From Aequorivita lipolytica (GTDB lineage: Bacteria; Bacteroidota; Bacteroidia; Flavobacteriales; Flavobacteriaceae), in the NCBI RefSeq assembly GCF_007997135.1, contig NZ_VORU01000001.1, positions 434,001 to 498,000 of the forward strand: 64,000 nt of DNA, written 5' to 3'. Each line of letters starts with the position of its first letter. The first letter of the stretch is position 1. Below the pieces are notes generated by a model. That model had not been told where the DNA came from and did no database searches. It saw nothing but the letters and a program-made list of their open reading frames with translations. Positions 1 through 64,000 of this stretch are shown one piece after another. A program made the position numbers and the translations under genes.

Positions 1-1302
1 GACGAAATGGTTTTTTTGGCGAAGGAAATGCAACGGCAAAATTTCAAAGTTCCATTGCTCATTGGCGGTGCCACAACAAGCAAAGCACATACGGCAGTAA
101 AAATAGATACAGAATACGAATGCGCGGTTGTTCATATAAATGACGCTTCGCGGGCGGTGACTGTTGTTGGCGATTTGCTTAAAAGAGAAACTTCGGCTTC
201 CTATAAAGATAATTTGAAAACGGAATACAACACTTTTCGACAAGATTTTTTGAAACGTCAAAAAGTAAAAATCTATTTGCCAATTTCCGAAGCGCGAAAA
301 AATAAATATCAAATTGATTGGAATACGTCTGAAATAACAAAGCCGAAACAATTGGGCGTTCAAGCTTTAAAGGATTTTGATTTAAGTCTTTTGGAAGAAT
401 TTATAGATTGGACTCCGTTTTTCAGAAGTTGGGAACTACACGGAAAATATCCAAACATTTTGACAGATAAAGTTGTAGGCGAGCAAGCTTCGGAATTATT
501 TGAGGACGCAAAAAAAATGCTTCAAAAAATAATTTCAGAAAAACTATTGGAGGCAAGAGCGGTTTTTGGAATTTTTGAGGCGAATACGGTGAATGATGAT
601 GATATCGAATTAGTCCCCCTAGCCCCCAAAGGGGGAACTGCCCACTCACACGAATTTGTCCCCCCTTTGGGGGCTAGGGGGACGGGGGCTGGGGGGACTT
701 TCCGAACCCTGCGCCAACAATCCAAAAAAGCAGCAGGCAAACCCAACATAGCTCTGGCAGATTTTATTGCGCCAAAAGAAAGCGGAACTCAGGACTACAT
801 TGGTTGTTTCTGTGTGAGCACCGGTTTTGGAACACAGGAATTGGCTTCAAAATATGAAAAGGAACACGACGATTACAATTCCATAATGGTAAAAGCGTTG
901 GCAGACCGTTTGGCAGAAGCACTTGCGGAATATCTTCACAAAAAAGTGCGGACTCAATATTGGGGCTACGCTTCCGAAGAAAACCTTTCCAACGACGATT
1001 TGATTTCAGAAAAATATAAAGGTATTCGTCCAGCACCTGGCTATCCCGCTTGTCCCGACCATTTAGAAAAACTTACCATTTGGGAGCTTCTTAAAGTGAA
1101 AGAAAACATAGGCGTTGAACTTACCGAAAGTTTGGCTATGTGGCCAGCGGCTTCGGTTTCGGGATATTATTTTGCTAATCCCGAAGCGCGCTATTTCGGC
1201 CTTGGAAAAATCAAGGAAGATCAAATTGAAGATTTCGCAAAGCGGAAAAATATGAACTTAGATGAAGCCACAAAATGGCTGAAAACAAACTTAGCAGATT
1301 AG
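1..1302 (+). CDS. metH: Methionine synthase, cobalamin-dependent, C-terminal part (5' end outside window)
   Basis: This enzyme transfers the methyl group of 5-methyltetrahydrofolate to homocysteine through cobalamin. Only the end is present; the frame is open from base 1. The first 40 residues match the end of the B12-binding domain (LIGGATTSKAHT). The rest is the AdoMet-binding reactivation domain, with the family motifs RPAPGYPACPDH and ESLAMWPAASVSGYYF. Between DDDIEL and FRTLRQQ, about 29 residues rich in Pro and Gly (VPLAPKGGT...GTGAGGT) are encoded by an inverted repeat at 613-699 that looks like an intergenic element read in frame. The TAG stop directly abuts the metF ATG, so the two are surely one operon in the methionine/one-carbon pathway. 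Confidence 0.96.
   Translation, partial: DEMVFLAKEMQRQNFKVPLLIGGATTSKAHTAVKIDTEYECAVVHINDASRAVTVVGDLLKRETSASYKDNLKTEYNTFRQDFLKRQKVKIYLPISEARKNKYQIDWNTSEITKPKQLGVQALKDFDLSLLEEFIDWTPFFRSWELHGKYPNILTDKVVGEQASELFEDAKKMLQKIISEKLLEARAVFGIFEANTVNDDDIELVPLAPKGGTAHSHEFVPPLGARGTGAGGTFRTLRQQSKKAAGKPNIALADFIAPKESGTQDYIGCFCVSTGFGTQELASKYEKEHDDYNSIMVKALADRLAEALAEYLHKKVRTQYWGYASEENLSNDDLISEKYKGIRPAPGYPACPDHLEKLTIWELLKVKENIGVELTESLAMWPAASVSGYYFANPEARYFGLGKIKEDQIEDFAKRKNMNLDEATKWLKTNLAD
613..699. repeat. Palindromic G/C-run repeat inserted in metH
   Basis: The arms are 613-636 (GTCCCCCTAGCCCCCAAAGG then GGGA) and 659-683, its reverse complement with one extra C. The spacer is 22 bases. A third degenerate half-copy (GGGGGCTGGGGGGACT) follows to 699. 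The composition is unlike the flanking AT-rich coding sequence. Runs of CCCCCTAGCCCCC are, as far as I know, common as dispersed intergenic repeats in flavobacteria. Here the element is read through in frame in the MetH reactivation domain. Confidence 0.85.
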
Positions 1303-2259
1303 ATGAAAGTAACCGAACACATAAAAAACGGCAACGGAAAAACACAGTTTTCGTTCGAAATTTTACCGCCTTTAAAGGGAGAAAATATACATTCCATTTT
1401 TGAAAATATAGATCCCTTACTAGAATTTAAACCACCGTACATAAACGTGACATATCATCGCGAGGAATATGTTTTTAAGGAATTGAAGGACGGTTTGATA
1501 GAGAAAAAAGTGGTTCGCAAACGTCCTGGAACGGTTGGGATTTGTGCGGCAATTCAAAATAGATATCAGGTTGATGCGGTGCCACATATTCTTTGCGGAG
1601 GTTTCACGAAGGAAGAAACCGAGAATTTTTTAATTGATCTTCAGTTTTTGGGGATTGATAATGTTATGGCTTTACGCGGCGATGCGGTGAAAAGTGAAAC
1701 TTATTTTACTTCTGAAAAGAACGGCCATAAATACGCTTGCGATCTTGTTTCGCAAATAAATGCTTTGAATAAAGGCAAATATTTAGACGATGCTCTTCAG
1801 CATACTTTCCCAACAGATTTCTGTGTGGGCGTGGCTGGATATCCCGAAAAACATATGGAAGCTCCAAGCAGCGAGAGCGATATTCATTTCCTTAAAAAGA
1901 AAATAAAAAACGGCGCAGAATACATTGTTACCCAAATGTTTTTTGACAATGAAAAGTATTTCAAATTTGTTGAAAAATGTAGGGCAGGGGGCATTACTGT
2001 CCCAATTGTTCCTGGATTGAAGCCGATTGCGGTAAAATCACATCTCAACCTAATTCCGCATCGTTTTAAAGTTGATTTGCCAGATTCATTGGTGATGGAA
2101 GTGGTTAAAGCGAAAGATAATAAAGCTGTTCGAGAGATTGGCATTGATTGGTGCGTTCAGCAAAGTCAGGAGCTAGTAAAGGCTGGTGTTCCATTTTTGC
2201 ATTACTATTCAATGGGGAAAAGCAGCAATATTAAAGAGATAGCTTCTCGAGTATTTTAA
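1303..2259 (+). CDS. metF: 5,10-methylenetetrahydrofolate reductase
   Basis: MetF reduces methylene-THF to 5-methyl-THF with an FAD cofactor, making the methyl donor used by the MetH encoded just upstream. The 318-residue protein has the family's usual length and TIM-barrel signatures: FSFEILPP near the N-terminus (with the catalytic Glu), NVMALRGD in the folate-binding region, FCVGVAGYPEKH, and QMFFDNEKYF in the FAD/NADH region. It starts with ATG immediately after the metH stop, with no gap for a separate promoter. No riboswitch is visible, since any leader would lie before metH. Confidence 0.97.
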   Translation: MKVTEHIKNGNGKTQFSFEILPPLKGENIHSIFENIDPLLEFKPPYINVTYHREEYVFKELKDGLIEKKVVRKRPGTVGICAAIQNRYQVDAVPHILCGGFTKEETENFLIDLQFLGIDNVMALRGDAVKSETYFTSEKNGHKYACDLVSQINALNKGKYLDDALQHTFPTDFCVGVAGYPEKHMEAPSSESDIHFLKKKIKNGAEYIVTQMFFDNEKYFKFVEKCRAGGITVPIVPGLKPIAVKSHLNLIPHRFKVDLPDSLVMEVVKAKDNKAVREIGIDWCVQQSQELVKAGVPFLHYYSMGKSSNIKEIASRVF

Positions 2260-2330
2260 GGAAAAAAGAAAATATGTGTGAATGCCCATTTTTTAAAGAT
2301 TAGTTTATCTTTACCGGCGTTGAAAAAAAT

Positions 2331-3440
2331 ATGAAGCACTTTCTTTCCCTATTGACAGCCTTAGTTTTAAGTTTCCCACTTTTTTCACAAGAAAAAGAAT
2401 TGAAGCCTGTTTCTTTGGAAGCAGATTTTTTCTATGGAAGTATTCTAGAACATAATCCAGATATTGAGCATTTAATTACCGGGCACCCTACAGGTTTTAT
2501 ACTTTCGTTCAACAGAAAAACGTATGGTTTTAATGAGTGGGAGCGCCGCTATCACTATCCAGATTGGGGCGTTACGGTTGCCTATCAAGATATGCATAAT
2601 GAATATTTAGGAAATGCAGTGGGTGTTTATGGTCACATGAATTGGTATTTTCTAAACAGGTATCTTATGTTGCGTGTAGGGCAGGGAATCGCTTATTCCG
2701 GAAGTCCGTACGACCAAGAAACCAATTTTAATAACAATGCTTACGGCACACATTTTTTAAGTACTACATTTTTAAAAGGAAATTTTGTTAGAGAAAATAT
2801 TTGGAAAGGTCTTGGTTTTCACGCCGGGTTTACCATTATCCATTATAGCAATGCAAATCTTAAAGCTCCCAATAACAGTACAAATACCTTCGCCCTAAAT
2901 GCAGGTGTTAGCTATCAATTGGGTTATAAAGAATTTCCCGAATACATTCACAAAGAAGATTCACTTAGTAAAACACATGCCGAAAGGATAAAATACAACT
3001 TCGCATTTAGAACTGGAATTAACGAAAGTGATGCAGTTGGTCTTGGGCAAGAGCCGTTTTATGTTGCTTCTGTTTTTGCGGACAAGCGTTTGAATTACAA
3101 AAGCACAGTACAGGCTGGAGTAGATGTTTTCTTTTCAACATTTTTGAAAGAATTAATTAATTATCGCTCCATCGCCTATCCCGAAGGGGGACTTTCTGGC
3201 GATGAAGATTACAAGCGTGTTGGTGTTTTTGTTGGGCACGAATGGCGTTTCAATAAAGTGGCATTTGTAAGCCAATTGGGGTATTATGTTTATTGGCCCT
3301 ATGCCTTTGAAAATCGTGTTTACAATCGTTTGGGATTGAAGCGATATTTTTTCGATGATAAAATATTCGCCTCTGTAACCGTACACGCGCATTGGGCCAA
3401 AGCTGAAGCTGTTGAATTCGGAGTAGGCTATAGGTTATAA
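2331..3440 (+). CDS. Acyloxyacyl hydrolase / PagL-like lipid A 3-O-deacylase
   Basis: Predicted outer membrane beta-barrel of 369 residues with a cleavable signal peptide (LLTALVLSFPLFSQ, cleavage near residue 20). The middle holds HYSNANL followed by NNSTNTFALNAG, which fits the PagL family's catalytic His-x-Ser and nearby conserved Asn region (PF09411). PagL enzymes remove the 3-O acyl chain from lipid A in the outer membrane. The protein is longer than proteobacterial PagL (about 170 residues), as is usual in Bacteroidetes, with an additional C-terminal half of barrel strands ending in the aromatic-rich VEFGVGYRL. A weak promoter-like TATCTTTA lies at 2306-2313. The family call is fairly firm; the lipid A substrate is inferred. 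Confidence 0.75.
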   Translation: MKHFLSLLTALVLSFPLFSQEKELKPVSLEADFFYGSILEHNPDIEHLITGHPTGFILSFNRKTYGFNEWERRYHYPDWGVTVAYQDMHNEYLGNAVGVYGHMNWYFLNRYLMLRVGQGIAYSGSPYDQETNFNNNAYGTHFLSTTFLKGNFVRENIWKGLGFHAGFTIIHYSNANLKAPNNSTNTFALNAGVSYQLGYKEFPEYIHKEDSLSKTHAERIKYNFAFRTGINESDAVGLGQEPFYVASVFADKRLNYKSTVQAGVDVFFSTFLKELINYRSIAYPEGGLSGDEDYKRVGVFVGHEWRFNKVAFVSQLGYYVYWPYAFENRVYNRLGLKRYFFDDKIFASVTVHAHWAKAEAVEFGVGYRL

Positions 3441-3473
3441 CAATTCTGAAATTTTTCAGAAATACTGATTTAA

Positions 3474-4223
3474 ATGAAAAGAATAATTTACATAGCATTG
3501 GTGCTTTTGTTTGCAGGCTGCAGTTCCGAAAAAGGTTGGGATTGTATCCAAACGGCTGGCGATATAGTGAAGAAGGAAGTGACCGTGCAGCCCTTCACTA
3601 AGATAATAGCTTGGGAACGTACCAGAATATTTATTCAGCAGGGCGATCAACAAAAAATAGTAATTGAAACCGGTGAAAACCTGATGAGCGATGTGGAAGT
3701 TATGGTTACTGACGGCAGGCTCGAAATTCACAATTACAACAGTTGCAATCTGGTTCGTGATTATGAGCTTACGAAAGTATATATAACTTCGCCCAATATT
3801 ACTGAAATAAGAAGCAGCACAGGCTATGTAGTTGAAAGTATTGGGGTACTTAGATATCCTTCTTTGACCCTTTTATCTGAAGATCAAAAAAATGAAGATG
3901 AATTCCACATTGATGGCGATTTCAAACTGAATTTGGAAGTAGAAAACTTAAATATTGTGGCGAATGGTCTTTCTATTTTTTATTTAATGGGAAGTGCTAA
4001 AAACGCAAATTTTGGATTTTACGCAGGAGATTGCAGAATATTTTCCGAAAATTTAATTGTTCAGAATTTATACCTTTATCACCGAAGTACTGCTGAAATG
4101 GTTGTGAATCCACAACAATCAATTAAAGGGAAAATAGTGAGTTTGGGCAATGTAATCTCCAAAAACAGACCACCCGTTGTTGAGGTTGAAGAGCTGTATC
4201 GCGGCAAACTTATTTTTGAATAG
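3474..4223 (+). CDS. GIN-domain (DUF2807) lipoprotein
   Basis: Predicted lipoprotein of 249 residues: the signal peptide ends in LLFAGC (lipobox, Cys near residue 15). The body resembles the head-GIN/DUF2807 beta-helical domain common in Bacteroidetes, with the typical opening VQPFTKIIAWERTRIFIQQGD, followed by repeated short beta strands. These proteins have no established reaction; they are thought to be extracytoplasmic adhesin- or auto-transporter-like. It lies 33 bp after the deacylase gene and probably shares its transcript. The last 14 bp overlap the end of convergent gldA, so the two genes share 3' ends. Confidence 0.7.
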   Translation: MKRIIYIALVLLFAGCSSEKGWDCIQTAGDIVKKEVTVQPFTKIIAWERTRIFIQQGDQQKIVIETGENLMSDVEVMVTDGRLEIHNYNSCNLVRDYELTKVYITSPNITEIRSSTGYVVESIGVLRYPSLTLLSEDQKNEDEFHIDGDFKLNLEVENLNIVANGLSIFYLMGSAKNANFGFYAGDCRIFSENLIVQNLYLYHRSTAEMVVNPQQSIKGKIVSLGNVISKNRPPVVEVEELYRGKLIFE

Positions 4224-5109
4224 TCAATTCAGAAAACAATTTTTCCAACGTCGTATTTTTTTGATGCAATTGAAGAATTTTTAATCCATTATCGTGCGCA
4301 TAATCAAAGACTTTTCCGCGCATGTCCTGTTCAGTTTCAAAGTAAAGTTGATACACAAAACCGATTGAGTTTTCAACTTTTTGAATTTTTGGCAGCTTTT
4401 GCAATGCTACTTCTTCTACGCGGTAATCAAATTCTACTTCAATAATTTGCTGTTTGTTATTTTTTAAATCTTTCAGTTTTTTATCGAGTACAATTTCACC
4501 TTTGTTTATAATGATTACGCGGTCGCAAATAGCTTCTACTTCCTGCATAATGTGGGTGGAAAGCAAAACAGTTTTTTCTTTTCCCACGTTTTTAATCAAT
4601 TGGCGAATTTCAATCAACTGATTGGGGTCTAAACCAGTTGTGGGTTCATCCAAAATCAAAACCTCGGGATTGTGCAAGAGTGCATTTGCAAGCCCAACAC
4701 GTTGCCGATAACCTTTTGAAAGTTGCCCAATTTTTTTGTTGGCTTCAGGCATTAAGCCTGTCTTTTCAATGACCGATTCTACTTCACTTTTTGGAATATC
4801 ATAAATTCCAGCATTAAAGAGAAGGTATTCGCGAACGTACATATCAAGATAAAGCGGATTGTGCTCAGGAAGATAGCCGATGCTCTTTTTCACCGAAATA
4901 TCATCCTTAGATACTTCAAAACCATTTACAACTGCAATACCTTCCGAAGCGGGAAGATAAGTGGTTAAAATCTTCATCATTGTAGATTTTCCGGCACCGT
5001 TTGGGCCTAAAAACCCTACTATTTCTCCTTTTTCAATAGTGAAGGAAACACAGTTCAGCGCTTTTTGTTCGCCGTATGTTTTGGTGATATTTTCTACTTT
5101 TATTGACAT
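4210..5109 (-). CDS. gldA: Gliding motility ABC transporter ATP-binding protein GldA
   Basis: ABC-type ATPase of 299 residues with Walker A GPNGAGKS (about residues 35-42), signature LSKGYRQRVGLANAL and Walker B LILDEPTTGLDPNQ, followed by a His switch (LSTH) and a C-terminal regulatory region of about 80 residues. GldA works with the membrane subunits GldF and GldG in flavobacterial gliding motility; those partners are not in this window. It is transcribed away from pheA, and a TAnnTTTG promoter element sits 17 bp before its ATG. The end overlaps the convergent GIN-domain lipoprotein gene by 14 bp. A related drug or lipid ABC exporter subunit is the main alternative. Confidence 0.88.
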   Translation of the reverse strand: MSIKVENITKTYGEQKALNCVSFTIEKGEIVGFLGPNGAGKSTMMKILTTYLPASEGIAVVNGFEVSKDDISVKKSIGYLPEHNPLYLDMYVREYLLFNAGIYDIPKSEVESVIEKTGLMPEANKKIGQLSKGYRQRVGLANALLHNPEVLILDEPTTGLDPNQLIEIRQLIKNVGKEKTVLLSTHIMQEVEAICDRVIIINKGEIVLDKKLKDLKNNKQQIIEVEFDYRVEEVALQKLPKIQKVENSIGFVYQLYFETEQDMRGKVFDYAHDNGLKILQLHQKNTTLEKLFSELTIQK

Positions 5110-5125
5110 ATTTACAGAAGTTGAA

Positions 5126-5133
5126 CAAAGTTA
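5126..5133 (-). promoter_or_regulatory. Predicted -7 promoter box for gldA
   Basis: Read on the minus strand this is TAACTTTG, a perfect match to the Bacteroidetes -7 consensus TAnnTTTG, 17 bp before the gldA ATG. I see no clear -33 TTG at the usual distance. Confidence 0.5.
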
Positions 5134-5180
5134 AGCAAATAAAAAAATGAAAAAAGCCTTTTTCGTTTTTAAGAATTAAC

Positions 5181-5188
5181 TACATTAG
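5181..5188 (+). promoter_or_regulatory. Predicted -7 promoter box for the pheA leader
   Basis: TACATTAG matches TAnnTTTG at all but one position and lies 18 bp before the leader peptide ATG at 5207. That would start the transcript just upstream of the leader. The element is weak on its own; the attenuator downstream makes a promoter here likely. Confidence 0.4.
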
Positions 5189-5206
5189 CATTCTATTATA
5201 AGACAA

Positions 5207-5278
5207 ATGAATACAATTTTTACTTTCAACAATTTTTGGTTTTTCTATTTTAACGATAGAACCGGGATTGTTGTATAG
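5207..5278 (+). CDS. Phe-rich leader peptide of the pheA attenuator
   Basis: This 23-codon open frame starts with ATG (MNTIFTFNNFWFFYFND...) and stops with TAG. Between codons 5 and 15 it has six Phe codons, one Trp and one Tyr, a density not expected by chance. It ends 22 bases before a strong intrinsic terminator and 76 bases before pheA. The layout matches classical amino acid leader peptides (as in E. coli pheL): ribosome stalling at Phe codons when charged tRNA-Phe is scarce would control whether the downstream terminator forms. There is no direct evidence of translation. Confidence 0.8.
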   Translation: MNTIFTFNNFWFFYFNDRTGIVV

Positions 5279-5335
5279 CTAATCGAACTATAAAACATTA
5301 AAAGTCCCGGAAAAAATTTCCGGGACTTTTTTTTT
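5262..5335 (+). promoter_or_regulatory. Transcription attenuator before pheA (terminator plus competing antiterminator)
   Basis: The terminator hairpin uses 5300-5313 (AAAAGTCCCGGAAA) and 5317-5330, its exact reverse complement, ending in nine T residues (5327-5335). The 5' terminator arm contains TCCCGG (5305-5310). That hexamer can pair instead with CCGGGA at 5262-5267, inside the last leader codons, and an inner helix TATAG (5274-5278)/CTATA (5288-5292) would extend this antiterminator. A ribosome paused on Phe codons 10-15 leaves 5262-5267 free, so the antiterminator forms. A ribosome that reaches the stop codon covers it, so the terminator forms. This is a complete Phe attenuation logic visible in sequence. 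Confidence 0.8.
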
Positions 5336-5353
5336 AACCTAAATTTTGAAACT

Positions 5354-6229
5354 ATGAGCCTAAAAGTAGCCATTCAAGGAATCGAAAGTTCGTTCCACCA
5401 CCAAGCCGTGCAGAAACTTTTTCCAAATCAGGAAATAACCCTTTTAACTTGCGATTCTTTTGAGAAAGTTACCAATGCAGTCAATAATTCAGCTGCAGAT
5501 TATGGGGTGATTGCTATAGAAAACACTATCGTTGGCTCCATTTTACCCAATTACGGATTGATTGACACGGGCGATTTTGAAATTTTGGCGGAAACGGTTC
5601 TAAACATCCAAATGTACGTAATGGCTTTGGAGAGCGAATCCATCCACGATATAAAAGAAATACATTCACACCCCGTTGCATTGCTTCAATGTAGGGACTA
5701 TTTAAATAAATTTCCACCGCAATTTAAAGTGATTGAAGGAAAAGATACTGCTTCCGAAGCAAAAAAAATAAAGGATCAAAATTTAACTGGTGTTGCTGCA
5801 ATTGCTGGAAAACAGGTTGCTGATAAATTTGGTTTGAAAATTTTAGATAGTAATATTCAAGATATAAAGGAAAACCATACGCGCTTCGTACTTTTGGGCA
5901 AAAAAGAAAAGCAAACAGAGCGACACGCGGATAAAGCCTCTATTAAGTTTATATTAGAGCATAATGTGGGAAGTTTAGGTAATGTGCTCAATCTTTTAAC
6001 GACATTCAATATAAACCTCACAAAAATACAATCGCTCCCGATAGTTGGGAAACCTTGGCATTATGCTTTTTTTGTAGATGTAGTTTTTGAGGATGAAAAT
6101 TTCTTTTTTGAAGTAATGGAAATGCTTAAAAAAACAGTGAAAGAATTAAATATATTGGGCGTTTACAAACAGGATGAAACACATGCCCAAGCTCAATTTT
6201 CAAATGCAATTTTAAATGGAAAACAATAA
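5354..6229 (+). CDS. pheA: Prephenate dehydratase
   Basis: Converts prephenate to phenylpyruvate, the committed step to phenylalanine. The 291-residue protein has the two-lobed periplasmic-binding-like catalytic domain (about residues 1-185) with AIENTIVGSI and the catalytic TRF motif in NHTRFVLLG, then an ACT domain (about 195-275). There is no chorismate mutase domain; that activity is fused to the next gene. The ACT motif that binds Phe in many homologues (ESRP) is QSLP here, so feedback control may differ. The Phe attenuator precedes it. The end overlaps the next gene by 14 bp, implying coupled translation. Confidence 0.94.
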   Translation: MSLKVAIQGIESSFHHQAVQKLFPNQEITLLTCDSFEKVTNAVNNSAADYGVIAIENTIVGSILPNYGLIDTGDFEILAETVLNIQMYVMALESESIHDIKEIHSHPVALLQCRDYLNKFPPQFKVIEGKDTASEAKKIKDQNLTGVAAIAGKQVADKFGLKILDSNIQDIKENHTRFVLLGKKEKQTERHADKASIKFILEHNVGSLGNVLNLLTTFNINLTKIQSLPIVGKPWHYAFFVDVVFEDENFFFEVMEMLKKTVKELNILGVYKQDETHAQAQFSNAILNGKQ

Positions 6230-7298
6230 AAATCTTCGCAACTGGCTCAATAAAATGGAACTGGCCCACCCAATTGTAATCGCCGGGCCTTGCAGTGCCG
6301 AAACGGAAGAACAAGTATTAAAAATAGCCCATCAATTAAAAGATACTGATGCCACGGTTATGCGCGCCGGAATCTGGAAACCAAGAACCCGTCCAGGAAA
6401 TTTTGAGGGCGTTGGCGCTTTGGGATTGAAATGGCTTCAAAAGGCAAAACAGGAAACTGGATTAATGATCGCAACAGAAGTGGCCAATGCCAATCACGTA
6501 GATTTGGCTCTTAAGCACGACGTAGATATTCTTTGGATTGGCGCGCGCACAACGGTTTCGCCATTTATAGTGCAGGAAATTGCGGATGCATTAAAAGGAA
6601 CGGATAAAATTGTTTTAATAAAGAATCCAGTAAATCCAGATTTAGCGCTATGGCTAGGCGCGGTGGAGCGTTTTTATGAAAGTGATGTGAAAAATCTTGG
6701 CGTAATTCACCGCGGATTTTCTACTTATGAAAAGATGCGTTACCGCAACAATCCCGAATGGCAGATACCGATTGATCTACAGACTAAATTTCCAGATTTA
6801 CCTTTAATTTTGGATCCATCACACATTGCAGGCCGTAGAGATATTATTTTTGACCTTTGTCAAACCGCTCTAGATCTAAATTATGACGGTTTAATGGTAG
6901 AAACCCATTACGACCCAGACAACGCTTGGAGCGACGCGGCACAACAAATTACGCCAGCAAGCTTAGAGCAAATGACAATTGATTTGCGCATTCGGAAACA
7001 GGAAGGCGATGCAATTGAATTTCAAAACAAGCTGAACACAATGCGTACAAAGATTGATGTGCTGGATCATCAGCTTATAGAATCACTGGGAAAACGCATG
7101 AGGATTGCGGATGATATTGGCGGTTTAAAAAAGAAAAACAATGTGGCTATTCTTCAAACTAGACGATGGAATGAGGTTTTGGGAAAAATGATTCTGGAAG
7201 GTGAAGAAAATCAATTGAGCGAAGAATTTATTCTGAAAATTTTTAAGGCCATTCACCAAGAATCCATCAATCACCAGAAAAAAGTTATTAATAACTAA
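6216..7298 (+). CDS. Bifunctional DAHP synthase / chorismate mutase
   Basis: A fusion of two aromatic-pathway enzymes. Residues about 10-260 are a type I-beta 3-deoxy-7-phosphoheptulonate synthase (IAGPCSAE, RAGIWKPRTRPGNFEGVG, WIGARTT, LILDPSHIAGRR). About 270-355 is an AroQ-type chorismate mutase helix bundle (MRTKIDVLDHQLIESLGKRM). The mutase is at the C-terminus, opposite to Bacillus; this order is known from Bacteroidetes such as Prevotella, where the two domains regulate each other. Together with PheA it covers the entry step and the last committed steps to phenylpyruvate. It overlaps pheA, so the attenuator should control both. In many flavobacteria an aminotransferase and tyrA sit between these genes; here they are absent. 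Confidence 0.93.
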   Translation: MENNKNLRNWLNKMELAHPIVIAGPCSAETEEQVLKIAHQLKDTDATVMRAGIWKPRTRPGNFEGVGALGLKWLQKAKQETGLMIATEVANANHVDLALKHDVDILWIGARTTVSPFIVQEIADALKGTDKIVLIKNPVNPDLALWLGAVERFYESDVKNLGVIHRGFSTYEKMRYRNNPEWQIPIDLQTKFPDLPLILDPSHIAGRRDIIFDLCQTALDLNYDGLMVETHYDPDNAWSDAAQQITPASLEQMTIDLRIRKQEGDAIEFQNKLNTMRTKIDVLDHQLIESLGKRMRIADDIGGLKKKNNVAILQTRRWNEVLGKMILEGEENQLSEEFILKIFKAIHQESINHQKKVINN

Positions 7299-7319
7299 AA
7301 AGTTTTGCAACTTTGTGGC

Positions 7320-8267
7320 ATGAAAGGCCTTGTCTATAAATCTACCGGAAGCTGGTACAGCGTAAAAGCCGAAAATGGAACTTTTTACGATTGTCGTATT
7401 AAAGGCAAATTCCGTTTGGGTGGAATTAAAAGCACAAACCCTGTAGCGGTGGGAGATCACGTTGATTTTGAAGTTGAAAAGAAGGGTGATGAAACTGTTG
7501 GGATAATTTCACATATTGACGAACGTGATAATTACATAATTCGTAAATCTGTAAACCTTTCCAAACAAACCCATATTATTGCAGCCAATATTGACGTGGC
7601 TTTTCTAGTAATCACGCTGAACAATCCACCAACTTTCACCACTTTCATTGACCGATTTTTGGTTACTGCGGAAGCATATCATATTAAAGCTGTGCTTCTT
7701 TTCAATAAAGTTGATACGTACAATGAAGACGAATTACTTGAGATAAAACTTCTTGCTGCACTTTATCGAAAAGTAGGGTATGAGTGCATCGGTATTTCAG
7801 CAATTACTGGAAAGAATATTGACAAGGTGAAAGCTTTAATGCAAGACAGAGTAACAATGTTTTCTGGTCACAGCGGGGTGGGAAAATCTACATTGGTAAA
7901 TGCAATAGAGCCAGGTCTGCAGTTGAAAACCTCAAAAATTTCAGATCAGCATTTACAGGGCCAGCACACTACAACTTTTGCTGAAATGTTTGATCTTTCT
8001 TTCGGTGGACAAATAATAGACACGCCTGGAATTAAAGGTTTCGGGCTTGTTGAAATGGACAAAGAAGAGTTGGGAAATTATTTTCCTGAGTTTTTTGAGT
8101 TAAGGAAAAACTGTAAGTTTAACAATTGCCTGCATTTGGAAGAACCGCAATGTGCAATAAAAGAAGCTCTTGAAAACGAAGAAATAGCTTGGTCGCGTTA
8201 CAAAAGTTATTTGCAGATTTTGGAAGGCGAGGAAGAGCACTTTCGAAAAGATATTTATGAGAAATAG
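7320..8267 (+). CDS. rsgA: Ribosome small subunit-dependent GTPase A
   Basis: RsgA is a circularly permuted GTPase that checks late maturation of the 30S subunit. In order: an OB-fold (about 1-70), G4 NKVDTYNEDE, then the P-loop GHSGVGKSTLVNAI, switch I region HTTTFAEM, G3 DTPGIKGFG, and a C-terminal zinc finger (CKFNNCLHLEEPQC). The length of 315 residues is typical. I chose the ATG at 7320 because the family begins MKGLVYKSTG; an upstream in-frame TTG at 7305 adds five residues without homology. The gap from the DAHP synthase gene is about 20 bp. Confidence 0.95.
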   Translation: MKGLVYKSTGSWYSVKAENGTFYDCRIKGKFRLGGIKSTNPVAVGDHVDFEVEKKGDETVGIISHIDERDNYIIRKSVNLSKQTHIIAANIDVAFLVITLNNPPTFTTFIDRFLVTAEAYHIKAVLLFNKVDTYNEDELLEIKLLAALYRKVGYECIGISAITGKNIDKVKALMQDRVTMFSGHSGVGKSTLVNAIEPGLQLKTSKISDQHLQGQHTTTFAEMFDLSFGGQIIDTPGIKGFGLVEMDKEELGNYFPEFFELRKNCKFNNCLHLEEPQCAIKEALENEEIAWSRYKSYLQILEGEEEHFRKDIYEK

Positions 8268-8367
8268 TGTTCAAAGTCCAATGTTCAGAGATCCGAATTC
8301 AAGATTTGGTATTTTTAATATGAAGTAATTTCCTCAGAAACAATAAAATCCAAGAGTCCGAAAATCT

Positions 8368-8385
8368 AGCAATCCAACAATCTAA
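8368..8385 (+). repeat. Copy 1 of dispersed AATCCAACAATC repeat
   Basis: The bases AGCAATCCAACAATCTAA (8368-8385) directly abut the dtd ATG. The core AATCCAACAATC recurs at about 21122-21133 and 23896-23907, in each case between genes and on the plus strand. Confidence 0.55.
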
Positions 8386-8838
8386 ATGCGCGTATTAATC
8401 CAAAGAGTAAAAAAAGCTTCTGTAACCATAGATGAAAAGATTTTTTCCGAAATAAATCAGGGGCTTCTTATTTTTTTGGGTATTGAAGAAGATGATACTC
8501 AAGAAGACATAAACTGGTTGACCGGAAAAATTGCCCGCTTACGGATTTTTTCAGATAAAAACGATGCTATGAATCTTTCCGTTCAGGACATAGATGGCGA
8601 TTGTTTGGTTGTAAGCCAATTCACACTTCACGCAAATACAAAAAATGGAAACCGCCCTTCTTTTATTAAAGCCGCAAAACCTGAAATTGCTATCCCTCTG
8701 TACGAAAAATTCGTGCTTCAGCTTGATAATGAAACAAGTAGAATAGTAGAGACGGGCACGTTTGGAGCTATGATGGATGTAGCTCTAATAAACGATGGTC
8801 CCGTTACAATCTGGATTGATTCAAAAAAAAGAGAATAA
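8386..8838 (+). CDS. dtd: D-aminoacyl-tRNA deacylase
   Basis: DTD hydrolyses D-amino acids (and Gly) wrongly attached to tRNA. At 150 residues it has the standard size and carries the family motifs SQFTL (about residue 78) and NDGPVTI with the cross-subunit Gly-Pro (about 137). It follows rsgA by 118 bp of repeat-like sequence that ends exactly at its ATG, including AATCCAACAATCTAA, also seen near 21130 and 23900. Confidence 0.95.
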   Translation: MRVLIQRVKKASVTIDEKIFSEINQGLLIFLGIEEDDTQEDINWLTGKIARLRIFSDKNDAMNLSVQDIDGDCLVVSQFTLHANTKNGNRPSFIKAAKPEIAIPLYEKFVLQLDNETSRIVETGTFGAMMDVALINDGPVTIWIDSKKRE

Positions 8839-8986
8839 TCTCTTTAACTTTTTTTTAACCTTTCGAATTTTTATATATTGCCGAGCAATACGATGAATTC
8901 ATGATATGTCCTATCCCAATTTTGACACTTGTTGAAATGAATTATTTGGACATTCCATTTTCCTATTTATCGAATATATAATACGG

Positions 8987-10888
8987 ATGAAAAAAATTTT
9001 CTGCTTTGTATTGCTATTGTGCTCGGCTCATATTTTCTCCCAAACGGATTATTCCATAGCCTCCATTTCCGAAGAATTGAGGGAATATTCCAATAGTGTA
9101 ATTATAAATGAGTTGGTTGAAGTAGATGTAACCAATATCGATAAAATGAAACGGAAAACCCATCGTGTGATTGCCGTGCTAAACAAGATTGGCGATGGCG
9201 ATGCACGGCTATATGAGTTCTACGACACAAACTCCCGCGTAAAAGATATAGAAGTAACAGTTTATAATGCCTCTGGAAAAGAAATTGAACATTTCAAGAA
9301 AAAGGATTTTATAGACGTGAGCCGCACGGGCATTAGTATATATAGCGATGATCGTGTGTTGGGCCTAAAATACACACCAACAACCTATCCTTATATTGTG
9401 GTCTTTGAAAGTGAAACAGAATCTGGTGACTCTGCTTTTATTAATCCTTGGTATCCTCTTCGCGGTTATGCTGAAAGTGTTAAAAATAGTGAGTTAAAAA
9501 TAAAATTCGATCCTGCAAACAAACCAAAATACAAACCGCAAAATTTGGAGGGTTTTGATGTTTCTATTTCTGAAACACCCGAGGAGCTTATTTTTTCAGT
9601 ACAAAACCTGAAAGCCATTCGGTTAGAAGAGCATAGTCCTTCAATCCACAAAATCTTACCAAATGTAACAATAGCGCTAAATTCATTTAAACTAAAAGGA
9701 AATTCGGGTTCTGGTAAGAATTGGCAAGAATTTGGAGATTGGATGAATAAAAGTCTTCTTTCAGATGTAAATGATCTTCCCGAAGGTACGCTGGCGCGTG
9801 TAAAAAGTCTTGTTGCGAATGAAACAACTAATGAAGGCAAGGCTAGAAAGATATATCAATTTGTTCAAGATAAGGTTCGCTACATCAGTATTCAAATAGG
9901 TATTGGTGGTTGGAAACCTATGCTCGCTTCAGATGTAGACAAACTGAGCTACGGCGACTGTAAAGCGCTTACCAACTATACCAAAGTATTGCTAGACGCT
10001 GTGGGTGTGCCTTCTTATTACACAGTTGTATATGGCGATACTACGCAGTGGGACATATTGGAAGATTTTTCATCTATACAAGGAAACCACATAATTTTAG
10101 GAATACCCAATAACGATAAAATAACTTGGCTGGAATGTACAAGCCAAGATACGCCTTATGGATATATAGGTGATTTTACAGACGATAGGGATGTGCTAAT
10201 GATAACCCCAGAGGGCGGAAAAATTGCACATACCAAAATTTATGAAACTGAAGAAAACACCCAAGAAAACAATTCAAAAGTTAAGATAGATGTGGAGGGT
10301 AATATAACTGCAACTTTTAAAAGCGTTTCAAAAGGGCTTCAGTATGACGATAAGTATTTACTTCCCAAACAAAAACAAGACGATATAGACCAACATTACA
10401 AAAAGAAGTGGGGTTATATAAACGGTTTCTCCATTGAGAATATAAATTTCAACAATAATAAGGAAGAAGTGGTCTTTACGGAAAACTTATCACTCAATAT
10501 TCCAAACTATGCGAATCCTGTGGGCAGTGATTATCTTTTCTGCGCTAATCTTTTCAACCAGAACCAATACATTCCACCCCGTATTGAAAACCGCAAGCAA
10601 AATTTGTATATAGGTCATGGCTTTGTGGATACAGACCTTGTTGAAGTGGAAATACCTGAAAATTTTACAATTGACGGGCTTCCGGAAGAAACCATTTTAG
10701 AGACAAAATTTGGAAAATACCAAATGGGCTTCAGTCAGTCTTCAGACAATAAAGTAATATATAGCCGAAATATAACCATCAACAAAGGCGAATATCCTCC
10801 TTCGGAATATGAAAACTACCGCGATTTTCTAAGAACCATTGCCCGTTTGGACAAAACAAAAATACTTTTAAAACAAAATGTACAATAA
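8987..10888 (+). CDS. DUF3857 / transglutaminase-like secreted protein
   Basis: Secreted protein of 633 residues with signal peptide (CFVLLLCSAHIFSQ). The N-terminal half is a DUF3857 domain (about 40-230); the centre is a transglutaminase-like fold (about 280-400) with the catalytic Cys in SYGDCKALTNY and the His in GNHIILGIP, followed by WLECTSQD. The C-terminus is beta-rich. Family members are periplasmic or surface proteins in Bacteroidetes whose substrates are unknown; a cysteine protease or transglutaminase activity is possible since Cys and His are kept. Its end overlaps the next gene, a paralogue, by 11 bp. Both lie in a run of otherwise cytoplasmic genes. Confidence 0.8.
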   Translation: MKKIFCFVLLLCSAHIFSQTDYSIASISEELREYSNSVIINELVEVDVTNIDKMKRKTHRVIAVLNKIGDGDARLYEFYDTNSRVKDIEVTVYNASGKEIEHFKKKDFIDVSRTGISIYSDDRVLGLKYTPTTYPYIVVFESETESGDSAFINPWYPLRGYAESVKNSELKIKFDPANKPKYKPQNLEGFDVSISETPEELIFSVQNLKAIRLEEHSPSIHKILPNVTIALNSFKLKGNSGSGKNWQEFGDWMNKSLLSDVNDLPEGTLARVKSLVANETTNEGKARKIYQFVQDKVRYISIQIGIGGWKPMLASDVDKLSYGDCKALTNYTKVLLDAVGVPSYYTVVYGDTTQWDILEDFSSIQGNHIILGIPNNDKITWLECTSQDTPYGYIGDFTDDRDVLMITPEGGKIAHTKIYETEENTQENNSKVKIDVEGNITATFKSVSKGLQYDDKYLLPKQKQDDIDQHYKKKWGYINGFSIENINFNNNKEEVVFTENLSLNIPNYANPVGSDYLFCANLFNQNQYIPPRIENRKQNLYIGHGFVDTDLVEVEIPENFTIDGLPEETILETKFGKYQMGFSQSSDNKVIYSRNITINKGEYPPSEYENYRDFLRTIARLDKTKILLKQNVQ

Positions 10889-12923
10889 ACACCTAAACCA
10901 TATGAAACCAGGCTTACTCACTATTCTTGCTGTTTTATGCTTTCTGAACACATCAGTTGCCCAGAACTATAAATTTGGAAAAGTTTCAAAAGAAGAATTG
11001 CTTCAAAAGGAACACCCGGCTGACCCAACTGCGGATGCCGCCATTCTTTACCGCGAAACCAAAACTGACTTTCAATACACACAAGATTCTGGCTGGTATA
11101 TGGTAACAGATTATTTTGTGCGCATTAAAATTTATAATAAAGAAGGATTTGATTGGGCCAATACAACAATAGATCTTTACAAAGGCGATGGAGAGGATAA
11201 GCTTTTGGGACTAAGGGGATACACCTATTATTTAGGCTCAGATGGCAAAGTTGAAGAGGTAAAACTGCGCAACGAAGGTATATTTGAAGAAGAGAGCACT
11301 AAATACCTTACACAAACAAAAATAACCATGCCAGATGTGCGCGAAGGGTGCGTTATTGAATATAAATACACCGTCAATTCCCCTTTCATATTCAGTATTG
11401 ATGAGTTCAGATTTCAAGAAACAATTCCGGTTGATAAAGTAAAAGTGCTCTTCACAACGCCTGAATATTTCGTTTACAAAACACACCAAAGAGGTTGGGT
11501 GCCTTATAAGGTTAATTCAGAAACAAGGGAACGAACAATGACCTATAGAATGACCACGCAGGATTTAACTGCTTTACAAGGTATAGGCATTCCAGAAACT
11601 ACAACCAGGGAAGTAAAATTTAAAGAAGATACCTATACCGTAGAGTTGGATAACGTTCCTGCCATTAAGGAAGAAGCTTATGTGGGAAACCTTAATAATT
11701 ACACCACCGCACTTCAGTTTGAAATGAGTTTTATGGATTTTCCTGGAAGTCCGTTGAAAACATATTCCACTACTTGGGAAGATGTTTCTAAGAGTATCTA
11801 TAGAATAGATACTTTTGGCAATGAGCTGGAACGCAATAATTATTTTGAAGATGATATTGAGAATCTTTTGAGCGGCATTAGCAAACCTGAAGAAAAAGCA
11901 GCCCGTATTTTTGCTTACGTCACAAACAAAATGAACTGGAATGGATACCCCGGCTTTTTTACAAATGAAGGCGTTAAATCTGCATATAAAAAAGGTTCGG
12001 GCAATGTAGCCGATATAAACTTAATGTTGGTAGCCATGTTGCGTTACGCAAATTTAGAGGCAAATCCCGTATTGGTTAGTACCAAGTCTCACGGTATTCC
12101 TTTGTTCCCAACCCGCAATGGGTTTAATTACGTAATTGCCGCTGTTGAATTTCCGCAAGGAGTTTTACTTCTGGATGCAACTAATAAAGATGCACAAATT
12201 GGAGTGCTAAAGTCAAGTGTCTTGAATTGGCAGGGTCGTGTTATTAAAAAAGATGGCACTTCTGGTTGGGTTTCTTTAAGTTCAATGATCCCGGCCGTAA
12301 AAAGTGCTATGGTAAATGCAGAAATAAAACCTGATCTTTCAGTTGTTGGGAAAGCACAAAACAGATTTACGGGCAATTATGCTTTCGAATACAGAACAGA
12401 ATATAAAAGTTTAAATGAAGACGCGCAACGCAAAACATTTGAGAAAGAAGAAGCTAATCAAGCAGAACTATCAAACCTTCAATTCGAAAATTTGAACTCT
12501 TTGGAAAAACCTGTCTCCTTGGAATATGATTTTGAGTCACTGGATGCCGTAGAGGATGTTGCCGGCAAATTATATTTTTCACCCATGATTTTTATGGCAA
12601 CTAAAGAAAACCCATTCACGCCAGATACGCGACTGTATCCAATTGACTACGGCTACCCGATGAAAGATAGATATATTATCAATATATCCATCCCTGAAGG
12701 ATATAAAGTGGAGTCCCTGCCTGAGAACACAGTTTATAACTTAGGAGAAGATACTGGTAGTTTTCGCTATTTAATTTCCGAAGTAGGCAATAAGCTTCAG
12801 CTTTCTGTGGAGTTTGCGATCAATAAATCATTCATCGCGGCCGACCAATATGGAAATTTGAAAAAATTCTACGAACTTTTAATAGCGAAAGAAAACGAAA
12901 AAGTTGTACTTTCAAAAGCATAA
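10878..12923 (+). CDS. DUF3857 / transglutaminase-fold protein lacking catalytic residues
   Basis: Paralogue of the preceding gene (681 residues, signal peptide ending FLNTSVAQ). The DUF3857 domain spans about residues 60-260 and the transglutaminase fold about 330-450. Where the first protein has YGDCK, this one has SGNVADIN, so the catalytic Cys is replaced by Val. The catalytic His position (GNHI) reads FNYVIA. The later LLLDATNKDAQIG region is kept. It is probably a non-catalytic partner or binding protein. The start could be the ATG at 10878 or, with a cleaner signal peptide (MKPGLLTILAV), at 10902. Its TAA overlaps the mazG ATG by one base. Confidence 0.78.
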   Translation: MYNKHLNHMKPGLLTILAVLCFLNTSVAQNYKFGKVSKEELLQKEHPADPTADAAILYRETKTDFQYTQDSGWYMVTDYFVRIKIYNKEGFDWANTTIDLYKGDGEDKLLGLRGYTYYLGSDGKVEEVKLRNEGIFEEESTKYLTQTKITMPDVREGCVIEYKYTVNSPFIFSIDEFRFQETIPVDKVKVLFTTPEYFVYKTHQRGWVPYKVNSETRERTMTYRMTTQDLTALQGIGIPETTTREVKFKEDTYTVELDNVPAIKEEAYVGNLNNYTTALQFEMSFMDFPGSPLKTYSTTWEDVSKSIYRIDTFGNELERNNYFEDDIENLLSGISKPEEKAARIFAYVTNKMNWNGYPGFFTNEGVKSAYKKGSGNVADINLMLVAMLRYANLEANPVLVSTKSHGIPLFPTRNGFNYVIAAVEFPQGVLLLDATNKDAQIGVLKSSVLNWQGRVIKKDGTSGWVSLSSMIPAVKSAMVNAEIKPDLSVVGKAQNRFTGNYAFEYRTEYKSLNEDAQRKTFEKEEANQAELSNLQFENLNSLEKPVSLEYDFESLDAVEDVAGKLYFSPMIFMATKENPFTPDTRLYPIDYGYPMKDRYIINISIPEGYKVESLPENTVYNLGEDTGSFRYLISEVGNKLQLSVEFAINKSFIAADQYGNLKKFYELLIAKENEKVVLSKA

Positions 12924-13249
12924 TGGATATTAAAAACGCACAACAAGCTGTAGATGATTGGATAAAGGAACACGGTGTCCGCTATTTTAATGAGCTTACA
13001 AATATGGCGCAGCTCAGTGAAGAAGTGGGCGAGGTGGCGCGTATAATAGCGCGTCGTTACGGAGAGCAGAGCGAAAAGGAAAGCGATAAAAATAAAGATT
13101 TGGGCGAAGAGCTTGCAGATGTTATTTTTGTAGTGCTTTGTCTTGCCAATCAAACTGGAATTGACCTTGAAAAAGCTTTTGAGAAAAAACTGGATCTAAA
13201 AACAAAACGAGATCACGACAGGCACCACAGCAATAAAAAATTGAAATAG
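12923..13249 (+). CDS. MazG-type nucleotide pyrophosphohydrolase
   Basis: A single-domain all-alpha NTP pyrophosphohydrolase of 108 residues. The metal-binding helices are visible as QLSEEVGEVARIIARRYG (ExxE pattern) and DLGEELADVIFVVLCLAN (ExxD pattern). Such proteins hydrolyse non-canonical or excess nucleoside triphosphates to monophosphates. It is far shorter than E. coli MazG (two domains, about 260 residues) and belongs to the short MazG-like group, so the gene symbol is left open. Start and stop nearly touch its neighbours, which suggests one operon from the DUF3857 genes to aroA. Confidence 0.85.
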   Translation: MDIKNAQQAVDDWIKEHGVRYFNELTNMAQLSEEVGEVARIIARRYGEQSEKESDKNKDLGEELADVIFVVLCLANQTGIDLEKAFEKKLDLKTKRDHDRHHSNKKLK

Positions 13250-13250
13250 C

Positions 13251-13493
13251 ATGTTCAAAAAAGTTATAAATACAAAAGGTTTTTGGAAATCAGTACTTTC
13301 ACTAGCAGTAGCTTTTGCATTGCTTTTTGCATTTATTAAATGGGCAATTGATGGTTTTGAAATGGCTTATTTTACGGAAAGAAACCCGCTAATCTTTATA
13401 CTCACTTTACTTCTTGCAGGCTTTGTTTATGGCTTTTTTGTGACTTTCGGAAAATTTAGGGCAAAGCTTAAAGAAAAAGAAGCGGGACAATGA
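13251..13493 (+). CDS. Small two-helix membrane protein of unknown function
   Basis: An 80-residue protein with two predicted membrane helices (about 15-33, SVLSLAVAFALLFAFIKWA, and 46-65, PLIFILTLLLAGFVYGFFV) and a Lys-rich C-terminal tail (KFRAKLKEKE). I do not recognise a named family. It sits one base after mazG and overlaps aroA by 4 bp (ATGA), which supports it as a real, translationally coupled gene. Confidence 0.75.
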   Translation: MFKKVINTKGFWKSVLSLAVAFALLFAFIKWAIDGFEMAYFTERNPLIFILTLLLAGFVYGFFVTFGKFRAKLKEKEAGQ

Positions 13494-14734
13494 AAGCCAA
13501 TCTTAAACACGGAAAATTTCCTTTAGAAAGTGTAAAAATCAACATTTGTGGTTCTAAAAGTGAATCAAACAGATTGTTGATTCTGCAGGCACAATTTCCA
13601 AATATCACTATTGACAATCTTTCAGAAAGCGATGACACTGCCGTACTTCAAAAAGGTTTAAAAGTAAATAACGGAATTGTAGATGTTCATCATGCCGGAA
13701 CAGCAATGCGGTTTTTAACAGCCTATTATTCGGCTAAACCAAATGCTGAAATAACACTCACAGGAAGCCAGCGAATGCAGGAAAGACCTATCAGGATTTT
13801 AGTGGATGCGCTAAAAACTTTGGGCGCAGATATTCAATATCTGAAGAATGAAGGTTTTCCTCCATTAAAGATAAAAGGTAAAAAACTTCAGAAGAATGAA
13901 GTATCGATTAAAGCCGATGTAAGCAGTCAGTATATTTCTGCATTAATGCTCGTTGCTCCGATTCTTCCAAATGGATTGAAGATTTCATTAAAAGGAAAAA
14001 CCACATCTGTGCCATATATTGAAATGACACTTTCCCTTTTGAAAAACATAGAAGTTGTTGGAGATTTTACAAATAATGAAATAGTTATTCCTTTAGCCGA
14101 ACAGATTAAAAATACAGCAGTAACCGTAGAATCGGATTGGAGTTCGGCGTCTTATTTTTATAGCTTGGTTGCGCTTTCTGAAGATTGCAAAATTACTCTG
14201 GGCAGTTTTTTGGAAGAAAGTTTTCAGGGCGATTCTGCTTTGGTACAGATATACGATTCATTGGGCGTGCGGACGGTTTTTAGTACTTCTGAGAAAAGCA
14301 TTTCGCTTTCAAAAAAGAATATTGAATTGCCAGATTCCTTAATGCTCGATCTTTCAAACACACCAGATTTGGCGCAAACCATTGCCGTAACTTGTTTTGG
14401 TTTGGGCTTAGGTTGTAGACTGACCGGTCTTCATACTTTAAAAATTAAGGAAACGGATAGACTTTCAGCTTTAAAAAATGAATTGGAAAAATTGGGCGCT
14501 ACAATTCAAATAGACGAAAATTCACTTAGTCTCGAAATGGCTTCTGAAATAATTTCAAACAAAACAATTGAAACCTATCAAGATCATAGAATGGCAATGG
14601 CTTTTGCGCCATTAGCCGTAAAAACGGAACTGACTATACTCGATGCAGAAGTAGTTTCAAAATCATACCCCAATTTTTGGAAAGACATACAAAAAGTTGG
14701 TGTTGCGTGTGTTTTAGACGATTCCTCAAATTAG
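13490..14734 (+). CDS. aroA: 3-phosphoshikimate 1-carboxyvinyltransferase (EPSP synthase)
   Basis: Transfers enolpyruvate from PEP to shikimate 3-phosphate in the sixth step of the shikimate pathway. At 414 residues it is slightly shorter than E. coli AroA (427). Visible motifs are GSKSESNR near the N-terminus, HAGTAMRFLTAYYS, GSQRMQERPI, SSQYISALMLVAP, TPDLAQT, KIKETDRLSAL and TYQDHRMAMAF. It closes the run that began with pheA and the DAHP synthase/chorismate mutase, so three aromatic-pathway proteins are encoded in the same stretch. The start overlaps the small membrane protein gene by 4 bp. Confidence 0.96.
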   Translation: MKANLKHGKFPLESVKINICGSKSESNRLLILQAQFPNITIDNLSESDDTAVLQKGLKVNNGIVDVHHAGTAMRFLTAYYSAKPNAEITLTGSQRMQERPIRILVDALKTLGADIQYLKNEGFPPLKIKGKKLQKNEVSIKADVSSQYISALMLVAPILPNGLKISLKGKTTSVPYIEMTLSLLKNIEVVGDFTNNEIVIPLAEQIKNTAVTVESDWSSASYFYSLVALSEDCKITLGSFLEESFQGDSALVQIYDSLGVRTVFSTSEKSISLSKKNIELPDSLMLDLSNTPDLAQTIAVTCFGLGLGCRLTGLHTLKIKETDRLSALKNELEKLGATIQIDENSLSLEMASEIISNKTIETYQDHRMAMAFAPLAVKTELTILDAEVVSKSYPNFWKDIQKVGVACVLDDSSN

Positions 14735-14815
14735 CAACTTTCTATCATTAAGCGTCCTTCATCACGCATCCAGCATCCATCACAAAACATTTTCAAATAA
14801 TAAACAGCCATTTAC

Positions 14816-14847
14816 TTGACAACGCCTGTTTTGAGGTTGTATATTTG
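14816..14847 (+). promoter_or_regulatory. Predicted promoter of queA (-33 TTG, -7 TATATTTG)
   Basis: TTG at 14816-14818 and TATATTTG at 14840-14847 fit the Bacteroidetes promoter consensus, including spacing. The start site would be near 14853, giving a leader of about 55 bases. I looked for a preQ1 riboswitch in that leader and did not find its conserved core; a weak TACAC/GTGTA pairing is present. Confidence 0.6.
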
Positions 14848-14906
14848 CGCCCTCGTACACCGAAGCCTTTGCGAAGTGTATTTAAAATAAAAAGACAAGA
14901 CGCATT

Positions 14907-15962
14907 ATGGGAATGAAACTTTCAAATTTCAGCTTTAACCTTCCAGAGGAATTATTGGCCGAATATCCAGCTCCAAACCGTGACGAATCACGATTGATGG
15001 TGCTAGACCGAAAAACTAAAACAATTGAGCACAAAATGTTCAAAGATCTTATTGATTATTTTGATGAAGACGATGTTTTGGTTACCAATAATACCAAGGT
15101 TTTTCCCGCGCGTTTGTTCGGAAATAAAGAAAAAACAGGAGCGCGTATTGAAGTTTTCCTTTTAAGGGAATTAAATCCAGAAACCCGTCTTTGGGATGTT
15201 TTGGTAGATCCTGCCCGAAAAATTAGAATCGGAAACAAGCTATATTTTGGTGATGACGAAACCTTGGTAGCCGAAGTTATAGACAATACAACTTCACGCG
15301 GAAGAACCCTCCGTTTTCTTTTTGACGGTTCGTATGAAGAATTCCGTGGCAAGTTGACCGAATTGGGAGAAACGCCACTTCCGAAGTATATTAAAAGAGA
15401 AGTAGAGCCGGAAGATGCGGAGCGTTACCAAACTATATTCGCAAAAATTGAAGGAGCCGTTGCAGCGCCAACTGCCGGTCTGCATTTTTCAAAGCATCTT
15501 TTGAAACGTCTTGAAATTAAAGGCGTGAACATTGCCGAAGTTACACTTCACGTTGGCTTGGGAACTTTTAGCTCTGTTGAGGTAGAAGATCTTTCAAAAC
15601 ACAAAATGGATTCGGAAGAGATGGAAATTAAGGAAGATGCCGTTGGTGTTATCAATACTGGTATAAAAAAGAAAAAACGTGTTTGTGCCGTGGGAACCAC
15701 TGCGATGCGTGCTTTGGAAAGTTCAGTTTCTTCAAACCATACGCTAAATGCTTACAAAGGATGGACCAATAAATTTATTTTCCCTCCGTACGATTTTAGT
15801 ATTGCAAACGCAATGATTACTAATTTCCATACCCCAAAATCTACTTTGTTGATGATGGCTGCTGCCTTTGCTGGCCACGAATTTATGAAGGAAGCTTATG
15901 CTGAGGCAATTAAAGAAAAATACAGATTCTACACCTATGGTGACGCAATGTTGATCATCTAA
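14907..15962 (+). CDS. queA: tRNA preQ1(34) S-adenosylmethionine ribosyltransferase-isomerase
   Basis: QueA moves the ribosyl group of AdoMet onto preQ1 in tRNA, making epoxyqueuosine. The length of 351 residues is typical. Motifs include [23 protein letters not shown] at the N-terminus (partly shown by [10 protein letters not shown]), [25 protein letters not shown], and [12 protein letters not shown] near the C-terminus. A second Met at residue 3 (14913) could be the actual start. It has its own promoter upstream and an intrinsic terminator after it, so it is probably a single-gene unit. Confidence 0.96.
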
Positions 15963-15987
15963 TAAATAATACATAAACTATGAAGAG

Positions 15988-16016
15988 TCCCGATATAAAT
16001 CGGGATTTTTTATTTT
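15988..16016 (+). terminator. Intrinsic terminator after queA
   Basis: TCCCGAT (15988-15994) pairs with ATCGGGA (15999-16005) across a short loop, followed by a T-rich tail. It lies 26 bp after the queA stop. Confidence 0.8.
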
Positions 16017-16092
16017 ATAGGCGTTTGGTTTTCAAATCTCAGAATAAAAATATACCTTAGTCTCCCTTATTGAATAATAACCAGCTATTTGA

Positions 16093-17751
16093 ATGAAAAA
16101 AACAATACTTTCCTTCATTTTATTCTTTGCGATTTTCACCGCCTATCCACAAGGTGGGGGTGAGGATTTGCCTGAAAGCTGGGATCTAAACTTAGCGCAG
16201 TACCCCAACATTATTCGGCTACCCTCTTTGAATTTTGAAACAATCATGCACCAAGACAGTATAAACGACTTGGATAAAAGCATGCCTTGGCGTTACGGAA
16301 TTGAAAGACCTGTGCCCATTAATATGGAGCACGGCGGTCTTTGGACGATTTTGCCAAACGGCGGAAAGATTTGGCAAGCCACCATCAAATCAGAAGGAGC
16401 GCTTAATCTTAGTGTTAATTTTGATGATTTCTTTTTACCGCCGGGCGCTCGTCTTCAGCTTTATAATCATGAACATACAGATGTTACCAGAACATATACT
16501 AATTCGCAAAACAGAATAAATGGTCAGTTGGGTACTTGGTTTGTAGAAGGTGATGTTATTTGGATAGAATATTATCAACCTCCAGGTTTTCAAGGAACGC
16601 CACGACTTCAAATAAATAGTGTTATTCACGGCTACCGAATGGGAAGGGTTAGCGCTCTTTTTAATGATAACCGTGGTTTGAATGATTCAGGGGAATGTAA
16701 TTACGACGTTAACTGCTCCATTGGAAATGATTTTGACGCCACCAAGGATTTGGTAAAAAAAGCAGTGGCTTTGTTAAATTTAGGAAATGGACATTTATGC
16801 TCTGCAGCACTAACGAATAATGCCCGAAATGATAAAACCCCCTATTTGCTAACGGCAAATCATTGTTTGGAAAATAGCAATCCCGCACTTTGGTCAGTTC
16901 GGTTTAATTGGGTAAGTCCAACGCCAGCTTGTGGCAACGGAGATGAAAGTGGTGATATTCAAACAAACTTCACACTGAGCGGTGCAGAACTGAAAGCGCA
17001 CAACAGCCTGAGTGATTTTGCCCTTGTAGAACTTTTTGATGCCATACCCAATTCTTGGGATGTAGTATTTGCCGGTTGGGATAATTCAGACACCAATCCC
17101 TTGTTTGGAGTGGGAATACATCACCCCAATGGAGATATTATGAAAATATGCCGTGATGATACTGGCGCACAGAAAATTGACGCAAACGGCACTCAAGTTT
17201 GGCTAATTGGAGGTGGAACCCACGGATCTGGTGATGGTTGGGAAATAGGAACCACCGAAAGCGGTTCTTCAGGATCGCCTTTGTTTAATGACCGTGGAAA
17301 GATAATTGGCCAATTGTATGCCGGGCAATCTGCCTGTAATGGTTTAGAGAACAATAAGGATTTCGATATTTATGGAAGGTTTGCTATTTCTTGGAATGCG
17401 GGAAACACTTCCCAGACTCGTTTAAGAGACTGGCTAGATCCAAACAATATTGGGCTTACCTCTATTGAAACATTACAGAATCTTCTGAATGTGCCCGATT
17501 TCGAATTTATTGGGGATCTTAAAATTTATCCAAATCCTGCAAGTACATCCATAACCGTTATGAACAATCGTTATCCACATTTATCTTATGTTTTTTCTAA
17601 TATTATGGGGCAGCGCATACATTCGGGATCCTTGAGTAATACAATGAATACTATTGCGGTTGATAATCTTTCAGAAGGAGTTTATTTTCTTCACTTAACA
17701 GATGAGGACAGCAAAGATTCCATCACTAAAAAAATTATAGTTAAAAAGTAA
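16093..17751 (+). CDS. Secreted trypsin-like serine peptidase with T9SS sorting domain
   Basis: A 552-residue secreted protein. A signal peptide (ILFFAIFTAYPQ) is followed by an N-terminal beta region, then a chymotrypsin-fold peptidase (about 215-450). Its catalytic triad is readable as His in LLTANHCLE, Asp in LSDFALVELFD and Ser in ESGSSGSPLF. It resembles lysyl endopeptidase-like enzymes, but I cannot assign specificity. The last 75 residues are a type A T9SS C-terminal domain (IYPNPAS...GVYFLHLTD...KKIIVKK), so it should be exported by the type IX system. It has terminators on both sides and is probably monocistronic. Confidence 0.88.
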   Translation: MKKTILSFILFFAIFTAYPQGGGEDLPESWDLNLAQYPNIIRLPSLNFETIMHQDSINDLDKSMPWRYGIERPVPINMEHGGLWTILPNGGKIWQATIKSEGALNLSVNFDDFFLPPGARLQLYNHEHTDVTRTYTNSQNRINGQLGTWFVEGDVIWIEYYQPPGFQGTPRLQINSVIHGYRMGRVSALFNDNRGLNDSGECNYDVNCSIGNDFDATKDLVKKAVALLNLGNGHLCSAALTNNARNDKTPYLLTANHCLENSNPALWSVRFNWVSPTPACGNGDESGDIQTNFTLSGAELKAHNSLSDFALVELFDAIPNSWDVVFAGWDNSDTNPLFGVGIHHPNGDIMKICRDDTGAQKIDANGTQVWLIGGGTHGSGDGWEIGTTESGSSGSPLFNDRGKIIGQLYAGQSACNGLENNKDFDIYGRFAISWNAGNTSQTRLRDWLDPNNIGLTSIETLQNLLNVPDFEFIGDLKIYPNPASTSITVMNNRYPHLSYVFSNIMGQRIHSGSLSNTMNTIAVDNLSEGVYFLHLTDEDSKDSITKKIIVKK

Positions 17752-17770
17752 ATCATATTTCTATAAAGCC

Positions 17771-17810
17771 AAAAGCCTCTGTTCTGTTAAAGAAGGGGGC
17801 TTTTTTCTTT
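17771..17810 (+). terminator. Intrinsic terminator after the T9SS peptidase gene
   Basis: AAAAGCC with following TCT (17771-17780) pairs with GGGGGCTTTT (17795-17804) and ends in a T-rich run. It lies 20 bp after the peptidase stop and just before the rlmN promoter. Confidence 0.7.
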
Positions 17811-17819
17811 TAAATACAG

Positions 17820-17827
17820 TAGTTTTG
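17820..17827 (+). promoter_or_regulatory. Predicted -7 box for rlmN, four bases before the ATG
   Basis: TAGTTTTG matches TAnnTTTG exactly and is followed by CACG and the ATG. With transcription starting about 5-7 bases downstream of this box, the mRNA would begin at or next to the start codon, so a leaderless message is likely. Confidence 0.6.
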
Positions 17828-17831
17828 CACG

Positions 17832-18872
17832 ATGGTTTCACAAAAAAAAGATATACGGGCGCTTTCAAAAGAGAAACTGAGAAGTTTTTTTGAAAGCATT
17901 GGAGATAAAGCATTCCGAGGAACGCAGGTTTACGATTGGCTTTGGAGCAAAGGCATCCATAATTTTGAGGATATGACCAATCTTTCCAAAGAAACCCGAG
18001 CGCATTTAAATGAAAATTTCGTTATCAATCACATAAAGGTTGACCATCTTCAAAAAAGTAGCGACGGCACAATAAAGAATGCCGTAAAATTACACGATGA
18101 TTTGGTGGTGGAATCAGTTTTGATTCCTACAAAAAAGAGAACTACTGCCTGCGTATCATCGCAAGTGGGTTGCAGTTTAGACTGTACGTTCTGTGCAACC
18201 GCAAAGTTGAAACGAATGCGAAATCTAAATCCAGATGAAATTTATGATCAAGTTGTAGCAATAGATAGGGAAAGTCGCTTATATCACGACAAACCGCTAT
18301 CAAATATTGTTTTTATGGGAATGGGCGAACCGTTGATGAATTATAAAAATGTGCTGGAGTCCATTGAAAAAATTACTTCAGAAGAAGGTTTGGGAATGTC
18401 TCCTAAGCGAATCACGGTTTCTACTTCCGGGGTGCCAAAAATGATAAAGAAACTTGCCGATGACGAAGTAAAATTCCACCTCGCCGTATCATTGCATTCT
18501 GCTATTCAGGAAACCCGCGAGCAGATTATGCCTTTTGCGAAAAACTTTACATTGCCAGATTTGCGCGAATCCTTAGAATATTGGTACAGCAAAACAAACC
18601 GCAAAATTACTTACGAATATATAGTTTGGAAAGGTATCAACGATAAATGGGAAGATATTGAAGCGCTCGTTACTTTTTGTAAATACGTGCCCTGCAAAGT
18701 GAATATTATTGAGTACAACCCCATTGACGATGGCCATTTTCAGCAGGCTTCATCTTCAGTAGTTGAAGATTATATTCAAGCTTTAGAACACGATAGAATT
18801 CCTGTAACAGTACGCCGAAGCAGAGGGAAAGATATTGATGCTGCCTGCGGGCAATTGGCAAATAAGCAATAA
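17832..18872 (+). CDS. rlmN: 23S rRNA (adenine2503-C2)-methyltransferase, radical SAM
   Basis: RlmN methylates C2 of A2503 in 23S rRNA and of A37 in some tRNAs. The 346-residue protein has the radical SAM iron-sulfur motif CSLDCTFCATAK (CxxxCxxC, about 116-123), MGMGEPLMNY, and the methyl-accepting Cys late in the protein (DAACGQL). The single ATG at 17832 directly follows a promoter box. A strong bidirectional terminator closes it against the convergent T9SS protein gene. Confidence 0.95.
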   Translation: MVSQKKDIRALSKEKLRSFFESIGDKAFRGTQVYDWLWSKGIHNFEDMTNLSKETRAHLNENFVINHIKVDHLQKSSDGTIKNAVKLHDDLVVESVLIPTKKRTTACVSSQVGCSLDCTFCATAKLKRMRNLNPDEIYDQVVAIDRESRLYHDKPLSNIVFMGMGEPLMNYKNVLESIEKITSEEGLGMSPKRITVSTSGVPKMIKKLADDEVKFHLAVSLHSAIQETREQIMPFAKNFTLPDLRESLEYWYSKTNRKITYEYIVWKGINDKWEDIEALVTFCKYVPCKVNIIEYNPIDDGHFQQASSSVVEDYIQALEHDRIPVTVRRSRGKDIDAACGQLANKQ

Positions 18873-18899
18873 AAAAGAGCGGCCAAAAGCCGCTCTTTT
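18873..18899. terminator. Bidirectional terminator between rlmN and the T9SS protein gene
   Basis: AAAAGAGCGGC (18873-18883) and GCCGCTCTTTT (18889-18899) form a perfect 11-bp stem with a five-base loop. A/T runs on each side let it serve both convergent genes. Confidence 0.85.
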
Positions 18900-18920
18900 C
18901 AATTCAGTATAAAATGTAAA

Positions 18921-19805
18921 TTAGTTTTTTACAATTCTGAAAGTTTTGCTTGCTCCTTCAATAGAAACAGTTGCGATGTAAACACCAGACTGAAGTCCAG
19001 AAATACTTACAGTTTCGTTGTTGCTAGCTAGTTTTTGTGAAACCACTTCTTGGCCTAACATATTGTAGATAGCTACGCGCTCCATAGCAGTGTTAGCAGA
19101 AAGATTTAATTGGTTGTTTGCTACAAAGTATTTGAAACCTTGGAAAACTTCATCATTAACGCCCAATACATCAGCAGTAACTTTAAAATCATCAACTTGG
19201 AAACCAAATTGGTCAGCAGCTATGTGGTTTATAGCGATGTAAACATCTTGTCCAGCAAATGCATCAAGATTAATTGTAAATTCTTCCCAGTCCATTGCTT
19301 GTGGTACCAAACCTGATTCAATTATAGAAAAGTTACTTGGGTCTGCGTCAACAGTAGAAACTGCAATATTGAAAGTTTCAGTGTTAAATAACGGATCTGT
19401 AGCTTTTGCCCAAAAAGTAAGCTCGTTTCCAGAAGTTCCAAGAGTAACTTGTGGAGAAATTAGCCAATCGTTATTAGCATTGGTTGTACCATCTGGAACA
19501 GATGCAATAGATGTCATTGCTTTTGCTCCACTATATGCAGTCCAATCTTGATTTGCATCCGGCTCTAATGCTGGAGTTGTAGCAGTTGAATTAAAAACGA
19601 TAAACGGAATTGGTTCGTAGATATTTGGCCAATCATAAGCGGCATATCCGTATGTAGGTAAAAGGTCAAGATCTAATAATGTCCAATCTCCAACATTGTC
19701 AATTGCGAAATCATCATAAGACTCAAAATCATCTTCAAAAATTGTAATCTGTGCATTCATTGCAAAGCCAGCAAATAATGCGGCCAATAATGTAATTTTT
19801 TTCAT
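18921..19805 (-). CDS. Choice-of-anchor J (cleaved adhesin-like) protein with T9SS sorting domain
   Basis: A secreted 294-residue protein: signal peptide (LLAALFAGFAMNAQ), then a beta-sandwich of the cleaved-adhesin/choice-of-anchor J type (about 22-205) with FEDDFESYDDF, NDWLISPQVTLG and a jelly-roll pattern ending VDDFKVTA. A type A T9SS C-terminal domain follows (about 215-294: NMLGQEVVSQKL, GLQSGVYIATV, RIVKN). Such domains bind carbohydrate or act in adhesion in gliding bacteria; the ligand here is unknown. A perfect TATTTTTG promoter box lies upstream on the minus strand. Confidence 0.85.
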   Translation of the reverse strand: MKKITLLAALFAGFAMNAQITIFEDDFESYDDFAIDNVGDWTLLDLDLLPTYGYAAYDWPNIYEPIPFIVFNSTATTPALEPDANQDWTAYSGAKAMTSIASVPDGTTNANNDWLISPQVTLGTSGNELTFWAKATDPLFNTETFNIAVSTVDADPSNFSIIESGLVPQAMDWEEFTINLDAFAGQDVYIAINHIAADQFGFQVDDFKVTADVLGVNDEVFQGFKYFVANNQLNLSANTAMERVAIYNMLGQEVVSQKLASNNETVSISGLQSGVYIATVSIEGASKTFRIVKN

Positions 19806-19837
19806 TTTAAATATTAATTAGGGTTAAAATTATTTTC

Positions 19838-19845
19838 CAAAAATA
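19838..19845 (-). promoter_or_regulatory. Predicted -7 box for the choice-of-anchor J gene
   Basis: On the minus strand this reads TATTTTTG, a perfect TAnnTTTG, 33 bp before the ATG at 19805. No convincing -33 element was found. Confidence 0.5.
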
Positions 19846-20109
19846 AGGTTTGCTTCTTTGTCTTTGGGTGCTTCAGAAGATTTTAACGTCATTTTAGAAA
19901 TTCTGACAACATGAAGCAAATTTTGAGTTTTCCCTATTTTTATTAACAGCCTTTTTAAACATTTATAAGCTTAAAAGTCTATTTAGTGATTTTTCTCATC
20001 TGTTGTTCAAAAAGCGTCTTGATAAACTTTTGTTAAACCAGTTTCTGTTTTTCTAAAATCATTGAGTTTTACTTGCACTATGGCTTAAAAACCATCATTC
20101 AATTTTTAC

Positions 20110-20117
20110 TATCTTTG
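20110..20117 (+). promoter_or_regulatory. Predicted -7 box for the polyprenyl synthetase gene
   Basis: TATCTTTG fits TAnnTTTG and lies 7 bp before the ATG at 20125, again suggesting a very short or absent 5' leader. Confidence 0.55.
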
Positions 20118-20124
20118 AAGCTTT

Positions 20125-21102
20125 ATGAAGATAGTTTCGCGCATAAAACTTCCCATTGAAAAGGAGATGGAGCTTTTTGAAAAAAAGTTCTCCGCTTCCA
20201 TGACTTCAAAAGTTTCACTCCTTAATAAAATAACGCATTACGTAGTAAACCGAAAGGGAAAACAGATGCGCCCCATGTTCGTTTTTTTAATTGCAAAAAT
20301 GACCGGCAATGGAGATGTGAACGAACGCACCTATCGCGGCGCTTCTGTTATAGAACTTATACACACAGCAACTTTAGTGCACGACGATGTGGTGGACGAC
20401 AGTGACCGCCGTCGTGGTTTCTTCTCCATAAATGCCCTTTGGAAAAACAAAATTGCCGTCCTCGTGGGCGATTATTTGTTATCAAAAGGCTTGCTGCTTT
20501 CCATAGATAATGACGATTTTGATCTGCTAAAAATAATTTCAGTCGCCGTCCGCGAGATGAGCGAAGGCGAATTGTTACAGATTGAAAAAGCCCGCAGACT
20601 TGATATCACTGAAGAAATCTACTTTGAAATAATCCGTCAAAAAACGGCAACCCTTATTGCCGCTTGTTGCGCGATGGGTGCCCGCTCCGTAATGGCGCCC
20701 GATGAAGAAGTTGAAAAAATGCGCAAATTCGGCGAGCTTATCGGTACTGCGTTTCAAATAAAGGATGATCTTTTCGATTATGGCAACGAACATATCGGCA
20801 AACCTACAGGCATAGACATTAAAGAGCAAAAAATGACGCTACCTTTAATATATGCGTTAAATAATTCTACTTCCGAAGAAAAAAAATGGCTTATCAATTC
20901 GGTTAAAAATCATAATAAGGACAAGCGGCGTGTTAATGAAGTTATAACCTTTGTAAAAGACAACGGCGGTCTTAATTATGCTGTTGAAAAAATGAAGGAA
21001 TACCAGCAGCAAGCGCTTCAGCTTTTGGAAACTTATCCCGCTTCACCTTACAAAGAATCACTAGAGCTGATGGTGAATTACGTTATTGACAGGAAAAAGT
21101 AA
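20125..21102 (+). CDS. Polyprenyl (long-chain isoprenyl) diphosphate synthase
   Basis: A trans-prenyltransferase of 325 residues that condenses isopentenyl diphosphate units onto an allylic diphosphate. The first Asp-rich motif is LVHDDVVDDSDRRRG (DDxxD) and the second is IKDDLFDYG; GKQMRP near the N-terminus binds diphosphate. The small residues before DDVVD and the size fit octaprenyl- or solanesyl-type synthases for the menaquinone side chain, but product length cannot be read from sequence. It has its own promoter. The segment after it (21103-21218) holds a copy of the dispersed AATCCAACAATC repeat. Confidence 0.9.
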   Translation: MKIVSRIKLPIEKEMELFEKKFSASMTSKVSLLNKITHYVVNRKGKQMRPMFVFLIAKMTGNGDVNERTYRGASVIELIHTATLVHDDVVDDSDRRRGFFSINALWKNKIAVLVGDYLLSKGLLLSIDNDDFDLLKIISVAVREMSEGELLQIEKARRLDITEEIYFEIIRQKTATLIAACCAMGARSVMAPDEEVEKMRKFGELIGTAFQIKDDLFDYGNEHIGKPTGIDIKEQKMTLPLIYALNNSTSEEKKWLINSVKNHNKDKRRVNEVITFVKDNGGLNYAVEKMKEYQQQALQLLETYPASPYKESLELMVNYVIDRKK

Positions 21103-21121
21103 AATCCTTCCAGCAGTCTAA

Positions 21122-21133
21122 AAATCCAACAAT
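21122..21133 (+). repeat. Copy 2 of dispersed AATCCAACAATC repeat
   Basis: AATCCAACAATC, followed by CAATAATC, lies in the gap between the polyprenyl synthetase and sigma factor genes. See copies near 8371 and 23896. Confidence 0.5.
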
Positions 21134-21218
21134 CCAATAATCTTTTTCTACCTTCAGGCAACCATTCTTCAAAAACTTGCGTCTATTAAAATAGAAGCAT
21201 CTAACAGCGAAGCGTATT

Positions 21219-21785
21219 TTGAAAATTATATCCTTACATAAAAATTATTCAAGCCTGATTGCAAAAGCATCCAAGGGCGAACGCCGGGCGCAGCATCAAT
21301 TGTTTGAAATGTTTTCGCCAAAAATGCTGGGCGTTTGCAGGCAGTATTTAAAAAACAACGATTTGGCAGAAGAAGTGATGCTTTCCGGGTTTTTGAAAAT
21401 GTTCACCCACTTAAAAGATTTTAAAAACGAAGGCAGTTTTGAGGGTTGGATTCGCAGGATAATGGTGAACGAAAGTATTTCACAATTGCGAAAAGACAAA
21501 AAATTACAATTCATTTCTGAAACTGAAATAGAGAACACTGCCGAACATTCCACTTACATTGAAACCGAATTAGAAACAGCTGAAATACAAAAAATGATAG
21601 ATAGTCTGCCCGACGGTTACAAAACAGTTTTCGTGCTTTATGCGGTGGAAGGTTACAAACACGGTGAAATTGCAGAGCTTTTGCAGATAAGTGAAAACAC
21701 TTCAAAAACACAACTTTTTAAAGCGCGCAAAATGCTTCAAAACATGGTTAAACAACAAAACAACATTAGTTATGGCACCTTATAA
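21219..21785 (+). CDS. ECF-type RNA polymerase sigma factor
   Basis: A sigma-70 family protein of 188 residues without regions 1 and 3. Region 2 covers about 20-90 (AQHQLFEMFSPKMLGVC, then EGWIRRIMVNESISQLRK for core binding and -10 recognition). Region 4 covers about 125-175, with the helix-turn-helix HGEIAELLQISENTSKTQL. The start is a TTG; no in-frame ATG precedes region 2. Its end overlaps a gene for a single-pass membrane protein by 14 bp, the usual layout for a sigma factor and its membrane regulator. What it controls is unknown; the outer membrane barrel gene two places down is a candidate target. Confidence 0.9.
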   Translation: MKIISLHKNYSSLIAKASKGERRAQHQLFEMFSPKMLGVCRQYLKNNDLAEEVMLSGFLKMFTHLKDFKNEGSFEGWIRRIMVNESISQLRKDKKLQFISETEIENTAEHSTYIETELETAEIQKMIDSLPDGYKTVFVLYAVEGYKHGEIAELLQISENTSKTQLFKARKMLQNMVKQQNNISYGTL

Positions 21786-22599
21786 ACTGGAAGACAACAT
21801 CCGCGAAAAGCTAGAGGCGAGAGAGGTAAAACCTTCCGCAGATGCTTGGAAAAAACTAGAGGCAAAGCTAGATGCAGCCCAGCCTAAAAAGAAACCTGTA
21901 CTTTGGTATTACGTGGCCGCAAGTTTCGTGGGATTCTTGATATTAGCTTCGGTTTTCTTTAGCAGAAATAATGCTGAAGTGAGCAATCCAATAGTCATCG
22001 AAAATGTAGAGCAACCTGCCATTGAAAACGAAACTGAAATTATTCCCACCAATTCCGAAACCGAAAAGATTGCTTCTGAAGAAAATATTATAGAAGAAAC
22101 TGAATCCACAACTTCAAAAAAGGAATCTGAAAAGAAACAAAAGCAGAATTCAGTTCAACTGAAACCACTTCCGCAGAAAAAGTCTGCAATCGATAAAAAG
22201 ATAGAGAAGAATGAGGCCCTTGCAAAAATTTCAGAAACAGAAAAACAAAAGTCTGTAAAAAAAGAAAATCTAATTATTTCAGATGAGTCTTCTAAAACTT
22301 TAGCGAAGGTTGAAGAAGAAAGTCTGTTCAATAATAAAGTGGATGAGGTAGTTGCCTCAGTAAAAAAGCTTAATGAAAACAACCAGGCAGTAACCGTGGC
22401 AGAAGTAGAAAAATTACTCAATGACGCCCGCCGCGATATCCAAACGCAACGAATCTTAAATAACCCAAAAGTAGATGCAACCGCGCTATTGCAGGATGTA
22501 GAGTGGAAAGTGGAAAAAAGTTTCCGAGATAAAGTCTTTGATGCACTTGGGGAAGGCTTTAACAAGATAAGAACTGCGGTAACAGAGCGGAATGATTAA
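21772..22599 (+). CDS. Single-pass membrane protein, possible anti-sigma factor
   Basis: A 275-residue protein with a short N-terminal cytoplasmic segment (about 1-45, PSADAWKKLEAKLD), one membrane helix (about 46-66, YYVAASFVGFLILASVFF) and a long Glu/Lys/Ser-rich extracytoplasmic region. I chose the ATG at 21772, which overlaps the sigma factor stop, since the upstream in-frame extension lies wholly inside the sigma gene and lacks homology. No canonical zinc-binding anti-sigma motif is seen. The role as sigma regulator is inferred from position and topology only. It is followed by an outer membrane protein gene in the same direction. Confidence 0.65.
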   Translation: MAPYKLEDNIREKLEAREVKPSADAWKKLEAKLDAAQPKKKPVLWYYVAASFVGFLILASVFFSRNNAEVSNPIVIENVEQPAIENETEIIPTNSETEKIASEENIIEETESTTSKKESEKKQKQNSVQLKPLPQKKSAIDKKIEKNEALAKISETEKQKSVKKENLIISDESSKTLAKVEEESLFNNKVDEVVASVKKLNENNQAVTVAEVEKLLNDARRDIQTQRILNNPKVDATALLQDVEWKVEKSFRDKVFDALGEGFNKIRTAVTERND

Positions 22600-22724
22600 T
22601 AATGAGTAATGAGCAATTAATAATAAAACTCCAGCCAGCACTAATAAATTCTTACTCATTCACAAACTCACTCATTCACAAATTCACCAATAAAAATTCA
22701 TCATTAATCAAAAATCGAACAGTT

Positions 22725-23789
22725 ATGAAATTAATTACATTCACCATCGCTCTTTCTTTATGGCTATCAGCAATGTACGCAGAAGCGCAGGAAATTGACC
22801 ACGACACCCAGACAGCTGTAGAACAGTTAACGGAATTGAAAGAAAAAATAATTCAAGAAGAAAAAGATGCTCTTTTGGCTGATGTGGAAAACATCAACAA
22901 GCGGCTTGAAACTGGAAGCCTTAATAAAGCCGAAGCTGAAACTCTAAAACAAGAGGCCGCTGAAAATCATGCGCTAAACATCGAAAACCGTTTGGCAATT
23001 ATTGATAATAAAGTAGCATTGCTAAAGAGAAACGGCAATATTGAAGACGAAGAAGGCGGAATGATTATCCGTATTAGTTCCACTGGTAAAAATAGTGAAA
23101 ACGACAACGTGCTCTACATTGGCCCCAAAAACAAAAAACGTAAATACGACCGTCGCACATCTTCAGATTTTGTCTTCGCATTCGGACTTAACAACGTAAT
23201 TACCGAAGGTGAATCACTACAAGATTCAGATTTCAAAGTTGCCGGAAGCCGTTTTGCCGAACTTGGCTGGACGTGGAAAACCCGCGTTTTCAAAAACACT
23301 AATTGGCTGCGCGTTAAGTATGGCGTGTCTTTTCAGTTCAATGGATTGAAGCCAACGGACAACCGTTTTTATGTAGATACTGGAGAACAGACTGAACTGC
23401 AAAACTACCCTTTGAACTTAGACAAGTCAAAATTTAGAATGGACAATCTCGTGGTGCCAATTCACTTTGAATTTGGTCCTTCAAAAAAGATAGAAAACGA
23501 TGATTATTTTCGTTATTCTACTGAAAATCAAGTAAGAGTTGGTCTTGGTGGTTATGCCGGAATAAATCTAGGCTCCCGCCAAAAGCTTAAATTCGAAGAA
23601 GACGGTGAAGACCAAAAATTAAAACTGAAAGCAAATTATAACACGAACAGTTTCATCTACGGTCTTAGTGGTTACATAGGCTGGCAAGGTGTCGCGCTCT
23701 ATGCAAAGTACGATCTAAATACTATTTTTAAAAGCAACCCTATAGATCAGCGCAACGTTTCACTCGGACTTCGTTTTGATGTAGATTAG
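22725..23789 (+). CDS. Outer membrane beta-barrel protein
   Basis: A 354-residue protein starting with a signal peptide (TFTIALSLWLSAMYAEAQ). Residues about 25-110 are a charged helical, probably coiled-coil segment (EQLTELKEKIIQEEKDALL). The rest is beta-rich with alternating aromatic residues and a C-terminus typical of outer membrane barrels (NVSLGLRFDVD). I moved the start from the in-frame ATG at 22602 to 22725 because the signal peptide begins there and the intervening 123 bases look like low-complexity intergenic DNA (ACTCATTCACAAA twice). Third gene of the sigma/membrane protein/barrel set. Confidence 0.7.
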   Translation: MKLITFTIALSLWLSAMYAEAQEIDHDTQTAVEQLTELKEKIIQEEKDALLADVENINKRLETGSLNKAEAETLKQEAAENHALNIENRLAIIDNKVALLKRNGNIEDEEGGMIIRISSTGKNSENDNVLYIGPKNKKRKYDRRTSSDFVFAFGLNNVITEGESLQDSDFKVAGSRFAELGWTWKTRVFKNTNWLRVKYGVSFQFNGLKPTDNRFYVDTGEQTELQNYPLNLDKSKFRMDNLVVPIHFEFGPSKKIENDDYFRYSTENQVRVGLGGYAGINLGSRQKLKFEEDGEDQKLKLKANYNTNSFIYGLSGYIGWQGVALYAKYDLNTIFKSNPIDQRNVSLGLRFDVD

Positions 23790-23820
23790 CCAAAAATCGT
23801 TTCATTATTCGTTTGTTTAT

Positions 23821-23861
23821 AAACCTGCAAGGTTTTCAAAACCTTGTAGGTTTCTTTTTTT
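23821..23861 (+). terminator. Terminator hairpin, AAACCTGCAAGGTTT type
   Basis: AAACCTGCAAGGTTT (23821-23835) pairs with AAACCTTGTAGGTTT (23839-23853), 15 bp with one G-U pair and a three-base loop, then a T-rich run to 23861. It lies 31 bp after the outer membrane protein gene. The sequence resembles a palindrome I associate with dispersed repeats in this phylum. Confidence 0.75.
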
Positions 23862-23895
23862 TAATATCCCTATTTTTACACATCCGTAATCGATC

Positions 23896-23907
23896 AATCC
23901 AACAATC
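23896..23907 (+). repeat. Copy 3 of dispersed AATCCAACAATC repeat
   Basis: AATCCAACAATC, followed by TAAAATTCG, ends 15 bases before the proposed dnaG start codon. The in-frame stop TAA at 23908-23910 lies at its edge. Confidence 0.5.
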
Positions 23908-23922
23908 TAAAATTCGAAAAAT

Positions 23923-25881
23923 CTGATCTCTAGAACCACCATAGACAACGTTTTTGAAGCCGCCCGTGTAGAGGAGGTAATCGGCGATTTTGTACAACTG
24001 AAAAAATCCGGAAGCAATTATAAGGGCCTAAGTCCTTTTACCGACGAGCGCTCGCCAAGCTTTATGGTTTCGCCAGTGAAACAAATTTGGAAAGATTTCA
24101 GCAGCGGAAAAGGAGGGAATGTAGTTTCATTTTTAATGGAACACGAACATTTCACCTACCCCGAAGCCATAAAATTTTTGGCGAAAAAGTATGGAATTGA
24201 AATAGAGGAAACCGAACAGACCCCAGAAGACAAAGAAAATGCCAATGAACGTGAGAGTCTTTATTTAGTAAGCGAGTTCGCCAAAGATTATTTCCACGGC
24301 ACACTGCTAAAAACCGAAGAAGGAAAAGCAATTGGTCTTTCATACTTCAAAGAAAGAGGTTTTACAGATGAAACCATCAAAAAATTCGAACTCGGTTATT
24401 CGCCCGATTCTTGGGATGCTTTTACCGGGCACGCCATTAAAAAAGGTTACAAGCTAGAGTTTCTCGAAAAAACAGGTTTATCAATTGTAAAAGAAGAAAA
24501 ACAATTTGACCGTTTTAAGGGAAGGGTAATGTTCCCAATTCTCAGTATGAGCGGCCGCACGCTTGGTTTTGGCGGGCGAATTTTAACTTCAGATAGAAAG
24601 GCGGCAAAATATCTTAACTCTCCCGAAAGCGATATTTACCATAAAAGCAAAGTGCTTTACGGAATTTTTCACGCAAAACAGAGCATCGCCAAAGAAGACA
24701 ATTGCTATCTAGTTGAAGGGTATACTGATGTTATACAGTTTTACCAAACAGGTATTCATAACGTGGTTTCTTCATCGGGAACGGCGCTTACTTCAGAACA
24801 AATTAGGCTTGTAAATAGGCTCACAAAAAACATTACCGTTCTTTTTGATGGTGATGCGGCAGGGCTTCGAGCTTCGCTTCGCGGTATCGATTTAATTTTA
24901 GAGCAGGGAATGAACGTGAAAATCTGCACCTTCCCAGAAGGCGAAGATCCAGATAGTTTTTCACGCAAAAATTCTTTAGAAGAACTCACACTTTATTTAG
25001 AAGAAAACGCTAAAGATTTCATCACTTTCAAAGCATCGCTGCTCGCCAAAGAAGCAAAGAATGACCCGATAAAAAAATCGGAAACCATTCACGATATGGT
25101 AAACAGCATTGCCAAAATTCCCGACGTTATAAAGCGCGAAGTGTATATAAAGGAATGTTCGCGAATTATGGATATTTCAGAACAAGTGCTTTTTAACACC
25201 TTGGCGCAGATTTTTCAGAAAGAAAGAAAAGATAGTTCCAAAAAAGCGGAAATGCCCCAGCAGGCGTTTGAAGTTATTCCTTCAGAAAAAAAGATAGAAA
25301 AAGTAGATGTCCAGCTTCAGTTGGAACACAAAATAATTGAATTGCTTCTACTTTATGGAAATGTAGAAGAGGATTTTGAGGAATTAATTTTGGAAGCGGA
25401 TGAAAAAGGTGAAATTACCCTAAGACCTGAAATTCACAAGTCGCGCGTTTTTGAAAAAATTTACTTGGATCTGCAGGATGATGAAATTGAATTTACAAAC
25501 ACAGCGTTTAAAGATTTGTATTTTGAAGTGGTAAACCGCTATAATCAAAACCCGGAGGCTAAAGCCGAAACTTTTATAAATGATCTGGAGCCTGAAATGG
25601 CTTCTGCCGTAACCCATATTTTAATGGAAGAGGAGCGCTATGTGTTACACGATTGGGAACGAAAGGAAATTTATGTGAAGGAAAAGAAGCAAACCATCGC
25701 GCAAGTGGTAAGTGAGACCATTCTAAACCTACGCCGCCATCTGGTTTCCCAAAAAATTAACGAACTGTCAGAAACCATGAAGCAGGAGGAGAATCTGGAA
25801 AAAGAATCCGGCCTACAGGAAATCGTAGATTATATCAGCCTTAAAAAAGTGCTTTCCAACAAACTAAATAGAGTGCTGTAA
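23923..25881 (+). CDS. dnaG: DNA primase, predicted CTG start
   Basis: DnaG makes RNA primers at replication forks. Homology runs upstream of the first ATG (24064): the frame reads L-ISRTTIDNVFEAARV, matching the usual MIS-TTID start, and closes with a stop at 23908. The only start-like codon is CTG at 23923, giving 652 residues. In the N-terminal zinc-ribbon domain (about 1-100) the positions of the ligands Cys-His-Cys-Cys are S37, T40, D58 and S61 (GLSPFTDERSPSF, IWKDFSSGKGG), so no zinc should bind. The TOPRIM core is intact: LVEGYTDVIQFYQTG and LFDGDAAGLRAS. The C-terminal helicase-binding part is charged and helical. Confidence 0.9.
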   Translation: MISRTTIDNVFEAARVEEVIGDFVQLKKSGSNYKGLSPFTDERSPSFMVSPVKQIWKDFSSGKGGNVVSFLMEHEHFTYPEAIKFLAKKYGIEIEETEQTPEDKENANERESLYLVSEFAKDYFHGTLLKTEEGKAIGLSYFKERGFTDETIKKFELGYSPDSWDAFTGHAIKKGYKLEFLEKTGLSIVKEEKQFDRFKGRVMFPILSMSGRTLGFGGRILTSDRKAAKYLNSPESDIYHKSKVLYGIFHAKQSIAKEDNCYLVEGYTDVIQFYQTGIHNVVSSSGTALTSEQIRLVNRLTKNITVLFDGDAAGLRASLRGIDLILEQGMNVKICTFPEGEDPDSFSRKNSLEELTLYLEENAKDFITFKASLLAKEAKNDPIKKSETIHDMVNSIAKIPDVIKREVYIKECSRIMDISEQVLFNTLAQIFQKERKDSSKKAEMPQQAFEVIPSEKKIEKVDVQLQLEHKIIELLLLYGNVEEDFEELILEADEKGEITLRPEIHKSRVFEKIYLDLQDDEIEFTNTAFKDLYFEVVNRYNQNPEAKAETFINDLEPEMASAVTHILMEEERYVLHDWERKEIYVKEKKQTIAQVVSETILNLRRHLVSQKINELSETMKQEENLEKESGLQEIVDYISLKKVLSNKLNRVL

Positions 25882-25882
25882 A

Positions 25883-26515
25883 TCAATTAAACTGAAACAT
25901 ACGCGCTTGGTTTATCAATTCTGCAAGACTTGTAACGTTTAGTTTTTTCAATAATCGCGTTTTATAAGTACTCACGGTTTTTTCATTTATCTCTAAAAGT
26001 GACGCTATATCTTTATTTCGTTTGCCGTTTGAAAGAAGGTTGAGCACTTCTATCTCGCGTGCGGAAAGTTTTTTGTATCTGCCTACAATCGTATTATCAT
26101 TAACTGAACGACTATTGAAAGCTGCTGCCAGCTCGTCATTCAAAAAGACACCGCCTAGCGCAATACGTTTAATAGCCTGAAGGAATACTTCGGAAGAAGA
26201 TGTTTTTGGGATATAACCTGCAGCTCCAGATTTTATGGATCTCAGTGCATAAATCTCTTCAGGATGGGATGAAAAAATAGCAATTCGCATTTTTGGAAAT
26301 TCGTCACGAATGCTTCGAAGTGCATGAAAACCGTTTATTTCCGGGATGTTCAATTCTAGGATTAAAATGTCTGGACGCTCTTTTTCAAGACATCTCAACA
26401 ATTCCGATCCGCGAGACACTTTTCCGACGATGGAATATTCATTGGTGCTGTCCAGTAAAACGGATGCGCCTTCTCTTGTTACGGGGTGATGGTCTGCGAT
26501 TACAATTTTTTTCAT
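25883..26515 (-). CDS. LuxR/NarL-type response regulator with Glu at the phospho-site
   Basis: A 210-residue regulator with a receiver domain (about 1-120) and a LuxR-type helix-turn-helix (about 148-205: LSAREIEVLNLLSNGKRNKDIASLL, shown here only by LSAREIEVLNLL). The acidic pair near the N-terminus is D8-H9 and the conserved Lys is in YIPKTSS. At the position of the phospho-accepting Asp (usual pattern LLDL-MP) this protein has E54 in LILELNIPEING. Glu there often mimics phosphorylation, so the protein may be constitutively active or not controlled by a kinase. No sensor kinase lies nearby. It ends one base after convergent dnaG. Confidence 0.85.
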   Translation of the reverse strand: MKKIVIADHHPVTREGASVLLDSTNEYSIVGKVSRGSELLRCLEKERPDILILELNIPEINGFHALRSIRDEFPKMRIAIFSSHPEEIYALRSIKSGAAGYIPKTSSSEVFLQAIKRIALGGVFLNDELAAAFNSRSVNDNTIVGRYKKLSAREIEVLNLLSNGKRNKDIASLLEINEKTVSTYKTRLLKKLNVTSLAELINQARMFQFN

Positions 26516-26678
26516 CTATGTATATTTTATATGTTCAGATTTATAAAACTCTCAGATTTGGGATTTGTTAATTTTTTAACAATGTAATATTAGTACTACA
26601 TTCTGAATTTATAAAATCTTTAGATGAAGAATATCAAACCTTTCGTTTAATGGTTAAATTATTCGATAAATAGCACGA

Positions 26679-27467
26679 TTACTTCAAATGTTTAGGAATT
26701 TCACAAACGGGAATTGGAGTCATTTTGTGCTGATTGGCTCTATTAAGTCTTTTGTAAATTTCAAAAACCAGTTTTTGTCTACCAGAAAAATCAGAACCGT
26801 TTTTGCCGGCTTCCATCGTTTTCATTGCCCATTCCAATTCGTCATAACTCGCGCCTAGCTGATCCTCATCTGATCGGCTATCGCCAAACAATCCATCCGT
26901 TGGCGCGGCTTTCAAAATTGAATCTGGAATGCTCAGAGCCTCGCCAAGTTTGTAAACCTCACTTTTCATTAAATCTGCAATGGGACTTAAATCTACGCCG
27001 CCATCGCCGTATTTTGTGTAAAAACCAACGCCGAAATCTTCCACCTTGTTGCCCGTTCCTGCAACTAAATAGCGATGCACGCCCGCAAAATAATAAAGGG
27101 TTGTCATCCGTAAACGCGCTCGTGTATTGGCGAGAGAAAGATCGAGAAAACTATCTTCTCCAGTTTGTGGTACTTCGTTTTTGAACTGTTCAAAAACGGA
27201 AGTCAAGTTCACTTCGGTGTTGCTCACATTCGCAAACTTTTCCTTTAATAGCTGAATATGCTCACGCCCGCGGCTTACTTGGTTTGGAGCTTGGTGAATG
27301 GGCATTTCTACACACAGGGTACGTATTCCTGTTTTTGCACAAAGCGCTGAGGTTACGGCAGAGTCAATCCCGCCGCTAATCCCAATCACGAATCCATCCA
27401 TTCTTGCATTTACAGCATAGGTTTTTAGCCAATTTACAATGTGATCTATAACTTTTTCGGTTTGCAT
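26679..27467 (-). CDS. nadE: NAD(+) synthase
   Basis: Catalyses the final step of NAD synthesis, amidating nicotinate adenine dinucleotide. At 262 residues this is the short form without a glutaminase domain, so ammonia is the expected nitrogen source. The ATP pyrophosphatase P-loop is VIGISGGIDSAVTSALC (about 27-43); GTGNKVEDFGVGFYTKYGDGGVDLSP holds further NAD-binding residues (seen as GTGNKVEDFG and YGDGGVDLSPI). The gene is divergent from gldB, with a tandem repeat block between them. Confidence 0.95.
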   Translation of the reverse strand: MQTEKVIDHIVNWLKTYAVNARMDGFVIGISGGIDSAVTSALCAKTGIRTLCVEMPIHQAPNQVSRGREHIQLLKEKFANVSNTEVNLTSVFEQFKNEVPQTGEDSFLDLSLANTRARLRMTTLYYFAGVHRYLVAGTGNKVEDFGVGFYTKYGDGGVDLSPIADLMKSEVYKLGEALSIPDSILKAAPTDGLFGDSRSDEDQLGASYDELEWAMKTMEAGKNGSDFSGRQKLVFEIYKRLNRANQHKMTPIPVCEIPKHLK

Positions 27468-27520
27468 TTTTTTTTGAAATTTAACTTTGAAACAATATAA
27501 CGGATTTTATTATTTCTAAA

Positions 27521-27608
27521 CATCTAAACATCTAAACATCTAAACATCTAAACATCTAAACATCTAAACATCTAAACATCTAAACATCTAAACATCTAAA
27601 CATCTAAA
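27521..27608. repeat. Tandem repeat, 11 copies of CATCTAAA
   Basis: Eleven perfect head-to-tail copies of the 8-mer CATCTAAA, with partial copies at both edges (TTCTAAA before; CTTTTAAACTCATAAACC after). The plus strand has no G. It lies between divergent nadE and gldB, 40 bp upstream of the gldB promoter box. With no spacers it is not a CRISPR. The copy number is likely to vary between strains. Confidence 0.95.
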
Positions 27609-27648
27609 CTTTTAAACTCATAAACCATAAACTCATTGAGCAAAAAAG

Positions 27649-27656
27649 TACCTTTG
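27649..27656 (+). promoter_or_regulatory. Predicted -7 box for gldB
   Basis: TACCTTTG fits TAnnTTTG and is followed by CACGG. The start site would be near 27662, about 34 bases before the gldB ATG at 27696. Confidence 0.55.
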
Positions 27657-27695
27657 CACGGCAAAAGTTTTTAAAGATAAAATTAATAAAGAGGA

Positions 27696-28685
27696 ATGGC
27701 GTTAACCAATAATAACATTTTTTCTGCTATGAAGTATTTCGTTTTGGTTTTTTTGGGAGCTTTCTTTTTTTCGTGTAGTAATAGAAGTGAAGTTGAGGGT
27801 GAAATTGAAAAAATTCCTATAAACATTGAAATAATCCGCTTCGATAAAGAATTTGCAGCAGCCACTCCGGCAGACCTTTCATCGTTAAAGGCGAAATTTC
27901 CAGCATTTTTTCCGAAGCAATACAACGATAGTATTTGGCTTGAAAAACTGAGTGACACACTTCAAAACCAACTAGAAGAAGAGGTTATTAAAACTTTTCC
28001 AAAAGATGAAACATTGGAAGATCTACTTGTTCCGTTATTTCAACATATACAATATTATTTTCCAAAATTTATGACTCCGGTGGTTGTGACCACAACTTCA
28101 GATGTAGATTATCGCAATAAAGTGATACTTGCAGATGGTATGCTGGTTATTGGTTTGGATAATTATCTGGGGGCCGAGCACCGTTTTTACGAAGGCATTG
28201 ATAATTATATTTCGAAGGAAATGAAGCCATCCCAAATTGGTCCCGATGTGGCCGAAACCTATGCAAGACAATATATAAAACCGCCAACCAAAGCTTCATT
28301 TTTGGGACAGATCATTTACTTTGGAAAAGAGCTTTATTTGAAAGATCTTTGGCTGCCAAATACTACCGATGCTGAAAAGATAGGATACACCGAGCAAGAA
28401 TTTGAATGGGCAGCGGAGAATGAAGAATATATGTGGCGCTATTTTATTGAAAAGGAATTGCTTTACAGCACAGATCCCAAAATGGGTGCGCGGTTTATTA
28501 GCCCGGCGCCTTTTTCAAAATTTTATCTTGAAATAGACAATGAATCCCCTGGAATGTTGGGTCGCTATTTGGGCTGGAAAATTGTCCGTGCCTATATGGA
28601 AAATAACAAAACAGACGTTCAGCGATTAATGGTTATGGATGCAGACGAAATATTTTTAAATTCAAAATACAAACCAAAGAAATAA
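27696..28685 (+). CDS. gldB: Gliding motility lipoprotein GldB
   Basis: GldB is a cell-envelope lipoprotein required for flavobacterial gliding and linked to T9SS function. The signal peptide ends in a lipobox (GAFFFSC). The body carries family-typical stretches (IEIIRFDKEF near the N-terminus, KVILADGMLVIGLDNYLG in the middle, LGRYLGWKIVRAYM near the C-terminus) and is 329 residues long, close to the usual 320. The start could be 27696, preceded by purine-rich AGAGG, or 27729, which gives a shorter and more typical signal peptide (MKYFVLVFLG). It overlaps gldC by one base, the known gldB-gldC pairing. Confidence 0.92.
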   Translation: MALTNNNIFSAMKYFVLVFLGAFFFSCSNRSEVEGEIEKIPINIEIIRFDKEFAAATPADLSSLKAKFPAFFPKQYNDSIWLEKLSDTLQNQLEEEVIKTFPKDETLEDLLVPLFQHIQYYFPKFMTPVVVTTTSDVDYRNKVILADGMLVIGLDNYLGAEHRFYEGIDNYISKEMKPSQIGPDVAETYARQYIKPPTKASFLGQIIYFGKELYLKDLWLPNTTDAEKIGYTEQEFEWAAENEEYMWRYFIEKELLYSTDPKMGARFISPAPFSKFYLEIDNESPGMLGRYLGWKIVRAYMENNKTDVQRLMVMDADEIFLNSKYKPKK

Positions 28686-29023
28686 TGGCAATAAAACACA
28701 CTTCTGAAATAAAACTCAACATAGAGCTTGATGCAAACAAAATTCCTGAAACCATTCATTGGACGGCCGAAGACGGAGGAATATCAAATGAAGAGACCAA
28801 AGCAATAATGCTTTCTGTTTGGGATAGTAAAAAAAAGGAATCGCTTAGAATAGACCTTTGGACAAAAGATATGCCTGTGGACGAGATGAAGATTTTCTTT
28901 CACCAAACCTTGAGCGCAATGGCAGATACTTTTCAGCGTGCCACCAATGATGAAAAAATGAGCGCTACGATGCGAGATTTCTGCGATTATTTTGCCGAAA
29001 AACTGGAGCTGAAGCGCGAATAA
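28685..29023 (+). CDS. gldC: Gliding motility protein GldC
   Basis: A 112-residue soluble protein next to gldB. Motifs typical of GldC are visible: HTSEIKLNIELD at the start, PETIHWTAEDGG and MLSVWDSKKKESLRIDLWTKDMPVDEMK, here recognised from SVWDSKKKESLRIDLWTK. In Flavobacterium johnsoniae GldC increases gliding efficiency but is not strictly required. It overlaps gldB and the next gene by one base each, so the three are almost certainly co-translated. Confidence 0.93.
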   Translation: MAIKHTSEIKLNIELDANKIPETIHWTAEDGGISNEETKAIMLSVWDSKKKESLRIDLWTKDMPVDEMKIFFHQTLSAMADTFQRATNDEKMSATMRDFCDYFAEKLELKRE

Positions 29024-29388
29024 TGAAGTATATATTTGTTTACAATGCAGATTCTGGAAAGTTGAATGCCTACAAAGATATGCTTCACAAAATTATAAGT
29101 CCAAGCACCTATCAGTGTAGTCTTTGCGACATTACTTATGGCGTTTTTAAAGAAAAAGAAATTTGGAAAAATTTTCGCCAAAGCAGTGCCATAGATTTCG
29201 AATTTTTGCACAAGAATGAATTTTATACAAAATACAAATCAAAATTTTTACTGAAATATGACTTGCCCATAATTTTGGCTGAAAATCACGGGGAACTTGA
29301 GATTGCTGTAAGTAAAAAAGAATTGGACAATCTTAAAAATGCAGAAGAATTGATCACGCTTGTTATTGAACGTTCAACTGTTCATTAA
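29023..29388 (+). CDS. Conserved-looking protein of unknown function after gldC
   Basis: A 121-residue soluble protein with no signal peptide or membrane helix. It starts [12 protein letters not shown] and has a CxxC pair at residues 32-35 (CSLCDITYG), then a Lys/Phe-rich helical part and a C-terminal segment [22 protein letters not shown] do not recognise a characterised family. The one-base overlap with gldC suggests joint translation with gldBC. Its last 26 bp overlap the convergent engB gene. Confidence 0.7.
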
Positions 29389-29968
29389 GTTGGTCTATGT
29401 ATTTTAAAACTTCATCGCGGCCAGTACTGTCGCTTGCAGAAGTAATAAAAAATGGGGGCATTTCTTCCCAAGTTTCCAACATTTTTGTGGAGTAAACCTC
29501 AAGGTTTCTTTCCAACGCTTTTGGTTTCAACTTATCTGCTTTTGTGAAGATTATGTTGAAAGGCACTCCTGTTTCGCCCATCCATTCCATAAATTCAAGG
29601 TCTATAGGTTGCGGTTCGTGGCGACAATCTACCAAAACAAAGGCGAGCACCATCTGTTCACGCTTTTCGAAATAATTGGTGATGAATTTCTGAAAAACCT
29701 TTTTGCTGCTTTTTGAAACGCGGGCGTAACCATAGCCAGGTAAATCTACCAAATACCAGTTTTTGTTAATGAGAAAATGATTAATAAGCTGAGTCTTTCC
29801 AGGCCTTCCTGAAGTTTTTGCCAAACTTTTGCGCAGCATTAACATGTTGATTAGGGAAGACTTTCCCACATTGCTTCGGCCTATAAACGCATATTCTGGT
29901 AGGCGGTCTTTTGGGCATTTGGCAACATCACTATTGCTCATTAAAAATTCCGCCGATTTAATCTGCAT
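29363..29968 (-). CDS. engB: Ribosome biogenesis GTPase EngB/YsxC
   Basis: An essential small GTPase that assists 50S assembly. G1 [14 protein letters not shown], the KTQLINHF switch I region, G3 DLPGYGYA, G4 TKADK and G5 TSASD are all present in order, and the 201-residue length is typical. The convergent overlap of 26 bp with the gldBC-linked unknown gene leaves no room for a terminator between them. Confidence 0.95.
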
Positions 29969-30005
29969 TGCTTAAGTATTTATTTTAAAATTTGAATGTT
30001 GTGGC

Positions 30006-30785
30006 TTAATATCCTCGCTTTTCCAACCAAGCATTAAGCAGTTGGTTAAACTCATCAGGATGCTCCATCATTGCTGCGTGGCCACATTTGTCAATCCAGT
30101 AAAGATCTGAATTTGGCAGCAGTTCATCAAACTCCACGGCTACCTCTGGTGGTGTTACATTGTCGTTTTTTCCCCAAATAATGCAGGTTGGTGTATGCAT
30201 TTTGGGCAAGTCTTTTGCCATATTATGCCTTATTGCACTTTTGGCAATCGCTAAGGTTCTAATAAGTTTATTTCGGTCGTTTACTGTTTCGTAAACATCA
30301 TCAACAATTTCTTTTGTAGCAATGGCTGGATCGTAAAAAACATTCTCAGCTTTTTTCTTAATATATTCGTAATCACCACGCTTTGGATAGCTTTCGCCCA
30401 TTGCACTTTCATAAAGCCCAGAACTTCCGGTTATTACCAGAGCCTTGACTTTTTCAGGATACATTTTTGTGCAGAGCAAGCCAATGTGCCCGCCAAGAGA
30501 ATTTCCCAAAAGAATTACTTCTTCATAACCCAAATGGTCAATAAATTGCGCCGCATATTTCGCAAAATTTTTCACGTTTGTGCGCAATAAGGTCATCTTA
30601 TAAATAGGCAATTCGGGAATAAGAATTTTATATCCTTTTGGTGGAAAGAAATTTGCAACTCCGTCAAAATTGCTCAACCCGCCCATAAGTCCGTGAAGGA
30701 TAATAATTGGAGTGCCTTTACCTATTTCTAAATATGAAAATTTTCCTTCTTTCTTTAAGTTTTCTGACATGCTTGGTTGCTGCAA
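30006..30785 (-). CDS. Alpha/beta-fold hydrolase
   Basis: A 259-residue alpha/beta hydrolase with a readable catalytic triad: Ser in LLGNSLGGHIG, Asp in IWGKNDNVTPP and His in CGHAAMMEHP; HGLMGGLSNF forms the oxyanion hole. It resembles small carboxylesterases and C-C bond hydrolases, but the substrate cannot be inferred. The start at 30785 may be too long: a -7 box at 30803-30796 puts the transcription start close to 30789, and the ATG at 30773 (MSENLKKEGKFSY) fits the family better. Divergent from mraZ. Confidence 0.85.
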   Translation of the reverse strand: MQQPSMSENLKKEGKFSYLEIGKGTPIIILHGLMGGLSNFDGVANFFPPKGYKILIPELPIYKMTLLRTNVKNFAKYAAQFIDHLGYEEVILLGNSLGGHIGLLCTKMYPEKVKALVITGSSGLYESAMGESYPKRGDYEYIKKKAENVFYDPAIATKEIVDDVYETVNDRNKLIRTLAIAKSAIRHNMAKDLPKMHTPTCIIWGKNDNVTPPEVAVEFDELLPNSDLYWIDKCGHAAMMEHPDEFNQLLNAWLEKRGY

Positions 30786-30795
30786 TTTAGAATGA

Positions 30796-30803
30796 CAAAA
30801 GTA
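30796..30803 (-). promoter_or_regulatory. Predicted -7 box for the alpha/beta hydrolase gene
   Basis: Minus strand TACTTTTG, a perfect TAnnTTTG, 11 bp before the upstream ATG and 23 bp before the preferred ATG at 30773. Confidence 0.5.
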
Positions 30804-30899
30804 AACAAAATTATTTCATACAGTTCATTTAAACACAGCCTTTGTTTTTTCAAATTTGGAGTAGATATTTATTACAAAGCGGTAAAACTTATCAACAAA

Positions 30900-30925
30900 G
30901 TGGTAGAATGTGGTAAAAAGTGGTA
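30900..30925 (+). promoter_or_regulatory. Putative MraZ operator: three GTGGTA boxes at 10-bp spacing
   Basis: GTGGTA occurs at 30900-30905, 30910-30915 and 30920-30925, separated by four bases each; a fourth weaker copy GCGGTA lies at 30879-30884. MraZ proteins are known to bind three or more short direct repeats with 10-bp period (TGGGN type in E. coli and mycoplasmas) ahead of their own gene. These boxes overlap the -33 region of the mraZ promoter, fitting autorepression by occlusion. Confidence 0.7.
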
Positions 30926-30934
30926 AAAGTTATA

Positions 30935-30942
30935 TATATTTG
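30935..30942 (+). promoter_or_regulatory. Predicted -7 box for mraZ and the dcw cluster
   Basis: TATATTTG is a perfect TAnnTTTG. It lies 9 bp after the last GTGGTA box and 32 bp before the mraZ ATG. Confidence 0.65.
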
Positions 30943-30974
30943 AAACTATAAATTACAAACAGGGAATATCCACA

Positions 30975-31448
30975 ATGCTCAATCTAGTAGGCACATACGA
31001 GTGTAAAGCAGACGTAAAGGGACGGGTCATGGTACCCGCGCCTTTAAAAAAGCAGTTGGCTTCTGTGGCTCCCGAGAGCTTCGTGATTAAGCGTGCCGTT
31101 TTTCAGCCTTGTCTGGAAATCTACCCAATGAAAGAATGGGAGGCTTTAATGCTGAAGATGAGCGAACTCAATCGTTTCAGTAGAAAAAACAATGATTTTA
31201 TTCGAAGATTTACGGCGGGTGTCAAAACCGTTGAGCTAGATGCTACGGGGCGTTTATTGATTCCGAAAGACCTACTTTCTTTTGCAGGCATTAGCAAAGA
31301 AATAGTGCTCTCTTCTGCAATAAATATTGTGGAAGTATGGGATAAAGACAAATATGAACAGGCTATTGATGATGCTGCAAATGATTTTGCAGACTTAGCC
31401 GAAGAAGTAATGGGAGACAAAAGTAATGATGGTGATGGAATATCATAA
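30975..31448 (+). CDS. mraZ: Transcriptional regulator MraZ
   Basis: First gene of the dcw cluster. The 157-residue protein has two SpoVT/AbrB-like repeats, each with the DxxGR signature: DVKGRVMVPAPLKKQL (about 14-29) and DATGRLLIPKDLLSF (about 90-104). MraZ oligomers bind the repeats in front of their own gene and control cluster expression; matching GTGGTA boxes are seen upstream. Its 3' end overlaps rsmH by about 20 bp, so the two are translationally coupled. Confidence 0.96.
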   Translation: MLNLVGTYECKADVKGRVMVPAPLKKQLASVAPESFVIKRAVFQPCLEIYPMKEWEALMLKMSELNRFSRKNNDFIRRFTAGVKTVELDATGRLLIPKDLLSFAGISKEIVLSSAINIVEVWDKDKYEQAIDDAANDFADLAEEVMGDKSNDGDGIS

Positions 31449-32331
31449 TCCAGTTTTACTCACAGAAACTGTCGATGGACTAAACATAAAGCCGGATGGT
31501 GTTTATGTGGACGTTACCTTCGGCGGTGGTGGTCATTCCCTCGAAATCTTGAAGCGGCTGGGGCCCAATGGAAAACTTATTGCTTTTGATCAAGACAAGG
31601 ATGCTTTGGAAAACGCAATTGACGACGCACGTTTTCTGCTTATCAATCAGAATTTTAAGTTTCTGAAACAATTTTTAAGATTTCACGGCTTCAAACAAGT
31701 CGATGGAATTTTGGGCGATTTTGGTGTTTCCTCCCATCAGTTTGATGTTGCCGAAAGAGGATTTTCAACCCGTTTTGAAGCCGATTTGGATATGCGAATG
31801 AACCGCGACAGTAATTTTTCGGCATATACGGTTGTCAACAAATATGAAGAAGCACAATTGCGAAACGTACTTTCAAATTATGGTGAATTAAGAAGTGCAC
31901 CGGCAATGGCAAGAGTAATTGTCGAGGCCAGACAAGAAGAAAAAATAAAAACAAGCGAACAGCTAAAAAAAGCACTCAGCAGATTTCTGCCGGCGCATAA
32001 AGAGAATAAAATTCTGGCTCAGATTTATCAAGCAATCAGGATTGAAGTGAATCAAGAATTGGAAGCGCTGAAAGAATTTTTATTACAGACCAATGAAGTT
32101 TTAAAACCCGGAGGAAGAATCAGTTTAATTAGCTATCATTCTTTGGAAGACAGGCTGGTTAAGAGGTACATCCGCAGTGGTTTATTTCAGGGTGAGCCAG
32201 AGAAAGATGCGTTTGGTCATTTTGAAGTGCCATTTAAAGCAGTGGGAAAATTCATAATTCCTTCCAAAGCAGAAATTAAACTAAACAATCGCGCCCGAAG
32301 TGCCAAGCTTCGCATTGCAGAAAAAGTTTAG
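31426..32331 (+). CDS. rsmH: 16S rRNA (cytosine1402-N4)-methyltransferase
   Basis: RsmH (MraW) methylates N4 of C1402 in the 16S decoding centre. The AdoMet site is DVTFGGGGHSLEIL (about 29-42); GILGDFGVSSHQFD, RGFSTRFEADLDMRM and the C-terminal LISYHSLEDRLVKRY are classic. At 301 residues it is of normal size. Several Met codons crowd the start (31426, 31429, 31435); MEYHNPVLL at 31435 is the likeliest true start. It lies inside the end of mraZ. Confidence 0.96.
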   Translation: MMVMEYHNPVLLTETVDGLNIKPDGVYVDVTFGGGGHSLEILKRLGPNGKLIAFDQDKDALENAIDDARFLLINQNFKFLKQFLRFHGFKQVDGILGDFGVSSHQFDVAERGFSTRFEADLDMRMNRDSNFSAYTVVNKYEEAQLRNVLSNYGELRSAPAMARVIVEARQEEKIKTSEQLKKALSRFLPAHKENKILAQIYQAIRIEVNQELEALKEFLLQTNEVLKPGGRISLISYHSLEDRLVKRYIRSGLFQGEPEKDAFGHFEVPFKAVGKFIIPSKAEIKLNNRARSAKLRIAEKV

Positions 32332-32402
32332 TTTTTTGGAAAAAAGAGGAAAGAGTAAAGAAAAAAGAAATATCAAAAATACCTAATTCACGAATTCAAA
32401 AA

Positions 32403-32723
32403 ATGAAAGAAGGCTTTTACAACATAATAAAGGGGAAATTTTTGGTAAGTGATGATGCCCTAAAAAACTGGCGTTTTATCATTTTCCTTTCTGTTTTGGC
32501 CTTGGTGATGATTGGCAGTTCACATAGTGCAGATAAGAAAGTTCACAGAATTTCAAAATTGAACGCTGAAGTGAAGGAGCGAAAAAGCGAATATGTGGAC
32601 ATAAGAATGTTGCTGATGCAAGCGCGGATGGAAAGCAAAATTATTGCCGCAATGGAAAGTCGTGGCTTAAATCCGTCGTCAACACCGCCCAAGCGAATCC
32701 GAATTATCGAAAAGAAAGAATAG
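32403..32723 (+). CDS. ftsL: FtsL-like cell division protein
   Basis: A 106-residue bitopic membrane protein: a short cytoplasmic part, one membrane helix (about 25-43, FIIFLSVLALVMIGSS) and a helical, coiled-coil-like periplasmic part (KLNAEVKERKSEYVDIRMLL). Position between rsmH and the FtsI gene and the topology identify it as FtsL, which joins FtsQ and FtsB to activate FtsWI. Sequence similarity in this family is weak, so the call rests mainly on context. Confidence 0.85.
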   Translation: MKEGFYNIIKGKFLVSDDALKNWRFIIFLSVLALVMIGSSHSADKKVHRISKLNAEVKERKSEYVDIRMLLMQARMESKIIAAMESRGLNPSSTPPKRIRIIEKKE

Positions 32724-32760
32724 GAGTTAGCGAAGAGCCAAAAGAGAAAAATTATTTTAC

Positions 32761-32893
32761 AACCAACAACCAACAACCAACAACCAACAACCAACAACCA
32801 ACAACCAACAACCAACAACCAACAACCAACAACCAACAACCAACAACCAACAACCAACAACCAACAACCAACAACCAACAACCAACAACCAAT
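32761..32893. repeat. Tandem repeat, 19 copies of AACCAAC, ending one base before the ftsI ATG
   Basis: Eighteen perfect copies of the 7-mer AACCAAC and a nineteenth AACCAAT fill the whole ftsL-ftsI gap and end one base before the ftsI ATG at 32895. The plus strand has no G or T until the last base, so the mRNA leader would be unstructured and has no Shine-Dalgarno sequence. The unit is not a multiple of three, so it is clearly non-coding here. An open frame on the other strand is an artefact of the repeat. Confidence 0.97.
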
Positions 32894-32894
32894 A

Positions 32895-34895
32895 ATGGCT
32901 TTTGAAGAGAAAAACATACTAAACCGCTTATACATCATCGCCGGATGTATGTTTCTCTTCGCGCTTGCTATAAGTATTAAGTTGATGAACATTCAGTTTG
33001 CTGACGGTGAAAAGTACCGTGAGCTAGCTAAGGAAAACACTACAAAAAACTTCGTGATTCCTGCAAATAGAGGTAATGTTTATGCAGATGATGGCAGTCT
33101 TTTAGCTACTTCGGTTCCTAAATACGATATCCGCTTTGATGCTGTAACAGTTACTTCCGAAGATTTCAAAGAAAATTTAAAGCCGCTTTCCGAAGGTTTG
33201 AGCAAGATGTTTGGTAAGCCAGTTTCGCATTATCAAAACATTTTTAGAAAAGCACGGGCAGATAAAAATAGGTATTTGCTAATCGTTAAAAACTTAGGCT
33301 ATTCAGATTATATAAGAGTGAAGAATTTGCCGCTTTTCCGCAAAGGACCGTATCAGGGCGGAATCATTGTAGAGCAGCGCACCGTTCGGGAACATCCCAT
33401 TGGAAAAATTGCACAACGCACCGTTGGCGACGAAGCTTTTGATCGTCCCGGCTATTACGCGGTCGGTTTGGAAGGAGCTTTCAACGATTTATTAACAGGA
33501 AAAGAAGGACATCGCCTAAAACAAAAGATTGCAAAAGGACAATGGAAACCTGTTTCTGATGACAACGAGATAGAGCCGCAGGATGGTTTTGATATTGTAT
33601 CAACTATTAACGTGAACATGCAAGATATTGCGCACCATGCCCTATTGAAACAGCTTGAATATTATGAAGCTGAGCATGGATCAGTTATAGTTATGGAAGT
33701 GGCTACGGGCGAGATTAAGGCTGTTTCAAATTTAGGGCGCACTTCTGACGGGACATATTACGAAAAATTGAATTACGCAATTGGCGAATCTCACGAGCCT
33801 GGTTCAACTTTTAAAGTAATGGCAATGATGGCTGCATTAGAAGATAAAGTGATAGATACCAGTACCGTTGTGGATACCGGAAACGGTAGAAAAGTATTTT
33901 ACGGAAAGGCCATCAACGATTCGCACCGTGGTGGTTACGGAAAAATCTCTGCGGCAAAGGCGTTGGAAGTATCTTCAAATATTGGGCTCGCTACGATTAT
34001 TGACGACGGGTATTCCAAAAACCCAAATAAATTTATCAACCGCTTAAAAAGCTGGCATCTCACGGAAAAAACAGGAGTTGCAATAAAAGGAGAAGGACAG
34101 CCAATGATTCCACAACCAGGCGATAAAAAGTGGAGTAAGAATGCCCTGCCTTCTTTGGCTTACGGCTATGGCTTAGAGATTACGCCGCTGCAAACCTTGA
34201 CTTTTTACAATGCCATTGCAAATAATGGTGTGATGGTGAAACCCAGATTTATAAAGGAAGTGCGGGCTTGGAATGAAAAAGTTACAATTTACGATACGAA
34301 GATTATAAATCCTAAAATCTGTTCTGATGAAACCTTGGGAGCTATCAGGGAAATTATGAAGAACACCGTAATTCGTGGTACGGGAAAATCACTTTACTCC
34401 CCAGATTTTTCAATGGCAGGAAAAACTGGAACCGCCCAAACTGAATATTGGATGCCAGATTGGAGCAGCAATCGACGTTACATTTCTTCTTTTGCAGGCT
34501 TCTTTCCCGCCGAAAATCCAAAATATTCTTGCATTGTGATTATCCACAAGCCGAGTACAAAAAAAGGTTTTTACGGAGCTGATGTTTCGGGGCCAGTTTT
34601 TAAAAGAATAGCACAGAAAATATTTACCGAATCTCGGAATATTGACTCTGTAGAAGAAATTGAAAAAACAGATCCAATAATTGAGAAGGATTTTGAAAAA
34701 TATTATTCAAAACTGCAACAGTCCTCTAAAACTATTCCCAATGTAACCGGAATGGCGGGTATGGACGCGGTTTCCATTTTAGAAAATCTTGGGCTTAGAG
34801 TACAGGTTGTGGGTAACGGAACTGTTTCCAGCCAATCCATTAAATCTGGCGAAAATCTTAAGAAAGGACAATTAATAACCTTGAATTTATCGTGA
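32895..34895 (+). CDS. ftsI: Septal transpeptidase FtsI (PBP3-like) with PASTA domain
   Basis: The septal peptidoglycan transpeptidase, working with FtsW. In 666 residues: one N-terminal membrane helix (about 12-32), a PBP dimerisation domain (about 50-220), the transpeptidase with SxxK in EPGSTFKVM (the active-site Ser), SSN in EVSSNIGLA and KTG in AGKTGTAQ, and one C-terminal PASTA repeat (about 610-666, PNVTGMAGMDAVSILENLG). A single PASTA domain is usual in Bacteroidetes FtsI. The start lies directly after a 7-bp tandem repeat. The stop overlaps the murE GTG. Confidence 0.95.
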   Translation: MAFEEKNILNRLYIIAGCMFLFALAISIKLMNIQFADGEKYRELAKENTTKNFVIPANRGNVYADDGSLLATSVPKYDIRFDAVTVTSEDFKENLKPLSEGLSKMFGKPVSHYQNIFRKARADKNRYLLIVKNLGYSDYIRVKNLPLFRKGPYQGGIIVEQRTVREHPIGKIAQRTVGDEAFDRPGYYAVGLEGAFNDLLTGKEGHRLKQKIAKGQWKPVSDDNEIEPQDGFDIVSTINVNMQDIAHHALLKQLEYYEAEHGSVIVMEVATGEIKAVSNLGRTSDGTYYEKLNYAIGESHEPGSTFKVMAMMAALEDKVIDTSTVVDTGNGRKVFYGKAINDSHRGGYGKISAAKALEVSSNIGLATIIDDGYSKNPNKFINRLKSWHLTEKTGVAIKGEGQPMIPQPGDKKWSKNALPSLAYGYGLEITPLQTLTFYNAIANNGVMVKPRFIKEVRAWNEKVTIYDTKIINPKICSDETLGAIREIMKNTVIRGTGKSLYSPDFSMAGKTGTAQTEYWMPDWSSNRRYISSFAGFFPAENPKYSCIVIIHKPSTKKGFYGADVSGPVFKRIAQKIFTESRNIDSVEEIEKTDPIIEKDFEKYYSKLQQSSKTIPNVTGMAGMDAVSILENLGLRVQVVGNGTVSSQSIKSGENLKKGQLITLNLS

Positions 34896-36355
34896 TATTG
34901 TTAAAGGACATATTGTACAAAGTTACCATCGAAAGTGTCGTTGGAAATACTTCCGTGGCCATACATAATCTAGAATTTGATTCGCGAAATGTATCGTTGA
35001 ATGATGTTTTTGTTGCAATTAAAGGAACACTTTCAGACGGACATCAATTCATAAAAAAAGCTGCAGATCAAGGCGCTTTGGCTATTATTTGTGAAACGCT
35101 GCCAGAAAATATCGTGAACGGAATTACCTACGTTCAAGTTGCCGATTCGCATAGCGCATTGGCAATTATGGCTGCCAATTATTATGGAAATCCTTCAGAA
35201 GAATTAAAATTAATTGGCATAACCGGAACCAATGGAAAAACTACGGTTTCTTCACTCTTATATCAACTTTTCAAAAAAGCGGGATTGGAAACTGGCTTGC
35301 TTTCCACTGTAAAAATTATGGTCGGCGATACTGAATTCAAAGCAACGCATACAACACCGGATTCATTGACAATAAATAAATATTTGCGTGAAATGGTGGA
35401 TGCTGGCGTTGAATATTGCTTTATGGAAGTAAGTTCTCACGGAATACATCAAAAACGTACCGAGGCGCTTCATTTTGTTGGTGGCGTTTTTACAAATCTT
35501 TCGCACGACCATTTGGATTATCACAAAGATTTCGCAGAATACCGTGATGTGAAAAAATATTTTTTTGACGGCTTGCCCAAAACCGCTTTCGCATTGGTAA
35601 ATGTGGACGATAAAAACGGCGTGGTAATGCTTCAAAATACGAAAGCGAAAAAACAAACTTACGCCCTAAAAACCTATGCTGATTATAAAGCACAGGTTTT
35701 GGAAAGTCAATTCACTGGACAACTTTTGAAAATAAACAACCAAGAAGTGTGGGTGAAATTGATTGGCGGTTTCAACGCTTATAACTTGTTGGCAATCTAT
35801 GGAACAGCCCAGCTTTTAGGATTGAAAGAGCTTGAAACCCTTCAATTAATGAGCACGTTAGAAAGTGTGGGCGGACGGTTTCAGTATTTAATTTCAGAAA
35901 AGAAAATCACCGCGATAGTTGATTATGCACATACACCCGATGCGTTGAAAAATGTTTTGGAAACCATAAACAGCATCCGTACCGGCAACGAAGAAGTAAT
36001 TACCGTTGTAGGATGCGGCGGCGACCGCGACGCACAGAAACGCCCGGTGATGGGAAACATAGCAGCTTCGTTAAGCACAAAAGTGGTTTTTACAAGCGAC
36101 AATCCGCGTACGGAAAATCCCGAAAAAATTATAGAACAAATTGAAACAGGCGTACCTGCAGAACATTATAAAAAGACGATTTCAATCACCAATAGAAAGG
36201 AAGCCATAAAAGCTGCCTGCCAGATGGCGCAGGAAAACGACATTATTTTAATTGCAGGAAAAGGCCACGAGACCTATCAAGAAATTAACGGAGAGCGATT
36301 CGATTTTGATGATTTCAAAATAGTAAATCAACTTTTAACAACCCTAAACAAATAG
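34892..36355 (+). CDS. murE: UDP-MurNAc-tripeptide synthetase (meso-DAP adding)
   Basis: Adds the third stem-peptide residue to UDP-MurNAc-L-Ala-D-Glu. The 487-residue Mur ligase has the ATP loop GITGTNGKTTVSSLLY (about 109-124), HTTPDS for the UDP-precursor, and TSDNPRTENP. The DNPR motif marks meso-diaminopimelate specificity, matching a Gram-negative wall. The start is GTG at 34892, overlapping the ftsI stop by 4 bp, so translation is coupled. Confidence 0.96.
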   Translation: MILLKDILYKVTIESVVGNTSVAIHNLEFDSRNVSLNDVFVAIKGTLSDGHQFIKKAADQGALAIICETLPENIVNGITYVQVADSHSALAIMAANYYGNPSEELKLIGITGTNGKTTVSSLLYQLFKKAGLETGLLSTVKIMVGDTEFKATHTTPDSLTINKYLREMVDAGVEYCFMEVSSHGIHQKRTEALHFVGGVFTNLSHDHLDYHKDFAEYRDVKKYFFDGLPKTAFALVNVDDKNGVVMLQNTKAKKQTYALKTYADYKAQVLESQFTGQLLKINNQEVWVKLIGGFNAYNLLAIYGTAQLLGLKELETLQLMSTLESVGGRFQYLISEKKITAIVDYAHTPDALKNVLETINSIRTGNEEVITVVGCGGDRDAQKRPVMGNIAASLSTKVVFTSDNPRTENPEKIIEQIETGVPAEHYKKTISITNRKEAIKAACQMAQENDIILIAGKGHETYQEINGERFDFDDFKIVNQLLTTLNK

Positions 36356-36358
36356 CCA

Positions 36359-37591
36359 ATGCTGTATTATCTGTTTGATTATTTAGATAAAACGTACGAT
36401 TTGCCGGGCGCTGGGTTGTTTAATTTTATTACGTTCCGTGCTATCTTGGCGGTTATTCTTTCACTTTTTATTGCTTCGGTTTACGGTAAAAAAATAATTA
36501 ATTATTTACAAAAAAAGCAGGTAGGTGAATCTATTCGCGATCTCGGTTTGGATGGCCAAAACGAAAAAGCCGGAACGCCAACAATGGGAGGAATCATCAT
36601 AATTCTTGCTACGTTAGTTCCAGTGTTTCTTTTCGCGAAACTCGAGAATATATATGTAATCCTTTTGATAGTAACCACGCTGTGGATGGGAACCATTGGT
36701 TTCATTGACGATTATATCAAAAAATTCAAAAACGACAAACAGGGTCTGCCTGGAAAATTTAAAGTGATTGGGCAGATTGGATTGGGTTTGTTCGTGGGCG
36801 CAACAATGTATTTTCACCCAGATATAGTTGTTCAACGTACCATCGAAAACCCTGGGACCGAAACCCAAATAATTACAAAAGGTGTTACCAACCAATTTTA
36901 TGTAAAGGACAAAGCGATGCTTACCACTATTCCTTTCGTAAAAGAAAACGAGTTCAATTATGCTGAACTAATTAGCTGGGCGGGCGAAAATTATAAGAGC
37001 TACGTGTGGCTAATTTTTATTCCAATCGTAATTTTTATTATCACCGCCGTGTCAAACGGAGCTAATCTCACCGATGGAATAGATGGACTCGCCGCGGGAA
37101 CTTCTGCGATTATTGGAGTTACGCTCGCACTTTTTGCTTGGGTTTCGGGCAATGTAATACTGTCTGACTATCTCAATATTATGTACATCCCAAACACGGG
37201 TGAAATGACCATTTTCATCACGGCGTTTGTGGGAGCACTAATCGGTTTTTTATGGTACAATACCTATCCCGCACAAGTGTTTATGGGCGATACCGGAAGT
37301 TTAACCATTGGTGGAATTATAGCAGTAATTGCAATAGCAGTTCGAAAAGAATTATTGATACCTATTCTCTGCGGAGTATTTCTTATGGAAAATCTTTCGG
37401 TGGTTTTGCAGGTGGGCTGGTTTAAATACACGAAGAAAAAGTTTGGTGAAGGAAGACGCATTTTCAGAATGGCGCCACTACATCATCATTATCAAATAAA
37501 AGGTTTTCACGAAAGTAAAATTGTAACACGGTTTTGGATTGTGGGGATTTTTCTGGCAATCATTACGATTGTAACACTTAAGATTAGATAG
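36359..37591 (+). CDS. mraY: Phospho-MurNAc-pentapeptide transferase
   Basis: MraY makes lipid I on the inner membrane face. The 410-residue, roughly ten-helix protein contains [20 protein letters not shown] (catalytic Asp pair region), [22 protein letters not shown] and the loop [13 protein letters not shown] periplasmic insertion at about 155-205 makes it longer than E. coli MraY (360), as is common in this phylum. It follows murE by three bases. Confidence 0.96.
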
Positions 37592-37606
37592 GAAGGATTT
37601 AAGATA

Positions 37607-37632
37607 TACGATTTTAGATTTACGATTTATGA
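37607..37632. repeat. Left inverted repeat flanking the four-helix-bundle gene
   Basis: TACGATTTTAGATT (37607-37620) is the exact reverse complement of 37995-38008. The following TACGATTTATGA (37621-37632) contains the reverse complement of TCATAAATCG at 38011-38020. The ATG of the four-helix-bundle gene lies inside this repeat. Confidence 0.8.
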
Positions 37633-37988
37633 AGGAAGAGATTAAAAAAAGAATGTTACGCTTTGCGGTTGATTGTGGAAAGTTATGTATGCAATTTCCA
37701 ATTTCACGGGAATATAATGCTTACTGCAATCAATTGATTAGATGTTCGAGTTCAGTGGGTGCAAATTATACGGCTGCGTGTAGGGGAAAGTCTGATAAAG
37801 ATTTTATAAATAAGTTGAAAATAGTCGAAGAGGAAGCAGATGAGAGTATGTATTTCTTGGAAATATTAAAAGAAATGTCAGAAATGCATCACACGGAAAT
37901 TGACCGATTGCACAAAGAGGCGGATGAATTACTATCAATAACGATTGCATCGATTAATACAGTTCGAAAAAGATTAAACTCAAAATGA
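37629..37988 (+). CDS. Four helix bundle protein (23S rRNA intervening-sequence protein family)
   Basis: A 119-residue all-alpha protein with the signature of this family: RCSSSVGANYTAACRG (about 38-53) and FINKLKIVEEEADESMYFLEI, seen as KLKIVEEEADESMYFLE. Relatives are encoded in intervening sequences of bacterial 23S rRNA genes and as solitary genes at scattered chromosomal sites; their function is unknown. It sits between mraY and murD, where the dcw cluster normally has no such gene, is bracketed by inverted repeats, and overlaps murD by 4 bp. The pattern suggests a mobile-like insertion that kept the operon intact. Confidence 0.9.
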   Translation: MKEEIKKRMLRFAVDCGKLCMQFPISREYNAYCNQLIRCSSSVGANYTAACRGKSDKDFINKLKIVEEEADESMYFLEILKEMSEMHHTEIDRLHKEADELLSITIASINTVRKRLNSK

Positions 37989-39349
37989 GCAAACAATCTA
38001 AAATCGTAAATCATAAATCGAAAATCGTAATTCTGGGCGGAGGCGAAAGTGGAGTAGGTACAGCCATTTTAGCAAAAAAGAAGGGGTTTGAAGTATTGGT
38101 TTCAGACTTTGGAAAAATAAAAGAGAAGTACAAACAAGTTCTTATAAATAATGGGATTGAATGGGAAGAGGAAGGTCATTCCGAAGAAAAAATCCTTTCC
38201 GCAGATGTAGTGATGAAAAGTCCGGGAATTCCCGATAAGGCGCCAATCATCAAGAAATTGCACGAGAAAGGAGTGAAGGTAATTTCTGAAATCGAATTTG
38301 CTGCAAAATATACAAAAGCAACAATCGTGGGAATCACCGGAAGCAACGGAAAAACCACAACCGCAAGCTTGACGTATGAATTGTTGAAAAACGGAGGATT
38401 AAATGTGGCTTTGGGAGGAAACATCGGTAAAAGTTTCGCTGAACAAGTATCCGAAGAAAAGTATGAAAGTTTCGTACTCGAGCTCAGCAGTTTTCAGCTC
38501 GACGGAATTGAAACCTTTGCACCACACATTGCAGTTTTGACCAATTTAAGTCCGGATCATTTGGACAGATATGATTACAAATACGAAAATTATATCGCTT
38601 CAAAATTCAGAATAACAATGAACCAAACGTCGCAAGACTATTTTATTTACGATGCTGACGATGTAGAAATTATAAAATGGTTGTCGCAAAACCCCATAAA
38701 ATCGCAACCGCTGCCTTTTTCAGTCAAAAAAGAATTGAATCAAGGAGCTTTCAAAAGAAACAACGAAATAATAATAAAAATAAATAATAAAGAATTCAAT
38801 ATGCCAATCGCAACAATAGGAATCCAGGGAGAACACAATGTAAAAAACGCAATGGCGGCTTCTACGGTAGCCACATTATTAAGAATTAGAAAACAAACCA
38901 TCCGCGAAAGTCTGGAAGGATTTCAGGGGGTGGAACATAGACTGGAGAAAGTTTTAAAAATCAATAATGTGCTTTACATCAATGATTCTAAGGCCACGAA
39001 TGTGAACGCCACTTATTTTGCTTTGGACAGTATGGAAAACCCAACGGTATGGATTGTTGGCGGGGTGGATAAAGGCAATGATTATAACGAACTATTGCCG
39101 TTAGTGAATGAAAAAGTAAAAGCAATTATCTGTTTGGGAGTAGACAACGAAAAATTAATTAGTGCCTTCGGAAATATTGTGGATACAATTGTTGAAACAG
39201 ATTCAATGGCAACAGCGGTGCAAGTTGCTTACAAACTTGCCGAAAGAAACAATAGTGTTCTCCTTTCTCCCGCCTGCGCAAGTTTTGACTTATTTGAAAA
39301 CTACGAAGACCGCGGAAGACAATTTAAAAATGCGGTTAGAAATTTATAA
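37985..39349 (+). CDS. murD: UDP-MurNAc-L-alanine:D-glutamate ligase
   Basis: Adds D-Glu in peptidoglycan precursor synthesis. The 454-residue Mur ligase has the ATP loop GITGSNGKTTTASLTYE, LELSSFQLDG, NLSPDHLDRYD, NDSKATNVNAT and the C-terminal LLSPACASFDLFENYEDRG. Homologues start about at KIVILGGGESGVG; the first dozen residues (MSKQSKIVNHKS) are encoded by a repeat shared with the left side of the preceding gene, so the N-terminus seems rebuilt by that insertion. A start further in is not available as ATG before the nucleotide-binding GGGESG. Confidence 0.95.
   Translation: MSKQSKIVNHKSKIVILGGGESGVGTAILAKKKGFEVLVSDFGKIKEKYKQVLINNGIEWEEEGHSEEKILSADVVMKSPGIPDKAPIIKKLHEKGVKVISEIEFAAKYTKATIVGITGSNGKTTTASLTYELLKNGGLNVALGGNIGKSFAEQVSEEKYESFVLELSSFQLDGIETFAPHIAVLTNLSPDHLDRYDYKYENYIASKFRITMNQTSQDYFIYDADDVEIIKWLSQNPIKSQPLPFSVKKELNQGAFKRNNEIIIKINNKEFNMPIATIGIQGEHNVKNAMAASTVATLLRIRKQTIRESLEGFQGVEHRLEKVLKINNVLYINDSKATNVNATYFALDSMENPTVWIVGGVDKGNDYNELLPLVNEKVKAIICLGVDNEKLISAFGNIVDTIVETDSMATAVQVAYKLAERNNSVLLSPACASFDLFENYEDRGRQFKNAVRNL
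37995..38020. repeat. Right inverted repeat, lying inside murD codons 4-12
   Basis: AATCTAAAATCGTA (37995-38008) and TCATAAATCG (38011-38020) repeat, inverted and in rearranged order, the sequence left of the four-helix-bundle gene. The repeat is translated as part of the murD N-terminal extension QSKIVNHKSKIV. Confidence 0.8.
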
Positions 39350-39383
39350 AATGTGAAATACGAAATGCTAAAACGGAAATTTT

Positions 39384-39424
39384 AGGAACTAGGAACTAGG
39401 AACTAGAAACTAGAAATCAGAAAC
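39384..39424. repeat. Short degenerate repeat (AGGAACT unit) upstream of ftsW
   Basis: The unit AGGAACT or AGAAACT is repeated about five times with growing degeneracy (AGGAACT x3, AGAAACT, AGAAATC, AGAAAC) and ends 7 bp before the ftsW ATG. Confidence 0.75.
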
Positions 39425-39431
39425 TTTTTAA

Positions 39432-40622
39432 ATGAAAAACATTTTTCAATACATACAGGGCGATAAAGCAATTTGGGGGATCGTAGGTCTTTTGGCACTA
39501 TTTTCCTTTTTGCCGGTTTATAGTTCTAGCAGTAACCTTGCTTATTTGTATGGCGATGGTAGCACGCTTCCTTATTTGTTGCGACACTTTTCACATTTGG
39601 TTTTAGGTTTTGGAATTTTATATGGTGTTCATAAAATACCGTATCATTATTTCCGCGGGCTTTCCATTATTGCTTTACCGATAATTATTTTGTTATTAAT
39701 TATCACAATGGCAGAAGGAACAACTATTGACGGCGCAAATGCCAGCCGTTGGATTCGCTTGCCGTTCGTAGGTATAACATTTCAAACTTCAACCTTGGCG
39801 GGTGTAGTTTTAATGACTTATGTAGCGCGATATCTGTCACGTATAAAAGACAAAACGGTAACCTTCAAAGAAACAATTTTGCCACTTTGGGTGCCTGTTT
39901 TTATAGTACTTGCATTAATACTTCCCGCAAACTTTTCTACGGCTGCAATCTTTTTTTCAATGATTGTAATGCTGGTTTTCGTGGGTGGATATCCTCTTAA
40001 ATATTTGGGAATAATTCTCGGAGTGGGTTTGGTTTTCCTAACAATCTTTGTGCTGACAGCTAAAGCCTTTCCAGATGTATTTCCCAATCGGGTTGATACA
40101 TGGATTAGCCGTGTTGAAAATTTTAGCGACAATAAAGATACCGAAGCCGACTACCAAATAGAAAAAGCAAAAATAGCAATTGCATCTGGCGGTATAGCAG
40201 GATTAGGCCCTGGTAAAAGTGTTCAAAAAAACTTTTTACCACAGTCTTCCTCAGATTTTATTTATGCAATAATAGTTGAAGAATTTGGTCTATTGGGCGG
40301 TATGTTTTTGATGGTTCTTTATTTGTTTTTGCTCTTCCGAATTATTGTTGTTGCACACAAATCAACCTCCATTTTTGGAAAATTACTCGTCATTGGCGTT
40401 GGATTGCCTATTGTTTTTAGAGCGATGATAAATATGGCGGTTGCAGTGGAACTATTCCCTGTAACGGGACAAAATTTACCATTAATAAGTAGCGGAGGAA
40501 CGTCAATATGGATGACGTGCTTAGCGCTCGGAATGATTTTGAGCGTAAGTGCAAAAAGAGAAGTGTCTGTTAAAGAAGAAACAGAAGAAAACCCATTAGA
40601 TATTTTAAGCGAAGCTATTTAG
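39432..40622 (+). CDS. ftsW: Septal glycosyltransferase FtsW (SEDS family)
   Basis: A polytopic SEDS protein (396 residues, about ten membrane helices) that polymerises glycan strands at the septum with FtsI. The SEDS landmarks are ANASRWIRLPFVGITFQTS, KAKIAIASGGIAGLGPGKSVQK (seen as SGGIAGLGPGKS), SSSDFIYAIIVEEFG and the C-terminal PLISSGGTS. The N-terminal LFSFLPVYSSS is also typical. It is separated from murD by an 82-bp repeat-containing gap. Confidence 0.95.
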   Translation: MKNIFQYIQGDKAIWGIVGLLALFSFLPVYSSSSNLAYLYGDGSTLPYLLRHFSHLVLGFGILYGVHKIPYHYFRGLSIIALPIIILLLIITMAEGTTIDGANASRWIRLPFVGITFQTSTLAGVVLMTYVARYLSRIKDKTVTFKETILPLWVPVFIVLALILPANFSTAAIFFSMIVMLVFVGGYPLKYLGIILGVGLVFLTIFVLTAKAFPDVFPNRVDTWISRVENFSDNKDTEADYQIEKAKIAIASGGIAGLGPGKSVQKNFLPQSSSDFIYAIIVEEFGLLGGMFLMVLYLFLLFRIIVVAHKSTSIFGKLLVIGVGLPIVFRAMINMAVAVELFPVTGQNLPLISSGGTSIWMTCLALGMILSVSAKREVSVKEETEENPLDILSEAI

Positions 40623-40652
40623 AAATACGAAATACAAAATTGAAGTTAAGAT

Positions 40653-41738
40653 TTGAAATATAAATTCATCATATCAGGCGGAGGAACCGGAGGTCATATT
40701 TACCCCGCGGTTGCGATTGCGAACGAACTGAAAACTCGTTTCCCCGATGCTGAATTTTTGTTTGTAGGCGCAAAAGATAGAATGGAGATGGAAAAGGTGC
40801 CGCAAGCAGGTTATAAAATAAAAGGACTTTGGATTTCTGGACTTCAGCGGAATCTGTCTTTGCAGAACTTGGCGTTTCCGCTGAAACTTGTTTCAAGTCT
40901 TCGGAAATCCCAAAAAATTCTCCGAAAGTTTAAACCCGATGTAGCAATAGGAACCGGCGGTTATGCAAGCGCTCCGTTACTGCGAATGGCGGCATTGCGC
41001 GGTACGCCGTGCCTCATTCAAGAGCAGAACAGCCACGCGGGAATTACAAACAAGTGGTTGAGCAGTAAAGTTCAAAAAATTTGTGTTGCTTATGAAGGGA
41101 TGGAGAAATTTTTCCCTTCAGAAAAAATAAAACTTACCGGAAATCCAGTTCGGCAAGATTTGTTGGATATTTCTTCAAAAAGAGAAGAGACGATTGCTTT
41201 CTTCAACTTGAAAAAGGAAAAGCAAACATTGTTGGTTTTAGGTGGAAGTTTAGGTGCGCGAAGAATAAATGAATTGATTGAAAAATCACTACCGTTCTTT
41301 GAAAAGCAGAACCTACAAGTCATTTGGCAATGCGGCGAATATTACGAGGAAACCTATAAAAGCAAAGGTTCTGAAAATGTGCAAGTGCACGCATTTTTAA
41401 ACCGAATGGATTTGGCTTATGCTGCGGCAGATTTCATTATTTCAAGATCGGGCGCGCTATCTGTTTCAGAATTGTGTTTGGTTGGAAAACCAGTTGTTTT
41501 CATTCCGTCACCCAACGTTGCGGAAGATCACCAAACAAAAAATGCATTGGCAATTACAGAAAAAAAGGCGGCTTTGTTGATTAAGGAAAGCGATTTGGAT
41601 GCAAATTTTGAAAATCAATTTTCAGAAGTGATTAGTTCAGAAGAAATGCAAAAAATGCTTTCAGCAAACATAAAAAAACTTGCAAAACCAAATGCCACAA
41701 AAGATATAGTTGAAGAAATTGAGAAATTATTGAAATGA
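40653..41738 (+). CDS. murG: Lipid II synthase (UDP-GlcNAc transferase)
   Basis: Transfers GlcNAc to lipid I, making lipid II. The 361-residue GT-B fold shows the Gly-rich loops [16 protein letters not shown] (about 7-22) and [13 protein letters not shown], plus [29 protein letters not shown], read in part as [11 protein letters not shown], and [19 protein letters not shown] for UDP-GlcNAc. The start appears to be TTG at 40653; there is no ATG before the first loop. It follows ftsW by 30 bp. Confidence 0.95.
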
Positions 41739-41742
41739 GTTT

Positions 41743-41823
41743 ATGAGTTTAGGTGTTTAAAAGTTTAAGTGCTTTTAATACACTCCACGCTTATAAACAT
41801 TTAAACGATTAAACATTTAAACT
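41743..41823. repeat. Low-complexity (TTTAAAC-type) repeat block before murC
   Basis: The gap holds imperfect copies in both directions: GAGTTTAGGTGTTTAAAAG (about 41746-41764) and later TAAACATTTAAACGATTAAA then CATTTAAACT (about 41795-41823), ending 6 bases before the murC ATG. The units resemble CATCTAAA near gldB. Fold-back of the two halves is possible. Confidence 0.55.
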
Positions 41824-41828
41824 GAAAA

Positions 41829-43184
41829 ATGAATAACCTGAAAAACATACAAACTTTCTACTTCGTCGGCATCGGCGGCATTGGGATGAGTGCGCTTGCA
41901 CGTTATTTCAAAATGCAGGGGAAGTCTGTTTTTGGGTATGATAAAACTCCAACCGATTTGACTGATGAATTGGTAGCCGAAGGAATTCCGGTTACTTTCA
42001 ATGATGAAATCTCAGAAATTCAAAAGGAGGTACTTTCAAAGGAAAACGTTTTAGTGGTTTATACGCCAGCAATTCCGAAGGGCAACAAAATTTTAAACTA
42101 TTTCTTTTCTGAAGAATTTTCAATTTTAAAACGCGCCCAACTTTTAGGTGAAGTTTCAAAAAATACACTTTGTTTAGCGGTTGCTGGAACCCACGGAAAA
42201 ACCACAACTTCAGCAATTTTAGGACATTTATTGGCAGAATGCAATATGCCGGTAACTGCATTTTTAGGAGGAATTGCAGAAAATTACAATTCAAATTTTA
42301 TTTACAAAGGCAGCGAAATTACCGTTGTGGAAGCAGACGAATTTGATCGCTCATTTCTTCAGTTGCGTCCAGATATTGCTTGCGTAACCTCGATGGACGC
42401 AGATCATTTGGATATTTACGGCGATGTTGTGGAAATAGAAAATGCATTTAGATCTTTTGCTCAATTGGTTGAGAACGAAGAAAACGTTTTTATTAAAAGG
42501 AATCTTCCGCTGGACGGAATGACCGTTGCCGTTGAAGAACCCGCAGATTATGAAGCTCAAAATGTTAAAATTGAAAACGGCGCGTATCTTTTTGACTTAA
42601 AAACTCCGAATGGAACTTTGGAAAATTTAACCTTTCATCTTCCCGGACATCATAATCTTACAAATGCCATAATGGCTTTGGGCATGGCAATTTTAGCAGG
42701 ATCCCCAACCGATTGTCTGCCCAAAGCGTTGGCATCTTTCAAAGGTGTAAAACGTCGCTTTTCGTATAAAATTAAAACTGATGAATTGGTTTTAATAGAC
42801 GATTATGCACACCATCCCACAGAACTAGACGCGCTGTTTCAAGCGGTGGATGAAATGTACCCGAACGATCACAAACAGATTGTTTTTCAGCCGCATCTTT
42901 TCAGCAGAACCCGTGACTTTGCTGAAGGTTTCGCAAAAAGTTTATCAAACTTTGATGAAGTAGTATTGCTGGATATTTATCCCGCAAGGGAAGAGCCTAT
43001 TGAGGGAATTACTTCAGAATGGCTTTTAAATCAAGTTGAGGCACAGCACAAAAGATTGGTTTTTAAATCTGCGCTGCCCGAAGTTTTATTGAAATCCAAG
43101 TGTAGAATAAAGTTACTCGTAGGTGCCGGTGACATTGGTGCAGAGGTAAATAAGCTAACTAAAATATTAAAAAATGAAGCGTAG
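41829..43184 (+). CDS. murC: UDP-MurNAc-L-alanine ligase
   Basis: Adds L-Ala, the first stem-peptide residue. The 451-residue Mur ligase begins with the Rossmann loop FVGIGGIGMSALAR, has the ATP loop AGTHGKTTTSAILGHLL, VEADEFDRSFLQL, MDADHLDIYG, LIDDYAHHPTELDA and QPHLFSRTRDF. It overlaps ftsQ by 11 bp. Confidence 0.96.
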   Translation: MNNLKNIQTFYFVGIGGIGMSALARYFKMQGKSVFGYDKTPTDLTDELVAEGIPVTFNDEISEIQKEVLSKENVLVVYTPAIPKGNKILNYFFSEEFSILKRAQLLGEVSKNTLCLAVAGTHGKTTTSAILGHLLAECNMPVTAFLGGIAENYNSNFIYKGSEITVVEADEFDRSFLQLRPDIACVTSMDADHLDIYGDVVEIENAFRSFAQLVENEENVFIKRNLPLDGMTVAVEEPADYEAQNVKIENGAYLFDLKTPNGTLENLTFHLPGHHNLTNAIMALGMAILAGSPTDCLPKALASFKGVKRRFSYKIKTDELVLIDDYAHHPTELDALFQAVDEMYPNDHKQIVFQPHLFSRTRDFAEGFAKSLSNFDEVVLLDIYPAREEPIEGITSEWLLNQVEAQHKRLVFKSALPEVLLKSKCRIKLLVGAGDIGAEVNKLTKILKNEA

Positions 43185-43890
43185 TCTAGAAATCATCAAA
43201 TTTATTGTTCTGCTTGGTATAATGGCTTTTCTTTTCAGCTTTGCCAAAAAGCGGAATGACGCCAGAAAAATTACTAAAGTGGACGTTGTTTTTGTAGATG
43301 ACAACAGCCCATTTATCACCTACAATACGGTTAATAAATTGTTGATACAAAGTCAAGCGAAGGTTACGAGCATAGGCAAAGAAACTTTAGTTTTGAAGAA
43401 GATGGAGCAAAGACTGCAGGAAAATCCTATGGTTCGTGACGCTCAGGTCTATATATCGGTTGACGGTACATTGGGGGCAAAAATTGAGCAGCGCAAACCT
43501 ATCGGCAGGGTATCTGCTTCGCCGGACTATTACTTAGATGCAGATGGGAAAAAGATGCCCCTGTCAGATGTTTATTCAGCAAGAGTGCCAATAATTACAG
43601 GAGCTTCAAAAAATAATTTTAATGAAGTTACGTCATTGCTGCTTAAAATTGGAGAAGATGATTTTATGAAAAGAAGCGTGGTGGGTGTAAACCGAAAAGT
43701 AGATGGCGATATAGAATTGGAACTTCGAAAGGTAAATTTTAAAGTGCTCTTCGGAAAGCCGGAAGACATTGAAAAAAAGTTTCAAAACTTTAAAGCATTT
43801 TATAAAAAAACAAAGCAAGATAGTACTCTTTATGGGTACGACAGAATAAACTTGAAATTTGAAAGTCAGGTAATTGCCACAAAAAAGTAA
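43174..43890 (+). CDS. ftsQ: Cell division protein FtsQ/DivIB
   Basis: A bitopic divisome protein of 238 residues: membrane helix about 9-25 (KFIVLLGIMAFLFSFA), then a periplasmic part with a POTRA-like segment (about 35-100; VDVVFVDDNSPFITYNTV, NPMVRDAQVYISVDGTL) and a C-terminal beta domain. It binds FtsL and partners. Sequence conservation is low, but position between murC and ftsA is diagnostic. Confidence 0.9.
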   Translation: MKRSLEIIKFIVLLGIMAFLFSFAKKRNDARKITKVDVVFVDDNSPFITYNTVNKLLIQSQAKVTSIGKETLVLKKMEQRLQENPMVRDAQVYISVDGTLGAKIEQRKPIGRVSASPDYYLDADGKKMPLSDVYSARVPIITGASKNNFNEVTSLLLKIGEDDFMKRSVVGVNRKVDGDIELELRKVNFKVLFGKPEDIEKKFQNFKAFYKKTKQDSTLYGYDRINLKFESQVIATKK

Positions 43891-43894
43891 GGCC

Positions 43895-45247
43895 ATGGAA
43901 AACGATAATATTGCTGTAGGATTGGATATTGGAACTACCAAGATAGTTGCTATGATTGGTAGAAAAAACGATTATGGCAAAATGGAAGTTTTGGGAATTG
44001 GAAAAGCGAAGAGCCTTGGTGTGCACCGTGGGGTTGTTAACAATATTACCCAAACCATTCAATCCATTCAGCAAGCGGTACAAGATGCGGAAACTTCCTC
44101 AGGTTTGAAAATCAAGGAAGTGGTTGTTGGTATTGCAGGGCAGCACATTCGTAGTCTTCAGCACAGTGATTACATTACCCGGGCTAATGGTGAAGACGTA
44201 ATACAGGAAGAAGATATTGACCGTCTTTGCAACCAGGTTCACAAATTGGTAATGCTTCCCGGTGAAGAAATATTACACGTTTTGCCACAGGATTTTAAGG
44301 TTGACGGACAAGCAGAAATAAAGGAACCCATCGGGATGTACGGTGCACGTTTGGAAGCTAATTTTCACGTGGTTGTTGGGCAGGTTTCCTCAATTAGAAA
44401 TGTGGGGCGATGCATAAAGAGTGCTGGTTTAGAACTTTCAGCCATTACTTTGGAACCATTGGCTTCTGCAAAAGCAGTACTTAGCCAAGAGGAAAAAGAA
44501 GCTGGTGTAGCCTTGATAGACATAGGTGGCGGAACGACGGACTTGGCAATCTTTAAAGATGGAATTATTCGACACACAGCGGTTATTCCTTTCGGAGGAA
44601 ATGTAATTACCGAAGACATAAAAGAAGGTTGCTCAATCATTGAAAAGCAGGCAGAATTGCTGAAAATAAAATTCGGATCTGCTTGGCCGGGAGAAAATAA
44701 AGACAACGAAATTGTGTCTATTCCTGGGTTAAGAGGAAGAGAGCCAAAGGAAATCAGTCTTAAAAACCTTTCAAAAATAATCCACGCACGCGTTATTGAA
44801 ATTATCGAGCAGGCGTATATGGAAATAAAAAATTACGGACACGAAGATCAAAAAAAGAAACTAATTGCTGGTATTGTTTTAACTGGAGGAGGAGCACAGC
44901 TTCAGCATATTAAACAACTTGTGGAATACATTACAGGAATGGATACGCGCATTGGTTATCCAAACGAGCATTTGGCCGGCGATAGCGATGCCGAAACCAC
45001 CAGCCCAATGTACGCAACTGCAGTAGGTTTAGTGTTGAATAGTTTGGAAAGCAAAGAAAAATCTTCATTAATGAAACGCTTTTCGCACGACGTATCTGAA
45101 AAAGATAAAGAGGTAAAGGAAAACGTAACTGAGACGGAAGAGGAAAATAAAGAAGAGCAAGGCAAAGAAAAGGAACAGAAAACCTCAAAACGGTTTTTTG
45201 ATAAATGGGCAGAGAAGTTTAAGGAGTTTCTTGACAACGCTGAGTAA
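43895..45247 (+). CDS. ftsA: Cell division protein FtsA
   Basis: An actin-like ATPase that tethers FtsZ to the membrane. ATP-binding motifs are VGLDIGTTKIVAMIG (about 8-22) and LIDIGGGTTDLAIF, with VLTGGGAQL near the C-terminal third. The last 60 residues are a Glu/Lys-rich linker and a C-terminal amphipathic helix (RFFDKWAEKFKEFLDN) that should bind the membrane. I chose the ATG at 43895, just after the ftsQ stop, over the in-frame TTG at 43874. Length 450. Confidence 0.95.
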   Translation: MENDNIAVGLDIGTTKIVAMIGRKNDYGKMEVLGIGKAKSLGVHRGVVNNITQTIQSIQQAVQDAETSSGLKIKEVVVGIAGQHIRSLQHSDYITRANGEDVIQEEDIDRLCNQVHKLVMLPGEEILHVLPQDFKVDGQAEIKEPIGMYGARLEANFHVVVGQVSSIRNVGRCIKSAGLELSAITLEPLASAKAVLSQEEKEAGVALIDIGGGTTDLAIFKDGIIRHTAVIPFGGNVITEDIKEGCSIIEKQAELLKIKFGSAWPGENKDNEIVSIPGLRGREPKEISLKNLSKIIHARVIEIIEQAYMEIKNYGHEDQKKKLIAGIVLTGGGAQLQHIKQLVEYITGMDTRIGYPNEHLAGDSDAETTSPMYATAVGLVLNSLESKEKSSLMKRFSHDVSEKDKEVKENVTETEEENKEEQGKEKEQKTSKRFFDKWAEKFKEFLDNAE

Positions 45248-45317
45248 AAGTGTTCAGTTTTTAGTAACAGAATACAATAAGTATAAAAAATAAAAAATTG
45301 CAATAAAAAATAAAATT

Positions 45318-47294
45318 ATGAGCAGCAAAACAGAATTTGAAAACATTTCATTCGATCTGCCGAAAAACCAATCAAATGTGATAAAGGTTATCGGAGTTGG
45401 CGGCGGAGGGAGTAATGCCATTAACCATATGTTCAGCCAGGGCATAAAGGGAGTAGACTTTGTAATCTGTAATACAGATTCGCAAGCATTGGAAAATAGC
45501 CCTGTGCCAAACAAAATCCAATTGGGAGTATCCTTAACTGAAGGTTTGGGTGCTGGCGCAAACCCTAAGGTTGGCGAACAGTCTGCCGTGGAAAGCATGG
45601 AAGAGATTCGCAGTATGCTTACCACAAATACAAAAATGATTTTCATTACTGCCGGAATGGGTGGCGGAACTGGTACTGGTGCCGCGCCTATTATTGCAAA
45701 AATGGCGAAAGACATGGACATTCTTACGGTTGGGATCGTAACTATTCCGTTTCAGTTTGAAGGAAAAACCAGAAATGAGCAAGCGCATATTGGAGTAGAA
45801 AAACTGCGTCAGAATGTAGATTCTTTGGTAGTTATCAATAACAATAAATTACGTGAAGTTTATGGAAACCTTGGTTTTAAAGCAGGATTTTCAAAAGCTG
45901 ATGAAGTTTTGGCCACCGCTGCTCGTGGTATAGCCGAAGTAATTACACATCACTACACACAAAACATTGACCTTCGCGACGCCAAAACTGTACTCGCAAA
46001 CAGCGGAACCGCCATTATGGGAAGCGCCACAGCTTCTGGAGCTAACAGGGCTAAAGAAGCCATTGGCAGAGCTTTGGATTCTCCATTGCTTAACGATAAT
46101 AAAATTAAAGGTGCCAAAAACGTGCTGCTGCTTATCGTTTCCGGAACAGATGAAATTACTATTGATGAAATTGGTGAAATCAGTGACCATATTCAAAATG
46201 AAGCTGGCCACAGCGCAAATATCATTATGGGTGTGGGCGAAGAGGAAAGCTTAGAGGGATCAATCTCAATTACCGTAATAGCAACGGGTTTTAACTTTGA
46301 GCAACAGAACGAAATAGTAAATACAGAAACAAAAAAAATAATCCACACCCTGGAAGACGAGCAAAAAGCTGAACATGATTTAACGCCCAAAACAACTGCT
46401 ACAGCTGTAAGATTGCCTGAAAATCCTTTGCCTTCCCAGCTTAAGTCTGATACTTCAGCTATAACGCACACACTATTTGACGAAGCGGAAGTTGAAGAAA
46501 AGTTGCCTTTTGATGGTTACATCAAAACTTCGGAATTGCTTAAAAACATAGGTGTTTCCTATGAAGAGGTTGAAGTTAAAAATATAGAGGAATTCAATCA
46601 AGTAGAAGTAAATAAAATAAACGTTAATGAGTTTGTAATTATTGAAGCACCAAAAAAGCAAGAAGCGGACAAAGTAAACACTCCGAAAATTGCTTTTGAA
46701 GATACTGATGAGCAAATATTGATGTTTGACCTTCCTATAAATTCAGCTTCCAAAAAGAGTGCTGAAAAGGAAAAAAAAGATGAAAATGTTATCTTCGATT
46801 TAGGGCAGATAGAAGTACAGGATCACGTTGAAATTGTTCCCATAACAGAAGTTTCCGGCGAGGGGATAAAGCGTTACAGCCTTGACGATTATCAAGAAGT
46901 CGAAAATAGATTGAACAGTGCCAAACCTTCAAAATTGACTGCTGAAGAAGTTGAAGACGAAGAGATTGTTTTCGAAAAAAGAACTGTTTCTGAGCCTAAT
47001 GTGAAACAAAAAGATTCGCGAGAATTGGACGATCCGATGAATTCTCCAATAGCAAAAATTTTGAGCGATCGTACCGAGGAGCGTAAGCGTAAAATGAAGG
47101 AGTTCAATTATAAGTTTAAAAATAGTCCTTCCCGAATTGACGAGATTGAAAAACAACCTGCTTACAAACGTATGGGGATTGATCTGAATGAAACTAAAGA
47201 ACAATCGAACATTTCTCGAACCTCAGTAAATACAGAGGACGATGACATTGAGTTGCGCAAAAACAATTCATTTCTGCACGACAATGTGGACTAG
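45318..47294 (+). CDS. ftsZ: Cell division protein FtsZ with long C-terminal extension
   Basis: The tubulin-like GTPase that forms the Z ring. The globular part covers about residues 1-335: VIGVGGGGSNAINHM, the signature GMGGGTGTGAAPIIA, NNNKLREVYG and the T7 loop region SKADEVLATAARGI. After it comes an unusually long, acidic, low-complexity tail of about 320 residues (total 658, against about 383 in E. coli), as is common in flavobacteria, with a conserved-looking patch near 560-620 (PIAKILSDRTEERKRKMKEF, YKRMGIDL). FtsA precedes it; a terminator follows. Confidence 0.97.
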   Translation: MSSKTEFENISFDLPKNQSNVIKVIGVGGGGSNAINHMFSQGIKGVDFVICNTDSQALENSPVPNKIQLGVSLTEGLGAGANPKVGEQSAVESMEEIRSMLTTNTKMIFITAGMGGGTGTGAAPIIAKMAKDMDILTVGIVTIPFQFEGKTRNEQAHIGVEKLRQNVDSLVVINNNKLREVYGNLGFKAGFSKADEVLATAARGIAEVITHHYTQNIDLRDAKTVLANSGTAIMGSATASGANRAKEAIGRALDSPLLNDNKIKGAKNVLLLIVSGTDEITIDEIGEISDHIQNEAGHSANIIMGVGEEESLEGSISITVIATGFNFEQQNEIVNTETKKIIHTLEDEQKAEHDLTPKTTATAVRLPENPLPSQLKSDTSAITHTLFDEAEVEEKLPFDGYIKTSELLKNIGVSYEEVEVKNIEEFNQVEVNKINVNEFVIIEAPKKQEADKVNTPKIAFEDTDEQILMFDLPINSASKKSAEKEKKDENVIFDLGQIEVQDHVEIVPITEVSGEGIKRYSLDDYQEVENRLNSAKPSKLTAEEVEDEEIVFEKRTVSEPNVKQKDSRELDDPMNSPIAKILSDRTEERKRKMKEFNYKFKNSPSRIDEIEKQPAYKRMGIDLNETKEQSNISRTSVNTEDDDIELRKNNSFLHDNVD

Positions 47295-47319
47295 GTGATT
47301 TTATTTCACTTAAAGCAGG

Positions 47320-47355
47320 GGCCCAAATTTCTTAATCGAGTTTGGGTCTTTTTTG
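47320..47355 (+). terminator. Intrinsic terminator after ftsZ
   Basis: GGCCCAAA (47320-47327) pairs with TTTGGGTC (47341-47348) with one G-U pair, followed by six T residues. It closes the dcw cluster. Confidence 0.75.
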
Positions 47356-47415
47356 TGAATCCTTATTTCATTCATAAATCTACTTTTTACAGTTTCCCAT
47401 TTCGGCTTAATTAAG

Positions 47416-47423
47416 TATCTTCG
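47416..47423 (+). promoter_or_regulatory. Possible -7 box for the yqeY gene
   Basis: TATCTTCG differs from TAnnTTTG at one base, 20 bp before the ATG at 47444. It makes a separate transcript from ftsZ likely, given the terminator between. Confidence 0.35.
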
Positions 47424-47443
47424 CAATCTATTAAAAACAGACA

Positions 47444-47893
47444 ATGAGCTTACAGGATAAAGTTATGGATGCGATGAAAACCGCAATGAAAGCGAAGGAT
47501 GCACAATCTTTGGAAGCCTTGCGTTCTGTTAAATCTGCCCTGCTTTTGGCACAGACCGAAACTGGTTCAAAGGCTGATTTAACTGAGGAGGAAGAATTAA
47601 AATTACTTCAGAAACAGGTTAAGCAGCGTAAGGATAGTGCGGCAATTTACAAAGAACAAGGCCGTGAAGATCTTGCGGAGCCAGAATTGGCACAGGCAAA
47701 GGTAATAGAGCAGTTTTTACCGGCGCAGTTAAGCGAGGAAGAAGTGAGTAAGATTGTAGATCAAATAATTGCGGAGACCGGTGCTTCATCTATGGCAGAT
47801 ATGGGTAAAGTAATGGGCTTGGCAAGTGCAAGACTTACTGGAAAAGCTGATGGCAAAACAATATCAACGGCAGTTAAATCAAGGCTTAGTTAA
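47444..47893 (+). CDS. GatB/YqeY domain protein
   Basis: A 149-residue stand-alone GatB/YqeY domain: N-terminal helices (KVMDAMKTAMKAKDAQSLEALRSVKSA, seen as MKTAMKAKDAQSLEALR), then the tail domain with PAQLSEEEVSKIVDQII and MGKVMGLASARLTGKADGK. The domain is related to the tRNA-binding tail of the GatCAB amidotransferase, but the role of the single-domain form is not established. It commonly follows ftsZ in Bacteroidetes. Confidence 0.92.
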   Translation: MSLQDKVMDAMKTAMKAKDAQSLEALRSVKSALLLAQTETGSKADLTEEEELKLLQKQVKQRKDSAAIYKEQGREDLAEPELAQAKVIEQFLPAQLSEEEVSKIVDQIIAETGASSMADMGKVMGLASARLTGKADGKTISTAVKSRLS

Positions 47894-47949
47894 AAGTTAT
47901 TGGTTAATAGTTAATTGTTCACTGAGTTGAATCCATAATTTTTATTTTT

Positions 47950-48023
47950 GAACATTGAACATTGAACATTGAACATTGAACATTGAACATTGAACATTGA
48001 ACATTGAACATTGAACATTGAAC
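47950..48023. repeat. Tandem repeat, 10 copies of GAACATT, abutting tRNA-Arg
   Basis: Ten perfect copies of GAACATT plus a partial GAAC, ending two bases before the tRNA-Arg. An apparent reverse-strand frame across it (FNVQCSM repeats) is an artefact. Like the blocks before gldB and ftsI it has a 7-8 bp unit and no spacers. Confidence 0.95.
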
Positions 48024-48024
48024 C

Positions 48025-48098
48025 GGCCGCGTGGCGCAACTGAATAGCGCATCAGATTTCGGCTCTGAGGGTTGGGGGTTTGAATCCCTTCGCGGTCA
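48025..48098 (+). tRNA. tRNA-Arg (anticodon UCG)
   Basis: A full cloverleaf in 74 bases. Acceptor GGCCGCG/CGCGGTC with one G-U pair, discriminator A and no encoded CCA; D-stem GCGC/GCGC; anticodon stem TCAGA/TCTGA with loop TTTCGGC, giving anticodon TCG at 48059-48061 for CGA/CGN codons; T-stem GGGGG/CCCTT with two G-U pairs. The T-loop is TTTGAAT, with T where C56 is almost universal. The transcript is followed by a long hairpin. Confidence 0.93.
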
Positions 48099-48108
48099 CG
48101 AATAAATG

Positions 48109-48160
48109 GAAAAGGCAAATCTAAAATTTTGAGCGAGCTCAATTTTAGATTTGCCTTTTC
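48109..48160. terminator. Long hairpin / terminator after tRNA-Arg
   Basis: GAAAAGGCAAATCTAAAATT (48109-48128) pairs with the reverse complement ending at 48160. The apical part TTGAG/CTCAA extends it, apart from a two-base T bulge. T-rich sequence follows on the plus strand and A-rich precedes it, so it could stop transcription in both directions. Confidence 0.7.
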
Positions 48161-48170
48161 TATTTTCAAT

Positions 48171-48186
48171 CCCGATAGCTATCGGG
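48171..48186. repeat. Perfect palindrome CCCGATAGCTATCGGG
   Basis: A 16-bp perfect palindrome 10 bases after the hairpin. I recall this sequence as a frequent dispersed palindrome in Bacteroidetes genomes. It lies 84 bp from the end of the convergent DUF1569 gene and has no long T-tract. Confidence 0.6.
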
Positions 48187-48270
48187 AGAGCTTTGAGGGA
48201 TCACCGTAGATAATCCCATTCGTGAATGCATGCTTTTTTTACCTTTTAGTCTTCAAACAGAGATTTAATT

Positions 48271-48711
48271 TTATGCCCTAAATTGTTTCAAATGATGGTC
48301 CAGATGTTTGTATTGCATTTGCCCCCATTGTTGCGGCGTAAATTTTCCAAAAATAGGATGTGGGTCCCATTGTGTCTGGTTTTTCTTTGTGTGGAATTCA
48401 TCCACTAACTTTTCAAGTGCTTCTTGTTCGGTTGCAAAATCCTTGCTTTCCGAAATTTTAAAAGATTTGGCAGTAGGTAAATTCTGTCGCCACGGTTTGT
48501 CATTATATAGCGATTTTTTAAAAAGAAATGCTAGTGGAATGAATTGCTTTTTTACATCTCCTTTGCCCAAAGAAACATTCAACGGTTGCTGACAATGATG
48601 AAGAGCTTGGCCAATATCCATTTTTCCCCACTTTCGTTCACTTTCTGAATTCAGCGTTTTAAGTCTTTTCTTTATTTCTGTGTATGCTTCGTCATCAAAA
48701 AGTGATTTCAT
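48271..48711 (-). CDS. DUF1569 (DinB-like fold) protein
   Basis: A 146-residue all-alpha protein of the DinB/YfiT-like four-helix fold. Typical DUF1569 marks are KWGKMDIGQALHHCQQPL near the N-terminus and HPIFGKFTPQQWGQMQYKHLDHHLKQF at the C-terminus, with His residues (HHC, KHLDHH) placed to bind a metal as in DinB proteins. The function is unknown; metal-dependent thiol-linked transferases share the fold. Monocistronic and convergent with the tRNA. Confidence 0.8.
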   Translation of the reverse strand: MKSLFDDEAYTEIKKRLKTLNSESERKWGKMDIGQALHHCQQPLNVSLGKGDVKKQFIPLAFLFKKSLYNDKPWRQNLPTAKSFKISESKDFATEQEALEKLVDEFHTKKNQTQWDPHPIFGKFTPQQWGQMQYKHLDHHLKQFRA

Positions 48712-48842
48712 ATTTAGATTTTTGAAATTAAAAGAATAAATTTATTCAATAATTGGCAAAATTGTATCATACCGAAAGATTGTTTTCAAAAAACAATTCA
48801 CATTTAGCTATTCATTATTATCTTTAAGGAAACAGAAAAACT

Positions 48843-49538
48843 TTGGAAGAAAATAATTCCTTTTCCATAAAAAACTGGAACGAAGACGATCGCCCACGTG
48901 AGAAACTCTTGCTAAAAGGGCGCATTGCCCTGAGCGATGCCGAATTGATTGCAATACTTATTAGCTCCGGCAGTCGAAATGAAAGTGCGGTTTCACTTAG
49001 CCAGCGCATTCTGGCTTCAGTAGATAATAATTTAAGCGAATTGGGACGGCTCTCCATTCCAGAGTTAATGGAGTTCAAAGGTATTGGTGAAGCCAAGGCA
49101 ATAAGTATAGCTGCTGCTATGGAACTTGGACGAAGGAGAAGAGCAGGAGAGGCTTTGGAACGAAAAAAAATTACCTCAAGCAATTCTGTTTTTGAATACA
49201 TTCAACCTATTATTGGCGAACTTCCGCACGAGGAATTTTGGGTTCTTTATCTCAACAATTCAAACAAAATAATTAAAAGTGCACAGCTTAGCAAAGGCGG
49301 TATCACGGGTACGGTTGTGGATGTTCGCTTGGCTTTTAAAGAGGCTTTACAACTTGGGGCCGTAGGTATTATCTTGGCTCACAACCATCCTTCGGGTGCG
49401 CTTAAACCCAGCCAAGCCGATATTCAATTGACCAAAAAGCTGAAAACAGCGGGAGAAAGCTTGGACATAAAAGTGCTGGACCATCTTATAATTACCGAAA
49501 AAGCGTATTTTAGCTTTGCCGATGAAAATATGCTGTAA
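48843..49538 (+). CDS. radC: RadC family JAB/MPN protein
   Basis: A 231-residue protein with an N-terminal helix-hairpin-helix-like part (PRERKLLLKG-type region, LMEFKGIGEAKAISIAAAMELG) and a C-terminal JAMM metalloprotease-like domain with AHNHPSGALKPSQADIQLT. Despite the name, a DNA-repair role is not supported; its activity is unknown. The start is TTG at 48843; the first ATG lies far inside the domain. A weak promoter-like TATCTTTA precedes it by about 20 bp. Confidence 0.92.
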   Translation: MEENNSFSIKNWNEDDRPREKLLLKGRIALSDAELIAILISSGSRNESAVSLSQRILASVDNNLSELGRLSIPELMEFKGIGEAKAISIAAAMELGRRRRAGEALERKKITSSNSVFEYIQPIIGELPHEEFWVLYLNNSNKIIKSAQLSKGGITGTVVDVRLAFKEALQLGAVGIILAHNHPSGALKPSQADIQLTKKLKTAGESLDIKVLDHLIITEKAYFSFADENML

Positions 49539-49544
49539 TCTCCT

Positions 49545-50840
49545 ATGCTTTTAATCTACACCCAAAAACTTACTCCACGTATATCCTATATATTTAAGCA
49601 TATTTGTTTGCGTATTTTGGGTATTGATGCAGTTTTTACTTCAGTTATAGAGGAGTTTATTGCGCACCTTGGGCCAAAAATTTCATACGGTAAAAAGCCT
49701 TTGGGCAATGAATTATTTTTTCAAAGCAACGGACTTTTGGAACAGCAGGGGCTTGAGGCCATTGAGGTTAGCGTAAAAAAGTGGGGTGACACCTATGGTT
49801 TCTTTTCGGTTTCGAATAGCAGCGCTCTGCCTTTTGATATTTTCGCCTCCACCTTTTTTATGTTAACGCGCTATGAGGAATATCTTCCACATGTAAAGGA
49901 TGAAATGGGAAGATTTATGGCTTCGGAAAGTTTAGCTTTTAAAGAAGGGTTTTTACAGCAGCCCGTTGTAGATATTTGGGCGTATATTTTTAAGGAAAAA
50001 CTGCTGGAGGCATTTGCTGAAATTGTTTTTCCGAAGAAGAAAATTATCATCCATCCAGTCATTGAAGCTTCCCAGCCTTACGCTTATAAACAAAAAGGTA
50101 TTTTTCGCTCTGTCGTTGGTTTTTTTGATAGTCTAATCCACGGAAAATTTCGAAATATTATAACTCGAGCTCAAGTAATTGTAGGGTTGAAACGCGATCC
50201 TTTGGACACTTTTAAGTGGATCGTGAACAAAGCGAACCGCAGTAATTTTAAGCTTACCGTTTTCTTTATGTTGGGCAATGCATTGTCGTTCAATGAAAGT
50301 ATGAACACCCATCGGCAAAAAATTAAATTGCTAATTAAATTCTTAGCGGATTATAAGGAAGTGGGGCTTATCTTTTCATTTAATGCGCTGAGCGATTACG
50401 AAATTTTAAAAAGCGAAATACGCCGTATGGAGGAAATAACAAACCGTTCTCTAGACAGCTCGATGAATTCTGAGTTTTTGGTAAACCTGCCTGATATTTA
50501 TAGGCATTTGGTAGAGCTGGAAGTAAAGCGCGACTATACCATGGTATTTCGAGACACAGTTGGTTTTAGGGCCGGAACCTGTACGCCGTTTCTGTTTTAT
50601 GATTTGGATTATGAAATTAAAACCCCATTATTAGTGCATCCCGCAGCAATGACAACATTTGCTTTTCAAAAAAAGTATGCTTTAGATATTGAAAAAACAG
50701 TTAATAATACAATTGCTTCAATTGAAAGAGTAAACGGAACTTTCACGATGATTTTTTCAAACAAGGATTTTTCTTCTGAAGAAAACAACAAAGTTTGGCG
50801 CCAAATCTTTTCAGAAAAATTGCAGCAATATGAAGGATAG
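49545..50840 (+). CDS. Polysaccharide deacetylase-like protein, catalytic residues apparently lost
   Basis: A 431-residue protein resembling the flavobacterial DUF7033 + NodB-like deacetylase family: an N-terminal domain (about 1-165, with MLTRYEEYLPHVKDEMGRF) and a deacetylase-like barrel (about 170-400). Family landmarks such as YAYKQKG and VGFRAGTCTPFLFYDLDYE (as GFRAGTCTPF) are kept. The usual metal site is not: the expected Asp-rich motif before YAYK reads VIEASQP, the expected IHPSYNS reads LIFSFNAL, and the expected RQH motif reads SMNSEF. It lies 6 bp after radC and overlaps yjjG by 11 bp. Confidence 0.7.
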   Translation: MLLIYTQKLTPRISYIFKHICLRILGIDAVFTSVIEEFIAHLGPKISYGKKPLGNELFFQSNGLLEQQGLEAIEVSVKKWGDTYGFFSVSNSSALPFDIFASTFFMLTRYEEYLPHVKDEMGRFMASESLAFKEGFLQQPVVDIWAYIFKEKLLEAFAEIVFPKKKIIIHPVIEASQPYAYKQKGIFRSVVGFFDSLIHGKFRNIITRAQVIVGLKRDPLDTFKWIVNKANRSNFKLTVFFMLGNALSFNESMNTHRQKIKLLIKFLADYKEVGLIFSFNALSDYEILKSEIRRMEEITNRSLDSSMNSEFLVNLPDIYRHLVELEVKRDYTMVFRDTVGFRAGTCTPFLFYDLDYEIKTPLLVHPAAMTTFAFQKKYALDIEKTVNNTIASIERVNGTFTMIFSNKDFSSEENNKVWRQIFSEKLQQYEG

Positions 50841-51519
50841 GGGAATAACGGATGTTTTTTTTGATTTGGACCACACCCTATGGGATTTTGATAAAAATTC
50901 AGGCTTGGCGTTTGAAAGAGTTTTCAAAAAACATAAAATTGAATTACCACTCACAGATTTTTTAAAGGAATATGAGCCAATTAATTTTGATTATTGGAAA
51001 AAATATCGCGAAGACCGGGTTACCAAAGAAGAATTGCGTCGTGGAAGGTTGACGGAGACCTTTGCTATTTTCAAAATCAAATTTTCGCTTGATATTATTG
51101 ACTCGCTCGCGCATTGTTACATTGAGGAACTCCCTGTAAACAACCATCTTTTTTTGGGAGCGGTTGAAACTCTTGAATATCTTTCGGCAAAATATAAACT
51201 TCATATTATTACAAATGGCTTCGAGGAAGTGCAATATTTGAAACTTCAGAACAGTGGTATAAAAAAATATTTTAACACCATAACTACTTCCGAAGAGGTA
51301 GGATTAAAGAAGCCACATCCTGTCATGTTTGAAACAGCTTTAAAGAAGGCTTCGGTTTTGGCCGGAAAAAGCATTATGATTGGCGATAGTCTGGAAGCTG
51401 ATATTATTGGAGCTAAAAATGTAGGGATGCATACGTTGTTATTTAACTACAGAAATGAAATTGTAACCGACCCATATTTCATTATTAACAATCTGGCAGA
51501 AATAAAAAATCATTTGTAG
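50830..51519 (+). CDS. YjjG-type noncanonical pyrimidine nucleotidase (HAD superfamily)
   Basis: A 229-residue HAD hydrolase. Motif I is FFDLDHTLWDFD (nucleophile Asp), motif II is in HIITNGFEEVQ, the Lys is in GLKKPHPVMFE and motif III/IV is MIGDSLEADIIGA. YjjG enzymes dephosphorylate modified pyrimidine nucleotides and so clean the nucleotide pool. HAD subfamilies are hard to separate by eye, so the substrate is tentative. It overlaps the preceding gene by 11 bp. Confidence 0.85.
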   Translation: MKDRGITDVFFDLDHTLWDFDKNSGLAFERVFKKHKIELPLTDFLKEYEPINFDYWKKYREDRVTKEELRRGRLTETFAIFKIKFSLDIIDSLAHCYIEELPVNNHLFLGAVETLEYLSAKYKLHIITNGFEEVQYLKLQNSGIKKYFNTITTSEEVGLKKPHPVMFETALKKASVLAGKSIMIGDSLEADIIGAKNVGMHTLLFNYRNEIVTDPYFIINNLAEIKNHL

Positions 51520-51569
51520 TAATAATCCTGCATAAACGAACGTTACTAACAGATAAACTATCCCTACTA

Positions 51570-52115
51570 ATGAATAAAACCTTATACCAATCCATTTTTT
51601 TGGTTTGTGTATGCCTATTTTTTACGGCATGCATTAAGGACACCGATTTTGATCAAACAGAAGATATTGCCTTGACACCAGTCGTGGAATTGGATCTGAT
51701 TTACTTCAATCTTCGAGCGTCTGATTTTTTTGACTCCATAAATTCTACCCCCATACTTACAGTTAGCGATACCACGGAGATTAGGTTTTTGGACGACAGT
51801 ACTCTTCAGGAAAGCTTGAAACGCGCAGAATTCTATTTTAAGTTTACCAACAGTATTCCTCGAAATTTCCAGGTTGATTTCCAATTTTTAAGTGAAACCA
51901 ATGACACTACATACGTTGCGGGTACCTTTGTATCTGAAGGTCTGCCAGCCGCTCCCGTAATTACGGAATATATACAAAATGTAGAAGGGGATGATATATT
52001 GAGCCTCACACAGGCTAACAAAGTTGTGGTTTCGGTAACGATACCCTCTTCCAATGAAAATTTGGAGGGCACCTTAAATTTAAAATCCAAAACAACCTAC
52101 TTTTTGGAATATTAA
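51570..52115 (+). CDS. Predicted lipoprotein of unknown function
   Basis: A 181-residue lipoprotein: signal peptide with lipobox (LFFTAC, Cys near residue 21), then a beta-rich domain (DLIYFNLRASDFFDS, then FQVDFQFLSETNDT). I do not recognise a family. It lies four bases before a predicted outer membrane barrel and appears to form an envelope cluster with the next two genes. Confidence 0.7.
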   Translation: MNKTLYQSIFLVCVCLFFTACIKDTDFDQTEDIALTPVVELDLIYFNLRASDFFDSINSTPILTVSDTTEIRFLDDSTLQESLKRAEFYFKFTNSIPRNFQVDFQFLSETNDTTYVAGTFVSEGLPAAPVITEYIQNVEGDDILSLTQANKVVVSVTIPSSNENLEGTLNLKSKTTYFLEY

Positions 52116-52119
52116 TACA

Positions 52120-53535
52120 ATGCGAAATATATTTACTTACATACTATCCCTCGTGGGCTTTTTTGCTATTTCCCAGAATAAGCAAATACTTTACGGCTTT
52201 GATGATATTCCGCAATCACTGTTGGTGAATCCCGGCAGTAAAGTAACCCAGAAAAAACATTACGGAATTCCGTTTCTGTCTCAAATCCATTTTAATGGTG
52301 GCTCTTCAGGCGTGTCGGTTTATGATATTTTTAAAGATGGAAATGATAATATCAACGATCGCATTACACAAAAGATATTTGAAATGAAGAATACAGATTT
52401 CTTCACGGCAACACAACAATTGGAACTCATTAATTTTGGTTGGAGGGCAAGGAACGAAATCTATTTTTCGGGCGGAATTTACCAAGAGTTTGACTTTATC
52501 GCCTATTTCCCAAGAGACTTGGCAATACTCGCGTGGGAAGGAAATAGAGACTACCTGAACTATTCTTTTGATTTAGGTGAGATTAGTACCACAGGCGATT
52601 TTATGACTGTTTACCATTTTGGGTTGAACAAAAAAATCAACGATAAACTAACAGTCGGTGCGCGTTTGAAACTATATTCCAGTATGTTCAGTTACCGAAG
52701 CGTTAATAATACCGGAACTTTTACAACCCGATTGGGTGATGAGAATTCTGAAAATATTTACGAACACACAGTCCAAAATGCTGATGTTAGTGTAGAAACT
52801 TCCGGCTATGTTTCATTGCGCGATTTGGACGGCGCTTCACAAGTAACCAGTGAAATTTTAGGTAGAGCCTTTTTTGGAGGAAACATTGGAGTGGGAGTAG
52901 ATTTAGGTTTCAATTACGATATTAATGAGGCGTGGTCACTTTCTGCAAGTGCATTGGACGTTGGCGCTATTTTTCACTCCAAAGACGTGGAAAGCTATCG
53001 CGCCCAAGGAACGTATACTTTAGATGGAATAAACCTGATTTTTCCACCACTAAATGAAGGAGATCCCACTTTTCCGTATTATGATGATCTAGAAGATGAA
53101 ATAGAACGTGAGATTCCAATAGATACAATTCAAAATTCATATACCCAATTTCGACCTGTAAAAATAAATGCTGGGTTGAGTTTTGGCTTTGGAAGATTTG
53201 ATATGTCTGGGGACTGCGACTGTTTAAATATGGACGGTGGAAAGCTTCACAAACAAAACCTCGGATTGCAATACTACGCTATATTTAGACCGAAAGGCCC
53301 ACAAATGGCGGGAACTCTCTTTTACCACAGAAGACTCACAGAATATCTATCTGCAAAGGCAACTTACACCGTAGATTCCTATTCCTTTTCAAATGTAGGT
53401 TTGGGAATTTCGGCAGATATCGGTAAGATCAATTTTTACCTCGCTGCGGATAATCTAATAAGGTATAGCAATTTGGCAAAAGCAAAAAGTGTATCTTTAC
53501 AACTAGGTTTCAACATAATAATTGACGAAGAATGA
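52120..53535 (+). CDS. DUF5723-like outer membrane beta-barrel protein
   Basis: A 471-residue protein with signal peptide (YILSLVGFFAISQ). It begins GFDDIPQSLLVNPG, as in PorP/SprF- and DUF5723-type barrels, where an N-terminal LLVNPG or LNPA motif follows the signal. Alternating strands end in VSLQLGFNIIID. Two close Cys (GDCDCLNMDGG) fall in a probable loop. No substrate is known. It lies 4 bp after the lipoprotein gene and overlaps the next gene by 4 bp, so the three are likely one operon. Confidence 0.7.
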   Translation: MRNIFTYILSLVGFFAISQNKQILYGFDDIPQSLLVNPGSKVTQKKHYGIPFLSQIHFNGGSSGVSVYDIFKDGNDNINDRITQKIFEMKNTDFFTATQQLELINFGWRARNEIYFSGGIYQEFDFIAYFPRDLAILAWEGNRDYLNYSFDLGEISTTGDFMTVYHFGLNKKINDKLTVGARLKLYSSMFSYRSVNNTGTFTTRLGDENSENIYEHTVQNADVSVETSGYVSLRDLDGASQVTSEILGRAFFGGNIGVGVDLGFNYDINEAWSLSASALDVGAIFHSKDVESYRAQGTYTLDGINLIFPPLNEGDPTFPYYDDLEDEIEREIPIDTIQNSYTQFRPVKINAGLSFGFGRFDMSGDCDCLNMDGGKLHKQNLGLQYYAIFRPKGPQMAGTLFYHRRLTEYLSAKATYTVDSYSFSNVGLGISADIGKINFYLAADNLIRYSNLAKAKSVSLQLGFNIIIDEE

Positions 53536-54329
53536 CACGATTTTTAATGCTCGCAATTGCTTTCTTTTTAACTACAAGCGTTGGTGCACAGACTACAAAT
53601 TTAAGTGATTACAGCTACGTTGTTGTTCCCGAACAGTTTAGTTTTTTCAATGAAAAGGATAAGTATCAAGTAAACTCCATGACAAAATTTTACTTGGAAA
53701 AAAGCGGTTTTAACACCTATTGGTCTGCAGATACACCCAACGCCAACCGTTGCGATGGTCTATATGCAGACGTAGAGAAATTGAGCAGTATTTTCGGAAC
53801 AAAACTTCAAGTAGTTTTAAAGGATTGCAACAACGTTGAAATTTACAGAAGTCAAGAGGGAAAAAGTAAGTATAAGGAATTTGACAAGACATACCAGGAC
53901 GCTCTCCGCAAAGCTTTCAATAGTTTAGAAGCTATGAACGTAAAACAAAAAAATATTGTTCTTTTGAGAAATATTCCAAACAGCGTGGTAGTTTCTAAAG
54001 AAACAAATCAAAATCCGGTTATGGAAGAACTTACAAAGCCAAAGGTTTCAAGAGTATCTGGGAATTTACTGCCCGATGCAAAATTTTCTAACTACGCTAA
54101 TTCTGGAAAAACATTTCTGCTTCGGAAAACTGCTGATGGATATTCTTTATATGAAGAATCTACCAGTACGGCGGATGGGCTTCTTTTAATAGGAAAAATA
54201 ATAGTGATTGAAAAAGTGGTTAAGTATATAGATACTTCTGGAAAAGTTTCAGAGGCATCTTTTGATCCCTCTGGAAATCTTATAATCGAAGGCGATTCTT
54301 CACCGACTGTTTATAAATCTGTAAATTAG
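53532..54329 (+). CDS. Secreted protein of unknown function
   Basis: A 265-residue protein with signal peptide (LAIAFFLTTSVGAQ). No family is recognised. It opens with a beta region (YSYVVVPEQFSFFNEKDKYQ) resembling a lipoprotein/periplasmic fold, and the C-terminal 90 residues are also beta-rich. It is translationally coupled to the barrel gene upstream and overlaps the convergent rarA by 4 bp. A role with the barrel is inferred from linkage only. Confidence 0.65.
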   Translation: MTRFLMLAIAFFLTTSVGAQTTNLSDYSYVVVPEQFSFFNEKDKYQVNSMTKFYLEKSGFNTYWSADTPNANRCDGLYADVEKLSSIFGTKLQVVLKDCNNVEIYRSQEGKSKYKEFDKTYQDALRKAFNSLEAMNVKQKNIVLLRNIPNSVVVSKETNQNPVMEELTKPKVSRVSGNLLPDAKFSNYANSGKTFLLRKTADGYSLYEESTSTADGLLLIGKIIVIEKVVKYIDTSGKVSEASFDPSGNLIIEGDSSPTVYKSVN

Positions 54330-55612
54330 AAATCGTATTTATCTTTCCAAAGTTGCTTTAAATAAACTTTCAGCGCATTTTCCTTTGGGTTGTTCCCAGG
54401 CTTGTAAAAAGTTGTTCCTTTTATTTCGTCGGGTAAAAATTCGTGCGGAACAAAATTGCTTTCGTAATTGTGCGCGTACTCATATTCCTTTCCGTAACCT
54501 AATTGCTTCATAAGTTTAGTTGGAGCGTTTCTGATAGACAAGGGAACAGATAAGTCTCCAGTTTGTCTAACCAGTTGTTGTGCTTCGCCTATGGCTTTAT
54601 ACGAAGCATTGCTTTTTGGTGAAGTTGCCAGATAAATAGCGCACTGGCTCAAAATTATACGCGCTTCGGGGTAACCAATGGTATTAACGGCCTGAAAAGT
54701 ACTTGTTGCCAATAAAAGCGCATTTGGATTTGCATTCCCAATATCTTCAGACGCTAAGATTACCATTCTTCTAGCAATGAATTTTATATCTTCTCCGCCT
54801 TCAATCATTCTTGCCAACCAATAAACAGCAGCATTTGGGTCAGTTCCACGAATAGATTTTATAAATGCCGAAATAATGTCGTAATGCTGTTCTCCGGTTT
54901 TATCATACAGCACAGTGTTTTTTTGTGCTTTTTGCATAACCAGGTCGTTAGTTATTGAAATCTTTTCATCTTTTTCTGAAAGTACCACCAGTTCCAGAAT
55001 GTTTAGAAGCTTGCGTGCATCGCCTCCAGAAAGTCTTATAAGCGCTTCAGTTTCCTTGAGAGTTACTTTTTTTTGGGAGAGAACTTCGTCTTCCTTTAAA
55101 GCTCTTTTAAGTAATGCCTCCATATCTTCACGAGTGAAAGATTCCAAAACATAAACCTGACAGCGCGACAATAATGCGGGAATTACTTCAAAACTTGGAT
55201 TTTCAGTAGTAGCTCCAATTAGGGTAATCCATCCTTTTTCAACAGCACCCAAAAGCGAATCCTGCTGCGATTTACTGAAACGGTGTATTTCATCAATAAA
55301 TAGAATTGGATTTTTAGTTGAAAATAGACTATCGCTCTTTTTTGCCTTTTCTATCACTTCCCGAATGGCAGCCACACCACTATCAACGGCGCTCAACGTA
55401 TAAAATGGTCTGCCACTTTCATTGGCAATTATGTTCGCAAGGGTGGTTTTGCCGGTTCCCGGTGGTCCCCAAAAAATAATAGAGGGAATCATTCCAGTGG
55501 CTAATTGTGAAGTAAGTGAGCCTTTTGGCCCAACTAAATGTTGCTGGCTTAAATAACTTTCTAGGCTCGTTGGGCGGATTCTTTCGGCAAGAGGTGCGTT
55601 CATAGATTTCAT
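54326..55612 (-). CDS. rarA: Replication-associated recombination protein A (AAA+ ATPase)
   Basis: RarA (MgsA) is a clamp-loader-like AAA+ ATPase acting at stalled replication forks. In 428 residues: N-terminal PLAERIRPTSLESYLSQQHLVG, Walker A GPPGTGKTTLAN (about 50-61), Walker B ILFIDEIHRFSKSQQD, sensor 1 IGATTENPSFEV, arginine finger region LLSRCQVY and a C-terminal tetramerisation domain (YWLARMIEGGEDIKFIARR). A second Met at residue 4 (55603) may be the true start. Confidence 0.95.
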   Translation of the reverse strand: MKSMNAPLAERIRPTSLESYLSQQHLVGPKGSLTSQLATGMIPSIIFWGPPGTGKTTLANIIANESGRPFYTLSAVDSGVAAIREVIEKAKKSDSLFSTKNPILFIDEIHRFSKSQQDSLLGAVEKGWITLIGATTENPSFEVIPALLSRCQVYVLESFTREDMEALLKRALKEDEVLSQKKVTLKETEALIRLSGGDARKLLNILELVVLSEKDEKISITNDLVMQKAQKNTVLYDKTGEQHYDIISAFIKSIRGTDPNAAVYWLARMIEGGEDIKFIARRMVILASEDIGNANPNALLLATSTFQAVNTIGYPEARIILSQCAIYLATSPKSNASYKAIGEAQQLVRQTGDLSVPLSIRNAPTKLMKQLGYGKEYEYAHNYESNFVPHEFLPDEIKGTTFYKPGNNPKENALKVYLKQLWKDKYDF

Positions 55613-55738
55613 CTTTATAAAATATTTCAGAAATAAGAAGATGGAATGCCCAGATAATAACTTCGTTTGTTTTGCAATTCGTTAATGGGCATTTCAAAAT
55701 TACAATTTTAATATATCGGTTTCACTGACAATTTATCA

Positions 55739-55746
55739 TAAATTTG
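55739..55746 (+). promoter_or_regulatory. Predicted -7 box for the rhomboid protease gene
   Basis: TAAATTTG matches TAnnTTTG, 32 bp before the ATG at 55779. The -33 region has no clear TTG. Confidence 0.45.
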
Positions 55747-55778
55747 ATTTTAGGATTGTTTTTTGTAACCTGTCTTTT

Positions 55779-56561
55779 ATGTCGAATTCAAACCAATTAC
55801 AATTTAGCCCGGGAGTTTTTGGATATCCATTATTTTTTGTGATGGTGCTATGGGTGGTATTTTGGGTTGAGACACGTTTTAATATTAATTTCAATTCTTT
55901 CGGTATATATCCCGGCAAATTGGAAGGTTTACAGGGTGTTATTTTTAGTCCTTTCATCCATGGCAGTCTGGAGCATCTTTTCAATAACTCGGTTCCGCTT
56001 TTCGTATTAACTGCCGCACTCTTCTATTTTTATAATGATATTCGCTGGAAGGTTTTGTGCTATGGCTTATTATTGACCGGTTTGGCGACTTGGGCTATTG
56101 GCCGTCCGTCGCTACATATAGGCGCGAGTGGGGTAGTTTATATGCTTGTCGCTTTTTTATTTTTCAAGGGAATTTTTTCGAAACAATTTCAACTAACAGC
56201 ACTGGCGTTGGTAGTGGTTTTCTTGTACGGTGGATTGCTGTGGTATGTTTTTCCTGTAGATCCAGAGATATCTTGGGAAGGACATTTGTCCGGCTTTTTT
56301 GTGGGGTTGTTATTTGCGTTCTTGTTTAAGGGTAATCCTATTGAGAACAAAAAATATGAATGGGAAAAGGAAAGTTACAATCCAGAGAACGATCCTTTTT
56401 TAAAACAGTTTGACGAAGATGGAAATTTTATTGAATTGGCAAAAGAAACCAGTGCTACAGATGGTCAACAATCAATAAAAGAATTAACTGCAGATGGAAC
56501 TAAGAAGATCATTAAAATAGTGTACAGTATAAAAAAAAGTACTGACACCAAGACTGAATAA
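55779..56561 (+). CDS. Rhomboid family intramembrane serine protease
   Basis: A 260-residue membrane protein with about six helices. The rhomboid landmarks are HGSLEHLFNNSVPLF (HLxxN in helix 2), GASGVVYML with the nucleophile Ser in helix 4, and EGHLSGFFVG with the catalytic His in helix 6. The last 75 residues form a charged cytoplasmic tail with no recognised domain. Substrates are unknown. It is convergent with rlmB, with only two bases between the stops. Confidence 0.9.
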   Translation: MSNSNQLQFSPGVFGYPLFFVMVLWVVFWVETRFNINFNSFGIYPGKLEGLQGVIFSPFIHGSLEHLFNNSVPLFVLTAALFYFYNDIRWKVLCYGLLLTGLATWAIGRPSLHIGASGVVYMLVAFLFFKGIFSKQFQLTALALVVVFLYGGLLWYVFPVDPEISWEGHLSGFFVGLLFAFLFKGNPIENKKYEWEKESYNPENDPFLKQFDEDGNFIELAKETSATDGQQSIKELTADGTKKIIKIVYSIKKSTDTKTE

Positions 56562-56563
56562 CA

Positions 56564-57304
56564 TTATAAACGTCTCTGTCTTGTTATTTCATATAAAAAA
56601 GCTCCGCATGCAACTGAGACGTTTAAGGAATTTATTTCGCCAAGTAGGGGTAGAGAGGCTCTCTCGTCTACCAAACCAAGTACAGATTTGGACACGCCCT
56701 TTCCTTCAGAACCCATTATAATGGCCACTGGTCTTGCTAAGTCTAAAGAATATATTTCTGTTTGCGTTTTCTCCGTTGCGGCAATAGTTATAATTCCAGA
56801 GCCTTGTAGGTAAAAAATGGCGTCTTTAATATGTTCTACTTTACAGATTGGTATTTTAAAAATAGCTCCGGCCGATGTTTTTACGGTATCTCCTGAAACT
56901 GGAGCTCCTCCAGACTTCTGAATAATAACGGCATCAACGCCAGTACATTCTGCTGTGCGCAATATGGCTCCAAAGTTTCTAACGTCCGTTATCTGGTCTA
57001 AAACTAGGAATAATGGGGGCTTATCGCTCTCTAGGGCTTTTGCAACAACTGATTCCAACGAATGAAATGCAACAGGAGATGTGAGGGCGACAATGCCCTG
57101 ATGGTTACCTCTGGTGAGTCTATTCAGTTTTTCAAAAGGAACTATGCTAACAGATACGTTTGCCTTTTCCAAATCTTTAACGAGGCTTTCAATTTTATCG
57201 CTATCTATTCCTTTTTGAACGAATACCTTATCAAAGACAACCTGTGAGGTTAATGCTTCTTTAATAGGGTAAATGCCAAAGATGGTGTTGGTTTTGTCTT
57301 GCAT
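56564..57304 (-). CDS. rlmB: 23S rRNA (guanosine2251-2'-O)-methyltransferase
   Basis: A SpoU-class (SPOUT) methyltransferase of 246 residues: N-terminal substrate-binding part (about 1-85, GIYPIKEAL) and a knotted catalytic domain with NFGAILRTAECTGVDAVII, IIMGSEGKGVSKSVL and the C-terminal LPLLGEINSLNVSVACGAFLYE (as INSLNVSVACG). The size and motifs fit RlmB/TrmH family group 3; the exact nucleotide is inferred. Confidence 0.92.
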   Translation of the reverse strand: MQDKTNTIFGIYPIKEALTSQVVFDKVFVQKGIDSDKIESLVKDLEKANVSVSIVPFEKLNRLTRGNHQGIVALTSPVAFHSLESVVAKALESDKPPLFLVLDQITDVRNFGAILRTAECTGVDAVIIQKSGGAPVSGDTVKTSAGAIFKIPICKVEHIKDAIFYLQGSGIITIAATEKTQTEIYSLDLARPVAIIMGSEGKGVSKSVLGLVDERASLPLLGEINSLNVSVACGAFLYEITRQRRL

Positions 57305-57378
57305 TGATGTGTTGCTTATAATTTAAATCTCGGTAAAGGTAAATAGAATATTCGTTCTATGTTATTTTAAATTTGGCA

Positions 57379-57411
57379 TAAAAAAAGCATCCCTTAATTG
57401 AAAGGGATGCT
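57379..57411 (-). terminator. Terminator of the susCD operon
   Basis: AGCATCCCTT (57386-57395) pairs with AAGGGATGCT (57402-57411), a perfect 10-bp stem with a six-base loop, followed on the minus strand by a run of T residues. Confidence 0.85.
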
Positions 57412-57441
57412 CTATAAATTGAATTGTATTCTAATTAGAAA

Positions 57442-57870
57442 TTAATTCCTAACACCTATTAAAGTTCTACCTCCAGATACAACGTCAGCTTCCCCTTGAA
57501 TTGCAAGGCGGAAAAATGATCTGTCTTCGGTAATGGAATTGTCTACTCCTGTAACCTCAATGCTTGCTTCACGCGTATTTGCAGGAAAAGTTACAGTAGT
57601 TTCAAACGTATAGTTATCCGGCGCTGTGCCTAGAGTGTCTACAGGTACTGTAGTGACTGAAAACGTTCTATCTGAACTCGATATATCAGACACGAATAAA
57701 TCTACGGTTGTACTTTTGGTACCTCCTTCTGGAATACCGTTAATATTCTTCGTAGCAGTTGTAAAACCTACAACCGTTTTACGATCTGCGTTATAATCAT
57801 CGTAAGTTTCGCAAGAAACGGCAACTATCGCTATGGCAAGAATGACCATTATTATATTAGCTTTTTTCAT
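57442..57870 (-). CDS. Predicted lipoprotein, Calx-beta-like, of the susCD operon
   Basis: A 142-residue lipoprotein: signal peptide with lipobox (IAVSC-type, VAVSCETYDDY), then one beta-sandwich (YTFETTVTFPANTREASIEV, DRSFFRLAI) that resembles Calx-beta or DUF-type surface domains. It follows susD by 22 bp and a strong terminator follows it, so it is the third gene of the operon. Such third genes often encode surface glycan-binding lipoproteins; binding is not shown here. Confidence 0.7.
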   Translation of the reverse strand: MKKANIIMVILAIAIVAVSCETYDDYNADRKTVVGFTTATKNINGIPEGGTKSTTVDLFVSDISSSDRTFSVTTVPVDTLGTAPDNYTFETTVTFPANTREASIEVTGVDNSITEDRSFFRLAIQGEADVVSGGRTLIGVRN

Positions 57871-57892
57871 TTTTTATAGATTTTAAAAATTA

Positions 57893-59323
57893 TTAATACC
57901 CAGGATTTTGAACAAGGTTAGGGTTTAGATCCTTTGCTGTTTGGGGTATAGGTAATTGGAATTTAAAGCTACCAGCAGGTAATGATAATTGATCGGATGC
58001 TGTACCTGAACCGTCAGCCAAGTCGCCAAAACTTTCACGTTCTACAGGCAATCCCCATCTTTTTAAGTCAAAGAAACGCTGATATTCAAAAGCGAATTCC
58101 AATCTTCTTTCTAAGCGAATTGCATCGCGTAAAGCAGTACCGGTTTCGCCACTTGGAGGTGTTAAGTATCTTTTAGTCCTAACAGCATCCAAAGCAGTTC
58201 TTGCTGGTCCTTCTTGACCTAGATTATAAAGAGCCTCAGCCTTGTTCATAGCAGCTTCAGCAGCACGGAAAATTTTAATATCTACTTTTCCTGGAGCTCC
58301 ACCTGTTCTTTTGTATAATTTTTTAATTGCATTGAAATCTAGATCGTCATTTGATGCTTGAAATGTATACGCATCTTTACGAATATCATCATCAGCAAAA
58401 AGAGTATAAAGATCGAAGGAAACAACGTATTCTGGAATTAAGGTATTATCACCTCCTTGGCTCCAAGTAACGCCAATGCTATTGTTCAAAATTGGTGGCT
58501 CAACTGGTATGTAAAATGTTAAGCCTGCCTGATTCGCATCTTCCCATACACCCACAACTTTATCGCGAGGAGCTATTGGAGTGGCAACAGCATTAGCTGC
58601 ATTAATTGAATTTTGCCATTGACCCATATATAAATATACCCTTGACAATAAAATATTCACTGCATCTTTGCCCATTCTTCCGGGGCCGTTATCATCATTG
58701 ATATTTGCTGCGGCGTCTGTTAAATCCTGTACTAATTTATCATATACAGCCCCAACTGTTTCTCTAGCAGGCTCAATAAGTGGATCAGGTTCGGTAACAT
58801 AGGCTATACCTAAACTTCCGTTAGCATCACCAGATTGGGTTGGTATTTTTCCGAAGAAAGTTACAACGTCAAGATGCGCCAATGCTCGTAAAGCTTTCGC
58901 TTCAGCAACTACGTTAGCTTTATTATCTCCTTCAAAACCTTCGCTTTTCGATAAAAGTACATTCGCACGATATATTAATTCATATGCACGAATGTATAAG
59001 CCTCCCATCGGCTCATCTGAAGCTCCATAACGCCAATTGTGCAGTGTTCTTCTAGTTTGACGACCCTTTTGGGCGAAAGTAACATTGTCTGCCAATACAT
59101 CTGGCGCATCAAGCATGCCGCCTGCATCGCTACCCCCGTAAAGAGGTCCAAAAGTTAATGATGCATAAACACCACGGATGGCATTTTCAAAATCAGCTGC
59201 TGTAACGTAAGCATTTTCAGTACCAAATTCATCAAACGGTACCTGATCCAGTTCATTATCACAAGAGGTGAAGCCTCCTATAATTAATGCTAAAACTGTT
59301 ATTTTATAAATTATTTTTTTCAT
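57893..59323 (-). CDS. SusD/RagB family nutrient-binding outer membrane lipoprotein
   Basis: A 476-residue lipoprotein (lipobox GGFTSC, Cys near residue 21) with the SusD alpha fold. Visible marks are DNELDQVPFDEFGTENAY, YELIYRANVLLSK, AEAKALRALAHLDVVTFFG and RRLEFAFEYQRFFDLKRWGLP. It caps the SusC transporter encoded just upstream and selects the nutrient. There are no glycoside hydrolase, sulfatase or peptidase genes nearby, so the substrate is unknown. It lies 21 bp after susC. Confidence 0.93.
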   Translation of the reverse strand: MKKIIYKITVLALIIGGFTSCDNELDQVPFDEFGTENAYVTAADFENAIRGVYASLTFGPLYGGSDAGGMLDAPDVLADNVTFAQKGRQTRRTLHNWRYGASDEPMGGLYIRAYELIYRANVLLSKSEGFEGDNKANVVAEAKALRALAHLDVVTFFGKIPTQSGDANGSLGIAYVTEPDPLIEPARETVGAVYDKLVQDLTDAAANINDDNGPGRMGKDAVNILLSRVYLYMGQWQNSINAANAVATPIAPRDKVVGVWEDANQAGLTFYIPVEPPILNNSIGVTWSQGGDNTLIPEYVVSFDLYTLFADDDIRKDAYTFQASNDDLDFNAIKKLYKRTGGAPGKVDIKIFRAAEAAMNKAEALYNLGQEGPARTALDAVRTKRYLTPPSGETGTALRDAIRLERRLEFAFEYQRFFDLKRWGLPVERESFGDLADGSGTASDQLSLPAGSFKFQLPIPQTAKDLNPNLVQNPGY

Positions 59324-59344
59324 TGTATCAATTTTTTTTAAAAA

Positions 59345-62300
59345 TTAGAAACTTACATCCAAACCAAATTGGATTGACTTGGTATTTGGATAGCTATATA
59401 ATGTAGCTTCACCAGGAGCAACTGCATTTGCAAAAGAAATGGTTTCTCCAGATGAAAGACCTACTTCTGGATCTCCCCAAAATTTAGTAAAGGTCAAAAG
59501 GTTTTGACCTTGTGCATAAATTCTCAAAGAGCTAATAGGAGTCTTGTCTAAATACTTACTAGGGAAACTGTATGATAAAGTAACATTACGCATACGAATA
59601 TAATCTCCCTTTTCTAGCCATCTGTCTGAATTTCCCATAACAGTTGCATCTTCAGTGGAATAAATTGGACTTGGCAATACATTAGTATCTCCAGGTTGTT
59701 GCCAGTAATTGAAAGCATTCGTAGACTGATTGTCTTCAATTGCTAAACCATCTGATTCACGGTCCGAACGAACAAAGTTATTTATCCAGTTTCCTGCTTT
59801 GAAAACAAAGTCAGTACGAAGACCAAAACCTTTATAAGTAATATTTGAGAAGAAACCTCCTTCTTTATCAGCAATGGTAGATTTACCTTGGAATACACGG
59901 TTATCGTTTTCATCAGTTGGTAATTTATCAGCTGTATAAACGTTACCATCTGCCCCGTAAAATAAACCACGTCCTGTTGCAGGATCTACACCGGCATAAC
60001 GTACTAGGAAGTGTTCATTAATTTTCTGACCTTCTTTAAAACGAATATTGAAAGCATCTTCTGGAGTTATATCCTCACCGTCTGGAAGCTCTACAATCTC
60101 TGTGTCCAAGAATATAATATTTCCTCCCAAAGTCCAAGTGAAATCAGGACTGCGGAAAACATCAGCTTGTAATGAAATCTCAAGACCTTTGTTCTGAATT
60201 TCTCCTAAGTTACCATCGATTGAACCTACTCCTGATTCATAAGTTGTTGGAATAGGGAAAAGCAAATCTGTTGTATTTCTGATAAAATAATCAGACACCA
60301 AACGAACTCTTTTATTAAACATATTAAGTTCTAGACCAATGTTGTAGGTTTCTGTAGTTTCCCACTGTAGTTCAGGGTTTGCAACACGTGTAGGAATTGT
60401 ACTAGATCCACCTGGATAAGAATCAAAACCTACTGTACCCTGAGAGGCGTAACGGCTAATACCCGTTCTGTTACCTACAGTTCCATAAGCAGCTCTAATC
60501 TTAAAGTCATTTACTGCGTCAACTGAAAAGAAATCTTCTTTTGCAATGTTCCAACCAAGACTTCCACTGTAGAAGGTTCCATATCTTACATCAGTACCAA
60601 AGTTAGAAGAACCATCACGACGTACAGATGCAGAAAGAAGATATTTTTCTTGGTAGTCATAATCTGCAAATGCTCCGTAAGAAACTAATGTTAATCTGCT
60701 TCTATTGGTAAAACCATTATCAAGGGTAGATGCATTTGTTTGCGTAGTTAACAAAGCTGAAGGAAATCCTTTACTTCTAACAAATAAACGGTTAAACTCA
60801 TTCATGTTATATTCATATAAACCCAAAACATTCAAGTTGTGATTGTTTTTGTTTAAATTATATACCAAGCGATTACTTACAGTCAAATCTAGTCTGTGTT
60901 GTTGGTCATCAAATTTATTTCCTGTAGGATTATCAGCACCTTCTAATATTACGTCCAATATTCCACCAGGTTTTGAATAACTCTCTCTTCTAGTTGCGCC
61001 CCAGTTAACAGCCACATTAAAGCCATAACTCCAGTTTTTGCTGAAAGTTACTACTGCATCAACGCTACCTATAGTTTGGTTGTCTATATCCTCGCTAGGT
61101 TCAGATAATAAAGCACCGCGAATTGGGAAACCTGTGTGTGTTGGGTTATAAACAGGATTTCCGTTATCATCAATTACGGTGTTCCCCTCATCATCTAAAA
61201 GGAATTCTGTTTCATATGCGTTATAATCAAGTATACCGCGGAAAGGGTTTTGTGTATTGTTTCTATCGCGAGGTTCATCGCTCATAGATCTTGAGTAACC
61301 AACGTTAACACCAACAGAAAGCCATTCTTTGGCATCAAAGTTTACGTTAAGACGAGTACCCAATCTTTCAAAACCGTCAATATTATCAATAATACCAGTG
61401 TTTCTGTCATTAGATACAGAAAAGTAATAATCCACTTTTTCAGCACCACCAGAAATAGCAACACTATTGTTTTGGACAATACCATCCTTTAAAATAATAT
61501 CTCTCCAATCTACCTCTCTATCCAAAAGTTGTTGACGTTCTGGAGATCCAGGTTGGGTTGTAACACCCGGTAAGGTTGCAGCACCAGTAACACCCAATGC
61601 ATACATCTCCGCTTCATATTGCAATTTTTGGGATGCATTCATCATAGTGTAGTTTGGATCGATCATCGATGAAACTCCATATCTGGAGCTAAAACGAATT
61701 ACAGCATCTTTATTACGATTACCGTTCTTTGTGGTTATAACCACAACTCCGTTAGCACCACGCGATCCATAACGAGCAGTAGTTGCGGCATCCTTAAGAA
61801 TTGTGATATTCTCAATGTCCTCATTAGGAATATTTGCAAGATCTTGCTCTCTAATAGGAGAACCGTCTACAATATATAATGGGGAAGAAGCTCCAGCTGT
61901 CAATGATCCCGTTCCACGAATACGAACAAAAGCTCCTTGACCTGGTTTACCGTTAGCAGCAGTTACCTGCACTCCGGCCGCCTTACCTTGCAGCATATTA
62001 TCAATACTGGTGGTCGGTGCCATTTGCGACAATTCCGAAGCGGAAATTGATACAACTGCAGATGTCTGTACCGTTTGATTTCGTGTAGAATACCCTGTAA
62101 CAACAACCTCTTCCAAAGACGCACCAGGCATCAATGTAATGTTTATTGAATTTTGGGCTCCTACTTTTACTTCCTTGGTGTCAAAACCTACATAACTAAA
62201 AGTAAGTGTCTGGCCCACATTTGCAGAGATGGTGTAATTTCCATCAAAATCTGATTGTGTACCACTACTTGTACCTTTAATAATAACGTTTGCACCAGGC

Positions 62301-62416
62301 AATGGCAGACCTGTATCGTCTGTCACTGTACCTGTAATAGTTTTTTGCTGCGCGAAGGTAAGCTGCACAACTAACACTAATAATAGCGTTAAAATTCCAC
62401 TAAACTTTGTTCTCAT
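59345..62416 (-). CDS. SusC/RagA family TonB-linked outer membrane transporter
   Basis: A 1023-residue TonB-dependent barrel. In order: signal peptide (LLLVLVVQLTFAQ), CarboxypepD-reg-like domain (about 25-110; ITGTVTDDTGLPLPGANVII), TonB box region (EEVVVTGYST), plug domain (about 115-235; LQGKAAGVQV, RIRGTGSL, PLYIVDGSP, NGVVVITTKNG) and a 22-strand barrel ending SIQFGLDVSF. It should import an oligomeric nutrient with the adjacent SusD protein. The leader 62417-62536 has only weak promoter-like sequence. Confidence 0.95.
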   Translation of the reverse strand: MRTKFSGILTLLLVLVVQLTFAQQKTITGTVTDDTGLPLPGANVIIKGTSSGTQSDFDGNYTISANVGQTLTFSYVGFDTKEVKVGAQNSINITLMPGASLEEVVVTGYSTRNQTVQTSAVVSISASELSQMAPTTSIDNMLQGKAAGVQVTAANGKPGQGAFVRIRGTGSLTAGASSPLYIVDGSPIREQDLANIPNEDIENITILKDAATTARYGSRGANGVVVITTKNGNRNKDAVIRFSSRYGVSSMIDPNYTMMNASQKLQYEAEMYALGVTGAATLPGVTTQPGSPERQQLLDREVDWRDIILKDGIVQNNSVAISGGAEKVDYYFSVSNDRNTGIIDNIDGFERLGTRLNVNFDAKEWLSVGVNVGYSRSMSDEPRDRNNTQNPFRGILDYNAYETEFLLDDEGNTVIDDNGNPVYNPTHTGFPIRGALLSEPSEDIDNQTIGSVDAVVTFSKNWSYGFNVAVNWGATRRESYSKPGGILDVILEGADNPTGNKFDDQQHRLDLTVSNRLVYNLNKNNHNLNVLGLYEYNMNEFNRLFVRSKGFPSALLTTQTNASTLDNGFTNRSRLTLVSYGAFADYDYQEKYLLSASVRRDGSSNFGTDVRYGTFYSGSLGWNIAKEDFFSVDAVNDFKIRAAYGTVGNRTGISRYASQGTVGFDSYPGGSSTIPTRVANPELQWETTETYNIGLELNMFNKRVRLVSDYFIRNTTDLLFPIPTTYESGVGSIDGNLGEIQNKGLEISLQADVFRSPDFTWTLGGNIIFLDTEIVELPDGEDITPEDAFNIRFKEGQKINEHFLVRYAGVDPATGRGLFYGADGNVYTADKLPTDENDNRVFQGKSTIADKEGGFFSNITYKGFGLRTDFVFKAGNWINNFVRSDRESDGLAIEDNQSTNAFNYWQQPGDTNVLPSPIYSTEDATVMGNSDRWLEKGDYIRMRNVTLSYSFPSKYLDKTPISSLRIYAQGQNLLTFTKFWGDPEVGLSSGETISFANAVAPGEATLYSYPNTKSIQFGLDVSF

Positions 62417-62536
62417 TTTTATAAATTATTTGAATTAGCCAACGGCAAAAATCATAATAAAAAGTTAATTACACAAGTATTTGCTCCCAATTTTATGTTT
62501 TATTTGGCTAAATCCCGTGGGTTAAGGTGATCTTCG

Positions 62537-64000
62537 CTAAAATTTTGATGAAATGCTGATGTGTATTTTGGTATTAGAAAAACTGAAATCTCCATCTTGC
62601 GCATTACCGTTGGCGACGTTAAAACGAAATAACCCGGCTTGAGTGCTCAGCCCAAGACCAAGACCGAAACTGTAGATGTTCTGTTTCACTGAGATGGTTT
62701 CGTTCTCAAAATAGCCAAAGTCTATAATGCTATGAACGTAAACCCCGTCATTAAATTGATAGCGATATTCTGTATTCAGTATGGAAAAAAGAGAGGCGTC
62801 AATGCTGTTCTCGTTAAAACCGCGAATGCTATTAATTCCTCCGAAACGAAATAGCTCATTGGTCAAATAGCTTTCGCTAAAAAGAACACTAGTGCTATTT
62901 GCTACAAATATGGAGTTTCTATAATTCAAATTGAAAATATTGTTTACTGTAGCTTCAATGCTAATTTGACTCTCAGATTTATCTTCCTTTTTGCGGGATC
63001 CAAAGCCCATATCCAAGTATATTGATGTTTTTACAGGAAAAAGTTTTCGATTTTGGGGTTTTATGTAGTTGCCTCCTAAAATGAAGAATTGAGATTTAAA
63101 ATCCTCGATTGGAACACCTGCCACTGCTTCATCCAGTAGGTTGCTAGAATCATAACCTTTGTAGCCAATATGAATAGTGGATTTTGGGTTAAGCTGATAG
63201 GTAGTGCGAACTTGTTGCTCGGTTGTAATAAAGGTGCTATCTCTTTTAAATATCATCAGCTCTCCACTCAAACCGAATGGGGTGGCAAATAGGTAGGGTA
63301 GTGTAAGCTTGGTTCTAAAATTCACTTGCTCTTTTCCATCTGCTTTATAGTTAATCAAAAGTTGCTCGCCGTAGTTTAAGTTATTGTTTAGCTCTAAATT
63401 TAGATATCCGTTGAATGTTAATTTTTGAGTTTCCTCATCGGTGGCAAAACCTAATATTCCATCAAATAGATTGTTGTTCTGTTTTTCCAGATAAAAATAT
63501 ACTACAGTGGAGTCTTTTCGGAATAATGCCTCTGGGGGTTTTATAGTGGACACAAACCCAAGGCTGTTTAAACTTTCATTTTGTGAAACCAATTTTTTCT
63601 GGTTGAAAATTTTTGTCTTGCGGATGCCTGAGTAATATTTCAGAAATGATCGCGGGAACTTTTCATATCCTTTTACTACGATGGAATCTATCGTTCTGAT
63701 CTTTCCGTTGTCTATAAACAAGGTTGCACTCAAGCCATTATTTTCATCTTTGTGGAAACCTGTAAGTTTTACCCGTGCAAAAGCATTTCCTTTTTGGTTG
63801 CGGAGTGCGGTTAGTTTTCTCAATGAATTGGGAATGGTTTCAAAGGGCAGCACAAAATATGATTCGTCAATTTCTGAAACCACTTGTTGAAGTTCTTTTT
63901 TTGTGAAATCTTCTTCAGAATAAAAAATTTTCAGTTCGCTGTATTTTCTTCCGAGGAAAAAATCTGCGCTGTAGCTGCTATCGTTTTCTTTTTTCAGTTC
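62537..64000 (-). CDS. BamA/TamA-like outer membrane protein, C-terminal part (5' end outside window)
   Basis: The frame stays open from 63883 to the window edge on the minus strand, so at least 488 residues are present and the start is beyond 64000. POTRA-like repeats (IRTIDSIVVKGYEKFPRSFLK, FNQKKLVSQNESLNSLGFV) precede a C-terminal Omp85-type barrel ending in strands such as FSFGLGLGL and KIHISISSKF. RGF in SIRGFNENSI matches the conserved L6-loop (R/V)RG(F/Y) motif of Omp85 proteins. It is probably an assembly or translocation factor; the actual substrate is unknown. Tandem with susC in direction but separated by 120 bp. Confidence 0.8.
   Translation of the reverse strand, partial: ELKKENDSSYSADFFLGRKYSELKIFYSEEDFTKKELQQVVSEIDESYFVLPFETIPNSLRKLTALRNQKGNAFARVKLTGFHKDENNGLSATLFIDNGKIRTIDSIVVKGYEKFPRSFLKYYSGIRKTKIFNQKKLVSQNESLNSLGFVSTIKPPEALFRKDSTVVYFYLEKQNNNLFDGILGFATDEETQKLTFNGYLNLELNNNLNYGEQLLINYKADGKEQVNFRTKLTLPYLFATPFGLSGELMIFKRDSTFITTEQQVRTTYQLNPKSTIHIGYKGYDSSNLLDEAVAGVPIEDFKSQFFILGGNYIKPQNRKLFPVKTSIYLDMGFGSRKKEDKSESQISIEATVNNIFNLNYRNSIFVANSTSVLFSESYLTNELFRFGGINSIRGFNENSIDASLFSILNTEYRYQFNDGVYVHSIIDFGYFENETISVKQNIYSFGLGLGLSTQAGLFRFNVANGNAQDGDFSFSNTKIHISISSKF

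Follow-up and report, generated by a model that had tools for sequence, protein, structure and literature searches.

The pheA leader region

The window, a 64,000-nucleotide stretch of the Aequorivita lipolytica genome, contains pheA, coding for a prephenate dehydratase, directly followed by an ORF for a DAHP synthase/chorismate mutase, which overlaps it by 14 bases (Table 1; all positions are those of the window). The PheA protein is 90 to 92% identical to its closest named relatives, which are from Aequorivita, and its best NCBIfam match was the prephenate dehydratase model NF008865 (210.8 bits, just below the cut-off of 219). Upstream, a gap of 244 bases separates pheA (5354) from the start (5109) of an ABC-transporter ORF on the minus strand. 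Since this ORF is divergent from pheA, the terminator at 5300-5330 serves no upstream gene.

Table 1. Positions of the leader elements and of the genes behind them in the window
Feature	Position	Strand	Basis
Probable -7 promoter box, TACATTAG	5181..5188	+	sigma-A consensus TAnnTTTG, one mismatch
Leader ORF, MNTIFTFNNFWFFYFNDRTGIVV and stop, 23 codons	5207..5278	+	sequence; conserved in relatives
1:2 (protector) hairpin, -13.7 kcal/mol	5227..5273	+	fold; 5' arm within aromatic codon run
Segment 2, CCGGGAUU, antiterminator 5' strand	5262..5269	+	fold; same segment in relatives
Small helper hairpin TATAG/CTATA within antiterminator loop	5274..5292	+	fold
Intrinsic terminator hairpin, segments 3 and 4	5300..5330	+	14 pairs, loop 3
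Alternative partner of 5262-5269, AGUCCCGG	5303-5310	+	terminator 5' arm
Run of nine T of terminator	5327..5335	+	sequence; first four inside stem
pheA, prephenate dehydratase	5354..6229	+	PF00800 above cut-off
DAHP synthase/chorismate mutase	6216..7298	+	best NCBIfam match NF009239, 192 bits, below cut-off 279

The gap harbors a short leader ORF with a run of product codons. It extends from an ATG at 5207-5209 to a TAG at 5276-5278 and contains six Phe codons (codons 5, 7, 10, 12, 13, and 15), with Trp at codon 11 and Tyr at codon 14. Rechecking on the sequence confirmed each of these codon positions and all coordinates given in a preliminary description of this DNA. The box at 5181-5188 is probably the sigma-A -7 element, judging from its match to the TAnnTTTG consensus, which sits at -12 to -5 (PMC9723704), and transcription is predicted to start near 5193. 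Either TACATTAG or TACTTTAG was present ahead of the leader in the relatives whose upstream regions were displayed, and a scan for sigma-70 type promoters found nothing. Between the leader ORF and pheA, the first structural gene, the intrinsic terminator hairpin with its nine T was present as previously described and exceeded shuffle expectation: the scan returned two terminator-like sites, both of them this hairpin, read once on either strand, whereas shuffles averaged 0.0 (sd 0.2). The RNA from 5193 to 5345 folded at -34.6 kcal/mol (z -4.67), a value equaled by 0 of 200 shuffles.

Distribution and codon content of the leader

An aromatic-rich leader, defined as an ATG ORF of 12 to 45 codons with at least seven F/Y/W within 14 residues, was found ahead of pheA in 89 of 90 Flavobacteriaceae loci, including the window's own. 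Dinucleotide shuffles gave such an ORF in 32 of 1800 cases, and the antisense strands did so in 1 of 90. These loci are the best-scoring 90 of 134 rather than a random sample, the 134 being the matching genomes out of 149 searched. The preliminary description had named a lack of conservation among relatives as grounds for its refutation; on examination, conservation held. At the single missing locus (L061), coding-like sequence runs close up to pheA, as judged by eye. In the first 22 relatives (genome contigs), the ORF was present in 20, including a broken one in L022, and two Echinicola had no leader ORF. Within the order, 29 loci were read. The leader was present in all 8 from the same family (two of which duplicate earlier loci) and in 7 of the 21 outside it, distributed over families f2 (2/2), f3 (1/1), f8 (3/3), and f14 (1/3); families f4 (0/5), f11 (0/1), and f15 (0/6) were without it. 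At the class level, where the looser threshold of 6 instead of 7 aromatics in 14 residues was applied, 14 of 21 loci had an aromatic ORF followed by a terminator. Finally, with PF00800 as query, 30 loci out of 53 matching genomes were read across the phylum. These yielded an aromatic ORF in L178, L192, and L195, which belong to the window's class and to genomes already counted, and outside that class in L193, with L190 doubtful.

Further comparisons were made with 118 leader-bearing loci, of which L002-L023 contributed 20, the family search 85, and the order search 13. This set omits L001 and L024 (window), the duplicates L027, L029, L030, L121, and L124, and all leaderless loci; as its members are related to one another, they do not yield independent counts. 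An alignment of the window with 23 relatives (alignment A1) omits the duplicates, L006, L026 with its different leader, and L022, a metagenome bin in which the leader is broken. A terminator followed the leader in all 118 loci. The weakest had -8.4 kcal/mol; among 236 shuffled tails, 60 gave some hairpin and only 1 was as stable as this weakest real terminator. In A1 (24 sequences), the terminator has 7 pairs with both sides changed, its paired share and covariation score were reached by 0 of 500 shuffles, and it was the only structure in the RNAalifold consensus.

The preliminary description had called the element a Phe attenuator. The leader is indeed Phe-rich, but as a statement of Phe-only specificity this name is probably too narrow, since Tyr codons occurred in all 118 leaders and Trp codons in 83 of them. 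On average, a leader contained 5.6 Phe and 3.2 Tyr, and the aromatic cores comprised 634 F, 333 Y, 116 N, 83 W, 58 T, 24 S, 3 L, 2 I, 1 C, and 0 V. Tyr thereby accounted for 333 of the 363 core residues that are one base away from Phe codons, whereas equal retention of all single-base changes would predict one in eight. Among the 24 close relatives, Tyr-14 was retained in 23, by means of both TAT and TAC, and Trp-11 in all 24. By these measures, selection retains codons for at least two of the product amino acids, and the codon content suggests that the leader is probably not Phe-only and that Tyr, and often Trp, are sensed too.

Alternatively, the element might, like E. coli pheL, be an attenuator for Phe alone, in which the Tyr and Trp codons are tolerated passengers. 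Phe is the commonest core residue, 96 of the 118 leaders have a Phe codon as their final aromatic codon, the window's leader has six Phe codons against one each for Tyr and Trp, and Tyr codons persist in leaders of operons without tyrA. We nevertheless regard this alternative as unlikely, given that Tyr occurs in every leader and that the 333 core Tyr compare with a total of 6 Leu, Ile, Val, and Cys and with 24 Ser. In addition, tyrA is part of the operon in 87 of 118 loci, E. coli pheL contains neither Tyr nor Trp, and his and trp leaders from these genomes contain runs of their own residue. In the window's genome (L198/L210 pair, contigs C2/C27), the leader before trpE, MNTFNTNTWWWKNLRKTS, holds WWW and matches Rfam Bacteroid-trp with 69 bits, and the leader before hisG, MNKTILHHHHIFFRALAR, holds HHHH; of the three leaders examined in this genome, the pheA leader alone has a mixed Phe/Tyr/Trp run. 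Across genomes, an ORF with at least 4 His was found in 13 of 13 hisG loci, and one with at least 2 Trp in 12 of 13 trpE loci read, the latter being the best-scoring 13 of 26 TrpE loci, with TrpE matches below their model's cut-off.

The usual operon in relatives consists of pheA, an aminotransferase gene, tyrA, and the DAHP synthase/chorismate mutase gene, with names taken from similarity to the ORFs of L057, which were themselves named by eye. In a window-like group, the aminotransferase gene and tyrA are gone from the operon. Among 30 genomes, TyrA (PF02153 above cut-off) was found in 0 of 14 with the operon tyrA missing, three of which (G056, G071, and G187) had a sub-cut-off match, and in 15 of 15 with it present. 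A Biopterin_H hydroxylase (PF00351) was found in 13 of 14 genomes without operon tyrA, in 11 of 15 with it, and in G025, the 30th genome. The window's own genome gave no match to a prephenate dehydrogenase and has a long aromatic hydroxylase at C14:365743-366591. Tyr is probably made from Phe in this organism, which would be a reason to keep a Tyr codon in the leader. The Tyr share of F+Y was 0.40 in the 87 leaders with tyrA seen and 0.24 in the 27 with the DAHP synthase gene right after pheA (Mann-Whitney p 6e-9; 2 of 118 loci could not be classed). The notion that the Tyr share follows tyrA loss was dropped, as 25 of these 27 form one window-like group (defined by PheA identity, not by a tree). 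In four other tyrA losses, L037 (0.50), L127 (0.40), and L085 (0.50) had no drop and L110 (0.29) had one.

G025, which belongs to the same genus and is 99% complete, was without a match to the window's pheA and without TyrA, had the hydroxylase, and is possibly a Phe auxotroph. G056 (L026) has a window-like PheA and a leader of another type, MIKHNTWQSFYFNFYFFSKSRDFVGVI; with TyrA only below cut-off (one match) and no hydroxylase match, it has no clear Tyr route.

Antiterminator pairing and the proposed switch

According to the preliminary description, TCCCGG in the terminator arm (5305-5310) can pair with CCGGGA in the leader (5262-5267), helped by TATAG (5274-5278) and CTATA (5288-5292). All four segments were confirmed on the sequence, and both helices appeared in the fold of the window. 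The terminator had -20.0 kcal/mol and the antiterminator -15.6 kcal/mol (5262-5318, with segment 4 not yet made). Since the terminator beats the antiterminator in the fold of the complete transcript, once segment 4 is present, the switch would have to be kinetic; judging from these modeled energies, it would act while RNA polymerase passes the hairpin.

For each of the 118 loci, we determined the best helix between the terminator 5' arm and the sequence preceding it. The helix with segment 2 had a mean score of 17.64, compared to 13.38 with arms exchanged among the loci (sd 0.27; best of 50 permutations, 14.07), and p was ≤0.05 against dinucleotide shuffles in 83 of 118 loci. When each distinct arm core was represented by a single locus (51 in all), the mean was 15.5 versus 11.96 for permuted arms (best of 500, 13.3). 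Segment 2 and arm differ together among loci, as in CCGGGATT/AGTCCCGG, ACGGGACT/AGTCCCGT, GAGCGGTC/GACCGCTC, CGAGAC/GTCTCG, and AGCGGGA/TCCCGCT, and in L004 (CCAGGATT/AGTCCTGG) segments 2, 3, and 4 all differ together. A convincing helix was absent in 8 of 118 loci in a 50-nt search, and in a few loci (L007, L010, and L047) a 70-nt search placed the best helix within the codon run instead of segment 2. The expectation that the paired hexamers change in step was borne out by the matched, mutually exclusive pairings across the 118 loci, but not as fixed-register covariation in the close clade: in A1, the antiterminator in one fixed register was 70.7% paired (shuffles, 71.4%) without covariation, because segment 2 hardly varies and the register slips by one base. 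The antiterminator was also missing from the RNAalifold consensus of A1. Applied to other leaders, the helix test gave scores of 9.0 to 10.5, none clear, for 8 trp leaders and an antiterminator in 3 of 9 his leaders. The search thus does not call antiterminators everywhere, and those of the trp and his leaders are either built otherwise or missed by it.

Counted from its first base, the last aromatic codon precedes segment 2 by a median of 14 nt (5 to 95% range, 11 to 17 nt) in 110 loci, the 8 of 118 with a helix score below 13 being left out here and for the 1:2 hairpin. In the window, this distance is 13 nt (from 5249, by hand). A good helix combined with a spacing of 10 to 17 nt was found in 108 of 118 loci, whereas over 100 permutations of the arms the number averaged 52.7 and never exceeded 66. 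The same spacing by itself was observed in 111 of 118 loci versus a mean of 88 with permuted arms, which also reach it because a G+C-rich block sits there whatever the arm. Of the 14 class-level leaders, 13 reached a helix score of 13 or more, and in 10 the spacing was 10 to 17 nt; the other 4 spacings were negative, with later aromatics near the ORF end counted as last. The stop codon begins a median of 6 nt past the end of segment 2 (110 loci). A ribosome-footprint geometry, in which a stalled ribosome would leave segment 2 free and one at the stop would cover it, fits most loci, except for the 14 of 110 in which segment 2 overruns the stop, ending after its first base.

Consistent with a 1:2 protector hairpin, 103 of the 110 loci have at least half of segment 2 paired to the leader upstream of it, with a mean z of -2.6. 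In A1, three of five measures of this hairpin exceeded all of the 500 shuffles, namely, paired share (76.3%), cells changed on both sides (25), and covariation score (0.238 versus 0.183). Its number of pairs changed on both sides was matched by 61 of 500 shuffles and its pair types by 437 of 500, and it did not appear in the RNAalifold consensus. Paired share and covariation score also exceeded those of slid versions of the hairpin (24 sequences). Leader codon 6 (5222-5224) is invariantly Thr in the 24 sequences of A1 through both ACT and ACA, which is explained neither by aromatic sensing nor by the 1:2 hairpin.

These comparisons establish the sequence parts and their conservation, the concerted differences in segment 2 and arm from one species to the next, and also the spacing and spread. 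They lead us to propose, with a probability of roughly 0.78, that the region is a ribosome-mediated transcription attenuator of pheA and the DAHP synthase/chorismate mutase gene, which would read charged tRNA-Phe and most likely tRNA-Tyr and tRNA-Trp too. Ribosome stalling, as suggested in the preliminary description, agrees with the conserved leader, the terminator, the matched antiterminator, the 1:2 hairpin, and a spacing of about one ribosome reach. With sufficient aromatic amino acids, the ribosome would reach the stop at 5276 and cover segment 2 (5262-5269), and the terminator at 5300-5330 would form. With an aromatic codon starved (positions 5 to 15), it would stall with its leading edge short of segment 2, which would then pair with 5303-5310 before 5318-5330 is made, so that no terminator would form and the operon would be transcribed. 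If no ribosome is present, the 1:2 hairpin would hold segment 2, making termination the default. In this scheme, we infer from sequence that the leader is translated, that ribosomes stall on it, that transcription terminates there in vivo, and, most of all for Tyr and Trp, that the individual amino acids elicit a response.

A nascent-chain arrest peptide, in which a conserved T-x-x-NFWFFYF would itself halt the ribosome, possibly upon binding of a free aromatic amino acid, appears very improbable. In the 24 close relatives, Thr-6 (ACT/ACA), Asn-9 (AAT/AAC), and Phe-13 are invariant through different codons, and Phe-10 and Trp-11 are also invariant, as such a peptide might require. Across the family, however, residue order is free and aromatic content is what is kept, and the position of the aromatic run suits codon stalling. 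Asn-9 is explicable by base pair 27-61 (C-G 16, U-A 7) and by a preference for AAC (91:25 in the core, 552:1122 in pheA); Thr-6 stays unexplained.

Even less probable than an arrest peptide is control independent of leader translation, by a riboswitch, a T-box, or a bound protein. The structured 5' region with a terminator would suit it, but what is conserved is an ORF, complete with start and stop codons and with synonymous changes, and none of the 35 weak Rfam matches listed up to E 10 over 4900-5600 was above its gathering score or came from a T-box model. Among these matches, MicC (31.2 bits) and His_leader (27.4 bits) were taken as terminator look-alikes, and the aspC and trpB motifs were set aside given their reported distribution (trpB motif in Firmicutes and Fusobacteria, aspC mostly in environmental sequences [PMC11109978]). 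The remaining explanation, a plain partial terminator behind a chance ORF without regulation, can practically be dismissed, as an ORF occurs in 89 of 90 real regions versus 32 of 1800 shuffles, segment 2 tracks the terminator arm, and there is no upstream gene needing termination.

Relation to known leaders and wider occurrence

The arrangement resembles E. coli pheL-pheA in its short Phe-rich ORF, its segment complementary to the terminator 5' arm, and its terminator before pheA, and the distance from codon to segment is 11 nt in E. coli pheL and 13 nt in the window (by hand, also for L002 and L004). It differs in that pheL lacks Tyr and Trp and has its segment 2 after the stop, whereas that of the window lies within the ORF. 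The same measure gives 47 nt for E. coli hisL, which it does not describe. The Rfam Phe_leader model (RF01859) scored 21.9 bits in the window (E 0.4), below its gathering score of 55. Codons of several related amino acids in one leader are known from E. coli thrL (Thr/Ile) and ilvL (Ile/Val/Leu); these are multi-residue like the pheA leader, but concern other amino acids in another phylum. The Corynebacterium ilvB-II uORF is likewise a leader rich in Ile, Leu, and Val codons, with terminator and antiterminator (PMC11109978), differing from the pheA leader in organism and in its branched-chain residues.

According to a 2010 article, leader-peptide systems had until then been known only from Proteobacteria and Actinobacteria, to which it added a case in Firmicutes (PMC2965389). 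The preliminary description had held such attenuators to be little described in Bacteroidota, which was overstated. Bacteroid-trp (RF01692), a leader-peptide RNA of Bacteroidota, is in Rfam and was included in a 2010 motif table together with a Lactococcus Leu/phe leader (PMC2864571). It resembles the pheA leader in kind, but is Trp only and of other sequence, and at its threshold of 49 bits it was absent from the window matches listed and from the 8 phe-leader loci searched. Moreover, in Flavobacterium psychrophilum, structured 5' elements were reported in 2021 upstream of pheA, hisG, and other genes, along with clues to leader-peptide attenuation upstream of amino acid operons; the pheA element occurs in other Flavobacteriaceae genera and had no Rfam hits (PMC9723704). 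This element precedes the same gene in the same family as that of the window; in the passages compared, no residue specificity, antiterminator, or spacing is named for it (PMC9723704). In the titles and opening lines of abstracts listed, with subscription papers and supplements outside the search, we found no published report from Bacteroidota of an attenuator whose leader mixes Phe, Tyr, and Trp or has a Tyr run. Going by its sequence, the element would thus be an attenuator of a known kind with a mixed aromatic specificity that we did not find in print.

A covariance model (R1) was run on 60 family genomes, and 12 matches away from pheA (L257-L268) were examined among the matches listed, with further ones possible. 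One of them, L259 (G040:C4:189300-194500), has a Tyr-run leader, MKNLNNTYYYYPILTRRIGQ, from 297, a terminator, and a gene at 444-1175 coding for a 244-amino-acid phenylalanine 4-monooxygenase (NF008877, 251 bits, cut-off 247; TIGR01267, 240.1 bits, below the cut-off of 264.75). The helix of a possible antiterminator scored 18.5, the last Tyr codon lies 18 nt ahead of this helix, and G040 had no pheA match. From its sequence, this one locus is a probable Tyr-only attenuator on a Tyr-making enzyme. No Tyr leader was found before the long kind of aromatic hydroxylase in 20 genomes (in 5 of which an ORF had at least 4 aromatics or a Tyr triplet, none judged a leader) or at 4 loci of viral relatives of the L259 hydroxylase.

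More tentatively, and with somewhat less than even odds, the spread may indicate an old OR-gate attenuator in Bacteroidia, serving all three aromatics before their operon with the last aromatic codon about 14 nt, or one ribosome reach, before the antiterminator, plus a Tyr-only version before phenylalanine hydroxylase (L259 only). What had been a guess from a single genome becomes a rule for the family that can be tested. If the proposed reading is true, one leader would report Phe, Tyr, and often Trp together, suiting an operon with the first enzyme of the shared pathway. Aromatic control relies on TyrR and TrpR in E. coli and on T-boxes in Firmicutes; in Bacteroidia, unlike in these, leader peptides would control the aromatic family. 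Transcription and translation would also have to be coupled closely enough for attenuation in Bacteroidota, whose ribosomes initiate translation without depending on Shine-Dalgarno sequences (PMC9723704). The leaders could become amino acid sensors in flavobacteria, and A1 and R1 could seed an Rfam entry.

Ten of the 12 R1 matches away from pheA resembled ordinary terminators or unrelated sequence, as judged by eye. In L257 (G019), a short ORF, MKIFSTYKQTCVSTIWICRC, with a strong terminator lies at ∼3990-4120 on the minus strand and precedes an MFS-transporter-like ORF (named by eye), making it another possible leader.
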